Source: Gammaproteobacteria bacterium
GTDB taxonomy: Bacteria; Pseudomonadota; Gammaproteobacteria; Pseudomonadales; Azotimanducaceae
NCBI GenBank assembly: GCA_026707735.1
Contig: JAPOWH010000011.1
Span: 1-52,668 of the forward strand
Direction of reading: 5' to 3'
DNA length: 52,668 nucleotides
Shown one piece after another: positions 1 through 52,668 of the stretch (its first letter is position 1; each line of letters begins with the position of its first letter). Below the pieces are notes generated by a model. The model was not told where the DNA came from and did no database searches. It was given only the letters and a program-made list of their open reading frames with translations. The position numbers were made by a program, and so were the translations under genes.

Positions 1-457
1 CCTTGTTTCGCTTCGCTGTAACAGGTATTACTGGGCACCCTAGTTTCTCGCGAAGGTATTCGACGTTGATCCTAGTGTGGTTGCGACGAGCGACATCCAT
101 CATGGTAAGAACCACGACTACTGGTATGTCGAGCTCGCGCAGTTGCGTTGTCAAGAAAAGCCCGCGATCCAAGCTGGTGGCATCGACGACGTTTACAAAG
201 ACATCGGCTTGATGTTGCTGGATGAAATCGCGTACGATCCGTTCGTCCAAACCCGACTCTGCGTCAGGTGGTTCGAGGTCATAGAGACCAGGTAGGTCGA
301 TGACCTCTATACGTCTGTTTTGGTAGTTGAACCATCCCGATGTGCGCTCGACTGTAACGCCTGGCCAATTGCCGATTCGCTGGTGGCTCTTGGTTAGTGC
401 ATTGAAGAGTGTGGACTTGCCGCTATTGGGGTTGCCCACCAATGCAAGGGTTGTCAT
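1..457 (-). CDS. feoB: FeoB ferrous iron transporter, N-terminal G domain (partial)
   Basis: Reading the minus strand from an ATG at 457 gives about 152 residues that run off the left edge, so only the N-terminal GTPase domain is present. Visible motifs are G1 GNPNSGKST near residue 8, a GNWPGVTVER segment typical of FeoB switch I, and G3 DLPG. FeoB is the inner-membrane Fe(II) permease; its cytosolic G domain controls transport. The G4 position reads LTMMD where FeoB normally has NxxD, so the guanine-specifying Asn appears to be Thr. The ATG follows directly after the feoA stop codon, with no spacer, which suggests translational coupling. The membrane domain lies outside the window and cannot be judged. 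Confidence 0.95.
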   Translation of the reverse strand, partial: MTTLALVGNPNSGKSTLFNALTKSHQRIGNWPGVTVERTSGWFNYQNRRIEVIDLPGLYDLEPPDAESGLDERIVRDFIQQHQADVFVNVVDATSLDRGLFLTTQLRELDIPVVVVLTMMDVARRNHTRINVEYLREKLGCPVIPVTAKRNK

Positions 458-691
458 TTAGACGGCATTAGGCCTCACGGTAATGCAGTCAACTTCGGTT
501 CTTCGTAGACCGAGGCTGTAGCCTCTAAAAGTCACTTGGAGCGGGTCGCCTAAAGGCGCGACTCGTTGCACCTTGATGGTGGTCCCTGGAACGAGACCTA
601 AGCTCCGTAGCCGTTTGGTATGTGTGCTATCTTTGGTGTAGCCCAATATGGTTGCGGTTTGGCCAGAAACAAGTTCGTGAAGTGACTTCAT
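458..691 (-). CDS. feoA: FeoA, ferrous iron transport protein A
   Basis: A 77-residue protein of normal FeoA length, with the SH3-like pattern of the family: an N-terminal LxEL-type start, the RLRSLGLVPGTTIKV segment around residues 27-41, and a closing GYSLGLRRTEVD region. FeoA is a small cytosolic partner of FeoB. It is the first gene of the feoAB operon; its TAA at 460-458 abuts the feoB ATG at 457. A strong promoter with a Fur-like palindrome lies just upstream (712-761), so iron-responsive repression is likely. Confidence 0.95.
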   Translation of the reverse strand: MKSLHELVSGQTATILGYTKDSTHTKRLRSLGLVPGTTIKVQRVAPLGDPLQVTFRGYSLGLRRTEVDCITVRPNAV

Positions 692-711
692 CGTGCAATT
701 GAGAATCGTAG

Positions 712-761
712 TAAGAACTATTCTTATTTAGATTGTAAACTACAGGCGAGTTCAATGTCAA
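712..761 (-). promoter_or_regulatory. feoAB promoter with Fur-like operator
   Basis: On the minus strand a perfect -35 TTGACA (761-756) and a -10 TACAAT (737-732) are separated by 18 bases. At 712-726, over the expected transcription start, lies the perfect inverted repeat TAAGAACTATTCTTA (6-base arms, 3-base centre). Its A/T-rich GAAT/ATTC character resembles Fur boxes. The position downstream of the -10 fits repression. Naming Fur is inference from the target genes and the general shape of the site. Confidence 0.7.
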
Positions 762-891
762 GTTCGATGCCATTCCAAATCTTCGAGCGGTTGGATTGTC
801 TACACGCAAACGGCTTCTCCTACTGTCGCAGCTTAGACTGCGCCGTAGTGATCTCGTGCTAAGCTGACAGAAATTTAGGACTGGTTCGAGA

Positions 892-1983
892 ATGAAAGTC
901 TGCGGTGCAATTGGCGTCGGTTCGTCTTTGGTTTGCCTCTTGACTGTCGCCAATTTTGTGATTGCTCAAGACACATTGACGGTCGTTGGATGGGGAGGAG
1001 CCGCGGCCAAGGCACAAGCCGAGGGCTACCACAAGTCATTCATCAGGGAAACAGGAATTGGCATAAAGTTCGAAGACTACACCGGGGGATTAGCTCAAAT
1101 TCGTTCGCAAGTTGACTCTGGCGCGGTTCACTGGGATGTCGTCGATGTAGAGAGTGCATCGCTCAGGGTTGGCTGCGACGAAGGAGTGTTCGAAGATCTC
1201 TCAGACATCGAACTGCCGCCTGCTCCGGATGCAACTCCAGCGTCAGAAGATTTCCTAGATGGGATGATCGGAGATTGCGGAATTGGAGCCTTTGTTTGGG
1301 CTACAGTGCTTGTCTACAACGCTAATGACTTCGACGACGACGTTCCCAGCACGATCGCAGACATGTTCGATCTTGCGAAGTTTCCTGGACGGAGAGGAAT
1401 GAGGCGTAGTCCAGCAGTTAACCTCGAGTGGGCTCTTATTGCGGACGGCGTAAGTACCGATCGGGTCTACAAGGTCCTTTCTACGGAAGAAGGATTGGAG
1501 AGAGCGTTCCGGAAACTCGACACGATCAAGGACCATGTAGTCTGGTGGGAGGCTGGGGCTCAGCCGTCACAATTGCTTGCAGACCAAGAAGTGGTTATGA
1601 CTTCTGCTTGGAATGGAAGGATTTTCTACGCGCAAGTAATGGAAAACCAGTCATTTGAGATCATTTGGAATGGGCACATCCGAGACTACGATGCATTTGC
1701 AATAGTCGCCGGATCACCCAACCTCGAAATCGCAAAGAGATTCATTGCACACGCGACCAGCACTCGAGGAATGGTTGGTTTTGCGAGCTATATTCCGTAT
1801 GCGCCCGTAAGAAAATCGGGGTTGGAACTAGTGGGAAAACATGCAACCAAGTCTGTCGACATGCTTCCACATCTGCCAACTGCACCTGCAAACAGTGAGA
1901 CTTTTTTGTGGAATGACGTGGAGTGGTGGAGCGAGCGCGAAGACGAACTCACTGAACGATTCAATGCATGGCTAGCACGTTAG
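892..1983 (+). CDS. ABC-type polyamine-like substrate-binding protein
   Basis: 363 residues with an N-terminal signal peptide (hydrophobic stretch to about residue 25, ending near FVIAQD). The mature start TLTVVGWGGAAAKAQAEGYH and later blocks such as WDVVDVE and AWNGRIFYAQ match periplasmic binding proteins of the spermidine/putrescine class (PotD-like, family 1 solute-binding). It should capture a small solute in the periplasm and deliver it to a membrane ABC transporter. No permease or ATPase gene lies within the window, so it is an orphan here. It is transcribed away from feoA. The exact ligand cannot be told from sequence alone. Confidence 0.85.
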   Translation: MKVCGAIGVGSSLVCLLTVANFVIAQDTLTVVGWGGAAAKAQAEGYHKSFIRETGIGIKFEDYTGGLAQIRSQVDSGAVHWDVVDVESASLRVGCDEGVFEDLSDIELPPAPDATPASEDFLDGMIGDCGIGAFVWATVLVYNANDFDDDVPSTIADMFDLAKFPGRRGMRRSPAVNLEWALIADGVSTDRVYKVLSTEEGLERAFRKLDTIKDHVVWWEAGAQPSQLLADQEVVMTSAWNGRIFYAQVMENQSFEIIWNGHIRDYDAFAIVAGSPNLEIAKRFIAHATSTRGMVGFASYIPYAPVRKSGLELVGKHATKSVDMLPHLPTAPANSETFLWNDVEWWSEREDELTERFNAWLAR

Positions 1984-2139
1984 TTTCAAACTTCTCTACG
2001 CTTGTTGAGCCACCTGTTGGCACATGTAGGGGGGCAAGAGTTTCCCATAGACGCCTGTCGAACTTACCATACTATTGAAGTGCGGATGCGCTAGTCTTGG
2101 CCAAGCCAAATTTAGGTGTCTTCAGAAAACAGCCGGCAA

Positions 2140-3378
2140 TTAGAACGAGAAAGTTGAGTCGTCAGGATTCTCCAATGAGTCCTTAAGTGTAGCCAAGAAC
2201 TCGGCTGCAGGCGCGCCGTCTAGTACGCGATGGTCCCAAGTCAATGACAGATTCATTTGCTTTTCCTTGACTGGGCGTTCGGCCTCCCATCGGACTCCGT
2301 CGCGGATACCTCCGACACCCAAAATGCCCGATTGTGGCGGATTGATGATTGGTGTGAAAGAGTCAACTCCGTACATGCCAAGGGAGGAAATGGTGAATGT
2401 TCCACCCTCCACGTCTCCAAGTGTTAGCTTGCCGTCTCGAGCACGGTCCGCCAGGTCAGCAGACTCCCTTGAAATTTCGATGAGGTCTTTTGAATTCACA
2501 TCTTGGATTACGGGAACTATTAAGCCCTCAGGCAAAGCGACCGCAATACCCATGTTTACCTGCTCGTGCATCTGCAGGTGATCGTCGTGCAGGAAGGCAT
2601 TTAGAGAGGGATGGACAATAAGGGCATTGGCAGTGGCGACGATGATCAAATCGGTGAACGCAACGCGAACGTCGTCAGCAGCCCATTCTTCGTTCAATCT
2701 GGACCGGAGTGCGATGCAGTTGTCCATTGCGACCTGCATGTTCATCGTTAGCTGAGCCGATCCCCGCAAGCTGTCCGTCATTCGCCGGGCGATAACTTTT
2801 CGTAGCCCAGTCATGGGTACCAAGCCGTCGTCACTTGGCTGTGCGTCAGCGGTATCCACAGACTCCACATCTTCAAGGGTAATGCGTCCTCGTGGGCCCG
2901 TGCCGGTTAGGGAAGCAAGATCGATGCCTCTTTCTTTTGCCAAACGCCTTGCGGCTGGAGAGGATGCAACACGACGCGAATTGGACCCGGAATCTTGTCG
3001 CGATGCTTGAGTCGCGCTGTGTGCCCTATTGTCAGATTCTGCTGGCATTGCAGATGAGGCATTCTCCTGATCAAAGTCCGTGTTGTCCACTTCGATATTT
3101 GGATTTGGTTGGCCGGAGGGCAACTCGTCAGGAATGGATTCCTCCTGAGCGTAAATCCAGCCAATGACATCTCCAGGGTGCATAGTCGTACCTGATGGAA
3201 CAATGTGCTTGACTGTTCCGCTCGACTCTGCGTCGACATCCATATTGACCTTTTCGGTTTCAAGTCGATAGAGTTGAGCCCCTTCCTCTACAAGATCGCC
3301 ATCGCGAACATACCACTCGTCAACCGTGCCTTCAGTCATGGTCATGCCGACCTTAACCAAGTAGATTTCCTTAGGCAC
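2140..3378 (-). CDS. acoC: Dihydrolipoamide acyltransferase (E2) of an acetoin/2-oxoacid dehydrogenase complex
   Basis: 412 residues with classic E2 architecture. A lipoyl domain occupies residues 1-78 with the lipoyl lysine K43 in ETEKVNMD. A long Gln/Ser/Asn-rich linker is followed by a peripheral-subunit-binding domain (about 137-171, ending GTGPRGRITLEDV) and a catalytic domain ending in DHRVLDG (His383). It transfers the acyl group from E1 to CoA. It is the last gene of acoA-acoB-acoX-acoC, and its start overlaps the end of acoX by 8 bases. No dihydrolipoamide dehydrogenase (E3) gene is present here, so E3 must be shared. The substrate (acetoin or a branched or short 2-oxoacid) is uncertain; the linked acoX favours the acetoin type. 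Confidence 0.9.
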   Translation of the reverse strand: MPKEIYLVKVGMTMTEGTVDEWYVRDGDLVEEGAQLYRLETEKVNMDVDAESSGTVKHIVPSGTTMHPGDVIGWIYAQEESIPDELPSGQPNPNIEVDNTDFDQENASSAMPAESDNRAHSATQASRQDSGSNSRRVASSPAARRLAKERGIDLASLTGTGPRGRITLEDVESVDTADAQPSDDGLVPMTGLRKVIARRMTDSLRGSAQLTMNMQVAMDNCIALRSRLNEEWAADDVRVAFTDLIIVATANALIVHPSLNAFLHDDHLQMHEQVNMGIAVALPEGLIVPVIQDVNSKDLIEISRESADLADRARDGKLTLGDVEGGTFTISSLGMYGVDSFTPIINPPQSGILGVGGIRDGVRWEAERPVKEKQMNLSLTWDHRVLDGAPAAEFLATLKDSLENPDDSTFSF

Positions 3379-4372
3379 TCGAAACTTCCCTAGATCGTCC
3401 GATTGTTAACAATCCCAACCGAGACGCTTCTCTCAATGTAGCGCTTACGTCGAACAGTCGGGGACCGTCTTGCTTAACAACGCAATTGACTGTTTGGTCT
3501 TTCGCCAAGTACTCTTCTCTTTCGCCGTCAAAAGCCACGACCATTGGACCGGAAAACGATTTGCACTGGTTAAATCGGAGTTCTTCACAGCTAACAATTC
3601 TGACATCGCGAACGAGACCGGGCGCAATTGCTGTCCTCACAGTTCGCGAAGTTTCATTTTCGACATTGAATGTCAATGCGGCACCGCGTTTCTCATCGGC
3701 TCTAACTTGCATACACGCTCCGGCAACACCAACCATGCCGATTTTCGCGGCATCCGCTTGAGTCACCACAGCAAAGGCGTACTGCTCTGGGTCGACTATA
3801 GCTCTCGCGCCAGTAAATTTGTCGTGAGTTCCGACTACGTCAACAAGCGCGAGACTGTCGTTGCGATTGTCGTCGAAAGAGACGTGGACCACTTTGCTTT
3901 TGACAGAAATCGCCTGTTCATCCAAGTGCTTCCTGGCTATATGACCAGCGGCAATTCCCGCGGATGTCGCTTCGGTCATGCTTGCCCACGCGTTGTTGGT
4001 TCCGGTACTCAAGGCGATTAGAGGAATATCTCGCCAGCCTTTGGTTATGGCACGATTCGTGCCGTCGCCACCAAGCGAAACCACAAGATCCACTCCGCGT
4101 AGCTTGTCTGCTGCGCATTCAGAATCCGTCGACAAACCCTCCGACTGCACGTCAAGTTCTTGACCTTGTATTCCCAGTGACCTCAATGCGGAACGCACTA
4201 TGCCACCGGAGTCGTCAAGATAGTGAATATCGGGACAACAACTTGAACACAATGCTGCCAAGAAGCGACGTACAACCGCAACCTTCTCCTCTGTGCTGCT
4301 GACCGAAGCCCCAGCTGTCAATCGACGAATATCCTTTCCCGCATTGGGATTGGCGATGATCCCAATTTGCAA
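3371..4372 (-). CDS. acoX: AcoX-like protein, ATP-NAD kinase fold
   Basis: 333 residues starting at TTG 4372 with GAGG about 7 bases upstream, overlapping the acoB stop region. The signature SLGGDGTNRAIT at about 99-110 and the later ALSTGTNNAW are the GGDG and TxTxxN elements of the ATP-NAD/diacylglycerol kinase superfamily. AcoX sits in acetoin dehydrogenase operons (acoXABC of Cupriavidus) but its biochemical role is not established. Here it lies between E1-beta and E2, 9 bases after acoB and overlapping acoC, so all four products are probably co-translated. A true NAD kinase is less likely, given the context and the divergent C-terminus. Confidence 0.85.
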   Translation of the reverse strand: MQIGIIANPNAGKDIRRLTAGASVSSTEEKVAVVRRFLAALCSSCCPDIHYLDDSGGIVRSALRSLGIQGQELDVQSEGLSTDSECAADKLRGVDLVVSLGGDGTNRAITKGWRDIPLIALSTGTNNAWASMTEATSAGIAAGHIARKHLDEQAISVKSKVVHVSFDDNRNDSLALVDVVGTHDKFTGARAIVDPEQYAFAVVTQADAAKIGMVGVAGACMQVRADEKRGAALTFNVENETSRTVRTAIAPGLVRDVRIVSCEELRFNQCKSFSGPMVVAFDGEREEYLAKDQTVNCVVKQDGPRLFDVSATLREASRLGLLTIGRSREVSSA

Positions 4373-4381
4373 ACTCTGACC

Positions 4382-5380
4382 TCAACTAAACAATTCGCGT
4401 ACTTCGCTCGCAATTTTGATTGCGTTGGGAAGGTAGGCTTGTTCGAGCACCGGGCTAAATGGAACTGGAGAGAAGGGAGCGCCGACTCTCGTCACGGGAG
4501 CGTCTAGATAGTCAAAGGCGTGTTCCTGTATCTGGGAGGCGATTTCCCCTCCTAGTCCACCGAATCGCACAGCTTCGTGAACAACGACCGCTCTATTGGT
4601 CTTGCGGACCGACTCAAGAATCGATTCTGTATCGAGTGGTTGGAGTGAGCGGAGATCGATGACTTCAGCACTGATTTCTTCGCCTGCCAGCGTTTCGGCT
4701 GCTTTCTCAGCCTCTCCGACCATTCGACTATAGGTAACTACCGTTACGTCGGTGCCTTCCCGGACGACATTTGCACTCCCAATTGGAACCTCATAGGGCT
4801 CTTCGGGCACTGGTCCTCTATTGCGGAGTGACAGTTTGTTCATCACAACAAATACCGGATTATTGTCGCGAGCCGCCGAGATTATTAGCCCCTTGGTGTC
4901 GTAGGGAGTTGAAGGCGCCACGACTTTGAGTCCTGGCAAGTGGCAAATCCAAGCTTCCAGACTCTGGGAGTGTTGTGCGGCCATGTTTATTCCGCCTCCG
5001 GACATGGTCAAGACCGTAATGGGAAGCGTTGCCGAACCTCCGAACATGTATCTCATCTTTGCCATCTGATTGGCAATTTCGTCCATGCACTCACCCATGA
5101 AATCCATGAACATGATGTCGATGATCGGGCGCAATCCGGTTGCTGCCGCTCCAACGCCCAATCCCACGATGCCTTCCTCAGAAATGGGCGTGTCCACAAT
5201 CCTGCGATCTCCGAATTCGTCGAGCAGGCCGCGAAACGAACCGAAGACGCCGCCAGCGCCAGCTACGTCTTCGCCAGCTACAAACGCTTCGTCTTGTTCA
5301 ATGAGAATAGATCGGACCGCTTCGGATACGGCACCAATGTATGTCGTTTCCCGACCTGGCGTATCGGTTTGGGCCTTCAC
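4382..5380 (-). CDS. acoB: Dehydrogenase E1 component, beta subunit
   Basis: 332 residues, the usual length for E1-beta of acetoin and 2-oxoacid dehydrogenases. It shows the transketolase pyrimidine-binding part (EAFVAGEDVA, DTPISEEGIVGLGVGAA), the GGGINMAAQHSQSLEAW segment, and a C-terminal transketolase domain with EVIDLRSLQPLD. With AcoA it forms the thiamine-diphosphate alpha2beta2 decarboxylase. The chosen start is GTG at 5380; no strong ribosome-binding site is visible, but the next in-frame start would cut into the conserved domain. It follows acoA by 30 bases and precedes acoX by 9. Confidence 0.92.
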   Translation of the reverse strand: MKAQTDTPGRETTYIGAVSEAVRSILIEQDEAFVAGEDVAGAGGVFGSFRGLLDEFGDRRIVDTPISEEGIVGLGVGAAATGLRPIIDIMFMDFMGECMDEIANQMAKMRYMFGGSATLPITVLTMSGGGINMAAQHSQSLEAWICHLPGLKVVAPSTPYDTKGLIISAARDNNPVFVVMNKLSLRNRGPVPEEPYEVPIGSANVVREGTDVTVVTYSRMVGEAEKAAETLAGEEISAEVIDLRSLQPLDTESILESVRKTNRAVVVHEAVRFGGLGGEIASQIQEHAFDYLDAPVTRVGAPFSPVPFSPVLEQAYLPNAIKIASEVRELFS

Positions 5381-5410
5381 GACAACGGAGGGGTGTGAAG
5401 TAGAGTAGAG

Positions 5411-6376
5411 CTACGCATATACGTCCTCAAGAAGCGTGGCGGGATCCGGCATTGGACTTGATTCAGCGAATTCGATTCCCCGTTGAACTGCACTCAGGAT
5501 CTCTTCATGTATAGCTTTTGCTTGATCCGCACTCAATACCCCCAGTTCTTGCAGTCTTGCTTCAAACATATGGATTGGGTCGCGCTTTTGCCATTCCGCA
5601 AGCTCTTCGTCGGTGCGATATGCCAATCCCATGCCACGGACGCCGACGTGGTCGAAGAATCTATAGGTCTTGCATTCAAGTAGCGTGGGACCGGACCCAC
5701 TCTTTGCTCGAGCGATCGCAGCGTGAACCGACTCATAGACAGCAATGGCATCCATGCCGTCGACGACCACGCCGGGCATGCCGTAGCCGCTTGCTCGATC
5801 AGCGACATCCAAAATCGCCTGATGAGACTCTTGCGGAGTGTATTCTCCGTAGCCGTTGTTCTCGCATACGAAGAGCAGGGGAAGTTTGTAGAGAGAGGCC
5901 ATGTTTGCCGCCTCATGAAACGATCCTTCATTGCTCGCCCCGTCCCCAAAGAATGTGACGGTGACGTTGTCCGATTCGCGATACTTTAATGTGAAAGCTG
6001 CGCCAACGGCAATCGGTGGGCCAGCACCCACAATGCCGTTTGCTCCCAACATGCCGAGATCCATGTTGGATATGTGCATGCTTCCACCCTTGCCCTTGCA
6101 GTAGCCAGTGGCACGACCATAGAGTTCGGCGAACATAGGACCAAATTCCCCGCCCTTTGCAATGAGATGTCCATGGCCTCGATGGGTGCTGGTGATCCAG
6201 TCCTGATTGGAGAGTTGGGACATTACTCCAGCCGCAATTGCCTCTTGCCCAACGTAGAGGTGAAGCGCACCGGGAATCTTGCCAGCTTCAGCGAGCTTTC
6301 CAGCTTCGGTCTCAAACGTCCGGATTCGCACCATACGGCGGTGAATGTCGAGCAATGTGGAATCACTCAAGTCCAT
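5411..6376 (-). CDS. acoA: Dehydrogenase E1 component, alpha subunit
   Basis: The frame is open to 6724, but the start is set at ATG 6376: GGAGG lies 4-9 bases upstream and the family homology begins there (MDLSDSTLLDIHRRM). The product is 321 residues, the normal AcoA length. The thiamine-diphosphate motif runs from GDGASNEGSFHEA to ENNGYG. It also shows YVGQEAIAAGV and STHRGHGHLIAKG, typical of E1-alpha. It decarboxylates the substrate and passes the acyl unit to lipoyl-E2 (acoC). First gene of the four-gene operon, divergent from the amidohydrolase at 6530. The upstream extension lacks any conserved sequence. Confidence 0.93.
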   Translation of the reverse strand: MDLSDSTLLDIHRRMVRIRTFETEAGKLAEAGKIPGALHLYVGQEAIAAGVMSQLSNQDWITSTHRGHGHLIAKGGEFGPMFAELYGRATGYCKGKGGSMHISNMDLGMLGANGIVGAGPPIAVGAAFTLKYRESDNVTVTFFGDGASNEGSFHEAANMASLYKLPLLFVCENNGYGEYTPQESHQAILDVADRASGYGMPGVVVDGMDAIAVYESVHAAIARAKSGSGPTLLECKTYRFFDHVGVRGMGLAYRTDEELAEWQKRDPIHMFEARLQELGVLSADQAKAIHEEILSAVQRGIEFAESSPMPDPATLLEDVYA

Positions 6377-6484
6377 TGATCCTCCATAGAGGCTGCGAGC
6401 CTCTTCTGCGTGCGCGTGCGTCTTGATTCGGATTTTAGCGACATAAGGGTTTGTAGGATTTTGGTATTGGTGATGTGCCTTTGT

Positions 6485-6512
6485 TTGCCATGGCACAGAC
6501 AATATCAATAAT
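6485..6512 (+). promoter_or_regulatory. Candidate promoter of the amidohydrolase gene
   Basis: TTGCCA (6485-6490) and AATAAT (6507-6512), each five of six to consensus, are spaced by 16 bases. They would give a short leader of about 11 bases before the ATG at 6530. The assignment rests on hexamer match only. Confidence 0.4.
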
Positions 6513-6529
6513 AGACTTGATCGAGGAAC

Positions 6530-7975
6530 ATGAGCGTTGGAATGCAAGCTGCCAAGTTGAGAGAGAGTCTGGGTCACCCAGTGATTGATGCTGACGGGCA
6601 TTGGTTGGAGTATGGTCCAGTGGTTGTTGAGGCGATGCGCAAGATTGGAGGACCTACAGCGACCCAGGCTGTAACCACTAATGGTGGTCGAGTAGGGCGT
6701 AGTTTGCGCATGACACCTGAACAACGCCGACGCGAAAATGTTGCGCAGGAGGCATTCTGGGGCGCACCAACGAAAAACACTCGCGACCGAGCGACCGCCA
6801 TGATGCCCAGGTTGCTATACGAGCGATTGGATGAGTTTGGCATCGACTTCGCGATCTTGTATCCCACTATGGGATTGGGTTTGCCGAGGGTCAATGATCG
6901 GGAGTCGCGTATCGCCGCTTGCAGCGCATTTAATACCTATTGCGCTGAGCTGTTCGATCCCCTTAGAGATCGCGTCACGCCAGCTGCGGTTATACCGATG
7001 CACGAGCCTGAAGAGGCCATTGCAGAACTCGAGCATGCAGTAGGAGAACTAGGTTACAAAGTCGTAATGCTCAATAGCATGATCGATCGGCCAGTGCCTG
7101 CTATTGAGGAGTCAAACCCATCTGCAGCTGGATTGGTACGGTGGTTTGACATGTTTGGCATTGATAGCGCTCACGACTACGACATTGTCTGGGAAAAATG
7201 CAGGGAGCTGGGGGTGTCGCCAACATTTCACCGTGGTTCCCGCGGAAGAGCGTTCAGAATGTCCGTTTCAAACTTCTGCTACAACCATATTGGTCACTTT
7301 GCGGCCGCATCTGAGGCTGTGTGCAAAGCGCTGTTCTTAGGAGGAGTCACACGACGTTTTCCCGATCTCAACTTTGCATTTCTCGAAGGCGGAGTCGGCT
7401 TTGCCTGCTTGTTATACGCGGACCTAATCAATCACTGGGAGATAAGAAATCGGGATGCGTTGTCCTTCACAGACCCAGGCAATCTTGACTTGGAGGTATT
7501 GGATGAACTTGTAGAGAAGTATGGCGGCACGGAGATGGTCGATGCAGTCAAAGAGCGTCGCAGCATAAGCACACGAAATGATGCCAACACCATTGGAGGG
7601 ATTGAGGAATTGGACGATTACTCGCGCTGCGAGATCGCGACAAAGCGAGATTTCCTAGACCTGTTTGTCGAGCGGTTCTATTTTGGCTGCGAAGCGGATG
7701 ACTCCTCGAATGCTTGGGCGTTCAATCGCAGGTTCAATCCACTGGGTGCACAGATCAAGGCATTGTTCGGTTCTGATATCGGCCACTTTGATGTGCAAGA
7801 TATGGCAGGCGTATTGCCAGAAGCCTACGAGCTAGTTGAAGAGGAAAAAATCACAGACCGAGACTTTAGAAGGTTTGTGTTCGAGAATCCAGTGAAATTC
7901 TGGGGAGAAACCAACAGCAACTTCTTCGAAGGCACTCGAGTCGCTGATCAGGCTAGTGTTCTCTTGTCGAACTGA
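6530..7975 (+). CDS. Amidohydrolase family (amidohydrolase 2) metal-dependent hydrolase or decarboxylase
   Basis: 481 residues. The N-terminal VIDADGHW motif (about 19-26) is the metal-binding strand of the amidohydrolase-2 family. It also has TFHRGSRGRAF, the helix-strand FPDLNFAFLEGGVGF, and a C-terminal metal-ligand segment FGSDIGHFD. These are found in the ACMSD/gamma-resorcylate-decarboxylase-like branch, which hydrolyses or decarboxylates aromatic and related acids. GAGGA lies just before the ATG. It is divergent from acoA with 153 bases between the starts, so both may share a regulatory region. The substrate is unknown; several related proteins are of unknown function. Confidence 0.85.
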   Translation: MSVGMQAAKLRESLGHPVIDADGHWLEYGPVVVEAMRKIGGPTATQAVTTNGGRVGRSLRMTPEQRRRENVAQEAFWGAPTKNTRDRATAMMPRLLYERLDEFGIDFAILYPTMGLGLPRVNDRESRIAACSAFNTYCAELFDPLRDRVTPAAVIPMHEPEEAIAELEHAVGELGYKVVMLNSMIDRPVPAIEESNPSAAGLVRWFDMFGIDSAHDYDIVWEKCRELGVSPTFHRGSRGRAFRMSVSNFCYNHIGHFAAASEAVCKALFLGGVTRRFPDLNFAFLEGGVGFACLLYADLINHWEIRNRDALSFTDPGNLDLEVLDELVEKYGGTEMVDAVKERRSISTRNDANTIGGIEELDDYSRCEIATKRDFLDLFVERFYFGCEADDSSNAWAFNRRFNPLGAQIKALFGSDIGHFDVQDMAGVLPEAYELVEEEKITDRDFRRFVFENPVKFWGETNSNFFEGTRVADQASVLLSN

Positions 7976-8424
7976 ACCAACCGAACATACCTCTGGAGCT
8001 ATCACCGTACTCAAAAATCCAACTTGAGCTAGTAGAAAAAGAAATGAAGTAGTCTCCAAAGATCATCTGTGGAGGCGGGAAGCGAGGTTGTCAATTCGAG
8101 CAAGAGTGACACGAAGAGTTGGCCCGAATTCGCTAGCGAGAAGGCTCTGTTTGTACTGGTCGCAACACGGTAGGACTTGCGTTCTGAAAAGCTGCAATGA
8201 ATCCGTCAATGCACAAGCTATACGTTCCAGTAGTCCCTTATGGTGAACACGTCTACGCAGCCACTCACAATGTGGTCTGTCGCTATCTACTCTACGGATC
8301 GTCGTAACCCACGAGAAACCCTAAGATCCACGAAACCGACCATTTCACGCGCACTCGATCGTCACCAGGAACGTCCAGTAACATCGTGAGCGCAAACGCG
8401 TGATTGCATGTGCTTGAGTAACGA
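7976..8424 (+). other. Intergenic stretch without a recognised gene
   Basis: This 449-base stretch separates the amidohydrolase from the methyltransferase gene. Short frames on the minus strand have no recognisable protein similarity and no good ribosome-binding site. I see no tRNA, no strong terminator hairpin and no repeat. It probably holds the methyltransferase promoter, but no clear -35/-10 pair stands out. Confidence 0.5.
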
Positions 8425-9420
8425 ATGAAGCGAAGCAAATTGAGTAGTGCTCTCAGAGACTTTGGTCGCCTCAAAGACGTCCGGCAACTTTCGAAAGACG
8501 ACGAGCATCGCATCGAAGAGCAGCCCAGGTTAGTAAGCCGGTTCTATGACGTAGTCACTAGGTTCTACGAGTTTGGCTGGGGCACGACGTTTCACTTCTC
8601 CCCGCGACAGCCTGGTCAGAGCTTGCGTAAGTCGCAGCAACGACACGATGAGGCAATCGGGGAACTGCTTCAACTGAAGCCGGGGATGCACGTTGCCGAT
8701 ATCGGTTGTGGTGTGGGTGGACCGCTCGTCAATATCGCCCGGGCAACCGGCGCGAGTATTACGGGTATTAATTTCAACTCTCACCAGATACGCCGTGGCG
8801 AGGACCGTGTGCGGCGCGAGGGACTAAGCGACTCATGCTCGTTTCTGTATGCGAACTATATGGATGTCCCACTGGAGAACGGCACATTTGATGCAGCGTA
8901 TTCGTTCGAGGCTGTGTGCCATTCGCCAAACAAGCCGCTAGCGTTCCACGAGCTCTTCAGGCTGCTAAAACCCAATGGCAAAGCCGCGATAGTGGATTGG
9001 TGCTTAACCAGTACGTTCGATAGCGCAATTGACCAACACGTAGACGTTCGGGACCGGATCGAGAGAACCAATGCGACGCCCGAACTGCTGACAACTGACC
9101 AATATGTCGACGCTATTCTCAGTGCGGGCTTTGAGGTCATCGAAGCCGTTGACCAACAGGCGACGAACTGTCATCCTTCAACGCCTTGGTACATGGCACT
9201 ACAGGGACGAGATGCTTCCATGTCTTCGTTCGCTCGAGTTCCCGCCGGTCGTGCTCTGACCGAGGGAGTCACCCGTGTTCTTGAATGGATGCGTCTGGCC
9301 CCCGCCGGGACCTACGAGGCCGCTCGGATTCTCAATGTCGCCGCAGACGCTCTGGTTGAAGCGGGCGAACTTGGCATTTTCACGCCAAGTTTTTTGGTAC
9401 ATGTGCGCAAGCCGACATAA
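8425..9420 (+). CDS. Sterol C-24 methyltransferase (ERG6/SMT) homologue
   Basis: 331 residues that follow the whole ERG6/SMT layout, not just the generic SAM fold. The sterol-binding Region I reads YEFGWGTTFHFSPR (48-61; ERG6 has YEYGWGxSFHF). The SAM site reads DIGCGVGGPLVNIAR (92-106). Region FEAVCHSP (161-168) matches the ERG6 EATCHAP block, and INFNSHQI matches its NNNxYQI block. The C-terminal Sterol_MT_C part is present: PWYMAL, RLAPAGTYEA, and an end of LFTP-type (IFTPSFLVHVRKP). The expected reaction is SAM-dependent methylation at C-24 of a sterol side chain, or of a related isoprenoid. No oxidosqualene cyclase or squalene epoxidase is in the window, so the substrate is open. It ends before a long hairpin. 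Confidence 0.85.
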   Translation: MKRSKLSSALRDFGRLKDVRQLSKDDEHRIEEQPRLVSRFYDVVTRFYEFGWGTTFHFSPRQPGQSLRKSQQRHDEAIGELLQLKPGMHVADIGCGVGGPLVNIARATGASITGINFNSHQIRRGEDRVRREGLSDSCSFLYANYMDVPLENGTFDAAYSFEAVCHSPNKPLAFHELFRLLKPNGKAAIVDWCLTSTFDSAIDQHVDVRDRIERTNATPELLTTDQYVDAILSAGFEVIEAVDQQATNCHPSTPWYMALQGRDASMSSFARVPAGRALTEGVTRVLEWMRLAPAGTYEAARILNVAADALVEAGELGIFTPSFLVHVRKPT

Positions 9421-9598
9421 AGAGAGTCTATTGCTGGCACTGTCCAATGCGGCGCGACTTTCAAGATAGCCAACTCCGAATCCTGAAGGTTAGTGCCGAT
9501 CGGCAACATCGGAGGCGTTGTTCTACAGCGACATTCTCTACTTAGCATGTTGGGGACTTCCCTTTAGCTAATCTTCGAGAACGGGCTGCTAGATTGAA

Positions 9599-9631
9599 TG
9601 TCGCTCACAACTCCACTAGTTGTGAGCGACA
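9599..9631. terminator. Perfect 14-bp hairpin between convergent genes
   Basis: Arms at 9599-9612 (TGTCGCTCACAACT) and 9618-9631 are perfectly complementary with a 5-base loop. The hairpin sits between two convergent genes, ending at 9420 and 9687, so a bidirectional terminator is the simplest reading. Flanking T-runs are poor on both strands, so rho-independent action is not certain. Confidence 0.55.
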
Positions 9632-9686
9632 AGTTTGCTTATCTAAGTCGACATTGTGCTAGTTCGTCCACTTTGCCAATGGCCTA

Positions 9687-10706
9687 CTAAACAGGGGAGT
9701 AGGAACGGTGGGGTCGACGCGGAAAAGTAAGCTCCTCGGGAATTGCAAACGCGCAGAAGTGCAAGATTTGATCCTCGTACAGCAAAGCGCCGCCGGTGAG
9801 TCTTTCGTCCTTGAAGCGCACGTTTATTCCTTCGCACACGCCTTGAAACTCTTTAGTCCAAGCCGATTTGAGCTGGTCATTGAACTCATTGACCGCGTGA
9901 ATGCATTGGTCCTGAGCGTTCATATCAGAGTCCGATGTGACTTTGTCGGATTGAGGCAGAGCGGAGTCTACGGCATCTAAGGCATAGCTTCGTAGGAGCT
10001 TGTTGATCACCTTATTGTGAGTTGATTCACTTGCGAAGAGCTCCATCCCCGTAACATGGCCGTCAATCAGGAATACTGAACCAACTTGTTTGGGATGATG
10101 CTTGAAGGATTTCACGTATTCATTGATTCGGTCTTCCGAAGACACGTACAGTGCATCCGAAGCCGCTGAAGGCGAACGGGCATTCATCCTCGAGGACTTT
10201 TCGTCAATATCGGACCAAATGCCTGACTGGTCGCTGCGATATTCGTTTGAGGACGCTAGATTCATTGAGACAGCCCTGTTTCCCAATGCGCGACCACGTG
10301 CATAGTGCATCCTGTTTGCCACCGTAAACCGCTGTTTTTTTCGATCAGCGTGCTCGTGATGCCAACGGCCGGCTTCAACGCACGAAACGGGTAATTTCTG
10401 CTCGGTCTTGGGAGAAACGAGCACTGTCACATTCAATATGCGATTTTGCATCGCACCCAAAAACTCTTCTCCTTCAAACAGGAGAGCTTGCTCGCCTGCT
10501 TTGTTGCGAAAAAGAATGTTCGAGACGCTGGCGCCTCCGTCTAGTTCCTCGATTTCGAACAGCGACGAAGTCAAACCCTCATCGAGGATGATGTAGTTGG
10601 GCTCAATGTTCGCTTTGCGGAACAACGGAACCATTGCTAGGTTGTTGCAAATCGAGGGTTCCCCGATTCCCAACTCAGCAAGACAAGAAAGTAATGCAGT
10701 ATTCAA
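9687..10706 (-). CDS. ARPP-1 family protein of unknown function
   Basis: 339 residues. The start is TTG 10706, set by GGAGG six bases upstream. The sequence shows the ARPP-1 pattern: VPLF near residue 27, YIILDEGL, LLFEGEEFLGAMQNRILNVT (about 95-114), the invariant-looking PVSCVEAGRWHHE, then SDQSGIWSDI and a GSVFLIDGHVTGMELF segment. ARPP-1 is named for its occurrence beside ADP-ribosylglycohydrolases and rhodanese-phosphatases; its function is unknown. No such partner is adjacent here. There is no signal peptide, so it should be cytosolic. It is convergent with the methyltransferase gene. Family assignment is by remembered motifs. Confidence 0.75.
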   Translation of the reverse strand: MNTALLSCLAELGIGEPSICNNLAMVPLFRKANIEPNYIILDEGLTSSLFEIEELDGGASVSNILFRNKAGEQALLFEGEEFLGAMQNRILNVTVLVSPKTEQKLPVSCVEAGRWHHEHADRKKQRFTVANRMHYARGRALGNRAVSMNLASSNEYRSDQSGIWSDIDEKSSRMNARSPSAASDALYVSSEDRINEYVKSFKHHPKQVGSVFLIDGHVTGMELFASESTHNKVINKLLRSYALDAVDSALPQSDKVTSDSDMNAQDQCIHAVNEFNDQLKSAWTKEFQGVCEGINVRFKDERLTGGALLYEDQILHFCAFAIPEELTFPRRPHRSYSPV

Positions 10707-11206
10707 GAATAACCTCCGGTAGTCTATAACGATACAAATGTATAGTAGATTAAGATATCAGATGTGGTCGGTTACCTCCGATTTGGTCGAAAAAGTGCGG
10801 GATTTGCGCTAAACGGATAATTAGTAAGCACTAGCGTAAAATTTTTTCTAGTGATATTGTTGCAATCGTATCTCCCGCTTATTTTTCGCTATTTTAAACA
10901 ATTTCCGAGGAAATCTCAACTGTTAGGGACCGATTCATAGCTTTTGCTCGTCGTTTTGCTACGAATGTGAGAGACGCAACACGCGCAGATTCGCATTCGC
11001 ATCAAACGACATTTTGTAAGGGAAACGTCACACTTGGTGTGGGAGACACCTCACGGTTTCAAACTAACGGGTGCTGCGGCAATTGGCGGCGGTCGTGGCG
11101 ATTTCTCTTGACCGCATTAGCGTCGCAATCAGCCTCGAACTAGCGACTATCCAACGATGCAATCCCTAACACATCTTCACGATGGCAAGAGTTTTCGGCC
11201 TTGAAT
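10707..11206 (-). other. 500-base intergenic region upstream of the ARPP-1 gene
   Basis: The region is AT-rich near 10730-10900. A small palindrome ATACAAATGTAT (10732-10743) sits just upstream of the ARPP-1 ribosome-binding site and could be an operator or part of the promoter. No protein-coding frame is convincing and no RNA gene was recognised other than the tRNA that starts at 11207. Confidence 0.4.
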
Positions 11207-11283
11207 GGTACGCCCGCAGGGACTCGAACCCCGAACCCCCAGGTTCGAAGCCTGGTGCTCTATCCAGTTGAGCTACGGGCGCT
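11207..11283 (-). tRNA. tRNA-Arg (anticodon TCG)
   Basis: The minus strand folds as a complete 77-base tRNA including encoded CCA (11209-11207). The acceptor stem pairs GCGCCCG with CGGGCGT (one G-U). The anticodon arm is CCAGG-CTTCGAA-CCTGG, giving anticodon TCG, which reads CGA and related Arg codons. The T arm contains GTTCGAGTC. The gene stands alone between ARPP-1 and ribBX, with no other tRNA nearby. Confidence 0.95.
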
Positions 11284-11413
11284 GGTGTGGAGATGGCAAT
11301 TATAGGGACGAAAGTTGAGGATTATGCAGGCTACGACATGTTTGTGCCGCTGGGCGAGTTGGGTGGCGTGATAATCTATCGGGTCTTTTTCCAGCGACTC
11401 CAATCACGAGAAA

Positions 11414-12508
11414 ATGGTATTCGACACGGTTGACGATGCGATAAAAGCCATAGGTCGCGGGGACCTTGTCGTGGTCGTAGACGATGAAGATCGAGAAAAC
11501 GAAGGCGACTTGATCATGGCCGCAGGAAAGGCGACATCAGACAAGATTGCCTTCATGGTCAGACATACGAGCGGAATTCTCTGCGCTCCAATCACGCAGG
11601 AACAAGCCGACCGGCTCAGCTTGGAACCAATGGTGTCGCGCAACAATGCCCCGCTCGCTACCGCTTTTACTGTCAGCATTGACTACAAGCAGGGCTTGTC
11701 AACAGGAATTGCCGCAGAGGAACGGGCCAACACCGTCCAAGCACTTGCAAGCAACAATACACAGGCCGCGGATTTCGTCAGGCCAGGTCATGTCTTCCCA
11801 TTGGTCGCGCGAAGAGGAGGTGTGTTGGTAAGATCCGGGCACACGGAAGCGGCGCTTGACTTGGCCACATTGGCGGGATGTGCGCCGGTGGGTGTATTGG
11901 CTGAGCTTGTGAACGATGACGGCAGCGTAATGCGTTTGCCAGAATTGATCGAGTTTGCCAAGCAAAACAATCTTTACATCATCTCCATCGCCGACCTTAT
12001 TGCATGGAGACAACGGCGGGAAAAGCTAGTCGAGCGCACGCATGAATTCTCGGTCAAGACTCGTGTGGGCGCCGCTCAAGGCTACTCCTACAGAACGAAA
12101 TTTGAGGATGCCGAACATTTGGCGTTGGTGTTCGGTAATTTGCGAACAACAGGTAGCGTTGTAGTTAGAATCCACCGCGAAAAACTCGTTGAGGACATCT
12201 TTGGCCCACAAGACATACACGAATCACGGCTTGTAGACGTTTCTCTTGATCGATTAGTCCAAGAGGAAGCCGGTGTGTTCATCTATCTTCGTGGAGGATT
12301 TGCAGGTGTACCCTTGGATCAGTTACATGCCGAGAGATCAAGCCGCGAATCTCTTCGAGCCCGCGAATGGCTAGAAATTGGAGTTGGTGCTCAGATACTG
12401 CGAGACTTGGGCTTGACCAATATCACGATTTTGGCCGGAAGAAAGGTGGACTATGTGGGATTGGAAGGGTTTGGCCTACATGTGGATGATGTGAAACTTA
12501 TCGAATGA
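11414..12508 (+). CDS. ribB: RibBX: 3,4-dihydroxy-2-butanone-4-phosphate synthase with degenerate GTP cyclohydrolase II domain
   Basis: 364 residues. The N-terminal half is a full DHBP synthase: DDEDRENEGD (23-32), HTSGILC, and RPGHVFPLVARRGGVLVR followed by SGHTEAALDLA. This makes the four-carbon unit of riboflavin from ribulose 5-phosphate. The C-terminal half (about 205-364) aligns with GTP cyclohydrolase II, but where RibA has the zinc cysteines after VHSE (C-x10-CxC) this protein has VRIHREKLVEDIFG and no cysteines. The RibA activity should therefore be lost; such proteins are known as RibBX. No FMN riboswitch was recognised upstream. It is followed by pdxA after 28 bases. Confidence 0.9.
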   Translation: MVFDTVDDAIKAIGRGDLVVVVDDEDRENEGDLIMAAGKATSDKIAFMVRHTSGILCAPITQEQADRLSLEPMVSRNNAPLATAFTVSIDYKQGLSTGIAAEERANTVQALASNNTQAADFVRPGHVFPLVARRGGVLVRSGHTEAALDLATLAGCAPVGVLAELVNDDGSVMRLPELIEFAKQNNLYIISIADLIAWRQRREKLVERTHEFSVKTRVGAAQGYSYRTKFEDAEHLALVFGNLRTTGSVVVRIHREKLVEDIFGPQDIHESRLVDVSLDRLVQEEAGVFIYLRGGFAGVPLDQLHAERSSRESLRAREWLEIGVGAQILRDLGLTNITILAGRKVDYVGLEGFGLHVDDVKLIE

Positions 12509-12536
12509 ACAATTTGATCTTTAGGGAATTAGTGCC

Positions 12537-13499
12537 TTGAGCGGTTCAGTTCTGCCGAAAATTGGAATTACCCTCGGCGACCCAGCCGGCATTGGTCCAG
12601 AAGTGCTGGCCAAGGTGCTCACTACGGTCCAAAGCAAGTGCGAGCCAGTTATCTATGGATGCGAGTGGGCATTGAGAGACGGCGCAAGGGTTGGGGACGT
12701 TGATTTGGAGATGCGTAACGGGTTCACGATCGTTGACGTCAACATCCCCAGACCAGACAGATTCGAATTCGGAAAAGTGTCGGCACGGTGTGGCGAGATT
12801 GCCGTCAAGTCCGTGGAGACCGCAATTGCGGATGCGATGCGCGGCGATATACGAGCCATCATGACGTGTCCGTTGCACAAGGAAGCCATTCATGCGGCCG
12901 GTTACGCGGACATTGGCCACCAAGAGATACTTGGAAGGATTACACGATCAAAAGCCGTCGCGACCATGCTTATGACTCCTGGGTTGCGTGTTGTGCATCT
13001 CTCCACACACAAGTCGCTCATCGAAGCGGCACGTTTCGCCACTAGAGAAAATGTCCTCGAAAAGTTGCAGCTCTGTGCGACGACTTTCGGCCAATGGGGT
13101 CTACCTAATGTGAGAATTGGCGTTGCAGCGCTTAACCCGCATGGTGGTGAGGGCGGCTTGCTAGGTCGTGAGGAATTGGACGAAATTGGACCTGCAGTTC
13201 GCGAAGCTCGAGAAGGTGGCATACAAGCGGAAGGACCTCTTCCAGCAGATTCGATATTCAACAAGGCTATTGCTGGCGAGTATGACGTGGTGCTGGCCAT
13301 GTACCACGACCAAGGACACATCGCAATAAAGGTCCACAATTTTCACGAGAGCATCTCGGCAACGATGGGAATTCCATTCGTTCGAACTTCGGTTGACCAC
13401 GGTACGGCATTTGACATCGCTGGACAGGGAATTGCGGATCCTCGGAGCACCGTCGCAGCCATTGAAGCTGCGATTACACTTTCTACCGGCAAGTTGTGA
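12537..13499 (+). CDS. pdxA: PdxA, 4-hydroxythreonine-4-phosphate dehydrogenase
   Basis: 320 residues, standard length. The start is TTG 12537, behind a TAGGGA element. Motifs: GDPAGIGPE (15-23), HQEILGR, NPHGGEGGLLGREE, MYHDQGHIAIK and VRTSVDHGTAFDIAGQG, which include metal and substrate ligands. It oxidises 4-phosphohydroxy-L-threonine in the DXP-dependent pyridoxal phosphate pathway. It is followed by an alcohol dehydrogenase 42 bases downstream rather than by ksgA, the common gammaproteobacterial neighbour. A catabolic PdxA2-type role therefore cannot be excluded. Confidence 0.92.
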   Translation: MSGSVLPKIGITLGDPAGIGPEVLAKVLTTVQSKCEPVIYGCEWALRDGARVGDVDLEMRNGFTIVDVNIPRPDRFEFGKVSARCGEIAVKSVETAIADAMRGDIRAIMTCPLHKEAIHAAGYADIGHQEILGRITRSKAVATMLMTPGLRVVHLSTHKSLIEAARFATRENVLEKLQLCATTFGQWGLPNVRIGVAALNPHGGEGGLLGREELDEIGPAVREAREGGIQAEGPLPADSIFNKAIAGEYDVVLAMYHDQGHIAIKVHNFHESISATMGIPFVRTSVDHGTAFDIAGQGIADPRSTVAAIEAAITLSTGKL

Positions 13500-13541
13500 T
13501 TGGATTCAGTTTCTGAGGAATTGCGCAAACGGGAGCACGGC

Positions 13542-14627
13542 ATGGCGCGAGCTGCTGTATTCAGAGAAGTAAACAAAGCAATGGAAGTCGAGGAGATCTC
13601 GATTTCAACGCCTGGACCACGCGAGGTTCTAGTTCGGACAGTGGCGGCGGGAGTCTGTCACTCCGATCTTCACTTCTTTAACGGCACATATCCGAGCCGC
13701 CCGCCCATGGTGCTGGGCCATGAGTCCGCCGGCATAGTTGAACAAGTGGGATCAGACGTTCACTACGTCAGCCCGGGCGATCATGTGATTACGTGCTTGT
13801 CGGTGTTTTGCGGACATTGCGAATACTGCCTCACTGGACATCTGTCGCTTTGCCAGTCGCCAGAGACTCGACGAGGACCAAATCAGGAATCGCGTTTGTC
13901 CCAGAATGGCGATCCGTTGGTTCAGTTCGCCGACTTGGGTTCATTTTCCGAGTTAATGCTGGTTCACGAACACTCGGTTGCTAAGATCCGAAAAGATATG
14001 CCGTTGGATCGAGCAGCGCTAATCGGCTGCGGCGTCACCACGGGCATTGGAGCGGTCATTCACACAGCAGACGTCGAGCCGGGATCCAGTGTGGCCGTTA
14101 TCGGTTGTGGAGGGGTTGGCCTGTCGTGCGTAAACGGTGCGGCAATAGCCGGTGCGGGGAAAATCATTGCCGTCGACCGCGTAGCATCGAAGTTGGAGCT
14201 TGCAAAACAGTTCGGCGCGACAGATTGTGTAGATGCCAGCCAGACTGATCCTGTCGATGCAGTGCGGGAAATTAGCGGCGGTGGCGTCCATTATTCCTTT
14301 GAGGCCATAGGATTGAAAATAACAGCGGAGCAAGCGTTTCGCATGCTGCGTGCTGGAGGCACAGCGACCGTCATCGGAATGATCCCGCCTGGAGAAATGG
14401 TTTCTCTCCATGGTCCAGATTTTCTGCAGGAAAAGACCCTTCAAGGCTCGATGATGGGCTCAAACAGATTTCGTGTAGACATGCCTCGATTCGTGGATTT
14501 CTACCTTCGCGGCTCGCTGCATCTTGACGACTTGTTGGCGAAGACAATCCAGCTTGATGAAGTGAATGACGCTCTAGCCAAGCTGGAAACCGGCGAAGAA
14601 GCGCGTCACGTAATAGTGTTTGATTAG
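13542..14627 (+). CDS. Zinc-dependent alcohol dehydrogenase (MDR superfamily)
   Basis: 361 residues from ATG 13542, which has GGGAG 6 bases upstream; an upstream in-frame TTG at 13500 would add 14 poorly conserved residues. Catalytic zinc ligands are visible in GVCHSDLHF and GHESAGIVEQVG. The structural zinc lobe is C-x2-C-x2-C-x7-C (CGHCEYCLTGHLSLC). The Rossmann motif is VIGCGGVGLS. The family oxidises alcohols or reduces aldehydes with NAD; it looks closest to class III or NDMA-type enzymes. It lies just after pdxA on the same strand, so it is probably co-transcribed. The substrate is unknown. Confidence 0.9.
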   Translation: MARAAVFREVNKAMEVEEISISTPGPREVLVRTVAAGVCHSDLHFFNGTYPSRPPMVLGHESAGIVEQVGSDVHYVSPGDHVITCLSVFCGHCEYCLTGHLSLCQSPETRRGPNQESRLSQNGDPLVQFADLGSFSELMLVHEHSVAKIRKDMPLDRAALIGCGVTTGIGAVIHTADVEPGSSVAVIGCGGVGLSCVNGAAIAGAGKIIAVDRVASKLELAKQFGATDCVDASQTDPVDAVREISGGGVHYSFEAIGLKITAEQAFRMLRAGGTATVIGMIPPGEMVSLHGPDFLQEKTLQGSMMGSNRFRVDMPRFVDFYLRGSLHLDDLLAKTIQLDEVNDALAKLETGEEARHVIVFD

Positions 14628-14764
14628 CTAACGCGTCGCTACAACTAACGACGACCAAGGATTTTGGTACGTCTAATCTTGAGTCCGCATGACTTACGGT
14701 GTCCTGGCAAAGTCGCCACTGAAAGACCACGGACCATGAACAGCACTTTCTAGGAGCAACAGCA

Positions 14765-15610
14765 ATGCGTTGGATTTCCTTCCAAGCGGGCGATGCCAAT
14801 TCATTTGGCTTCCTTACTCAGGATGACTTGATCCATGACGTCGGCTCTATTGCGAAGCACGAAACTCTTGGAGCGGCACTGAGAGGTGGTGCCTTGCCAG
14901 GGCTAGTTGCCATAGCCAGTGAGAATGAGCCAACTCACACTTTGTCAGACGTGACGCTTTTGCCGCCGATTACTGACCCAGACAAGATTCTCTGCGTAGG
15001 ACTGAACTACCGGGCACACCAGCAGGAAACCGGCAGAGGGGGAGAAGATCATCCCACGATTTTTGTGAGGTTTGCCGCAGCTCAGGTCGGCCATCGGGGC
15101 TACATGGTGCGGCCGATTGAATCGAACACGCTAGACTTCGAGGGCGAGATTGCCATGGTCATTGGCAAGCGCGGGCGCCGAATCCAAAAAGACGACTACA
15201 TGGAGCACATATTCGGTTTCAGCTGCTACAACGACGGCAGTGTACGAGAGTTTCAGCGACACACGAGTCAGTTTACTCCGGGCAAGAACTTCATGAACAC
15301 AGGAGGATTTGGCCCCTGGATCACGACTGTGGACGAGATTGACGACTTAGATGAGATGGAACTGAAAACTCATGTGAATGGCAAACTCATGCAATACGCG
15401 AAATCTTCGGATTTAGTGTTTGGGTTTGCCGATTTGATCTCGTATTGTTCGACTTTCGTTGATCTTGTACCCGGAGACGTAATCGTGACTGGTACCCCTG
15501 GTGGAGTCGGGTCTGCCCGCAATCCACCGGTCTACTTAGACGAAGGTGACAGAGTGGCGGTATCAATCAATCCAATCGGGACGCTTGAGCACGAAGTGAT
15601 TGTTAGGTGA
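14765..15610 (+). CDS. Fumarylacetoacetate hydrolase family protein
   Basis: 281 residues, behind AGGAG eight bases before the ATG. The C-terminal FAH fold shows ILCVGLNYRAHQQE, the metal site in LDFEGEIAMVIG with the downstream Asp in CYNDGSVRE, and VTGTPGGVG. Family members cleave or tautomerise 2-oxo acids (fumarylpyruvate, acylpyruvates, oxaloacetate) using Mg or Mn. It lies 137 bases after the alcohol dehydrogenase on the same strand. The pair could be part of a small catabolic set, but no pathway can be named from what is present. Confidence 0.88.
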   Translation: MRWISFQAGDANSFGFLTQDDLIHDVGSIAKHETLGAALRGGALPGLVAIASENEPTHTLSDVTLLPPITDPDKILCVGLNYRAHQQETGRGGEDHPTIFVRFAAAQVGHRGYMVRPIESNTLDFEGEIAMVIGKRGRRIQKDDYMEHIFGFSCYNDGSVREFQRHTSQFTPGKNFMNTGGFGPWITTVDEIDDLDEMELKTHVNGKLMQYAKSSDLVFGFADLISYCSTFVDLVPGDVIVTGTPGGVGSARNPPVYLDEGDRVAVSINPIGTLEHEVIVR

Positions 15611-15636
15611 GATCTGCCAAACAATCGATGTGCAAT

Positions 15637-16113
15637 TCAATTCTGGTTGGCAGTTTGAATGAATTCTAGGACTTTTTCGGGGTGATCGGCCGCCCTCGAC
15701 ACTCGCTTCCAATGTTTCAACACCGAACCATCAGTGCCGACGACCACGGTTGATCGGATGACACCCAGCATTTTCTTGCCATACATAGTCTTCTCACCGT
15801 ATGCTCCATAATTCTTCATGACTGAATGATCTGGGTCACATAGTAGGGTGAACGGAAGTTGATACTTGTCTACAAACTTTCTGTGAGCCTTTTCGTTGTC
15901 GGGCGAAATGCCCAAGACCACGGTGTTGTTGTCCTGGATTTCGTCCCACAAGTCTCTGAAGCCGCACGCTTCCTTGGTGCAACCGGGCGTGTCATCGCGG
16001 GGGTAGAAGTAGACTACGACATTCTTGCCTTTGAAGCTTTCCAGTGAAACGTTGTTGCCGTCAGTGTCAACTAGGGTAAACGAGGGAGCAGCTTTTCCTA
16101 CTTCTATTGACAT
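15637..16113 (-). CDS. bcp: Thiol peroxidase Bcp (atypical 2-Cys peroxiredoxin)
   Basis: 158 residues, normal Bcp length. The active-site segment YFYPRDDTPGCTKEACGF places the peroxidatic Cys at 45 and the resolving Cys at 50, the five-residue spacing typical of Bcp/PrxQ. It reduces hydroperoxides using thioredoxin in the cytosol. It is convergent with the FAH-family gene and stands alone as a transcription unit. No strong ribosome-binding site is visible before the ATG. Confidence 0.93.
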   Translation of the reverse strand: MSIEVGKAAPSFTLVDTDGNNVSLESFKGKNVVVYFYPRDDTPGCTKEACGFRDLWDEIQDNNTVVLGISPDNEKAHRKFVDKYQLPFTLLCDPDHSVMKNYGAYGEKTMYGKKMLGVIRSTVVVGTDGSVLKHWKRVSRAADHPEKVLEFIQTANQN

Positions 16114-16245
16114 GTCGAAGAATGGTTGGTAGTTTGAGTTGTCTCAAGTATACGCGACGAGAATTCTGTGGTTTGGACGTCCGATGGAGGTAGCAACTGA
16201 AGCGGGCCGCACAAGGATTCAAGTGTCGTGGTGGAGTAGTGTGAA

Positions 16246-16896
16246 ATGGAATTCACGGATTTGATCAAAGACAGGACAGCAAGACTTCTGCTCTACGTGA
16301 TTGGTTCTAGCGTGACAATGCTAGCGATGCTTGTCGTGCTATCAAGTTGCATGTCTCTCAAGCCTCCCAGCAATACCGCGAACCTATGCACGGTATTCGA
16401 GGAGAAGCGCGCTTGGTATCGACACGCCCTGAATGCCGAGAAGAAATGGCAGATTCCTGCTCCGATCCTCATGGCGGTCATTTACCGTGAGTCGAGCTTT
16501 ATCCACAATGCACGTCCCCCGCGTAAGAGAGTGTTGTTTGTCATCCCTTGGAAACGCCCATCAACCGCTTTCGGCTATGCGCAAGCGCTTGATGAAACTT
16601 GGTCGGACTACGTCAAACGCACGGGGAACAGGAATGCTAAGCGGAGCAATTTTCGAGACTCGATTAATTTCGTGGGCTGGTACTTGGACGGCGCTGCGCA
16701 CCAAGCTAATTTGCAGCGTTGGGATGCAAAGAGTCTATACCTCACCTACTATGCAGGTGTGAACGGCTACATGTCTGGAGAGTGGAACAAATATCCACGC
16801 TTGGAGTTTGTCGCAGAGGAAGTCGCACAAATGTCTTCAACTTACGAAAACCAATTGCGCGAATGCACGAAAGGGCCAGGCCGACACTACTACTAG
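16246..16896 (+). CDS. Lytic-transglycosylase-like (SLT fold) lipoprotein
   Basis: 216 residues. A hydrophobic N-terminal segment (about 13-33) ends in a lipobox-like LSSC, so lipidation at that Cys is likely. The rest carries SLT/lysozyme-fold marks: ILMAVIYRESSFIHNA with the candidate catalytic Glu, AFGYAQALDETW, and YLTYYAGVNGYMSG. Such enzymes cleave peptidoglycan between MurNAc and GlcNAc from the periplasmic face of a membrane. GGAG is about 10 bases before the ATG. Its stop overlaps by 4 bases the end of the convergent gene on the other strand. Confidence 0.8.
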   Translation: MEFTDLIKDRTARLLLYVIGSSVTMLAMLVVLSSCMSLKPPSNTANLCTVFEEKRAWYRHALNAEKKWQIPAPILMAVIYRESSFIHNARPPRKRVLFVIPWKRPSTAFGYAQALDETWSDYVKRTGNRNAKRSNFRDSINFVGWYLDGAAHQANLQRWDAKSLYLTYYAGVNGYMSGEWNKYPRLEFVAEEVAQMSSTYENQLRECTKGPGRHYY

Positions 16897-17999
16897 TCAA
16901 CTTCATCTGGAACGTGGACGACTTTGTATATCGCTCCACGAAAATCGTCTGAGATCAGTAAATTGCCATCGTTGTCGACTAGTACATCATTAGGCCTCGC
17001 GTTGGAACGCTGCCCGTCTAGCCAAATATCGACAAAGGGATAGTAGGTAGGCTCATCTTCGTCAAAACGTACGACCGAAACTCGATAACCCACCTTTGCC
17101 GATCGATTCCATGAGCCGTGTTCCGCAATGAACAACGCGTTTTGGTAGTTGGCTGGAAAAGCATTCGCGGTATAGAAATCCAACCCAAGAGCCGCTGCGT
17201 GGGCTTGGATGTTGACGACGGGCGTTTTGTAGTCGACTTCCTCTTGACGTTGGCTCCCAAATTCTGGGTCCACTAGATTGTCGCCGTGTAGGAAGGGATA
17301 ACCAAAGTGCGAACCGGGTTTCTCCACTACGTTGATTTCCTCAGGCGGCCGGTCGTCTCCCCACCAATCACGACCATTGTCGGAAAACCACATCTGATTG
17401 GTTTCAGGGTGCCAATCAATTCCCACACTATTGCGCACACCGTGGGCATAGATTTCGAACTCTCCATTCGAAGGGTCCATTCGAACGATGCTTGCGAATA
17501 TCTCATCTTCGGATAGGCAGATGTTGCATGGGGCACCGACGTTGAAGTACAAGAATCCGTCGGGGCCAACGGAGAGGTATTTCCAACCGTGAGCTCTCGC
17601 GCGGGGCAAACTCTCGTTAACAACCTTCGGTTCTGGAGACGAACGATAGGTCTCCTCAATGTTTTCGTATTTCAGGATTCGATTGTGTGCTGCGACATAG
17701 AGATCATCGCCATGGAGTGCTAAGCCAGTGGGCATCGCTAAGCCCGTCTCAAAGGTTACTACCTCGGGCTCTGTCGCGGTCTCGTCAGATGGAACAACTG
17801 CGTAGAGACTGCCGCGACCCCTACTCCCAACGAAAAGCACACCGGATTTTGTCAATGCCATCTGACGGGCAGACGGCACCTTGTCGGTGACGGTTGTTAG
17901 ATGAAACACGTTGCCCAGGCTGTCGGTTAGTTCGGTCGGTTCCTGTGCTGAGCACGTTAAAGCTAATATGAAAAGCGCGGCAATTGTGAAGTGCTTCAT
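16893..17999 (-). CDS. PQQ-dependent sugar/sorbosone dehydrogenase-like secreted protein
   Basis: 368 residues from ATG 17999 (GGAG about 10 bases upstream; an in-frame TTG at 18014 overlaps that site). An N-terminal signal peptide (MKHFTIAALFILALTCSA) indicates export. The body is a six-bladed beta-propeller of the soluble glucose/sorbosone dehydrogenase type: LAMPTGLALHGDDLYVA, GPDGFLYFNVG, YAHGVRNSVGIDWHPET, WFSDNGRDWWGDD, and LFIAEHGSWNRS. Family members oxidise sugars with PQQ, but many homologues have no tested activity. It is divergent from dinG with only 23 bases between the start codons. Confidence 0.82.
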   Translation of the reverse strand: MKHFTIAALFILALTCSAQEPTELTDSLGNVFHLTTVTDKVPSARQMALTKSGVLFVGSRGRGSLYAVVPSDETATEPEVVTFETGLAMPTGLALHGDDLYVAAHNRILKYENIEETYRSSPEPKVVNESLPRARAHGWKYLSVGPDGFLYFNVGAPCNICLSEDEIFASIVRMDPSNGEFEIYAHGVRNSVGIDWHPETNQMWFSDNGRDWWGDDRPPEEINVVEKPGSHFGYPFLHGDNLVDPEFGSQRQEEVDYKTPVVNIQAHAAALGLDFYTANAFPANYQNALFIAEHGSWNRSAKVGYRVSVVRFDEDEPTYYPFVDIWLDGQRSNARPNDVLVDNDGNLLISDDFRGAIYKVVHVPDEVD

Positions 18000-18022
18000 C
18001 GAAAGGGTCTCCAAGTTCAGAA

Positions 18023-20104
18023 ATGAGCATAACTGAACGCATCGAACGAATGTATGGCGCTTGGTTGGAAGCGAAGGGCTACCAGCAGCGGGAAGGCCAA
18101 CTACGCATGATTGAGTTCATAGATAGCGTCCTACAGTCGAAACGACCTCGTATAGGCGTAGTCGAGGCGGGAACCGGTACGGGAAAGACAATTGCCTACG
18201 CCACCTCTGCTGTACCGATCGGCAAGGAGCAGGGCAAACGCGTCGTCATTGTTACTGCAACAGTCGCTTTGCAAGATCAAATTACCAGCAAGGATCTGCC
18301 AGAACTGCGTACTCTGACCGACATTCCGTTCACCTATGTATTAGCAAAAGGACGCCGGAGATACGTGTGTCCTCGAAGGCTCAGTCATTCTGCAAACGCT
18401 ACGTCCGCACAAGTGCTTGATTCGTTGGCCGAAGTCAATACCACAGAACGCGAAGTCGGAAGAAACTACGTCGAGCTCTTCGACAGCTTCGTACACGGAA
18501 ATTGGGCAGGCGACATAGATCACTCACCCGTGAGTATGAGCCCGCGCCACTGGCAAGCCATTACCACTGACGCTCGAGGCTGTATCAACAACATGTGCGA
18601 GTGGTATAGCAGGTGCCCGTACTTCAAGGCGAGAGCGCAGTTCGCCGATGTCGATGTAGTGGTGACCAACTACGATTTGCTGTTAAGTCATCTACGCATA
18701 GAGTCGGACATCCTACCGGCAGCTGAGGATTGCATTTATGTGCTCGACGAAGCGCATCACCTTGCACCGAAGACGATGGATGCGTTTTCAAAGTCTTTCG
18801 GCCTCATTGCCACTGAGTCTCTGCTCAGGGACGTCAACAGGGGCATGGTTCGTTTGCTCGAACAACTCGATGACCCAGATTTATTGAAGCGTTATGTTGG
18901 AGAGTTTAGTCATGCCAACGATCTCTACGGTAATTTATCCAAACAGCTTCACAAACATATTGCCAACCTAGAGTTTCGAGATGACCGGGAGGGCACAAGG
19001 CGTTGCCGGTTTGCATACGGAGAAGTGCCGCCGGACATCCAAGCGATCGCGGCTCAATTGGCCAAAGTTTGCCAAGACATCGCGGTGTCCATCGAGCGCG
19101 TGACTGGGTGGCTGAAGGAACAAGGCGAATCGAACCAAGCGACGCTGGGTGGCAACGTCTCGCTTGACGTTTTGGATGAACTCACAGCAGCAACCCAACA
19201 TTTTGATGACGCTAGAGAACTACTGTTAGACTTTGGCTACGCAGAACATGGTTCGGTGTGTGGCCGTTGGATTGAGCACATAACCCACGAGAGCCGGGAG
19301 GAATGGCGTCTCAAGTCAGTTCCTATAGAGATTAGCGAGATCCTGTCGGACAAGCTGTGGAACCGAGCCAGCGCCACGATATTCACCTCCGCAACTCTCA
19401 ATGCCGGTGACGATTTTCGTCACTTCATGTCGTCTGTAGGGCTGGAAGAATCGAAAGTAGCTTTGTTGGCTCTAGAGAGCCCCTTTGACTTTCAGAAAGC
19501 AGTTGAATTCTGTGTGCCAAAGATGACTAACGAGCCCGCCGCCGGGGAAGGTCAATCCTACTCTGATGAAGTTGCAAGGGTTCTGCCCAAGTTGCTGGAA
19601 CTTGAACAAAGCGCGCTGGTTTTATTTACATCCAGATCGATGATGGAATCGGTTTCGGCAAGACTGCCTGAAAGGGTTCGTCGCTACTGCATGGTGCAGT
19701 CTGCCAGCGGCCGGCATGCGCTGCTAGAAAAACATCGCAAAAGGATCGATTCTCGAAAATCGAGCTATATCTTTGGTTTGGCAAGCTATCGAGAGGGCAT
19801 TGACCTGCCAGGAGCCTATTGTCGGCATGTCATAGTGACACGACTCCCTTTTGATGTACCGACCGATCCAATTGTCGAATCCAAAAAGGAGCTGCTTCAG
19901 AAGTCAGGTATTGAAGGATATCAGCTGTTCTTGCAGTTGCAGGTGCCAGAAGCCACACTGAAGCTCGTTCAGGCATGTGGCCGGCTCATACGCAACGAGC
20001 ATGATTGGGGTCGAATTACTGTGTTAGATCGACGAATTGTTACAAAGCACTACGGCAAGCAAATGCTGGAAGCCTTACCCAACTACCGTAGGTTGATCGA
20101 GTGA
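18023..20104 (+). CDS. dinG: DinG-family ATP-dependent DNA helicase
   Basis: 693 residues, close to the usual DinG length. Walker A EAGTGTGKT is at 48-56 and the DEAH box (DEAHH) at about 242. Four cysteines lie between them (YVCPRR, then CINNMC and SRCP at about 187-198), matching the iron-sulfur cluster of the XPD/DinG group. Motif VI is QACGRLIRNEHDWG near the C-terminus. DinG unwinds 5'-overhang DNA, R-loops and related structures. It is followed by the glycerate-kinase-like gene after 64 bases. I see no LexA box in the 23 bases separating it from its divergent neighbour. Confidence 0.9.
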   Translation: MSITERIERMYGAWLEAKGYQQREGQLRMIEFIDSVLQSKRPRIGVVEAGTGTGKTIAYATSAVPIGKEQGKRVVIVTATVALQDQITSKDLPELRTLTDIPFTYVLAKGRRRYVCPRRLSHSANATSAQVLDSLAEVNTTEREVGRNYVELFDSFVHGNWAGDIDHSPVSMSPRHWQAITTDARGCINNMCEWYSRCPYFKARAQFADVDVVVTNYDLLLSHLRIESDILPAAEDCIYVLDEAHHLAPKTMDAFSKSFGLIATESLLRDVNRGMVRLLEQLDDPDLLKRYVGEFSHANDLYGNLSKQLHKHIANLEFRDDREGTRRCRFAYGEVPPDIQAIAAQLAKVCQDIAVSIERVTGWLKEQGESNQATLGGNVSLDVLDELTAATQHFDDARELLLDFGYAEHGSVCGRWIEHITHESREEWRLKSVPIEISEILSDKLWNRASATIFTSATLNAGDDFRHFMSSVGLEESKVALLALESPFDFQKAVEFCVPKMTNEPAAGEGQSYSDEVARVLPKLLELEQSALVLFTSRSMMESVSARLPERVRRYCMVQSASGRHALLEKHRKRIDSRKSSYIFGLASYREGIDLPGAYCRHVIVTRLPFDVPTDPIVESKKELLQKSGIEGYQLFLQLQVPEATLKLVQACGRLIRNEHDWGRITVLDRRIVTKHYGKQMLEALPNYRRLIE

Positions 20105-20168
20105 AGTGGTAGGTTGAGAAAGGTGAGGTCCTCTCCTTGACGCAAGCTCTAAATGAGTTGCCCTTGCT

Positions 20169-21038
20169 ATGAGCCCGTTTGAGATTCTCGGAACTTGCAG
20201 CATCACGCCTGCTGAGATTGAGAGCTTTAATTCTCTGGATCGCAACGCTCCGGTCGAGTATAGAGAATTGGCCGTCTTGCTCGCGTCTCGCTGGCAACGC
20301 ACAGGATCACCGATTATTGGGATAGGAGGTGGACAGGGAACAGGCAAATCCACATTGTGTTCGCTCGTCGAGCATGCAAGCAGGATTTGTGGCGACACGA
20401 TCGCCATCCTGTGTCTCGATGATTTCTATCTGACAAAGAGTGAGCGCATTGCACTGGCAAAGTCAATTCATCCTTCGTTGCAAACTCGAGGGCCACCAGG
20501 TACACACGATGTCGACCGGCTTATGGATACTGTCGAAAACTTGTCGCAAGGCCGTCTCGTAACAGTTCCTGTGTTCGACAAGGGCTTGGATGATCGAGTG
20601 GGCGTGCGCTCGGTTGACGCGGGAACGGCAAGGGTCGTTATTGAAGGTTGGTGCGTGGGTGCTGCTGCAGAACCCGTAGATCGTCTCAATAACCCAATAA
20701 ACCGACTCGAACGCCAGGAAGACGCAGGAGGCAAGTGCCGAACTTGGATCAATGACCAACTTGCCGGTCCTTATAGGCGGCTGACGACAATGTTGAACGA
20801 GCTAGTCTTCATTCGCACGGTGAACATGGAGCACGTGCGCAAATGGCGGTTGCGCCAAGAGCAGGAACGACCGAGGCACTTGCGCATGGACAAGGCGTCC
20901 ATCCACAAATTCATCGAACACTATGAACGGATTACGATGTGGATGCTTGAGGACCTGGTATGCAAGGCCGATGTTGTGGTGACACTAGACGAGCGACACG
21001 AAATATCGGCGTTGAGCGGTTTCGAGCAGCGACAATGA
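20169..21038 (+). CDS. P-loop kinase, D-glycerate 3-kinase-like
   Basis: 289 residues. The P-loop GIGGGQGTGKSTLCSLVE (about 58-75) is followed by CLDDFYLTKSERIALA, TRGPPGTHDVD, PVFDKGLDDR and VIEGWCVGA, then NxLE and WRLRQEQE-like blocks. This order matches the glycerate kinase GLYK / YggC-like branch related to phosphoribulokinase and pantothenate kinase. The expected reaction is ATP-dependent phosphorylation of D-glycerate at C3, in the cytosol. It is probably co-transcribed with dinG. The ribosome-binding site is weak. The substrate is inferred from family resemblance only. Confidence 0.8.
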   Translation: MSPFEILGTCSITPAEIESFNSLDRNAPVEYRELAVLLASRWQRTGSPIIGIGGGQGTGKSTLCSLVEHASRICGDTIAILCLDDFYLTKSERIALAKSIHPSLQTRGPPGTHDVDRLMDTVENLSQGRLVTVPVFDKGLDDRVGVRSVDAGTARVVIEGWCVGAAAEPVDRLNNPINRLERQEDAGGKCRTWINDQLAGPYRRLTTMLNELVFIRTVNMEHVRKWRLRQEQERPRHLRMDKASIHKFIEHYERITMWMLEDLVCKADVVVTLDERHEISALSGFEQRQ

Positions 21039-21054
21039 CGATTTTGTCGCTATT

Positions 21055-23799
21055 TCACTTTGCTAGATCGTCGAGGTGCTTGCGGATCGCATTGTGGAAT
21101 CTTTCGCGCAATGGCTGGTCCCCATGGGCAGTAGAACACCACGCTTGAATTAGACGCTCCACCTTTTGCTCTTCGGACTCACCTCCTCGAGTAAGACCGT
21201 GTTGCAGGCGAGAGACCTGTACTTGCATTCGCTTGCCTGCATCTTCCGGCGGAGAAGGAACATCCGCCAACACCTCTGCTCGCAGTACCAGCTCGTGCAA
21301 CGCAAAAGCCTTCTTAGAAGCGTCCTCTGCGTTGCGCGCGCCAAACCAAGGTCTTCCCGTGCCCGCCTTTTCTAGCAATTCGTTCGGTGGATCCACACCG
21401 TCAGACTCTAGATTCGCGATCTCTATGTCAATGTCGATCAGCGCAATCAATTCCTCGGAGCTTCGTCGAGTCTCGAGTTCTTCACGCCGCTTGTTCAACT
21501 GCGTGGCGAGCGACGAAATCTCGTTTTCGGTGCTCTTGCGAATGCGGGTTGGCAATTCCAAATCACTAAGTTTGGAACGCAACTCATTGAGCAGCGATGA
21601 GTCCAGTTGTTGAAGAGTCGTCTTGGGATTGCTAAGCAGTTGATCAAGCTTGGCTACTTCATCCTGTGCTGTCTTAATGTTTGCATCAAGTTGGGAACGT
21701 CTCTCCTGCTGTTGCGCTTCACGTCGTTCAAACGCCAAGTTGCATAGAGCCCTAAAGTTCTTCCAAAGTCCTTGCTCCTTGCGCCGTCCGGCTGGACCTA
21801 CATTTTTCCATCTTGCCTGCAGGTCCTTGATTGCGGCAATCAATTCCATAGGACTTAGCGAACTGTCTTCTACGGCTGTCTTTGCCTCGTCAATTATTTC
21901 TTCCTTTTGCCGAGAGTTTTCTGACCAGTGGTCGGCAAGCCGCGATTCCAACTCCCTCGTCAACTTACCGAACGATGCATTGATGGACTTGGACTTCGTT
22001 CGCTCAATCGGCGTAAAGGAACGCCACTCGGACTGTGCCGAGCGCAACATTCGATGAACGACTTTGAAATCTGGCTTTTCCCAGTCATATTCCTCGACGA
22101 AGGACTGCAATCGTCGGCAAATCTCCTGGCGACCTTCGAAGTTTCGTTGTCGCATAGCGGCTTGTTCGTTAAACCAAGACTCGCAGATTTGAAATGCTTT
22201 TTCCGCGGCTTTGTCGTAGCGGTCTTGTAGGCTTCTCTCGTCGCGAGATCTCAACATGCCCAAACCATTCCATCGTTCTCGCAATTCTCTAATCTTGTGG
22301 AATTGGTCTTCTGGGCTCAGGGGGTTGTTGGCGAGTTCTTCGATTGCTTCGCACAGCGCAATCCTCTTGGGTTCCTCGGCGAATTCTTGCCATCCTGACA
22401 ATTGACGTATCGAAGTAATCGCTGGAGCTAGGCGGGCGTTAAACGTGCCTTGTTGTCGTTTAGGCAATCGATTGATAAGTGCAGAAATATTGCGCTCGGC
22501 GGACTTCGCTTTCTTGAGACTTCCCGAGTCAATGAACTTGCTAAGCGACTCGAGATTGGACTCAACATGTCGTATCGTTTCTTCCTCAAGTTCGTTGCAT
22601 CGTTCAATAATTGACTTTAGAGATGGGACCATCTCTGTTAGTGCGGAGGTTTCATCGGCAAGAGTATTGGTCTTGCCAGTGCCAGCCAACCGTTCTTGAT
22701 AACGCTCAATTTTGCGAAGGCGTCCTTGCGCAGCACTCCGAGTTGACCAAACGCGAAACCACGATTGGGATTGCGCACCCGGTTCTTGCAGCATGATTGG
22801 TTCAATCAGTGCTTCTATCTCGAGCTTTTGTCGATTCTTAGTCGCTGTTTCGCGGATTTCTCTTCGTTTGGAGTTGGCAAGTTGGTAAAACTGATCGGCA
22901 ATTGCACGAGGTGCAGGTTGCTCCTTGAGGGCATCAAGCCAAAGCCGTTCGCATTCGTCGATCTCATTCTCATCGTTGTTGCTGCATTCCCTCAGTCGGG
23001 TCAAGATGCCTTCAAATTGTTGAGGCCCGCCGGCATCTATCGCAGACGGCTCAGCACGATTCGGAAACTCGCTCTTGAGCGCGTCGATATCGATCTCCGC
23101 GTGTGCATTCGCCGCCAGTTGAGCATTAAGCTGTTCGATTGCCTCGAGTGTGTGCTCCCATTCACGCTCGATCTTCTCGCGTCGAGCCGTGTAGTGAGGA
23201 TCGTGTGGCAACGAACGAATTGCTGCGCCAATGATGTGCTCCGCCTGGGCTGTAAGATTCTGCTTGCGATTTCGCAGTTCCTTGAAAGCATTGAGTCGGT
23301 CTCTCACAAAACGATTGACGCTCTTGTTTTGGTGCCGACTAAGTTTCTGCAATTCCCCTAGGACGTCTTCGTCAAAGCACAGACTCAGCACTTCTTCTCT
23401 CAACTTGGGTGTCGGCAAGGCAGCAAGCGCACCAGCTGTTTCCGCACTGGAACCAAGTCTCTGCGCTAGATCGTAGATTTTCGCCGGCTCCGTGAGACTT
23501 TGGAGTCGCATAGGAAGTATGCGCGGGTCTAGAGCTAGAGGATGGTTGTCGTCAATGTTGTCGATGAGAAATTTTCGACAGATGTCCGATAGCTCTTCCT
23601 CATCGAGCAATTCTTCGTATAGCTCTAGCGAATTTGCCTTGCTCAAGGCTACTCTTCGAACTCCTAAGTCCCGGTCGTCCCGGGCAATCTTCGCGAATTG
23701 TTCTAGAGTGAGCTTTGGATCGTCGTTAAGAGCGCGAATCCTGACTTGGGGATCGGGGTGGTCTAATTTGGACCTTCGTTGGAAAAAGCTCTTGAGCAT
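21055..23799 (-). CDS. DUF349 coiled-coil protein
   Basis: 914 residues from ATG 23799 (MLKSFFQRRSKLDH); a 14-residue upstream extension looks non-native. The N-terminal third has HEAT-like helical pairs. The central and C-terminal parts are charged coiled coil with repeated DUF349 units, for example LRERWNGLGMLRS, SAQSEWRSFTPIERTK and LQARWKNVGPAGRRKEQGLW. No enzyme motif, signal peptide or membrane segment is visible. DUF349 proteins occur widely in Gammaproteobacteria; their role is not established. It is convergent with the kinase gene (16-base gap) and divergent from the hydrolase at 24060. Confidence 0.85.
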   Translation of the reverse strand: MLKSFFQRRSKLDHPDPQVRIRALNDDPKLTLEQFAKIARDDRDLGVRRVALSKANSLELYEELLDEEELSDICRKFLIDNIDDNHPLALDPRILPMRLQSLTEPAKIYDLAQRLGSSAETAGALAALPTPKLREEVLSLCFDEDVLGELQKLSRHQNKSVNRFVRDRLNAFKELRNRKQNLTAQAEHIIGAAIRSLPHDPHYTARREKIEREWEHTLEAIEQLNAQLAANAHAEIDIDALKSEFPNRAEPSAIDAGGPQQFEGILTRLRECSNNDENEIDECERLWLDALKEQPAPRAIADQFYQLANSKRREIRETATKNRQKLEIEALIEPIMLQEPGAQSQSWFRVWSTRSAAQGRLRKIERYQERLAGTGKTNTLADETSALTEMVPSLKSIIERCNELEEETIRHVESNLESLSKFIDSGSLKKAKSAERNISALINRLPKRQQGTFNARLAPAITSIRQLSGWQEFAEEPKRIALCEAIEELANNPLSPEDQFHKIRELRERWNGLGMLRSRDERSLQDRYDKAAEKAFQICESWFNEQAAMRQRNFEGRQEICRRLQSFVEEYDWEKPDFKVVHRMLRSAQSEWRSFTPIERTKSKSINASFGKLTRELESRLADHWSENSRQKEEIIDEAKTAVEDSSLSPMELIAAIKDLQARWKNVGPAGRRKEQGLWKNFRALCNLAFERREAQQQERRSQLDANIKTAQDEVAKLDQLLSNPKTTLQQLDSSLLNELRSKLSDLELPTRIRKSTENEISSLATQLNKRREELETRRSSEELIALIDIDIEIANLESDGVDPPNELLEKAGTGRPWFGARNAEDASKKAFALHELVLRAEVLADVPSPPEDAGKRMQVQVSRLQHGLTRGGESEEQKVERLIQAWCSTAHGDQPLRERFHNAIRKHLDDLAK

Positions 23800-24059
23800 G
23801 ACGGTAAATCCGTGGTCACTTGCATTGGTGACCCAATGCAAGCCCTTTTGCAGTTACGCTTGAAATTTAAGCGGCAGTTAGTCACGGTGCAATAGTGGTC
23901 GGCACCAATCGCATTATGTTACAAAATGTGTCAGTTTCGATGGGGTATTGGATTGGGCAAGCAAGGATGAGTTGGCTTGATTTGCGAGGAGCTTGCCACA
24001 AAGTAGGCAACAAGGATTGCAGTAAGGCGCAACGAGCGTCAGTTGGGTAGGGCGATACA

Positions 24060-24971
24060 TTGGCAAGGTGGGATAGGAACAGAAGTAACGAAGTACCAGA
24101 CTGGTTTTGGAATGCAATAGAGTCACCAACGGCGACGCATGTGGTCGAAATTGAAGATGGTGATGTTGTCTATCGTACATGGGACGGGAAGGGCGGATCG
24201 AGCGTTCTCTTCCTACACGGAATGTTCGCTCATTCCAGATGGTGGGATTTCATTGCTCCTCATTTCGCAGAGAGGTACAAGCCTGTAGCGTTGGACTTTA
24301 CGGGAATGGGAGATTCCGACCACAGGTACGAATACTCCGTTGACACCTGTGTCGACGAAATCTTGGGAGTGGCGGACCATGCTGGGCTCCAAGACACGAC
24401 GATCTTGGTTGGACACAGCTTCGGCGGTCGCATGGCAACCAAACTCATCAGTCTGTATCCCAATCGTTTTGCGGGGTTGGTGCTGGTGGATTCAGGGATG
24501 CGCGCGCCTGGTGAGCCAGAGCGCAACTACATGCAGTCTATGCCGGGAACGGGTCGAAGCAAAATATATCCAACTCGAGACGAGGCCGAGGCTCGCTTTC
24601 GATTGTTCCCTCCTCAGCCCTGCGAGAATCCCTTTGTCTTGAAACACATTGCCAAGAACTCGGTCGAGCCTGTTGACGGTGGTGGATACACGTGGAAATT
24701 CGATCCGGACCTGCCGTTGACCTTCAAAGACAGTGAACTACAAGAGGCCGACTACCGATCGCTGAACTTGCCGGTCGCTGTGATCTATGGTGCAAATAGC
24801 AATTCCTACACGACGACAACTAACGAACACATGGCTACTCTAGTTCCAGAACCGTTCAGGTCAGTAGCGATTCCCGACGCGGGTCACCACGTGTTTCTCG
24901 ACCAGCCAACGCTCTTTGTTGCCGAACTGCGAAAGACCCTCAGTTGGATCGAGGAAGTAAGAGCTAAATGA
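24060..24971 (+). CDS. Alpha/beta hydrolase
   Basis: 303 residues starting at TTG 24060 behind TAGGG. The fold is clear: FLHGMFAHSRWW (oxyanion region), LDFTGMGDSD, the nucleophile elbow VGHSFGGRM with Ser120, an Asp-bearing strand near AVIYGANSNS, and the catalytic His in DAGHHVFLDQP. There is no signal peptide, so it is cytosolic. The family includes esterases, epoxide hydrolases, haloalkane dehalogenases and C-C hydrolases; the substrate cannot be told. It stands alone between DUF349 and nrdB. Confidence 0.88.
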   Translation: MARWDRNRSNEVPDWFWNAIESPTATHVVEIEDGDVVYRTWDGKGGSSVLFLHGMFAHSRWWDFIAPHFAERYKPVALDFTGMGDSDHRYEYSVDTCVDEILGVADHAGLQDTTILVGHSFGGRMATKLISLYPNRFAGLVLVDSGMRAPGEPERNYMQSMPGTGRSKIYPTRDEAEARFRLFPPQPCENPFVLKHIAKNSVEPVDGGGYTWKFDPDLPLTFKDSELQEADYRSLNLPVAVIYGANSNSYTTTTNEHMATLVPEPFRSVAIPDAGHHVFLDQPTLFVAELRKTLSWIEEVRAK

Positions 24972-25037
24972 GAGTCGCAACTGAAAGCGGCCGACACCAA
25001 TGCGAGAAATCGACTAAGCGGCTCTAACTAACGCAAT

Positions 25038-26309
25038 TTAGTCCCAAGACAGCGCGCCGCCGGTCTGATACTCCGTGACAAGAGTTTCGAAGAAGTTCTT
25101 CTCCTTCTTCAGATCCATGATTTCGGACATCCATGGAAACGGATTGGATACACCGGTGTAGCGTCGTTCCAACCCAATGCTGGCGAGGCGACGGTTCGCT
25201 ATGTATTGAAGATACTCGGTCATTTTGCGAGCGTTCATTCCAAGGATTCCACGAGGCATCGTATCGTGAGCGTAGTCTACTTCTAACTCGGTTCCTTCAA
25301 CGATCATGTCCGAAGCCAATTGCCGCATGTCTTCGTCCCATAAATGGGGATTCTCTTGATTGATCGTATTGATTACATCGATACCGAAATTCAAGTGTAT
25401 GGACTCATCGCGCAGGATGTATTGGAATTGTTCCGATGTCCCCACCATCTTGTTCTGGCGGCCCATTGAAAGGATTTGTGTGAATCCGCAATAAAAGAAT
25501 ATGCCTTCCAGAACACAATAAAAGGCGATGAGGTTCTTTAAAAGGGTCTTGTCCGTCTCAATCGTTCCCGTTGTGAAATTCGGATCGGAAAGTTCCTTGG
25601 TGTACTTCAGTGCCCACGAAGCCTTCCGCGCTACCGAGGGAATTTCGTGATACATGTTGAAGATTTCGCCTTCATCCATCCCGAGAGATTCAATGCAGTA
25701 TTGGTAGGCGTGCGTGTGAATGGCTTCTTCAAACGCTTGGCGCAGCAAATACTGACGGCATTCAGGATTCGTGATCAAGCGGTAAACGGCTAGCACCAGA
25801 TTGTTGGCGACTAGCGAGTCAGCGGTCGAAAAGAATCCTAAGCTGCGCTTGACGATGCGACGTTCATCCTCCGTCAGCCCGTCTGTGGACTTCCACAGAG
25901 CTACATCTGCCTGCATGCCGATTTCTTGCGGCATCCAATGATTGTTGCAGCCGTGGATGTACTTCTGCCACGCCCAGTTGTACTTTAGTGGCACCAATTG
26001 ATTGAGGTCCGCTCTACAGTTGATGATGCGCTTCTGGTCAACTGTAACTCGTTCGAAGTCTTCGTCCTCAGAGAAGACTACGTCGTCAATACTTCCGTTC
26101 TGAGCCTTGCTCTGCAGTAGCGCTTCCGTAGCTCCGTGCTGCATTTGATTCGCGTTCTCCAGTTTCTCCGGGTCACGAAGAGTAAGAGAATTGGAGATTT
26201 CCGCATCCTTGCGAAACTTGCTGTGACTGTTTTCGCCCCGTTTGGGCGAGGGAAGCGTATCCGCCGTTCTTGTTACAGCTACGTCCTTGTCGTCGTCCCA
26301 AGTCAGCAT
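25038..26309 (-). CDS. nrdB: Class Ia ribonucleotide reductase, beta subunit (NrdB)
   Basis: 423 residues from ATG 26309, with GGGAGG ten bases upstream; an upstream TTG at 26327 would place that site inside the gene. The diiron ligands are all present: D164, E195, H198 (in EEAIHTHAY), E268, E302 and H305 (in RDESIH). The radical tyrosine is Y202, with the same ligand spacing as E. coli R2. It supplies the tyrosyl radical to NrdA for dNTP synthesis in air. It is transcribed from its own promoter at 26356-26384 and lies 690 bases downstream of nrdA. Confidence 0.96.
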
Positions 26310-26355
26310 CTTTATCGTTCCTCCCAACCCTATTCAATTAACGATTTGTTATGAC

Positions 26356-26384
26356 ATTGTACCGATTTGTTAACGTCTTGTTAA
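26356..26384 (-). promoter_or_regulatory. nrdB promoter
   Basis: On the minus strand TTAACA (26384-26379) and TACAAT (26361-26356), each five of six to consensus, are spaced by exactly 17 bases, about 47 bases before the ATG. Three near-copies of a TTAACAA/ATAACAAATC element cover the -35, the spacer and the leader (26344-26384), which suggests a repeated regulator site. I could not match NrdR boxes. Confidence 0.65.
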
Positions 26385-27000
26385 CACAATAATTCGCCTG
26401 CCTTCCGCCCATTTCGACGCAACAGAACGAGTTCTCCCTTTGTGTCATTTTAGCCATTGCAATCGCCAATTTTTTCATCCTATTTACGGCCCTGTTTGAC
26501 ACCGAGACGACGGTCAACGCGACGTTTCTGTGAATTGTCGACCAACCAACCAACGTATCCTTTGACGTCTCATTCGATGCATCTACAGGAGCTTCTCGCA
26601 GTACGATCAAGAATGTGTTCTGTGCGTTCATCAGTGAATCTAGAACGGAAATGCATTAGGACACTGCAGGCACCATCGAACATGGATCCACAATGCGACT
26701 CAATCTCGTACCTGGCGAAGTTACCAAGCTTGTCTAGACAGCAGCTAGCGTCGATTGGAATGCCTCTTCGTCGCATCCATAATCGTTGCCCTATCTAAAG
26801 TACTAGATACTAGCTGCCCAGAGAGGACGCCGAGTTCTCGCCGGGTGACCCACCAAGTCTCTCAGCTCTAGGAACTAACCGAAACAACGCACTGGCAGCA
26901 AAGCGTGCTACCTATGCAACGTACAGTTCGGTCATGCACGAATCAACCACAACGCACCAAATCGAACCTACAGCTGTTCTACGCCATTGAGTTGAACACT
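26385..27000 (-). other. Gap between nrdA and nrdB without a recognised gene
   Basis: About 616 bases. Frames on both strands (for example a 113-codon plus frame at 26457-26798) have Arg/Ser-rich out-of-frame character, no conserved motif and no ribosome-binding site. Two short palindromes are visible (TGTCTAGACA near 26732 and ATCTA/TAGAT near 26795-26810), but no clear terminator follows nrdA. In many relatives nrdA and nrdB are adjacent, so this gap is larger than usual. Confidence 0.5.
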
Positions 27001-29892
27001 CTATTGGCACGCTTCGCAGTCAGGATCATCGATAGAACACGATGGCGGCACTGAAACATCACCTACCACCTGACTAGCGACAGATTGTGTCACACCGCGG
27101 CCGATCGGGGCGACCGTAGTAGACGACGGTTCTGAACTTGCCTGAGCGTTAACAGATGCTTTCACTGAAATGAGCGAATCGTCATTTTCCAAAGTGGACT
27201 TTTCGGCATCTGTAGCGCCAAGTGACCTCAGATAGTAGGTCGTCTTCAGGCCAAGCTTCCACGCACTGCGATAGATCGAATCCAACACAGGACCTCTCGC
27301 TTTAGCGCAATATATGTTTAGAGACTGTGATTGATCGATCCATTTCTGACGTCTTGAAGCGCACTCCAATATCCAATGCTGGTCGAGTTCAAACGCCGTC
27401 TTATAAAGATCTTTGAGATCGTCCGACAAGTGATCGTTTTTCTGAACGCTGCCATTGTTAGCCTTTAATTCAACGGACATTACACGATCCCACATCCCTA
27501 ATTTCTTGAGATCGTTTATGAGGAAAGGGTTGACGGCAGTGAAATTGCCCGACAAGTTCGCTTTGACAAAGAGGTTTTGATACGTGGGCTCAATAGACTG
27601 TGTGATGCCGGTAATGTTGGCAATTGTTGCTGTTGGGGCAATGGCCATGACATTGGAATTGCGCATGCCCTGTTCCTGCACCTTTCCGCGCAATCGCTCC
27701 CAGTCCATGGTCGATGAAGTGTCGAACTCACAATATTCAGGATTGCCGCGTTCTTGCTGCAACAGCTCTAAAGAATCGATGGGCAGGATTCCTTGATTCC
27801 ACAGTGAACCTTCATAGGTGCTGTACGTTCCACGTTCCGCCGCGAGATCTGAAGAGGCTTCGATCGCAAAGTATGAAATGGCCTCCATAGAGTTGTCGGC
27901 GAACTGAACGGCAGATTTGCTGCAATACGGAATTCGCTTGATGTATAGCGCGTCCTGAAACCCCATGAGTCCCAATCCGATTGGACGATGTCGCATGTTG
28001 GAATTGCGTGCTGCCGTCACGGCGTAGTAGTTGATGTCTATGACGTTGTCAAGCATGCGAATAGCTGTTCTAACTGTCGAACGAAGCTTGTCGTAGTCCA
28101 ACTCGCCGAGCTCACCGACATGGTTCGCCAAATTTATCGAGCCAAGATTGCAAACTGCAATTTCGTTGTCGGAAGTATTGAGTGTGATTTCCGTACAAAG
28201 ATTGGACGAATGAATGACGCCAACGTGTTTTTGCGGAGACCGAATGTTTATCGGGTCCTTGAAGGTGATCCACGGGTGTCCAGTTTCGAATAGAGCAGTA
28301 ATCATGTCTCGCCACAGGTCTACCGCACCGATTACTTTAAAGAGCTCGATTTCCCCTGAACGCGCTTTTGCTTCAGCTGCTTCATACGCTTGGCGAAATT
28401 CTCGTCCATGCAGTTCATGAAGTTCGGGAACATCGTGGGGCGAAAAAAGCGTCCAAGACTCGTTGTTCATTACCCTTTCCATGAACACGTCTGGAATCCA
28501 ATTGGCTGTATGCATGTCAGGAGTGCGTCGCCTGTCGTCACCCGTGTTCTTGCGGAGTTCGAGAAACTCCTCGATGTCCAGGTGCCAGGTTTCGAGATAG
28601 GAACAAACTGCTCCCTTGCGCTTTCCTCCCTGATTTACTGCAACAGCTGTGTCGTTCACGACTTTCAAGAACGGCACCACGCCTTGGGACTTTCCGTTAG
28701 TTCCTCGAATGTAGGAATGCAATGCTCGAACGCGAGTCCAGTCGTTTCCCAGACCACCTGCCCACTTCGACAGCATGGCGTTGTCGTGAATGGAGTTGTA
28801 TATGCCCTCCAAGTCGTCAGGTACTGTCGATATGTAGCAGGAGGAGAGTTGCGAGCGCACTGTGCCAGAATTGAAGAGCGTTGGAGTCGAACTCATAAAG
28901 TCGAACGAAGAGAGTTTTTCGTAGAACTCGATTGCGCGGGCTTCGCGGTACGTCTCGTTCAGTGCCAGACCCATGGCTACGCGCATGAAAAATATCTGGG
29001 GTAGTTCAAACCGAGTTTTGTCGCTGTGTAGGAAGTAGCGATCGTACAGCGTCAGCAATCCTAAATATGTGAACTGTTTGTCGCGTTCTGGCTTTAATGC
29101 CTTTGCCAATTCGTTCAAGTCAAATTGGGCCAAGTCTGGATTGAGAAAGCCCAAATCGACTCCACGTTCGATGAATGCGGGTAGGGCTCGCGCATACACG
29201 TCATTCATGTCAGGGGAGCTTTCCTGCCTCTGAAACTGCAATGCATCCGAGAACAAGAATCCAAGAACTTCGTTGCGCAAGCTCACAAACAACACACGCG
29301 CCGCGACATAGCTATATTCGGGCTCTTCCTCGATCAGCGACCGGGCAGTCATAGCCAACAGAGAAAACACTTCGCTCTCGGTGATTTGGTTGTGTGCATC
29401 ATTCAGCATCTCGTCAAACAACCGGTCGCGGTCGACTTCGGTCAAGTCCGCACAAATTTCGTCGAGTACACCAGCCCAAACATTCTGTTCCAGCGGTGCG
29501 GTAGTCCCGTCGGCTCGAATAAACTCAATGGTTTTGGCAGAGAGTTCAAAGTTGGCTAGTTCCTTCTCGCGGCGCTTTTCTGCCCGTTGCTCGCGATAAA
29601 TGACGTACGCTCTGACAATGCGATGCAGCTCCGCCCGCATTAGTGCGAGTTCGACTTGATCCTGTATATCCTCGATGTCGACCGTGCTGCCATCGGGGTT
29701 TGTTCTGCAAATTCTTTCAGTTACTGATGAGGCTAGCTGCTGAATCTGTTCCAGAATGGACTTTGCCGTAACGTATGCGGAACCTTCCACGGCGATGAAT
29801 GCTTTGGTTATCGCCGCGACAATCTTCGTGCCATCGAATGGAACCACGGTTCCGTCGCGTTTAATAACCCTTAGAGTTCCTGCAATGCTCAT
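27001..29892 (-). CDS. nrdA: Class Ia ribonucleotide reductase, alpha subunit (NrdA) with two ATP-cones
   Basis: 963 residues from ATG 29892; an in-frame GTG at 29925 would add 11 residues. A canonical ATP-cone begins at RVIKRDGTVVPFDGTKI, and a second, more divergent cone follows at about 120-210 (FIRADGTTAPLEQNVW). The catalytic core shows QLSSCYIS, the NLCTEI block (Asn, Cys, Glu), and PTATIANITGITQSIEP. The C-terminus carries the redox pair (DPDCEACQ). It reduces NDPs to dNDPs using the NrdB radical. Two tandem cones are known from Pseudomonas-type NrdA and give dATP control of oligomerisation. It is divergent from the first ankyrin gene. Confidence 0.95.
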   Translation of the reverse strand: MSIAGTLRVIKRDGTVVPFDGTKIVAAITKAFIAVEGSAYVTAKSILEQIQQLASSVTERICRTNPDGSTVDIEDIQDQVELALMRAELHRIVRAYVIYREQRAEKRREKELANFELSAKTIEFIRADGTTAPLEQNVWAGVLDEICADLTEVDRDRLFDEMLNDAHNQITESEVFSLLAMTARSLIEEEPEYSYVAARVLFVSLRNEVLGFLFSDALQFQRQESSPDMNDVYARALPAFIERGVDLGFLNPDLAQFDLNELAKALKPERDKQFTYLGLLTLYDRYFLHSDKTRFELPQIFFMRVAMGLALNETYREARAIEFYEKLSSFDFMSSTPTLFNSGTVRSQLSSCYISTVPDDLEGIYNSIHDNAMLSKWAGGLGNDWTRVRALHSYIRGTNGKSQGVVPFLKVVNDTAVAVNQGGKRKGAVCSYLETWHLDIEEFLELRKNTGDDRRRTPDMHTANWIPDVFMERVMNNESWTLFSPHDVPELHELHGREFRQAYEAAEAKARSGEIELFKVIGAVDLWRDMITALFETGHPWITFKDPINIRSPQKHVGVIHSSNLCTEITLNTSDNEIAVCNLGSINLANHVGELGELDYDKLRSTVRTAIRMLDNVIDINYYAVTAARNSNMRHRPIGLGLMGFQDALYIKRIPYCSKSAVQFADNSMEAISYFAIEASSDLAAERGTYSTYEGSLWNQGILPIDSLELLQQERGNPEYCEFDTSSTMDWERLRGKVQEQGMRNSNVMAIAPTATIANITGITQSIEPTYQNLFVKANLSGNFTAVNPFLINDLKKLGMWDRVMSVELKANNGSVQKNDHLSDDLKDLYKTAFELDQHWILECASRRQKWIDQSQSLNIYCAKARGPVLDSIYRSAWKLGLKTTYYLRSLGATDAEKSTLENDDSLISVKASVNAQASSEPSSTTVAPIGRGVTQSVASQVVGDVSVPPSCSIDDPDCEACQ

Positions 29893-30027
29893 ATTCTGTA
29901 CCCGATTCTCTTCGCCAAAGCTCACGCCTAGAACGGCCGCTCGCGCAATCGCGCTTGGTATTCCCCCCTAACAAGCTATCTTCTGACTGACCTAAAGACG
30001 ATAGCGTGCCAACATTAGCCTAACATA

Positions 30028-30057
30028 TTGCCTTAGATTCAAAAAATCGAATATAGC
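30028..30057 (+). promoter_or_regulatory. Candidate promoter/operator of ankyrin gene 1
   Basis: TTGCCT and TATAGC are spaced by 18 bases; the match to consensus is modest. Between them is an imperfect inverted repeat, ATTCAA-4-TCGAAT (30037-30052). The equivalent in copy 2 is perfect, and the flanking CTAACATATTG is conserved in both copies. The conservation is what supports a regulatory role. Confidence 0.4.
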
Positions 30058-30074
30058 GGACTCAATTAGACGGA

Positions 30075-32342
30075 ATGCCTCAACAAATGCAGATAGCTGA
30101 GCAACCTCTCACTCACGTGGAAAAGGCGGTTGCAAAGTTCAGTTTTGTCGAATTTGACGCGCGCGTTGAAGCGTACCAAAAATTGGCTTCCGAGAAAAGC
30201 GCCACTCTTCAACGGTTAATGCTCCGACGCGGAATTGCGTGGGATCGTGCGTCGGTTGACTTGTCATTCAAGGAACTAGCAGCTCAAGACTACGGGTTCG
30301 ATTCCTTCGCTCACATGGATGGATTGCTGCACCCACAATTCCCCTCATTCGAGTCGGCCGAGCGAGCGGCAGTTGCCGCTGCCTATGTTGGCAACGAAGC
30401 TAGAGTTGCTCAAATCTTGAGAATTAATGACCGATTGACGAACGAATCGCCAGCGATCGCTTTGTCTTTGGGAATCTCTCATTCACTCGATTGGCTCGAC
30501 AGTATTGACGTAAATAGTCGATTGGGTCCCATGGGGTGGCACCCTATCACCTACGTGTGTTGCTCGCAGGTTTGTGTTGATATTGACGGCGAAGAGGTAC
30601 CTAGAAAGCTCGTTCGCCAACTAATTGAATTCAACGCTAATCCAAGTGAAGGCCTTTATGAGAGCGACACGATACGCGGCTACCTTACGGTGCTTGGAGG
30701 TGCGGTGGGCTTTCGTCGCGACGGTGAATTGGTCGAACTGTTGTTGGGGGCTGGTGCGGATATCGACGATGGACCCACCCTGTACGAGGGCTGTGCCATG
30801 TGGTATGCAGTGGAGCAGAACGACGCGGTATCCATGAAACTTTTGCTCAACGCCAATGCACCACTGTGGCACTTGTGTCACGCCTTGCCGCACGCCATCG
30901 ACTTGGAGCACTACAAAATAGTCGACCAACTGCTGAGTGCAGGAGCCGACCCGAATTGGGATAAGACCGCCAAAAGCTACGGTGGGAATAGTCTGCATGA
31001 AGCGATTTTCGTAGGCAGTACCATCGCGGTTGCTAGAAAACTGGTTGATTCAAAAGCGAATTTGGATCAGAGCAATGGCGGAGGGATTACACCTACCTCA
31101 GCGGCGACCGCGTTGAACCGTACCGAATACATCCAATTCCTGAAGGAACTCGGTGTGGACACCAGTGAGTGCAGAGATCTTGATCGCTGGGTTGGCGCTT
31201 GCTTTGCACATGATCAAAATTTGGCAACTGAGATGGCCGGGTTACTGCCATCACCCGATCAATGGCGGTTCGAAGACCATCTATGGCTTTGTCACGCCGT
31301 ACGCAACGGCGACTTGGGGGCAGTGAAATTGTTGCTGAATGGCGGAACGAATCCTGGAGCTGTTGACTACGACGGCAATTCCGCGCTGCACCTTGCGGCA
31401 ACAAGTGGTAGTCGCGAACTGTGCAAGATGCTTGTTAGAAAGGGAGCGGCAATAGATGCCGTGAATTTCGAGGGTCGCCTTCCTCTAGATTGTGCCCTGG
31501 CCGAGTTGCATTGCGACGATGAACTTGTGGAATTGCTTGGAGATTCGACGATGGATCTTCCGGACTCACGTCTCTCGCTGCAAGAACAAGACGCATTCGA
31601 AGAAGCTGCGTCTGCGATACCAGAGGGCGATTTGGAAAAGCTGCGGTCCATTTGTGAGATCAATCCAAAATTTGCCAATGCACGCTCTCCTCGTCCACAT
31701 CACAGTACGCTGTTGAACTACATCGGCGTTAACGGATTTGAGGGAGAACGCCAAATCACTCCACCCAACGTTTTGGAAGTCATGGACTACCTTATTGATG
31801 AAGTGGGATGCGACACAAAGGCTTGGAACTACACGTATCGTGGCGGACCAGGCAATAACACGGTTGGATTGTTGACTTCATCAGGTCATCCTCGTGAGAT
31901 GGGGCTGACGTTGGCTATGACTCACAAAATGGTCGTAGGGGGAGCCGAAGTTAGTGCAGGGTGGCAGTTCCTTATTGAGATGCATGGTCATCGAATCGAA
32001 GGAACATTGGATGAGTTCCTCGCCGACAGCAACATGAATGCGGAATCTTCGATTGAGGCGTTTCTCGAAGCTGGAAACCTTGGAGAAATGGAATTGGTCG
32101 GTGCGTTGATGCGAGCTGGAATGGATCCTAATGTTTCCTCATGGGGAAATGTGCGCGCTCTCCACAATGCTGCGATAAACGGGGATCGTGGATTGGTTGA
32201 GTTGCTACTCGAAGCCGGAGCTGATCCGACATTGCGCGATTCCCAATTCAATGGCAATGCGGCAGGATGGGCAGACGCTGGAGGCCATGAAGACCTGGCA
32301 AGATTTCTGGTTCAGAGAATTCGAAATATGGAGTCTGACTAA
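30075..32342 (+). CDS. Ankyrin repeat protein, copy 1
   Basis: 755 residues, no signal peptide or membrane segment. The N-terminal part carries FKELAAQDYGFDSFAHMDGLL (about 75-95), the xxLAREYGFxSWxxL-type element often seen before bacterial ankyrin arrays. Clear ankyrin repeats lie at about 435-480 (NSALHLAATSGSRELCKMLV, then KGAAID and GRLPLDCA) and near 700-750 (RALHNAAINGDRGLVELLLE, then AGADPTLRD and AGWADAGGHEDLA); more degenerate ones fill the middle. Ankyrin stacks bind proteins; no catalytic domain is visible. The second, equal-length paralogue follows at 32615. It is divergent from nrdA (182 bases). The cellular role is unknown. Confidence 0.88.
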   Translation: MPQQMQIAEQPLTHVEKAVAKFSFVEFDARVEAYQKLASEKSATLQRLMLRRGIAWDRASVDLSFKELAAQDYGFDSFAHMDGLLHPQFPSFESAERAAVAAAYVGNEARVAQILRINDRLTNESPAIALSLGISHSLDWLDSIDVNSRLGPMGWHPITYVCCSQVCVDIDGEEVPRKLVRQLIEFNANPSEGLYESDTIRGYLTVLGGAVGFRRDGELVELLLGAGADIDDGPTLYEGCAMWYAVEQNDAVSMKLLLNANAPLWHLCHALPHAIDLEHYKIVDQLLSAGADPNWDKTAKSYGGNSLHEAIFVGSTIAVARKLVDSKANLDQSNGGGITPTSAATALNRTEYIQFLKELGVDTSECRDLDRWVGACFAHDQNLATEMAGLLPSPDQWRFEDHLWLCHAVRNGDLGAVKLLLNGGTNPGAVDYDGNSALHLAATSGSRELCKMLVRKGAAIDAVNFEGRLPLDCALAELHCDDELVELLGDSTMDLPDSRLSLQEQDAFEEAASAIPEGDLEKLRSICEINPKFANARSPRPHHSTLLNYIGVNGFEGERQITPPNVLEVMDYLIDEVGCDTKAWNYTYRGGPGNNTVGLLTSSGHPREMGLTLAMTHKMVVGGAEVSAGWQFLIEMHGHRIEGTLDEFLADSNMNAESSIEAFLEAGNLGEMELVGALMRAGMDPNVSSWGNVRALHNAAINGDRGLVELLLEAGADPTLRDSQFNGNAAGWADAGGHEDLARFLVQRIRNMESD

Positions 32343-32351
32343 CCGACAGAC

Positions 32352-32497
32352 TCGATCTGCACATAGTAAATGCTCGATCAGTGCCGTCTGCGAGTGCAGT
32401 CGATGGCCGGCTTTTTGCCAATCTGACAAACAAAAATCGTCGAGCACATAGTCGGCCACATCTTCGCCATAGTGGGCTGGCGAGCAATGCAGACACA
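32352..32497 (-). pseudogene. argF: argF 3'-end remnant
   Basis: Read on the minus strand this gives LHCSPAHYGEDVADYVLDD and then WQKAGHRLHSQTALIEHLL, which aligns with the last ~48 residues of the intact ArgF at 34892-35794 (LHCLPAHRGEEVDEFVLDD, then WQEAGNRLHSQKALIEHLL). The original stop is changed to CGA, several residues differ, and no upstream part of argF is present, so it is a dead fragment. It marks the end of the duplicated unit: the tandem duplication took the ankyrin gene plus the convergent argF tail. Confidence 0.88.
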
Positions 32498-32566
32498 ATC
32501 AGTCGAAAACTATGCTACAGAAGCTCACTAACTAACGCTAACACAATCCACCTCTGCCCTAACATA

Positions 32567-32597
32567 TTGTCGAACCATTCGAGATATCGAATATAAC
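32567..32597 (+). promoter_or_regulatory. Candidate promoter with perfect palindrome, ankyrin gene 2
   Basis: TTGTCG (32567-32572) and TATAAC (32592-32597) are spaced by 19 bases. A perfect inverted repeat, ATTCGA-GATA-TCGAAT (32577-32592), fills the spacer up to the -10. The related site before copy 1 has one mismatch in the arms. A repressor bound here would block polymerase. No regulator is identified. Confidence 0.45.
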
Positions 32598-32614
32598 GCA
32601 ACCAAAGTCGCGGA

Positions 32615-34882
32615 ATGTCTCACCAGATCGAGCCATCTGAGCAGCCCCTTACCCACGTGGAAAAGGCTGTCGCTAAGTTCAGCTTTGTCGAATTCAATGC
32701 ACGAATCGAAGCGTACCAAGAATTTGCCGCGGAGAGCAACAGCTCTCTAAGCTGGAGACTGCTACGGCACGGATTTCAAACAACGCCGCCCTTTAGCACC
32801 GCAACATTCAAGGATCTAGTTTCCCGCGAATACGGCTTTGATTCTTTCAAGCACTTGGATGGTCTGTTGGCTCCTCAAACCCACTCGTTAGATGCTATGG
32901 AACGCGCAACTATTGCTGCAGCCTTTGTAGGCAATGAAGATAGAGTGGCTCAGCTTTTGGGATTGGACGAACGACTATTGACTGAGTCACCCGCCTTGGC
33001 ATTGTCGTTAGGAACGACGCTGCCGTCGAATTGGCTCGATGGTGGCAACGTGAACATGCGGTTGGATCCCATGGGTTGGCACCCAATCACTTACGCGTGT
33101 TGTTCACAGGTTTGCATTGATGCTGGGGGCGGCGCACAAGTTAGAAAGATAGTTCGGCAACTCCTTGAAGCGAACGCCGACCCAAGCGTTGGTCTCTATG
33201 AGAGTGACACGATGCATGGCTTCCTAACTGCGCTTGGTGGCGCAGTAGGCTTTCGACGCGACGAGGAACTGGTCAAATTGCTATTGAACGCAGGCGCAGA
33301 CATTAACGATGGTCCCTCTCGCTACGAGGGCAGTGCGATGTGGTATGCGGTTCAACTGAACGACTTGGAGAGCATGGAACATCTGCTCAACGCGAACCCG
33401 CCAATGTTTCACCTGTGTCACGCATTGCCACACTCAATCGATCTGGAGCATTACGAGATAGTCGACCAACTACTCAAAGCCGGAGCGGATCCGAATTGGG
33501 ATAAGACCGCAAGGAGCTATGGAGGAAACAGCCTACATGAAGCAGTTGTCGTAGGCAGTCCCATAGCGGTCGCGAGGAAACTGATTGAAGCCAATGCCAA
33601 TATAGATCAACACAATGTCAGAGCGATTACTCCGATTTCTGCGGCCACTGCTCTGAACCGGACCGAGTACATCCAGTTGCTGATTGAATTCGGTGCGGAT
33701 CCCAATAAATGCAGTGTTTTCGATCGATGGGTAGGAGCTTGCTTTGCGCATGATCGCATTTCGGCGGTTGAATTGTCTGGTGCGTTGCCGCGGCCTGATG
33801 AATGGCGATTTGAGGATCACCTATGGCTTTGTCACGCCGTACGCAATGACGATTTGCTGACTGTGTCATTGCTGTTGGAGGGAGGAATGAATCCTAGCGC
33901 CGTCGACTACGACGGCAATTCAGCGCTGCACTTTGCGGCAACACGCGGAAATCGCGAACTGTGCAGGATGCTTGTCGAGGCGGGGGCGGCAATTGATGTC
34001 CCGAACTTCGAAGGGAGACTACCTATCGACTGCGCCATGGCAGAGGTGCATTGCGACAGCCACTTGTTGGATTTGCTAGGAGACGCGTCGATGGATCTTC
34101 CAGACCTGCGTCTCTCACTGCGAGAAAAGGACGCGTTTGAAAAAGCCGCAACCGCCATTCCAGATGGCGACCTAGAAAAGCTGCGATCTATTTGCTGCCA
34201 ATTTCCGAAGTTTTCTCATGCCCGATCTCCACGGCCTCATCACAGTACGCTCCTGAACTACATTGGAGTCAACGGATTTGAGGCAGAACGCCAAATCACA
34301 CCCACCAACGTCTTGGAAGTGATGGATTACCTAATCGATGAAGTGGGATGCGACACAAAGGCTTGGAACTACACGTATCGCGGCGGCCCTGACAACAACA
34401 CGGTTGGATTGTTGACTTCGTCAGGTCATCCTCGCGAGATAGGTCTGACGTTGGCTATGGCCCACAAACTGGTTTTGGGTGGAGCCGAAGTTAGTGCAGG
34501 GTGGCTAATGCTCATCGAGATGCATGGTCGTCGCATTGAAGGCACTCTGGAAGAGTTTCTACATGCCTGCGACATGAAAGCGGACTCTGCACTTGAGGCC
34601 TTTCTTAAGGCTGGAATCCTTGGTGAGTCGGAATTGGTCGGAGCTTTGCTGCGCGCCGGGATAGATCCCAATGCGACCGCAAGGAGAAATGTGCGTGCGA
34701 TCCACAACGCAGCAATTAACGGCGACCGCGGCATGGTTGAGTTGCTACTCGAAGCCGGAGCTGATCCGACATTGCGCGATTCCCAATTCAATGGCAATGC
34801 GGCAGGTTGGGCAGATGCTGGAGGCCATGGGGACCTGGCAAATTTGCTGGTTCAGAGAATTCGAGAGATGGAGTCGGACTAG
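32615..34882 (+). CDS. Ankyrin repeat protein, copy 2
   Basis: 755 residues, exactly the length of copy 1 and collinear with it throughout. It shares the opening EQPLTHVEKAVAKFSFVEF, the FKDLVSREYGFDSFKHLDGLL element, and ankyrin repeats at about 435-480 and 700-750. Residues differ across the N-terminal 80 and in the middle, while the segments encoding DEVGCDTKAWNYTYRGGP and LLEAGADPTLRDSQFNGNAA are the same in both. It is intact, with no stops or shifts, so both copies are probably used. It ends nine bases before the convergent argF stop. The function is unknown; protein binding is inferred from the repeats. Confidence 0.88.
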   Translation: MSHQIEPSEQPLTHVEKAVAKFSFVEFNARIEAYQEFAAESNSSLSWRLLRHGFQTTPPFSTATFKDLVSREYGFDSFKHLDGLLAPQTHSLDAMERATIAAAFVGNEDRVAQLLGLDERLLTESPALALSLGTTLPSNWLDGGNVNMRLDPMGWHPITYACCSQVCIDAGGGAQVRKIVRQLLEANADPSVGLYESDTMHGFLTALGGAVGFRRDEELVKLLLNAGADINDGPSRYEGSAMWYAVQLNDLESMEHLLNANPPMFHLCHALPHSIDLEHYEIVDQLLKAGADPNWDKTARSYGGNSLHEAVVVGSPIAVARKLIEANANIDQHNVRAITPISAATALNRTEYIQLLIEFGADPNKCSVFDRWVGACFAHDRISAVELSGALPRPDEWRFEDHLWLCHAVRNDDLLTVSLLLEGGMNPSAVDYDGNSALHFAATRGNRELCRMLVEAGAAIDVPNFEGRLPIDCAMAEVHCDSHLLDLLGDASMDLPDLRLSLREKDAFEKAATAIPDGDLEKLRSICCQFPKFSHARSPRPHHSTLLNYIGVNGFEAERQITPTNVLEVMDYLIDEVGCDTKAWNYTYRGGPDNNTVGLLTSSGHPREIGLTLAMAHKLVLGGAEVSAGWLMLIEMHGRRIEGTLEEFLHACDMKADSALEAFLKAGILGESELVGALLRAGIDPNATARRNVRAIHNAAINGDRGMVELLLEAGADPTLRDSQFNGNAAGWADAGGHGDLANLLVQRIREMESD

Positions 34883-34891
34883 GTGACAAAC

Positions 34892-35794
34892 TCAATCTAC
34901 ACTTAGCAAATGCTCGATCAGTGCCTTCTGCGAGTGAAGCCGATTGCCGGCTTCTTGCCAGACCGCTGAGCGAGGATCGTCTAGCACGAATTCGTCTACT
35001 TCTTCACCACGATGGGCTGGCAAGCAATGCAGAAACAGGCAACCGGGATTAGCGTTGTCCAAGACATGCGAGTCGATCTGGAATCCATCAAACGATTGTT
35101 TGCGATCCAATTCCTGCTCGTGACCCATCGAGGACCATACATCGGTGACAACGAGGTCCGCGTTGTCTACGGCAGAAGCGGGATCTTCGAGTAACACGAC
35201 GTGTCTGCGAGACTCTGCTGGTAGATACGTGGGTGCATGACTTCTTGGAGTCGCCACGCGTAGCTGGAAATCGAATTGGGCAGCGGCTTCGATGTAGCTA
35301 TTGCACATGTTGTAACCGTCGCCAACGAATGCAACTGTTCTACCCTTGATCGGTCCCCGCTGTTCAATGAAGGTCTGAATGTCGGCAAGCAATTGACACG
35401 GATGAAGCAAATCGCTCATGCCATTGATTACAGGAATTGTTGCAGCTTCCGCGAACTTCGCGATCGTCTCGTGCTTGCTGGCACGAATCATGACTATATC
35501 GAGCATCTGAGAAAGCACACGAGCCGTGTCCTCGATGGGTTCTCCACGACCGAGCTGCGTATCGTCTGCATTGAGAAAGATTGATGATCCACCCAACTGA
35601 TACATTCCGGCTTCAAACGCCACTCTCGTTCGTGTAGATCTCAGTTCAAAGATCATTCCAAGCACGCGCCCCGCACAGGTAGTGTGGCTCTTCCCGGTTT
35701 GCTGATGCTCTTTAAGTTCGATGCCTCGAGCGACGATCGCATGCAATTCTTCCTCACCACAGTCAAAGAGACTAAGGAAGTGTTTCGGCTTCAT
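34892..35794 (-). CDS. argF: Ornithine carbamoyltransferase (ArgF)
   Basis: 300 residues. The carbamoyl-phosphate loop STRTR is at 53-57, HPCQ at 131-134, and HCLPAHRG from 256; together these define an ornithine (not aspartate) carbamoyltransferase. It makes citrulline from ornithine and carbamoyl phosphate. The residue pair before the loop is Leu-Arg (FELRSTRTR), where most enzymes I recall have FEKxSTRTR. Its ATG overlaps the argD stop by four bases, so argD-argF are coupled. The last ~48 codons are duplicated as the remnant at 32352-32497. Confidence 0.95.
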   Translation of the reverse strand: MKPKHFLSLFDCGEEELHAIVARGIELKEHQQTGKSHTTCAGRVLGMIFELRSTRTRVAFEAGMYQLGGSSIFLNADDTQLGRGEPIEDTARVLSQMLDIVMIRASKHETIAKFAEAATIPVINGMSDLLHPCQLLADIQTFIEQRGPIKGRTVAFVGDGYNMCNSYIEAAAQFDFQLRVATPRSHAPTYLPAESRRHVVLLEDPASAVDNADLVVTDVWSSMGHEQELDRKQSFDGFQIDSHVLDNANPGCLFLHCLPAHRGEEVDEFVLDDPRSAVWQEAGNRLHSQKALIEHLLSVD

Positions 35795-36954
35795 GTGCGT
35801 TCCAGGACGAGATCCGCTACTGTTTTGACAAGCTTTTCCGCATCCGGGGTTGACAGATTCAGCGGCGGCAGTAAGCGAATCACCGAGTCAGCTGTTACGT
35901 TGAGTAATACGCCGCAATCCAGCGCTCGCCCTACAACATCGACGCAGGGCTCGTGCAATTCAACGGCAACCATCATGCCTTTGCCACGAATGTCCTTGAC
36001 CAAGTTGCAGCCTCGAAGGGCTTTTCGTAATCCCTGAACCATTGCTACCCCAATTTCTGCCGCATGATCTATCACGCCATCGGTGAGTTGCTCGATCGTT
36101 GCTAACGCCGCCGCGCAAGCCAATGGGTTGCCCCCAAATGTCGTGGCGTGTGTCCCTGCTACAAGAATCTCGGCCGCATCGCCCCTGGCTAGGCACGCAC
36201 CAATCGGCACTCCGTTTGCTAAACCCTTCGCTGTGGTCACTACATCTGGAACGATGCTTGAATGCTGAAAGGCAAAGTACTTGCCAGTTCTCCCGTTTCC
36301 TGTTTGGACTTCATCCAGCATGAGGAGCCACCCTCTGCGGTCACATACTTGTCGCAGGTGCGGCAGATAGTTGTCGTCAGGTATTCGCACTCCTCCTTCG
36401 CCGAGAATTGGCTCGACGAGAATTGCGACGACAGACTCATTCGATTCCGCCAGCGAATTGATGGATTCGATGTCGTTATAGGGCACTTGGACGAAGCCAC
36501 TAAGCAAAGGCGCAAACCCGGTTTGTACCTTTGAATTGCCGGTCGCTGTCAACGTAGCCATAGTCCGGCCGTGGAAGCTCCCTTCCATGGTGATCACTAC
36601 AGGAGTATCGATTTTTCGTTGGTTCCCGAGCTTCCGTGCCAGCTTCAATGCAGCCTCGTTGGACTCCGCTCCTGAATTGCAAAAGAACACGTTGTCCATT
36701 CCCGAGAGGGCGCACAGACGTTCGGCCAACTTGGTTTGCAGCGGTATTTCGTACAAGTTCGATGTGTGGAGTAGGGTTGCCGCTTGGTCGGAGATTGCCT
36801 TGGCCACTCGGGGATTGGCGTGGCCCAGTGCACAGACAGCAATGCCTGACAGACCATCGAGGTACCGTTTCCCATCCTCGTCCTCCAGATAGGAACCCTC
36901 TCCCTTGACAAAACTAACCGGAAAACGGTTGTAGGTGGGCATAACGGAAGTCAT
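35791..36954 (-). CDS. argD: Acetylornithine aminotransferase (ArgD)
   Basis: 387 residues, class III PLP aminotransferase. GNSK and FHGRTMATLTATG, then MLDEVQTGNGRTG and the Schiff-base Lys243 in TTAKGLANGVPIG, are all in place. It converts N-acetylglutamate semialdehyde to N-acetylornithine in arginine synthesis, and may also act in lysine synthesis. AAGGA lies eight bases before the ATG. It is the first gene of argD-argF. A terminator-like hairpin lies in its leader (36998-37019), so attenuation is possible. ArgG is encoded separately at 44792. Confidence 0.95.
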   Translation of the reverse strand: MTSVMPTYNRFPVSFVKGEGSYLEDEDGKRYLDGLSGIAVCALGHANPRVAKAISDQAATLLHTSNLYEIPLQTKLAERLCALSGMDNVFFCNSGAESNEAALKLARKLGNQRKIDTPVVITMEGSFHGRTMATLTATGNSKVQTGFAPLLSGFVQVPYNDIESINSLAESNESVVAILVEPILGEGGVRIPDDNYLPHLRQVCDRRGWLLMLDEVQTGNGRTGKYFAFQHSSIVPDVVTTAKGLANGVPIGACLARGDAAEILVAGTHATTFGGNPLACAAALATIEQLTDGVIDHAAEIGVAMVQGLRKALRGCNLVKDIRGKGMMVAVELHEPCVDVVGRALDCGVLLNVTADSVIRLLPPLNLSTPDAEKLVKTVADLVLERT

Positions 36955-36997
36955 GCTTTCAATCCTTCAATTCCAGGGGAATTGGTTATGCACAAAC

Positions 36998-37019
36998 AAA
37001 AAAGCAGCCGTTGGGCTGT
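36998..37019 (-). terminator. Terminator-like hairpin upstream of argD (possible attenuator)
   Basis: On the minus strand CAGCC-CAAC-GGCTG (37018-37005) is followed after one base by six T's (37003-36998). The stem is short but GC-rich, and the T-run is good. It points toward argD and lies about 45 bases before its start codon, with no upstream minus-strand gene to terminate. This suggests premature termination within the argDF leader. Confidence 0.5.
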
Positions 37020-37202
37020 CTGAACCAAGATATTAGTCAACGCACTGTTGGTCGTCAATGAGTCGTAGCAGTACAACCGGCGTAGCTACTGACGCAATAG
37101 AGCAAACAAATGTTGCAATTGCTAACTTTCCTCTTATGATTTTGTCTAAGGTCCTACGAGGCTAAACGCGACACATTGGATCAAGTTGCGGTAGAGAGGA
37201 GA

Positions 37203-39209
37203 ATGCTAACTGTTACTGAAGAACTGATTTTGTTGTTGATTGACGATCAGGAAGGATCGTTTGTCCACATTGAGCCAATGCGGCTCGATTGGCTGACGGC
37301 AGGAGGCGTTCTTGCCGATCTCCACTTCCTTGAGCGTATCGAAGTTGGCAGGTCAAAACTGGAAGTAATAAACGAGTCTCCAACCGGTGAGTTATTGCTC
37401 GATCCAACCCTCTCCGACATAGGCAACAGCAAGAAATCTAGAGACTTGCTGTATTGGCTCAAGCACACTGCGTTGCGAGCTGAGGTTATCCGAGAGTTAG
37501 CTCTTCGCAGACTTGTGTCGAGTGGAATTTTGGTGGTTGACGAGGATGGCCTGCACAGACGCTCACGATGGGTGCGCGACACACACAAGTATCCAATACT
37601 AGCCGAAGGCGAGAACTTCGAAGTCAAGGTTCGAGCGATGGAAGCCTTGCTAAGTGGGGTTGTTCCCTCGAAGCGCGATGTTGCCATCGTGGCTGTTGCT
37701 CACGCATGTAATGCGTTTGCTGCGCTCATGTCGCGCGATGAATTTGCCGATATCGAAGCACAATGCAATCGGGTATGTAGCACCAATAGGGCATTGCAAG
37801 TCTTGCACGAGACCATCGAACATGGCATCGAGTCGAAGTCACACACCCCTACGGCTCGAGGATTGCCGGTTATCGGCAACGCGATCGAGATGGCGGGTAA
37901 CGTTGGTCAGTTCCTGACGGACCAATATCTCAAATTGGGTCCAGTGTATCGAGTCAAGATACTCAATAGGGAGTACACGGTGCTGGCGGGAGCAAACGCT
38001 AACAATTTTGTAAACCGGCAAGGGCGTGAGTATCTGCGATCTAAGGAAACTTGGCAGGACTTTGACAGCGAACTTGGTGCGTCGACATCTATGGTCAGCG
38101 CTGATGGCGAAGAGCACTTTAAATTGCGACGTGGAATGCGCGATGCGTTCTCGCAACGAGTAGTAACCAATCACATCGACAGAGTCGTCTCTATAGCCCG
38201 TAGGGAAATTGGCTTGCTGAACGACGAACGACCCAAACGGGTCCACTACACGATGCAGCGATTAGTTTCCGAGCAAATCGGAGTCCTAACGACGGGGGTC
38301 TCTCCTGCCGATTGCGTGGACGATCTCATATTTTTCTTGGAAACGATGCTCTTGTTACGTGTTACCAAAGCTCGTCCGAGCATGGAATTGCCTATGCCTC
38401 GTGTGAAGCGCGCTCAGAAGCGCTTGATAGAGTTTGCAAACAATGTGCTAAACGCGCATGATCCACACCTGCGCCAAAGGCAGGAACCAGACTTGATTGA
38501 CACGATTTTGGAATTGCACCGCCAAGACCCGACTTTGGTTCCGGAAACCGATTTGGTAATTACGTCCCTAGGACCCTTCTTTGCCGGCCTGGAAACTGCG
38601 GCGACAGCGTCATCGTTTCTGCTCTACACGACACTCACGCAACCAGATCTGCTTGAGGAAATGCGAAAGGAAGCAGCTGAGTTCTTTGAGGGACCGATGA
38701 CAGGCGAACGTGCGCTTGAGACATTCGATGTAATTCGACGTTCGATGATGGAAACAATGAGATTATTTCCCGTAGTTCCCTCGATAATCCGCACGGTTTC
38801 GAACTCATTCGATTTTGAGGGGTACCGGATTCCAGCGGGTGAGCAGGTCATGGTCGCCGTGTCGGTTCCACACTACCTAGAGGAATACTTTCCCAATCCC
38901 AAGGAATTCGATATAGACAGATACCTTCCTGATCGCGAGGAGCACCGAAAACTCGGTGCATATGCGCCGTTTGGACTAGGAGCCCATAGATGTCTTGGGG
39001 CAGATTTCGCGGAACTCTTGGTTATGACGAATATCGCGACGCTGATTCACTATTTTGACATTCGCCTTAGCAATCCAAAGTACACATTGCGGATGAGACC
39101 GATCCCGACTCTGCATCCAGATGACGGCTTTCGCGTTCATTTCGAACCGCGCCAGTCAATGGCCATTCGCCAAGATGCTAAGGAAGCCGCGCTTGAAGTC
39201 GAAGACTAG
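37203..39209 (+). CDS. GPP34 domain - cytochrome P450 fusion protein
   Basis: 668 residues from ATG 37203 (AGAGG just upstream; an in-frame TTG at 37176 is the alternative). Residues 1-195 match the GPP34 (GOLPH3-like) fold: LTVTEELILLLIDDQEG, LDWLTAGGVLADL, ERIEV, and the SPTGELLLDPTLSDIG block. Residues about 210-655 are a complete P450: I-helix FFAGLETAATA (459-469), ExxR as ETMR (517-520), FDIDRYLP, and the haem loop FGLGAHRCLG with Cys597. GPP34 domains bind anionic lipids in eukaryotes; P450s oxidise lipophilic substrates with an external reductase. The fusion may seat the oxidase on a membrane. No redox partner gene is near. The substrate is unknown. Confidence 0.88.
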   Translation: MLTVTEELILLLIDDQEGSFVHIEPMRLDWLTAGGVLADLHFLERIEVGRSKLEVINESPTGELLLDPTLSDIGNSKKSRDLLYWLKHTALRAEVIRELALRRLVSSGILVVDEDGLHRRSRWVRDTHKYPILAEGENFEVKVRAMEALLSGVVPSKRDVAIVAVAHACNAFAALMSRDEFADIEAQCNRVCSTNRALQVLHETIEHGIESKSHTPTARGLPVIGNAIEMAGNVGQFLTDQYLKLGPVYRVKILNREYTVLAGANANNFVNRQGREYLRSKETWQDFDSELGASTSMVSADGEEHFKLRRGMRDAFSQRVVTNHIDRVVSIARREIGLLNDERPKRVHYTMQRLVSEQIGVLTTGVSPADCVDDLIFFLETMLLLRVTKARPSMELPMPRVKRAQKRLIEFANNVLNAHDPHLRQRQEPDLIDTILELHRQDPTLVPETDLVITSLGPFFAGLETAATASSFLLYTTLTQPDLLEEMRKEAAEFFEGPMTGERALETFDVIRRSMMETMRLFPVVPSIIRTVSNSFDFEGYRIPAGEQVMVAVSVPHYLEEYFPNPKEFDIDRYLPDREEHRKLGAYAPFGLGAHRCLGADFAELLVMTNIATLIHYFDIRLSNPKYTLRMRPIPTLHPDDGFRVHFEPRQSMAIRQDAKEAALEVED

Positions 39210-39225
39210 AGCTTCAAACTAAGCG

Positions 39226-40104
39226 CTATTCTGCGCCCAAGTGCTTCTTGAAGAAGTCGAGAGTCGCTTTTTCCACTCGCTCGGAGTGATCAGGTGCACC
39301 AAAAGAATGCCCTGCACCCTCGATTTCAATGTACTCAGTGGTAACCCCTGCTTCCTGCAACGCAGCATGCATACGCTGACTATGGTTCACTGGCACCACC
39401 TCGTCCTGATCCCCGTGAATAAGGAGTATGGGTGGGTCATCTTCGGTTACAAACTCAATCGGCGAATTGGCTGGCGCCAACTCTGCATCGAAGCGCAACG
39501 CAGGGTATTCTGATTCAGAATTCACCCAGTCCTTTAGATCAACAGGAGGAAAGTAGGCAACCACCGCTTGGACTCGATTTGATACCTGATTGATTGGGTC
39601 TGCAGCTTCGGCATCACCCTCATCGCTTGTCAACCCTAGCATTAGCGACAAGTGTCCTCCCGCACTTGCACCATATACACCAATTCTGTCTCCATCTATC
39701 CCAAAGCGGTCAGCGTTTGCTCGTATGTGTCGAACAGCGCGACGCACATCGCGAACTGCATCGGGAACCTGATAGCGCGAAGAACTTCCGTGATTTACTG
39801 CAATGAGTGTGAACCCTTCGTCGGTGAGAAAATCGGTGAAGGTAGCCAAGACTTCCCCGTCGATCAGGTATGAATACCAGCCTCCACTAAGCATCAGCAA
39901 GACCGCTGCCCCATTTTGCTCTTCAGGCGTTAGCACGTGGTAGATGAGCGCCATTCCATCCTTCTTTCCATAGATGACATCCTCTTCAACCTCTACAGCA
40001 TTTGCAGCTTGGGTAAACACCAATGTAAGCAGGCAAATCGTTGCTATGGTCGAGACAAGATAGTGTTTTGCTATCAACGACTTAAGGGAGTTTCGGCGCT
40101 TCAT
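39226..40104 (-). CDS. Exported alpha/beta hydrolase (esterase/BD-FAE-like)
   Basis: 292 residues from ATG 40104 (GAGAT upstream); the frame continues to 40161 without conserved sequence. A signal peptide is clear (hydrophobic core STIATICLLTLVF, cleavage near ANA-VE). The catalytic set is Ser in GVYGASAGGHL, Asp in IHGDQDEVVP and His in GAGHSFG. LMLSGGWYSYLIDGE is in the oxyanion position. It resembles carboxylesterases and BD-FAE-type hydrolases acting in the periplasm. It is convergent with the P450 fusion (16-base gap), so shared regulation is not implied. Confidence 0.87.
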   Translation of the reverse strand: MKRRNSLKSLIAKHYLVSTIATICLLTLVFTQAANAVEVEEDVIYGKKDGMALIYHVLTPEEQNGAAVLLMLSGGWYSYLIDGEVLATFTDFLTDEGFTLIAVNHGSSSRYQVPDAVRDVRRAVRHIRANADRFGIDGDRIGVYGASAGGHLSLMLGLTSDEGDAEAADPINQVSNRVQAVVAYFPPVDLKDWVNSESEYPALRFDAELAPANSPIEFVTEDDPPILLIHGDQDEVVPVNHSQRMHAALQEAGVTTEYIEIEGAGHSFGAPDHSERVEKATLDFFKKHLGAE

Positions 40105-40457
40105 TTTTCGATCTCTACGGGTGATGAAGGAAGAGAGTATACATTCGCGGAAGGATCTCACTTGATAGCGTCAGCACGCTGAATAGTTCTCATTACGCCT
40201 CCCCGAGGTTGAATTTGATCAATGGATTGCGCGATTCATTGAGGCGAACTACTTGAACAACATTCAAGCGTTTGGCCGGTCAGATTTCGAGGGAAAACCA
40301 CTTTGAGCAGTACGGGAACACCCACCAGTCAGATTTTGAACAGTCCAATCTCGCCGCAAGCAAGATCCGGCAGTTTGGTGCTGAGTCGAGTCGCAGGGAC
40401 GCCTGGCCATGCCCGTTTAGACAACGCACAACGCAGAGTATTGCCGCTAGCGGGATA
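40105..40457. other. Intergenic region with a possible gene remnant
   Basis: A plus-strand frame at 40187-40306 has no start codon but reads PEVEFDQWIARFIEANYLNN and then IQAFGRSDFEGKPL before a TGA. Its composition looks like real protein rather than shadow sequence. It could be the tail of a lost gene, but no family is recognised. The rest of the region shows nothing. Confidence 0.3.
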
Positions 40458-41618
40458 TCACTTGGATTGGCGCGTTGGTTCGCTAGCGCAGTCAATCGCG
40501 CATCGAAACCGCTGCAAACCTTGTTCTAGCAGCTTTCGAGGCACCGCGAAATTTAAGCGAACGAATCCTGGAACTCCGAATTGCGCACCGTCCGACAATC
40601 CCAATCCAAAGGCTTCAAAATACGCTACGGCATTTTGCACGGGCAGAGACCGTACATCAATCCACGCCAAATGGGTGCCTTCCACCTGTTCCATACTTGT
40701 TAGCGGCAGCTCGTCCATGGTCTGCTTTACCAAATCCCTGTTTGCTCGAAGGTAGGAGTTGAGTTCCGTCAACCAATCGCTCGTGTCGTTGTAAGCGGCT
40801 ATTGCCGCCGCGTAGGCGAGTGGCGAGCCACTTGGCATCGTTCGATCAATTTGAACCTCGATTCGTCTGCGAGTGGAGTCGTTGGGCACGATTGCAATTG
40901 CGGTGAGCAATCCCGCGACGTTGTAGGACTTGGTGTGTGAAATCAACGTAATCGTGTTGTAGGCGATGTCTTGAGACAAGGTGGCTATGGGAATGTGCGA
41001 CGAGTCTTGATCAAGAATGAGCCCCCAATGGATTTCGTCCGAAACAATCGCTGTATCGAATTCAAGGCAAAGGTTTGCAAGTTCGAGGAGTTCATTGCGG
41101 CTGTAGACTCGACCAGTCGGATTCTGTGGATTGCACAAGATTAGAGTTGACGACTTTCTGGCTTTAGCTGCTATATCGTCAAGGTTCATGATCCAACTCG
41201 TTCCGTGTTTTTCGAGCAGAGAGTGCAAAGCCAGCCGACCGTTTTGCTCCGGCACCTCCAAAATGGGCGGATATATCGGATAGGGAATCAAGCAACCATC
41301 CCCATTGGTCCCGATAGATCGGACAGCCAAGTTCAGTCCAGGAACCACCGCCGTGACAGGTACAACCCAGTCTGGATCAATGAGCCATTCAAACCTTCTT
41401 GCAGCCCATGCGATAAATGCCTCTATAAGCTCTTGCGGCGGTGATGTATAGCCAAGTACGGGATGTCGCAGTCGTTTGGCAAGCGCATCTCGGATGAACC
41501 TAGGGGTAGCGAAATCCATATCTGCAACCCAGAACGGCAGCACGTCTCTGCCGCTGTATTTGGTCCACTTGACGCTGTCCCAACTCTTGCGGTCGATTGG
41601 CGTGTCGAAGTCAAACAT
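40458..41618 (-). CDS. MalY/PatB-type aminotransferase (probable cystathionine beta-lyase)
   Basis: 386 residues, fold-type I PLP enzyme of the MalY/PatB branch. Marks are FWVADMDFATP near residue 30, HPVLGYTSPP, CNPQNPTGRV, the Asp-Glu-Ile-His block SDEIHWGL, and the PLP lysine K230 in SHTKSYNVAGL. The GRxxx arginine near the C-terminus lies in FVRLNFAVPR. These enzymes cleave cystathionine or cysteine conjugates to homocysteine or thiol, pyruvate and ammonia. No ribosome-binding site stands out. Neighbours give no pathway clue. Confidence 0.88.
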   Translation of the reverse strand: MFDFDTPIDRKSWDSVKWTKYSGRDVLPFWVADMDFATPRFIRDALAKRLRHPVLGYTSPPQELIEAFIAWAARRFEWLIDPDWVVPVTAVVPGLNLAVRSIGTNGDGCLIPYPIYPPILEVPEQNGRLALHSLLEKHGTSWIMNLDDIAAKARKSSTLILCNPQNPTGRVYSRNELLELANLCLEFDTAIVSDEIHWGLILDQDSSHIPIATLSQDIAYNTITLISHTKSYNVAGLLTAIAIVPNDSTRRRIEVQIDRTMPSGSPLAYAAAIAAYNDTSDWLTELNSYLRANRDLVKQTMDELPLTSMEQVEGTHLAWIDVRSLPVQNAVAYFEAFGLGLSDGAQFGVPGFVRLNFAVPRKLLEQGLQRFRCAIDCASEPTRQSK

Positions 41619-41743
41619 CTACAGCGTTTTTCGCTTTGTGTTCACCAAGTTGCCCGTTGCTTCGGTGGCACTACGGCAATATTGCCATGTATGTCTAGGC
41701 TCCAAGAAGCGAATGTGCGGCTCGCGGCTGTTGGCACGGCCAT

Positions 41744-42870
41744 TTAGCGTTTTTTGGGATTTCCATAGATGTCGTACTTGTCGTAATTGAGCCAAGTCGG
41801 GTCATACTGGTTTTCTCGGTCGAAATTAGGCTGATTCCGCCACTTCTCAGGAACCTCTTCGTAATCACTTGGCAGATCGCGGAGGAACGCTTGGAAAGCT
41901 CATCGTGAAGAACCATCATCACTCGTCCCAGCGCTTGTGGCATGTTGGGTTCGCCAGACTTGTGTGTCTGTTCAAATACCGGTTTCTCGCCCTTGTCGGC
42001 ATCGTACCGAAACGCTTGACGCAAGTAGCTCTGCTGTTCTTGCCGGTCGCTTTCGGACATGGCAGATTCCACCGTGCGTCCCACAGGTACAACGGGTGTG
42101 TACTCTCCTCGATTCTGAAAATCCGCCGGTTGCAGATGGTCCGGTAAAGCACCGTACCCAACCGTAACCCCTCCACGTTCACAACGCACCCAGAATCCTG
42201 CGGTTTCCCGGTCTGGAAATGCGTACTTTGGAGGATTGACAAATTCCTCCGAGAACGTGTACTCGACATCAATTAGGTCGTTTCGATACTTCTCCGAGAT
42301 TGCTCTATTGGTTACGATCGCTCGAGTGCAGGTGACCCACTCCGGCGACATCCAGACGAAACGGGGCATGGTCTTGGGAGCCATCGCATCATGAAGAGTT
42401 CGCAAGACTTGCATCAAACTGGGATCTTGTGGCATCTTGCCTTCGATTTCCCATCTGCCCACGCAATGCAATCTTGCTTGAGCAGCGGCTACAACGCGAG
42501 GATCTCGGTTTTGGTATTGGATTCGCGCCATATTGCTCATAATTGAGTGGTCCCCCGTGATTTTGAGGTCGCATTCACTAGCGGGTAGTTCTCCCTGTAC
42601 AACCGACACGGTTGAACCGTCGAGTCTTACGTTCCAAGAGAGCCTTCCTCCACACTTGAGGTAGGCAGGAGGGTTGACCGCTACTTCGCACAGCGTAAAG
42701 GACTCTGTGTTTCGCAATTGCCCTGAACGCCTGTCAGCCTCTTCCGATAGCACCTCTTGTGCTGTCTCCACCCAGCTCTCTGTTAGAAAAATCGTCTCGC
42801 CGATGCCTTCCGCCATGGCAGCCAACAACGTTGATGATGTCTCTTTTCCGTAGTTCATAGCTGTCGCCAT
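41744..42870 (-). CDS. Two-domain SCP2-like protein with a 3'-terminal frameshift
   Basis: The ATG at 42870 has GGAGG six bases upstream. The frame is coherent to about 41900 (LHDE). Beyond that the same frame continues to 41695 but turns Ser/Thr-rich and nonsensical. The -1 frame from 41899 encodes FQAFLRDLPSDYEEVPEKW and then DPTWLNYDKYDIYGNPKKR, ending at TAA 41746-41744, which looks like the true C-terminus. The body is two related halves (about 25-165 and 175-320), sharing EWV, VNPPxY, a WxVR-G-TV-G-LP strand set and LHDAMA/LHDELS. The strand-glycine pattern recalls SCP2 sterol-carrier domains. I do not recognise the exact family. Confidence 0.6.
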
Positions 42871-42939
42871 TGTGATCCTCCGCCATGATACGAATGCAAT
42901 TTAGCAATGTTGGAAGGGACTTCTGCAATATTGCGACTT

Positions 42940-42968
42940 CTGACCGTTTAAGCGGAAACCGCTAAAAT
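42940..42968 (+). promoter_or_regulatory. grxD promoter with overlapping inverted repeat
   Basis: CTGACC (42940-42945) and TAAAAT (42963-42968) are spaced by 17 bases. An inverted repeat, TTTAAGCGG-AAA-CCGCTAAAA (42947-42967, one mismatch in nine), fills the spacer and enters the -10. This layout suits a repressor site. No known regulator consensus was recognised. Confidence 0.5.
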
Positions 42969-43001
42969 AGTGGTTCCCCTCGAATTGGGAAACCTGAGGA
43001 A

Positions 43002-43340
43002 ATGGCAGACGACATTCAATCCGCAATACGAGAGCAAATCTCAAACAATCCTATTCTTTTGTATATGAAAGGCTCCCCGACCGCTCCGCAGTGTGGGTTT
43101 TCGGCGCGTACGGTACAGTGCTTGATGGATTGCGGTCAACGGTTCGCCTATGTCGACGTTCTCAGCAATCCTGACATTCGCCAAACATTGCCAACTGTGG
43201 CAAATTGGCCCACTTTTCCGCAGCTTTATGTGGAAGGTGAGTTGGTCGGCGGGTGCGACATAGTTTCCGAAATGCACGAGAGCGGCGAACTTAAGCCACT
43301 ATTGGACGCTGCGGCAGAGAAAACTGAAGGCGAGGAATAA
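43002..43340 (+). CDS. grxD: Monothiol glutaredoxin GrxD (Grx4 family)
   Basis: 112 residues with the monothiol CGFS active site at 31-34 (PQCGFSARTV), WPTFPQLYVEGELVGGCDI and a glutathione-binding TFP loop. Grx4-type proteins bind a [2Fe-2S] cluster with glutathione and pass it to apo-proteins, in the cytosol. The gene is monocistronic: a promoter lies at 42940-42968 and a strong terminator at 43351-43391. It is divergent from the SCP2-like gene. Confidence 0.95.
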   Translation: MADDIQSAIREQISNNPILLYMKGSPTAPQCGFSARTVQCLMDCGQRFAYVDVLSNPDIRQTLPTVANWPTFPQLYVEGELVGGCDIVSEMHESGELKPLLDAAAEKTEGEE

Positions 43341-43350
43341 GGAACTTACT

Positions 43351-43391
43351 GAGTTAAGTGCACTGTAACCAGTGCACTGAAGCTCTTTTTT
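43351..43391 (+). terminator. Rho-independent terminator after grxD
   Basis: A nine-base perfect stem (AGTGCACTG-TAAC-CAGTGCACT, 43357-43378) extends outward through GAGTT pairing with GAAGCTC, and is followed by six T's (43386-43391). It begins 10 bases after the grxD stop. This is a textbook intrinsic terminator. Confidence 0.85.
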
Positions 43392-43528
43392 CCATTGACA
43401 TCTCGAACAAAGGTGCCAAATTAGGCGAGTTTCCCATTAGATAGCGCATGTTGTATCGGCAAACGCTCACGTAGCAGAGTGGGGAAACGAGCACCGAGAT
43501 TCATCCCAAACGGATAGGAACAGCAGAA

Positions 43529-44089
43529 ATGATTGATTCAAGGACACAATCGCTTATTCGACTATGCCTGGCAGGATCGATGGCTTTAGTAATGATGAGT
43601 CAAGCGATTGCAAAAGAGATTGAAGACCTGTCTTGGCTGACAGGCACATGGGTCGGTCAAATCGGCGACATGGAATTGGAGGAAACGTGGAATCAACCCA
43701 AAGCCGGTTCTATCCAAGCTGTATCGCGACTTCGCAATGGAGACGAAATGCTAATGGTTGAAATGATCGTCATTGACGAACATGAAGACAGCTTTCGCTT
43801 GAGGTTGCAGCAATGGGACCCGGGCATGGAACCTCGGGAGACAGGCCGTCAAACCATGGAGTTGACCGAGTTGAAGGATAAGCAAGCTAGATTCGAAGCA
43901 ACGGATGAAGGTCCACTAAAGACTCTCACCTATCACCGCAAGAGTGAAACCGAGTTTGAGATTACTGTCGTAAGCGCTGAAGACGAAGCTCACAATATTG
44001 AGATGGCCATAGACCCAGGGTCCAAGTCCGATTCTGACGATGCAGCTGAAGCGACGCCACCAAATCCGGGCGAATCTACAGATTCTTAG
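43529..44089 (+). CDS. Exported DUF6265-family protein
   Basis: 186 residues. A signal peptide (core LIRLCLAGSMALVMMSQ, cleavage near AIA-KE) indicates export. The mature start DLSWLTGTWVGQIGDMELEE and then TWNQPKAGSIQAVSRLRNGD fit the lipocalin-like DUF6265 family, whose members keep W-x-x-GxWxG, EExW and a GSMxGxSR-like strand. The C-terminal tail after about 165 is acidic and low in complexity (SDSDDAAEA). AGGA lies nine bases before the ATG. Its end overlaps the convergent rnt gene by 14 bases. The function is unknown. Confidence 0.75.
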   Translation: MIDSRTQSLIRLCLAGSMALVMMSQAIAKEIEDLSWLTGTWVGQIGDMELEETWNQPKAGSIQAVSRLRNGDEMLMVEMIVIDEHEDSFRLRLQQWDPGMEPRETGRQTMELTELKDKQARFEATDEGPLKTLTYHRKSETEFEITVVSAEDEAHNIEMAIDPGSKSDSDDAAEATPPNPGESTDS

Positions 44090-44744
44090 CGGGATCGCTC
44101 GGTTCCCATTGATTCTTATAGTTCGAGCTGTTGACAATCTCGCAGAACAGCCTTGCCGTCACACGAGCGTCATAGTGAGCGTTGTGCGCCTGGTCGGGAT
44201 CGAAGTCGATTCCCGCCCTCTCGCAGGCAATGCGCAGCACTGAGTGGCCGTACGTCAATACTGCTAGCGAGGCTGTGTCAAACACCGTAAAGGGATGAAA
44301 GGGATCGCGCCCAATGGCATTGCGCGATTGGGCTGCTTTCAGGAATTGGCGGTCAAAATGAGCGTTGTGGCCAGTTAATACCGCACGTTGGCAGCCACTT
44401 TCCTTTACGGCTTTGCGCACCAATCGGAAGCATTCGCGAATGCAGTTTTCCTCATCCGCGGCTTCTCGTTCTGGGTCGTAGGGGTCAATGTTTGTGAAGG
44501 CGAGAGACTTCGAGTCAATCTCGGTTGCCTTGTGCGGAATTATCGACCAGGTGTGGCTCTCTTTGCAGGAAAGCGTGTCGTTTTGCCAGTCCAAAATTAC
44601 GACCGCCATCTCAAGCAACGAATGACGATTGGGATTCAGACCGGCCGTTTCCAAATCCAAGACCACAGGCAGAAAGCCGCGAAATCGGCTGCTGAACTCC
44701 ATTTGCTTCAATTCGCTGTAACGCGTTAGCAGTGTAACCGACAT
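44076..44744 (-). CDS. rnt: Ribonuclease T (DEDDh exoribonuclease)
   Basis: 222 residues. The family opening [16 protein letters not shown] (about 20-35) carries the first Asp-Glu pair; further acid ligands lie in [11 protein letters not shown] and the DEDDh His-Asp in [11 protein letters not shown]. RNase T trims the 3' ends of tRNA and other stable RNAs. Starts at 44744 or the inner ATG 44702 are both possible; neither has a clear ribosome-binding site. E. coli RNase T has about 12 residues before RFRGF, between the two options. It is divergent from argG with 47 bases between starts. RNase T is mainly a gammaproteobacterial enzyme. Confidence 0.93.
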
Positions 44745-44791
44745 ATCAATCGGAGACTGCTAGACTTGCTGAATACGGGAGGAATCGAACG

Positions 44792-46021
44792 TTGAGCGAA
44801 AAGATCGTACTCGCCTACTCCGGGGGACTTGATACATCTGTGATATGCAGATGGCTGCAGGACGTCTACGATCGGGAGGTGGTAACGTTTACGGCGGACA
44901 TTGGGCAGGGCGAGGAAGTGGAACCTGCGCGTGCCAAAGCCGAGGCACTTGGCGTGAAGCAAATCTTCGTGGAGGACCTGCGCGAGGAGTTTGTACGTGA
45001 TTTCGTCTTTCCCATGTTTCGCGCGAACACGGTGTATGAAGGCGAGTACCTGCTGGGGACGAGCATTGCTCGTCCTCTTATAGCCAAACGCCTGGTTGAA
45101 ATAGCGCAGGCAACCAACGCAAGTGCGATTGCACATGGCGCGACCGGCAAAGGCAACGATCAGGTGCGGTTTGAGCTGAGCGCTTACGCGTTGTCGCCAG
45201 GGATTGAAATTGTCGCGCCGCATCGAGAATGGGACTTGAACTCGCGCGCGGCAATGATGAGTTATTGCGAACAGCGACAAATCCCAGTTGACTTCAAGCG
45301 CGGAGAGGAATCGCCTTATTCGATGGACGCGAATCTACTTCTCGTTTCCTATGAAGGAGGAGAGCTTGAGGATCCGAATCAACCCCCATCGGAAAGCATG
45401 TGGCGCCGCACGATTGCGATCAAGGACGCACCAGACGAAGACGAGGTATTCACAATTCAATTCGAACGCGGTGATCCAGTCGGTGTCAACGACGTTACCG
45501 GCATGTCGGCGACTTCGATACTTACCGAACTGAACGAAATTGGCGGAAGACACGGAGTTGGACGAAGTGACATCGTTGAGAATCGTTTCGTCGGCATGAA
45601 ATCCAGAGGCTGCTACGAAACGCCAGGAGGCACGATTCTTCTCAAGGCGCATCGCGCGATGGAGTCAATGACCCTTGATCGAGAAGTAGTGCATTTGCGG
45701 GATGAGCTAATGCCTCGCTATGCTCAGATGATCTACAACGGTTTCTGGTGGTCGCCAGAGCGGGTAGCTCTACAAGCTCTGATCGATCAAACGCAGGTTC
45801 CCGTGTGCGGCACAGTTCGCATTCGTGTGTGCAAAGGGAACGTCGATATAGTGGGTCGCGAGTCGTCAGGTAGTCTCTACGACACGACAACGGTTACGTT
45901 TGACGACGATGGAGGGTCGTACGATCAAGCGGATGCAACTGGATTCATTCGCTTGAATGCACTGAGATTGCGCATGAGTGCACGTAAGGGTCGAGACTTG
46001 GGACAGAATCAATCCAACTGA
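44792..46021 (+). CDS. argG: Argininosuccinate synthase (ArgG)
   Basis: 409 residues starting at TTG 44792; GGGAGG lies eight bases upstream and no ATG is near. The PP-loop AYSGGLDTS is at 8-16, followed by [22 protein letters not shown] and [20 protein letters not shown]. It condenses citrulline and aspartate using ATP. Together with argD and argF at 34892-36954 it covers part of arginine synthesis, but it is a separate transcription unit about 8 kb away. Convergent with nth. Confidence 0.96.
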
Positions 46022-46043
46022 TAGCTAGTCTCAACCGGACAGA

Positions 46044-46682
46044 TCATTCGTCGAGATTCTTTTGCTTGAATTCGCACAGGTCTACTATCTGGCAACTTGA
46101 GCACTTGGGGCTGCGTGCGGTACACACATAGCGCCCATGGAGAATTAGCCAATGGTGCGCACCCAGTTGATACTCCTTAGGTACTAGCCGTACGAGGCGG
46201 CCCTCAACTTCCCTTGGCGTCTTGCCCGACGCGATCTTGGTTCTGTTGCACACTCGAAATATATGAGTGTCTACAGCGATAGTGGGCATTCCAAACGCAG
46301 TATTCAATATCACATTGGCTGTCTTGCGACCAACACCGGGCAACTCCTCTAGTTTCTCTCGACTCTTGGGTACGTCGCCGGCGTGTTGCTCAATCAAGAT
46401 TTGGCATGTCTTCAAGATGTTGTCAGCTTTGGTATTGAAGAGGCCAATAGTTCGAATGTAATTCTTGAGCTCTTCGTGTCCTAGCTCGAGCATCGCTTCG
46501 GGCGTGGGTGCAACATTGAAGAGTTCTCTTGTTGCCTTATTGACACTGACATCGGTTGCCTGTGCGGAAAGTATCACGGCAATAAGCAATTGGAAGGGAG
46601 AGGTATAGGTCAATTCCGTTCGCGGGTCAGGATTCTCTTCAAGAAACCTTTCGAATATTTGCTCGCGAACACTGCGGTTCAT
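46044..46682 (-). CDS. nth: Endonuclease III (Nth)
   Basis: 212 residues from ATG 46682 (the frame stays open to 46754, but homology starts here). The catalytic residues fall at the same numbers as in E. coli: Lys120 in the HhH motif LPGVGRKTANVIL and Asp138 in AVDTHIF. The [4Fe-4S] cysteines are C187, C194, C197 and C203. It removes oxidised pyrimidines and nicks the abasic site. In many gammaproteobacteria nth is the last gene of the rnf operon; here it lies about 1.5 kb beyond rnfE with two genes between. Confidence 0.95.
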   Translation of the reverse strand: MNRSVREQIFERFLEENPDPRTELTYTSPFQLLIAVILSAQATDVSVNKATRELFNVAPTPEAMLELGHEELKNYIRTIGLFNTKADNILKTCQILIEQHAGDVPKSREKLEELPGVGRKTANVILNTAFGMPTIAVDTHIFRVCNRTKIASGKTPREVEGRLVRLVPKEYQLGAHHWLILHGRYVCTARSPKCSSCQIVDLCEFKQKNLDE

Positions 46683-47043
46683 AGCCAACCCACGAGTTAA
46701 AGAGGACGAGTGATCTCGGATTATAGGTTTGCGGTTGTTGCTGAGCATGTTCACCGCAACACGCGCTCGGAGGCCTGAAAGCCATGTTCAAATGCGACGG
46801 CGTTGTCGGCTAACTTGTCTCGTCAAGTGTGTGGTTCTTTTGGGTCCTCACGATCCACTCATCCGCTTGGAGATGCCACGGACGCAGCAGAGAAGTGTGA
46901 GTGCTGACTCGAGCTTCGCAAGCTGAATAGCCATTATTTTGCAGTTTAGAATTAAAATAAATGATGAATAACCCGAAATTTGATAATATAGTTAATATTC
47001 ATGTTAATTTTCATGTACACACCATCAACAATGGAGTTACGCC
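46683..47043. other. Intergenic region between nth and the SHOCT-like gene
   Basis: 361 bases between divergent starts. The first 240 bases hold no convincing frame. The last 110 (about 46930-47035) are clearly AT-richer than their surroundings and probably contain the promoter of the 47044 gene, although no single -35/-10 pair is clean. Confidence 0.45.
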
Positions 47044-47475
47044 ATGTCAAAGGAAATTGAACAAGTCCTCACAATGCTGACCGAAGGCAAGATCAGTGTC
47101 GACGAAGCCACACGCCTTCTTGAACAATTGCAGCCAAAGCAATACAACGACCCCGCACTCGGTTCTCAACGTGATCCAAATCAAATGGAGAGCACTACAG
47201 CCGTAAGTACTAGTCGTCGTCCGACGTTTCTACGTGTTCTGGTGTTAGATGGAGACTCGGATAAGGTGGACATACGCGTGCCGCTGAAGCTTGTAAGGTT
47301 AGGAGCCAAGTTCTCGGAAATAGTGCCAGAGCCGGCTCGAGATGCCATTGCCGCCCAAGGAGTTGACCTGTCGGGCCTCGGCGACATTAGCGAAGAAGAG
47401 TTCTACGAAGCAATCGGAGACCTTCGCGTGGACATAGAAGACGGTGAAGACAAAGTCCAGATTTTTTGCGAGTAA
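47044..47475 (+). CDS. SHOCT-like domain protein (YvlB/LiaX-like)
   Basis: 143 residues with GGAG seven bases before the ATG. Residues 5-29 (VLTMLTEGKISVDEATRLLE) form the short helical SHOCT-like or YvlB-type N-terminal motif. After a linker, FLRVLVLDGDSDKVDIRVPL and LVRLGAKF, then VDIEDGEDKVQIFCE, match the repeated DxxGDKVxVRVPLxLVR unit found with it. No membrane segment is present. Function is not established; related proteins take part in envelope-stress sensing in Firmicutes. It lies between nth and the aldolase, on the opposite strand to both. Confidence 0.75.
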   Translation: MSKEIEQVLTMLTEGKISVDEATRLLEQLQPKQYNDPALGSQRDPNQMESTTAVSTSRRPTFLRVLVLDGDSDKVDIRVPLKLVRLGAKFSEIVPEPARDAIAAQGVDLSGLGDISEEEFYEAIGDLRVDIEDGEDKVQIFCE

Positions 47476-47496
47476 GGCGCTTTGCGAGTAAGGAAC

Positions 47497-48189
47497 CTAG
47501 TGCACACTGTGGTGTTTGGTTAGATAACCAAACATGTTCTCCAAGGCTCCAGGTCGCGTCAAGTCCGACTTTGCGTAGCGTGCAGCATTTGAGTTGACGG
47601 GCTTTGCTTCGCGAGCCTTCAAATGGGCTTCACACACCTTTTCCAGCAGCACGAATCGGCAGATCGCTCGCGACACGCTTGATCCGACTGTCAGGAGACC
47701 ATGGTTTTTGAGAATTAGCGCATGATTGCGTCCCAAGCATTGTGCGATGCGCTCTCCTGCGGCAAGGTCTTGTATCTGCACCTCGTCGTCATCGAAGACG
47801 ACGCAGTCGTCGAAAAAGAAGCACGCTTCTTGAGTGATAGGTTGCAATGGCCGTCCCTCCGCGGAGAAAGGGGTGCCCCAGTCAGTGTGTGTATGTGCGG
47901 CAGAAGCGATGTCGCTACGCGCAGTGAGAATCGGTCGATGGATCTTGAAGGCGGGCTCGTTGACGTTTCCCTCACCGAGCACGGTGGAACCGTCTGGCCC
48001 GATCATCACTAGATCGTCTATTGAAGCCAGTCGAAAGGGCACACCATACCTGAGCATCCAGAAGCAATCACTTTCCTGTGGATCTCGAGCGCTAATGTGC
48101 CCGTCTCCAGTAGATCCCCACCCAAGCGATGCGAATAGCCGGTATCCCCGACACAAGTCTTCAAGAATGTCCGTTCTTTCATTGCTCAT
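47497..48189 (-). CDS. Class II aldolase/adducin-family protein
   Basis: 230 residues. The fold is recognisable from GDGHISARDPQES, MIGPDGSTVLGEGNVNEPAF, the metal site AAHTHTDWGTPFSAEGRPL and a third metal His in LKNHGLLTVGSS. Members cleave or epimerise sugar phosphates, or act as decarboxylases or dehydratases; the target cannot be told. It starts 24 bases after the end of rnfE on the same strand, so it probably belongs to the rnf transcript. In related genomes nth usually occupies this place. Confidence 0.85.
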   Translation of the reverse strand: MSNERTDILEDLCRGYRLFASLGWGSTGDGHISARDPQESDCFWMLRYGVPFRLASIDDLVMIGPDGSTVLGEGNVNEPAFKIHRPILTARSDIASAAHTHTDWGTPFSAEGRPLQPITQEACFFFDDCVVFDDDEVQIQDLAAGERIAQCLGRNHALILKNHGLLTVGSSVSRAICRFVLLEKVCEAHLKAREAKPVNSNAARYAKSDLTRPGALENMFGYLTKHHSVH

Positions 48190-48213
48190 TTGCTTTGTCC
48201 GTTTCGATTGGGG

Positions 48214-48789
48214 CTAGTCGCTGGCTCTGCGCAACAACCTGTAGTCTATGAATCGCGTGGCGGCATTCAAGCACGCCAAACACAGTCCGGTAGTGAGAAA
48301 CGCCCCAACAGGTTGCTGAATCAAAGGGACAATGGGACCGAGTGTCTGCCGGATCGTGCCTAGTGCTACCAACGCACCGGAAAATCCGACCGCAGTGCCC
48401 ACGGCATTGGCAAGTGAAGTGCCCACGGGCTGCTTGAAAGCAACGGATTCAATATGTCCCAAAATCATGCAGTTGGTCACAATGATTTGCACGAACAGTG
48501 CCACCTGCGTGTAGATCGAGAATGCGAAGGCTTCCATGAACATGGTGGCAAGAGTAGTTAATGTCGCGATCACCAGCACGAAACACGGTAGGCGAATGTT
48601 GTCTGGAATGATTCTGCGAATTGACGAAATCGTTAACGAAGAACCGATCAGCACAAACGAGCTGGCGGCGGCTAGACCCAATGCGTTCCGAACGTTGTAA
48701 CTCACGGCGAGCAGCGGGCACAATCCCAGCAGCTGAACCGTTGCCGGATTTTTGCGCCAGATGCCATCTGCTATCGCGTCTTTCAACAA
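48214..48789 (-). CDS. rnfE: Rnf electron transport complex subunit E
   Basis: 191 residues from TTG 48789, with GGAG eight bases upstream; a TTG at 48804 is an alternative that overlaps the ribosome-binding site. The sequence is the RnfE/RnfA membrane fold: GIWRKNPATVQLLGLCPLLA, then IIVTNCMILGHIESVA with the membrane Cys of the RnfA/E [2Fe-2S] pair, and six hydrophobic segments. RnfE pairs with RnfA across the inner membrane. It overlaps the end of rnfG. The aldolase follows after 24 bases. Confidence 0.94.
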   Translation of the reverse strand: MLKDAIADGIWRKNPATVQLLGLCPLLAVSYNVRNALGLAAASSFVLIGSSLTISSIRRIIPDNIRLPCFVLVIATLTTLATMFMEAFAFSIYTQVALFVQIIVTNCMILGHIESVAFKQPVGTSLANAVGTAVGFSGALVALGTIRQTLGPIVPLIQQPVGAFLTTGLCLACLNAATRFIDYRLLRRASD

Positions 48790-49232
48790 TCTCCCAACTC
48801 CCAATTTGGCGAACTCATAGCTGACTGTATTGCGTTAAGTACGGCATTCGAAGTGATGGTTGCTCTCGTGACTGCGTCGATGCCATCGAGTGGCTCAGCT
48901 CCAAATCGCCCCATCCAGTTGTCCGGTTCCAGGACGTCCGAGAATCCTGGAGTTTCAGAGTGCCGAATTACGCGAGCGCCAAGAAGTTCTCCTCTATGCA
49001 CGGCGATCGCTACTAGCATTGAGCCTCCGTAGCCCTGTGACTCGACTTCCAAGAGATGGATTCCGCGTTCGCAGAGCTTCAAAGGATCGGTCTCATCGAC
49101 AAGACCATCCAGTCGATGCAGCTCTTCAAGCTTGCGGTTCCGCTCGATGGGTTCTTTCGTGTACCAATTTGCAGCTCCAATGACGGCACCAGCGGCAATC
49201 ATTAGCAAGGTTAAGGTCAAGATGGACTTCAT
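48783..49232 (-). CDS. rnfG: Rnf electron transport complex subunit G (short)
   Basis: 149 residues from ATG 49232, against about 200 in E. coli. One N-terminal membrane helix (residues 5-22) is followed by the FMN-binding domain: VIRHSETPGFSDVLEP and DAVTRATITSNAVLNAIQ. The covalent FMN normally joins Thr in an S/T-G-A-T motif; here it reads T-R-A-T, with Arg for Gly (codon AGA). The Thr itself is kept. The start overlaps the rnfD stop by four bases, so the two are coupled. RnfG passes electrons between RnfD and the rest of the complex. Confidence 0.9.
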   Translation of the reverse strand: MKSILTLTLLMIAAGAVIGAANWYTKEPIERNRKLEELHRLDGLVDETDPLKLCERGIHLLEVESQGYGGSMLVAIAVHRGELLGARVIRHSETPGFSDVLEPDNWMGRFGAEPLDGIDAVTRATITSNAVLNAIQSAMSSPNWELGDC

Positions 49233-50128
49233 CGGTTGCGCAGCGCGGTTAGTCGCGACTTCCCTTCGATTAATGGCAATGCCACGTTCGCCAATAGAAC
49301 TGCGAACGCAAAACCATCTGGCCAGGATCCATATTTTCGGATGAGCATTGTTACAGCTCCGATGAAAATGCCGTAGATCCATTGTTGTCGCGCATTGGAT
49401 GGCGAAGTGACGGGGTCCGTTGCGATAAAGAAAGCTGTCAGCATTGTTCCTCCTGCAAAACAATGAAACAGGGGCGAACCCCAGCTTGACGCGCTTCCAG
49501 CATCAAAGAACATCGCAGCAGGCAGCGTGACACCTAAGAGAACCGCGAGAGGAATATGCCACGATGCGACACGAATTGCTACTAGATATAGGCCTCCAAC
49601 CAGAAAAGCGCTATTGATCCATTCGTAGCCTTTCGCCCCAATGTAGCCCAACGATGAGTGACCGGTCAACTCAGAGAGAGTTGCTCCGCCTCGATGGGAC
49701 ACTACCTCCAATGCGGTTGCGCCTGTAACTGCATCGTAGTGAGTGAGCTGATCGGGAAAGCTCACGAGAACCGCTGCGTATCCCACCATAGCTGGGTTGA
49801 AGAGATTCTTTCCCAACCCTCCAAAGGCATGCTTTCCCAATCCAACACCGATCACGGAAGCGATGCCTGCAATCCATAGAGGTACGGATGGCGGCATGCA
49901 GAGACCAATGAGCAAACCTGACACGACGGCACTGAAGTCTCTTAGGTGCCTGAACGCCCGGGTACACACAACTTCGGTGGCAACTGCAGCGACGGTGCTG
50001 GCAACCACGACCAATAGTGCCCGCACGCCAATTGCCCACGCTGTCACCGCCAATCCAGGTACAAGTGCAATCACCACTCGCACCATGATTCCTTCAGTGG
50101 TTAGAGAAGACTTCCTGCCTAAAGCCAC
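49229..50128 (-). CDS. rnfD: Rnf electron transport complex subunit D
   Basis: 299 residues from GTG 50128, which overlaps the end of rnfC by 10 bases; ATG 50086 is the alternative, and the upstream open frame only mirrors rnfC. Multiple membrane segments, GLLIGLCMPPSVPLWI, then GGLGKNLFNPAMVGYAAVLV and the covalent-FMN motif DAVTGATALEVV (perfect S/T-G-A-T) identify RnfD. It is an inner-membrane subunit of the ion-translocating ferredoxin:NAD oxidoreductase or SoxR-reducing complex. The N-terminus before the first helix is shorter than in E. coli. Confidence 0.93.
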   Translation of the reverse strand: MALGRKSSLTTEGIMVRVVIALVPGLAVTAWAIGVRALLVVVASTVAAVATEVVCTRAFRHLRDFSAVVSGLLIGLCMPPSVPLWIAGIASVIGVGLGKHAFGGLGKNLFNPAMVGYAAVLVSFPDQLTHYDAVTGATALEVVSHRGGATLSELTGHSSLGYIGAKGYEWINSAFLVGGLYLVAIRVASWHIPLAVLLGVTLPAAMFFDAGSASSWGSPLFHCFAGGTMLTAFFIATDPVTSPSNARQQWIYGIFIGAVTMLIRKYGSWPDGFAFAVLLANVALPLIEGKSRLTALRNR

Positions 50129-51177
50129 TGATGGTCTTGCTGCATGCGAGTGTGTCGTTCGTCTTGGTCGCGCCGCGCTCGATCCTGCAGCCGTTTTGCT
50201 TTTGTTTGGTGTCGCCTGCGTGCTCTTGCTGCATTCGCGTCGCGAATGGCCATGCTTGTGCATCGACTTCGGGATTGACGGATGTGGTCCAGAAGGTGAA
50301 TTCTGCTCGGACATGCCACTACGCAAGCGCCGCAATCGTTGCATGCGTTCAGATCGAGAAGTGAGACCGAGCTAAGGGCTGTACTGATCGCCTCGTCATA
50401 CATGCGTTCTACAGGCAGGTCCTTAGGGCATGCGTCGCTGCACTTTCCGCAGCGGATGCAAGCCAATGAGTCAGTGGAATGATCTCGAGAAATGGCATTG
50501 TGGGTCGCCTCCAACACATTAGTTGAACAAGCAACATGCCCAGTAGCGCTGCTGCCCACTCGAATGCCTCGAATGTCGGGAACGATCGAGTCGATCGGAG
50601 TGCCAATTCGGTGCCACTCGTCTCGGCCAAGCACGGTCACGATTCTTTGTGTCGGCAATACTCCATCCCTTACGCACCTGCAAATCGCATACAACGTTGC
50701 AACGTTCAACACGACGATCCCGTGACTCGCTGGGTAGCTGTTCGCAGGAATGACTTTAGAGGTCAACGCTTTGATGAGAACGCGTTCTTCGCCAATTTGG
50801 TAGGAAGGTGCTACCACTGAGATTCGGATGTTGTGTTTGCTGCAATTTCGCAACTCGTTTGCCAGTATCCCTTCGTCGACGGCCAAATAGCAGGAGGTCG
50901 TATTGAGTACGTGCGCTACGATCTGAATGCCCTCCAGGACATCTACTCCGTAGTTGGCCAGTAGAGTTCGGTCTGCAGTCACATCGGGATCGGTTTCTAC
51001 ACCATTTGCGATGACAATGCGCGTCTTGGTATCGATTGCGGTTCTTAATTTGAGATGAGTTGGGTAGCCCGCTCCGCCCATACCAACTATCTTGGCTTCC
51101 TCTACGCGTTCAATAACGCGCTCGGCCGAAGTGTTGCGCCAATCCATGGGAGTAAAGTGTGGGTTCTCGTCTTTCAC
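50119..51177 (-). CDS. rnfC: Rnf electron transport complex subunit C, lacking the N-terminal domain
   Basis: 352 residues from GTG 51177, which overlaps the rnfB stop as GTGA. It begins at the nucleotide-binding domain (VGMGGAGYPTHLKL, about 31-44); E. coli RnfC has about 130 residues before this point, containing a barrel-sandwich domain, and these are absent. The usual NAAECEP block reads IANGVETDPDVTAD. Two [4Fe-4S] motifs are intact: CIRCGKCSDACPKDL and CNDCGACVVACPS. A basic Arg/Lys/Gln-rich tail of about 50 residues closes the protein. It should be the NADH/ferredoxin-side peripheral subunit, in a compact form. Confidence 0.9.
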   Translation of the reverse strand: MKDENPHFTPMDWRNTSAERVIERVEEAKIVGMGGAGYPTHLKLRTAIDTKTRIVIANGVETDPDVTADRTLLANYGVDVLEGIQIVAHVLNTTSCYLAVDEGILANELRNCSKHNIRISVVAPSYQIGEERVLIKALTSKVIPANSYPASHGIVVLNVATLYAICRCVRDGVLPTQRIVTVLGRDEWHRIGTPIDSIVPDIRGIRVGSSATGHVACSTNVLEATHNAISRDHSTDSLACIRCGKCSDACPKDLPVERMYDEAISTALSSVSLLDLNACNDCGACVVACPSRIHLLDHIRQSRSRCTSMAIRDANAARARRRHQTKAKRLQDRARRDQDERHTRMQQDHQWL

Positions 51178-51674
51178 GACGGCTCTACCAATTCAATGCA
51201 TGAAACGGGGCAGGGAGACACGCATAGTTCGCAGCCTGTGCAATGCGATTCCAATATAGTGTGTAGAAACTGAGGAGCTCCGATGATCGCATCGACAGGG
51301 CAAGCGTCTAGACACAATCCGCATCCAACGCACTCTTCCTCTTGAATTCGGGCGGTCAGCTCGAGAGGTTCAGCTAGTGTCGCATTGTCCTCGGGTCGGT
51401 CGAGAAGCTTCGTCAACGCTTGATGTGTCTCCTCGCCCCCAGGAACGCACAGGGCAGTACTCTCGCCGTTGACTACGGCATTGGCGTAAGGTCTGCAGCC
51501 GGGGTATCCGCACTGTGCACACTGTGTTTGCGGCAAGAGATCGTCCACTGCGCTTACGAGATCGTCGCTGGGAATTCTTGATGCAACAATGGCGTCCAGG
51601 GCAACTACAACAGCGGCGAGTAGAAAACCAGTCGTTCCTAAAACCAGCACCGGTATAGTCAGCGCTTGAATCAA
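51174..51674 (-). CDS. rnfB: Rnf electron transport complex subunit B
   Basis: 166 residues from TTG 51674; AGGGG lies about six bases upstream and TTGA overlaps the rnfA stop. A single N-terminal membrane helix (IPVLVLGTTGFLLAAVVVAL) anchors it. The first cluster motif is CAQCGYPGCRPYA, followed by two ferredoxin-type motifs, CVGCGLCLDACP and CTGCELCVSPCP. RnfB is the iron-sulfur hub. The open frame to 51902 is only the shadow of rnfA. Confidence 0.95.
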   Translation of the reverse strand: MIQALTIPVLVLGTTGFLLAAVVVALDAIVASRIPSDDLVSAVDDLLPQTQCAQCGYPGCRPYANAVVNGESTALCVPGGEETHQALTKLLDRPEDNATLAEPLELTARIQEEECVGCGLCLDACPVDAIIGAPQFLHTILESHCTGCELCVSPCPVSCIELVEPS

Positions 51675-52240
51675 AAGATTCCCCTGAACCCGGCGAACGC
51701 CAGTGCAATCAGACCCACTGTGATCAATGCAATAGGTGCGCCTTGAAATGCTTGTGGAACACTCGAGTGATTGAGGTTTACACGAAGCCCTGCGAACAAC
51801 ACAAGAACCAAGCAAAACCCGACCCCAGCTCCTACGCCTACGGCAAGAGCATTTGCAAGTGGAAGATCGGCTACGGACAGTGCCACGCCCAAGACGGCGC
51901 AATTGCTCGTGATGAGGGGTAGATATAGTCCAAGCAATTGGTGCAGCAACGGGCTGGCAAATCGAACATACCGTTCAACTAACTGAACGACCGCTGCGAT
52001 AACCACGATGAACGTAATGATTCGCAGGAATTCCAAGTCAAGAGGAACTAGGACGAACTGGTTGAGCGCGTTCGAGACTACTGTCGAAATAGTAATTACG
52101 CATATGGTGGCTATTCCCATTGGGACAGCCGTCTCCATCCGGTTGGATGTGCCCATGAAGGGGCACAAGCCCAGCAGCTGAACGAGAACGAAGTTGCTTA
52201 CGAGGGCCGCGCCGACGAAGAGAACGAAAAGGTCCGTCAC
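51671..52240 (-). CDS. rnfA: Rnf electron transport complex subunit A
   Basis: 189 residues from GTG 52240, six hydrophobic segments. ALVSNFVLVQLLGLCPFMG and LPLITSNCAVLGVAL carry the conserved cysteines of the RnfA/RnfE membrane [2Fe-2S] site. First gene of rnfABCDGE, 12 bases after the metG stop, so it may be read from the metG promoter. No ribosome-binding site is clear. All junctions of the rnf genes overlap or are a few bases apart. Confidence 0.95.
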   Translation of the reverse strand: MTDLFVLFVGAALVSNFVLVQLLGLCPFMGTSNRMETAVPMGIATICVITISTVVSNALNQFVLVPLDLEFLRIITFIVVIAAVVQLVERYVRFASPLLHQLLGLYLPLITSNCAVLGVALSVADLPLANALAVGVGAGVGFCLVLVLFAGLRVNLNHSSVPQAFQGAPIALITVGLIALAFAGFRGIF

Positions 52241-52252
52241 GTTGCGTGGGTT

Positions 52253-52668
52253 CTAGCGAACCTCCATGCCAGGTTTTGCCCCTTTGTCCGGTGAAAGCAG
52301 AAAAATGTCCTCGCCGCCCGGTCCCGCGGCTAGCACCATGCCCTCAGAAGTACCGAATCGCATTTTGCGTGGCGCCAGATTAGCGACAACGACGACGTAC
52401 CGATCGACCAGGGATTCAGGCTCGTATGCGGAACGAATCCCTGCAAACACGGTTCGGGTTTCATCACCCAGACTTAGTTGAAGGCGTAGAAGTTTGTCAG
52501 CTCCCTCTACGTGAGATGCTTCAAGGATCCTAGCCACTCTCAAGTCTATCTTTTGAAATTCATCCAAATCGACAAATTGAGCGGGTGTGTTGCTCGCTTC
52601 TTGACTGGGAGCTTCCTTGGATGCTTCGATAAGTTTTTCTATCTGCTTGGGGTCGACTCGAGTCATCA
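52253..52668 (-). CDS. metG: Methionyl-tRNA synthetase, C-terminal tRNA-binding domain (partial)
   Basis: The frame runs off the right edge; the 138 residues seen are the C-terminus. [10 protein letters not shown] leads into an EMAP-II/Trbp111 OB fold: [62 protein letters not shown] and [16 protein letters not shown]. This domain dimerises MetRS and binds tRNA in E. coli-type enzymes. The metG-rnfA adjacency is known from gammaproteobacteria such as pseudomonads. Confidence 0.95.

Follow-up and report, generated by a model that had tools for sequence, protein, structure and literature searches.

The closest described proteins to the GPP34 domain treated here are GOLPH3 and Vps74, both of which are found in the PDB by a profile that was built from 13 such domains of bacteria (E 2.9e-25 and 1.2e-20, respectively), and the domain itself scores above the Pfam cut-off of the family. 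It differs from both in being fused to a cytochrome P450 and in replacing three of the four residues that we take to form the PI4P pocket. Bacterial GPP34 proteins have little assigned function, and the one member we found treated in the literature is SCO4440 of Streptomyces coelicolor, a GOLPH3-like protein with a cell-wall phenotype, for which the accessible part of PMC12402492 reports an effect on wall-deficient cells and peptidoglycan dimers. SCO4440 pairs with the carboxypeptidase gene sco4439, and P450s are absent from the same accessible text, whereas the bacterial GPP34 protein described here carries a P450 in its own reading frame. A second point of reference is provided by the bacterial sterol gene clusters known from sponge symbionts, which comprise genes for sterol C24-methyltransferase (SMT), sdmA/B, ERG24, CYP51 and LSS, and which are described without mention of GPP34 in the accessible main texts of PMC10070321 and PMC9531527. 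A similar gene set is present in the genome studied here, which differs by the GPP34-P450 fusion as an added companion and by a squalene epoxidase (SE) and a cyclase encoded in a single frame.

The fusion gene and its distribution

The window, i.e., the whole stretch of 52,668 nucleotides that was analysed, contains the fusion gene as one frame without internal stops from an ATG (37203) to a TAG (39209), with AGAGGAG immediately 5' of the ATG and an in-frame TTG farther upstream at 37176 (Table 1). The original prediction of a GOLPH3-like N-terminal domain followed by a complete P450 in a single frame, with a match to PF05719 over residues 1-195, is confirmed by Pfam scores of 90.6 bits for the GPP34 domain (cut-off 29.1) and 177.9 bits for the P450 (PF00067, cut-off 22.8), and its description of the pairing as odd also holds. 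The PF00067 match, the Cys ligand motif and the ExxR motif as marks of the P450 superfamily are all present, together with the acid-alcohol pair in the I-helix that is typical of monooxygenases, and the gene product is a haem-thiolate enzyme and most likely a monooxygenase, from a P450 lineage characterised by an N-terminal GPP34 module. The flanking genes are all located on the opposite strand, so the fusion gene is probably transcribed alone. Two tandem proteins of 755 amino acids belonging to one cluster are also encoded in the window (30075-32342 and 32615-34882), the first of which matched ankyrin repeats.

Table 1. Coordinates of the features discussed. Positions refer to the window unless preceded by the number of a fetched locus (L).
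Feature	Position	Strand	Basis
Sterol C24-methyltransferase homologue, 28 kb from the fusion gene	8425..9420	+	PF08498 7.1e-20 and methyltransferase domains
Ornithine carbamoyltransferase	34892..35794	-	TIGR00658 338 bits
Acetylornithine aminotransferase family (argD type), divergent from the fusion gene	35791..36954	-	TIGR00707 457 bits
GPP34-P450 fusion gene, class I, 668 aa	37203..39209	+	Open frame, Pfam, orthologues
GPP34 domain, residues 5-204	37215..37814	+	PF05719 E 1.8e-25
Cytochrome P450 domain, residues 218-623	37854..39071	+	PF00067 E 4.2e-52
I-helix AGLET, acid-threonine pair, residues 461-465	38583..38597	+	Alignments
K-helix ExxR, residues 517-520	38751..38762	+	Alignments
Haem-binding FGLGAHRCLG, thiolate Cys597	38970..38999	+	Alignments
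Alpha/beta hydrolase (BD-FAE), convergent with the fusion gene	39226..40161	-	PF20434 1.9e-39
GPP34-MFS fusions	L156:7462-9327, L157:7607-9514, L158:6132-8030		
GPP34-multi-pass loci	L089, L090, L091, L092, L093, L094, L096, L097, L098, L100, L102, L103, L160		

Orthologues of the window protein with 67-68% identity over residues 2-655 or more are encoded in the genomes G003 and G007 (G000 denotes the window's own genome, other G numbers sampled relatives), which rules out an assembly join of two separate genes. A split relative is known, i.e., the copy L106 of G170, which is found in two frames, but the identical architecture occurs in 45 of 200 sampled genomes of the family as well as in G392, which belongs to a different family and was recovered from the loci of the class and phylum samples, and we regard the chance that an assembly or frameshift artefact fused two genes as practically negligible. 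The family count is based on fetched loci and leaves out G073, which encodes a GPP34 stub of 57 residues within a frame of 626 amino acids; three of the copies (G193, G120 and G186) reach past a contig end. As judged from a whole-protein search of 38 genomes including its own, near-full-length matches to the window protein are present in all 18 genomes of the genus and in one from another genus of the same family. G000 itself contains three GPP34 genes, namely a stand-alone copy on contig C4, a second P450 fusion on C6, which is 34% identical to the window gene, and the window gene on C16. Matches to PF05719 were obtained in 61 of the 200 family genomes (59 above the cut-off), and those above the cut-off in 8 of 369 genomes of a class sample and 9 of 398 of a phylum sample, G000 being included in both. 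No P450 was found among the listed neighbours (6 kb on each side, from an incomplete gene table) of two actinobacterial plasmid GPP34 genes, from a search matching nine records, and no description of a GPP34-P450 fusion was found in the titles and abstract beginnings of the open-access papers listed.

Two classes of fused P450

A tree calculated from 68 P450 domains contains a supported branch that separates the 50 fusion rows, together with the split copy L106, from the remainder; note that the other 17 rows represent P450s of relatives and sterol clusters rather than P450s at large, that P450 parts of less than 330 aligned residues and duplicate loci were dropped, and that the program warned of long branches. 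Within the fusions, a supported clade of 45 rows is referred to as class II, and the six members outside this clade as class I (the window gene, its two orthologues, L084, L099 and L072). Class I, including the window gene, retains the acid-threonine pair of the I-helix, which in all 45 rows of class II is replaced by a Tyr and one residue fewer, while the haem Cys and the ExxR motif are kept. The gene following the class I fusion belongs to one cluster in L072 and L084 and was identified as a sulfotransferase by Pfam in L084. The GPP34-P450 frame of L099 (5285-9268) contains about 670 additional N-terminal residues, which by eye look like a frame open by chance in GC-rich DNA.

For the profiles of both classes, CYP51 entries score best in the PDB (E 2.2e-44 for class I and 1.8e-34 for class II), the top ones presumably from Methylococcus, which likens the fused P450s to sterol 14alpha-demethylase. 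NCBIfam names nothing specific for them, all matches being far below the cut-offs. Unlike CYP51, for which a putative separate gene is present in the sterol cluster of G000, the window P450 is 25% identical over 238 residues to the P450 encoded there, and the segment that we take to be a CYP51-type SRS1 (VYQFTVPIFG in the cluster P450) is not found in the window P450, which reads KETWQDFD. The cluster P450 is not named CYP51 by any NCBIfam model, and we assume this identity from its place and the same motif. A tree of 102 GPP34 domains requires two changes for those fused to P450s, which may nevertheless have a single origin.

Sterol genes in fusion genomes and beside fusion genes

The sterol cluster of G000 is located on contig C9 and contains genes for a NUDIX protein, HMG-CoA reductase with GHMP kinase, a 3beta-HSD-like protein, a Rieske protein, ERG4/ERG24, the P450, SE with cyclase, squalene/phytoene synthase and SMT. 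The homologues of oxidosqualene cyclase, SE, ERG24 and SMT pass their Pfam cut-offs; the Rieske protein reaches 406 bits with the SdmA model (cut-off 600), and the SE-cyclase 724 bits with the NCBIfam oxidosqualene cyclase model, under its cut-off of 851, compared to 259 bits with the hopene cyclase model. The combined frame of squalene epoxidase and squalene/oxidosqualene-type cyclase (L133:8184-11975) encodes 1263 amino acids near a fusion of HMG-CoA reductase and GHMP kinase, and a cyclase profile built from the G000 protein also hits the SE frame in all seven of the other strong-SE loci that were read. The sterol genes of the window's organism suggest that it may originate from a sponge. 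The window gene itself is located outside this cluster, the nearest SMT gene being the homologue 28 kb away in the window, one of three in the genome.

At the genome level, the fusion family is associated with sterol-tailoring genes. SMT (PF08498) is encoded in 36 of the 45 fusion genomes but in 2 of the 155 others, and all 38 SMT genomes among the 200 encode GPP34, 36 of them as the fusion; completeness is 64% and 71% for the remaining two. Strong matches to SE, i.e., those of 69 bits or more, were obtained in 18 of the 45 fusion genomes compared to none of the 155 others; 113 of the 131 genomes with any SE match have matches of at most 42 bits, which were left out of the count because an E. 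coli control matches as well, and which are probably relatives of UbiH. Both SMT and a strong SE match are missing from seven of the 45 fusion genomes, some of which are incomplete. When only the 61 GPP34-positive genomes are considered, SMT is present in 36 of 45 with the fusion compared to 2 of 16 without (Fisher p 2.9e-6), at the level of 37 genera all four SMT genera fall within the six fusion genera (counted by hand; p 2e-4), and the 32 GPP34 genomes of three other genera are distributed as 19 with both, six with the fusion only, two with SMT only and five with neither (p 0.03), where Fisher tests ignore shared ancestry and the genus-level and within-genus tests, the latter restricted to GPP34 genomes, reduce the effect of kinship but leave part of it.

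Outside class I, the association extends to the neighbouring genes, as an SMT, Rieske-oxygenase or RND gene occurs in the flanks of 41 of these 46 fusion genes. Counted over 51 fusion genes, which exclude the window gene, the flanks contain RND genes in 34 cases, SMT in 19, and Rieske proteins, counted apart by type, in 17 (KshA type) and three (SdmA type); these values are lower bounds, since one flank is shorter than 6 kb in 17 of the 51 cases. Within 600 bp of the fusion genes outside class I, RND genes are found in 19 cases, KshA-type Rieske genes in 11 and SMT in nine. The flanks of 46 other GPP34 genes used as control yielded no SMT or SdmA-type gene, one RND gene and one KshA-type gene, the last adjoining the split fusion L106, and those of 13 GPP34-TM genes yielded no SMT, RND or Rieske gene. 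In G005, G009 and G012, 64-65 bp separate the fusion gene from SMT, an SdmA-type Rieske gene, a second P450 gene and a squalene epoxidase gene are located at distances of 3.5-7.3 kb, and the KshA-type Rieske protein of G000 carries the C-terminal domain of 3-ketosteroid hydroxylase (PF19298). For the class I genes, SMT, Rieske or RND genes are nearby in none of the six cases (five fetched flanks of 1.7-8 kb, and the window with its distant SMT gene), but SMT is encoded in five of the six class I genomes (G000, G003, G007, G088 and G170, with G144 as the exception). A sterol substrate for the window's gene would be deduced from its kinship and the sterol genes of its genome rather than from its neighbours.

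The frequent RND genes, the commonest neighbours, might also indicate a module for detoxification or specialised metabolism, in which the P450 would oxidise a foreign or self-made hydrophobic compound for export by the neighbouring pump, and the sterol link would be a by-product of ancestry and lifestyle. Such a role would agree with the tested RND protein scoring best against models of multidrug-efflux subfamilies, although below their cut-offs, and with the recurrence of genes for membrane-fusion and outer-membrane factors. It appears unlikely to us, as SMT or KshA-type Rieske genes are located near many of these same fusions, SMT and the fusion tend to occur together within genera (if only at the p value of 0.03 given above), and the RND protein BstA of Methylococcus binds sterols via its periplasmic domain, according to the accessible text of PMC10942540.

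The GPP34 domain and its possible role

The PI4P-pocket residues of GOLPH3, which we take to be W81, R90, R171 and R174, presumably characterise eukaryotic proteins that bind PI4P and not the Pfam family. The corresponding residues of the window protein are E, A, E and R, where the stretch around W81 aligns with gaps, and 41 of 47 P450-fused GPP34 domains retain none of the four, the equivalent of R174 being kept in six of the 47. The duplicate loci L142-L155 and the loci L175-L184 stand outside this count, the GPP34 tree and the rows on hydrophobic segments and His residues. The window GPP34 domain alone matched Vps74 in the PDB with an E value of 0.35, which is not significant, and an AlphaFold2 model built from three sequences only (the orthologues) reached a mean pLDDT of 30.

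It had been proposed that the domain reads acidic head groups through a basic pocket and thereby docks an oxidase to the membrane; in this reading the P450 would act on fatty acyl chains or other lipids. The profile matches to GOLPH3 and Vps74 and the retained R174 equivalent are in line with this idea, as is the apparent lack of a separate membrane anchor, because hydrophobic segments are absent from 17 of the 47 fusions and located near residue 460, probably in the I helix, in the 10 printed rows that have one. Head-group reading loses ground by the replaced pocket, as far as the assumed positions apply, and docking is weakened by the occurrence of GPP34 on proteins that are integrated into the membrane anyway. 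These are MFS transporters in three genes from two genomes of the class (G229 and G526) and a multi-pass, His-rich domain without Pfam match in 13 genes, which contains four invariant His residues paired at a spacing of 14 in all 13 rows. Taking the three replaced pocket residues (of four) and the fusions to multi-pass membrane proteins together, we doubt that the domain serves for simple lipid docking, and we consider the docked oxidase even less probable than the detoxification module. A multihaem cytochrome c gene is located at most 35 bp from each of the 13 GPP34-multi-pass genes (Pfam was run on two), and the sequences of these units look like a di-haem cytochrome b involved in electron transfer. 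Eight of the 13 loci also contain a gene of one cluster, which is Tll0287-like in the one tested.

We favour, with a probability of roughly 0.45, a GPP34-scaffolded P450 which would act on a sterol or a related triterpenoid in the cytoplasmic membrane. The GPP34 module would position the P450 on the face of the membrane, close to other proteins that tailor lipids, and would function in clustering or as an adaptor instead of reading phosphoinositides; such a role is preferred to head-group reading because the PI4P pocket of GOLPH3 is not kept and two of the fusion kinds need no docking. A much wider scheme seems a long shot: bacterial GPP34 might be a general adaptor, with an activity perhaps older than the Golgi, bringing proteins for lipid tailoring and redox reactions together at the membrane, and class II might consist of haem-thiolate enzymes binding or rearranging sterols instead of ordinary monooxygenases, working with the Rieske oxygenase and SMT and passing sterols with modified side chains to an RND exporter dedicated to them, which would allow host-associated bacteria to remodel sterols and to supply them.

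The initial expectation that the GPP34-P450 pairing hints at the role of bacterial GPP34 has proved useful, since the fusion family tracks genes of sterol, and thus lipid, metabolism, and the genome counts and neighbourhoods that had been called for place sterol-tailoring genes beside many relatives of the window gene. The fusion and its sterol context provide bacterial GPP34 with a concrete and testable partner and chemistry. If the proposed function is true, the fused P450s would represent a new group of enzymes in bacterial sterol tailoring, with a bearing on the makers of unusual sponge sterols and on sterane biomarkers.
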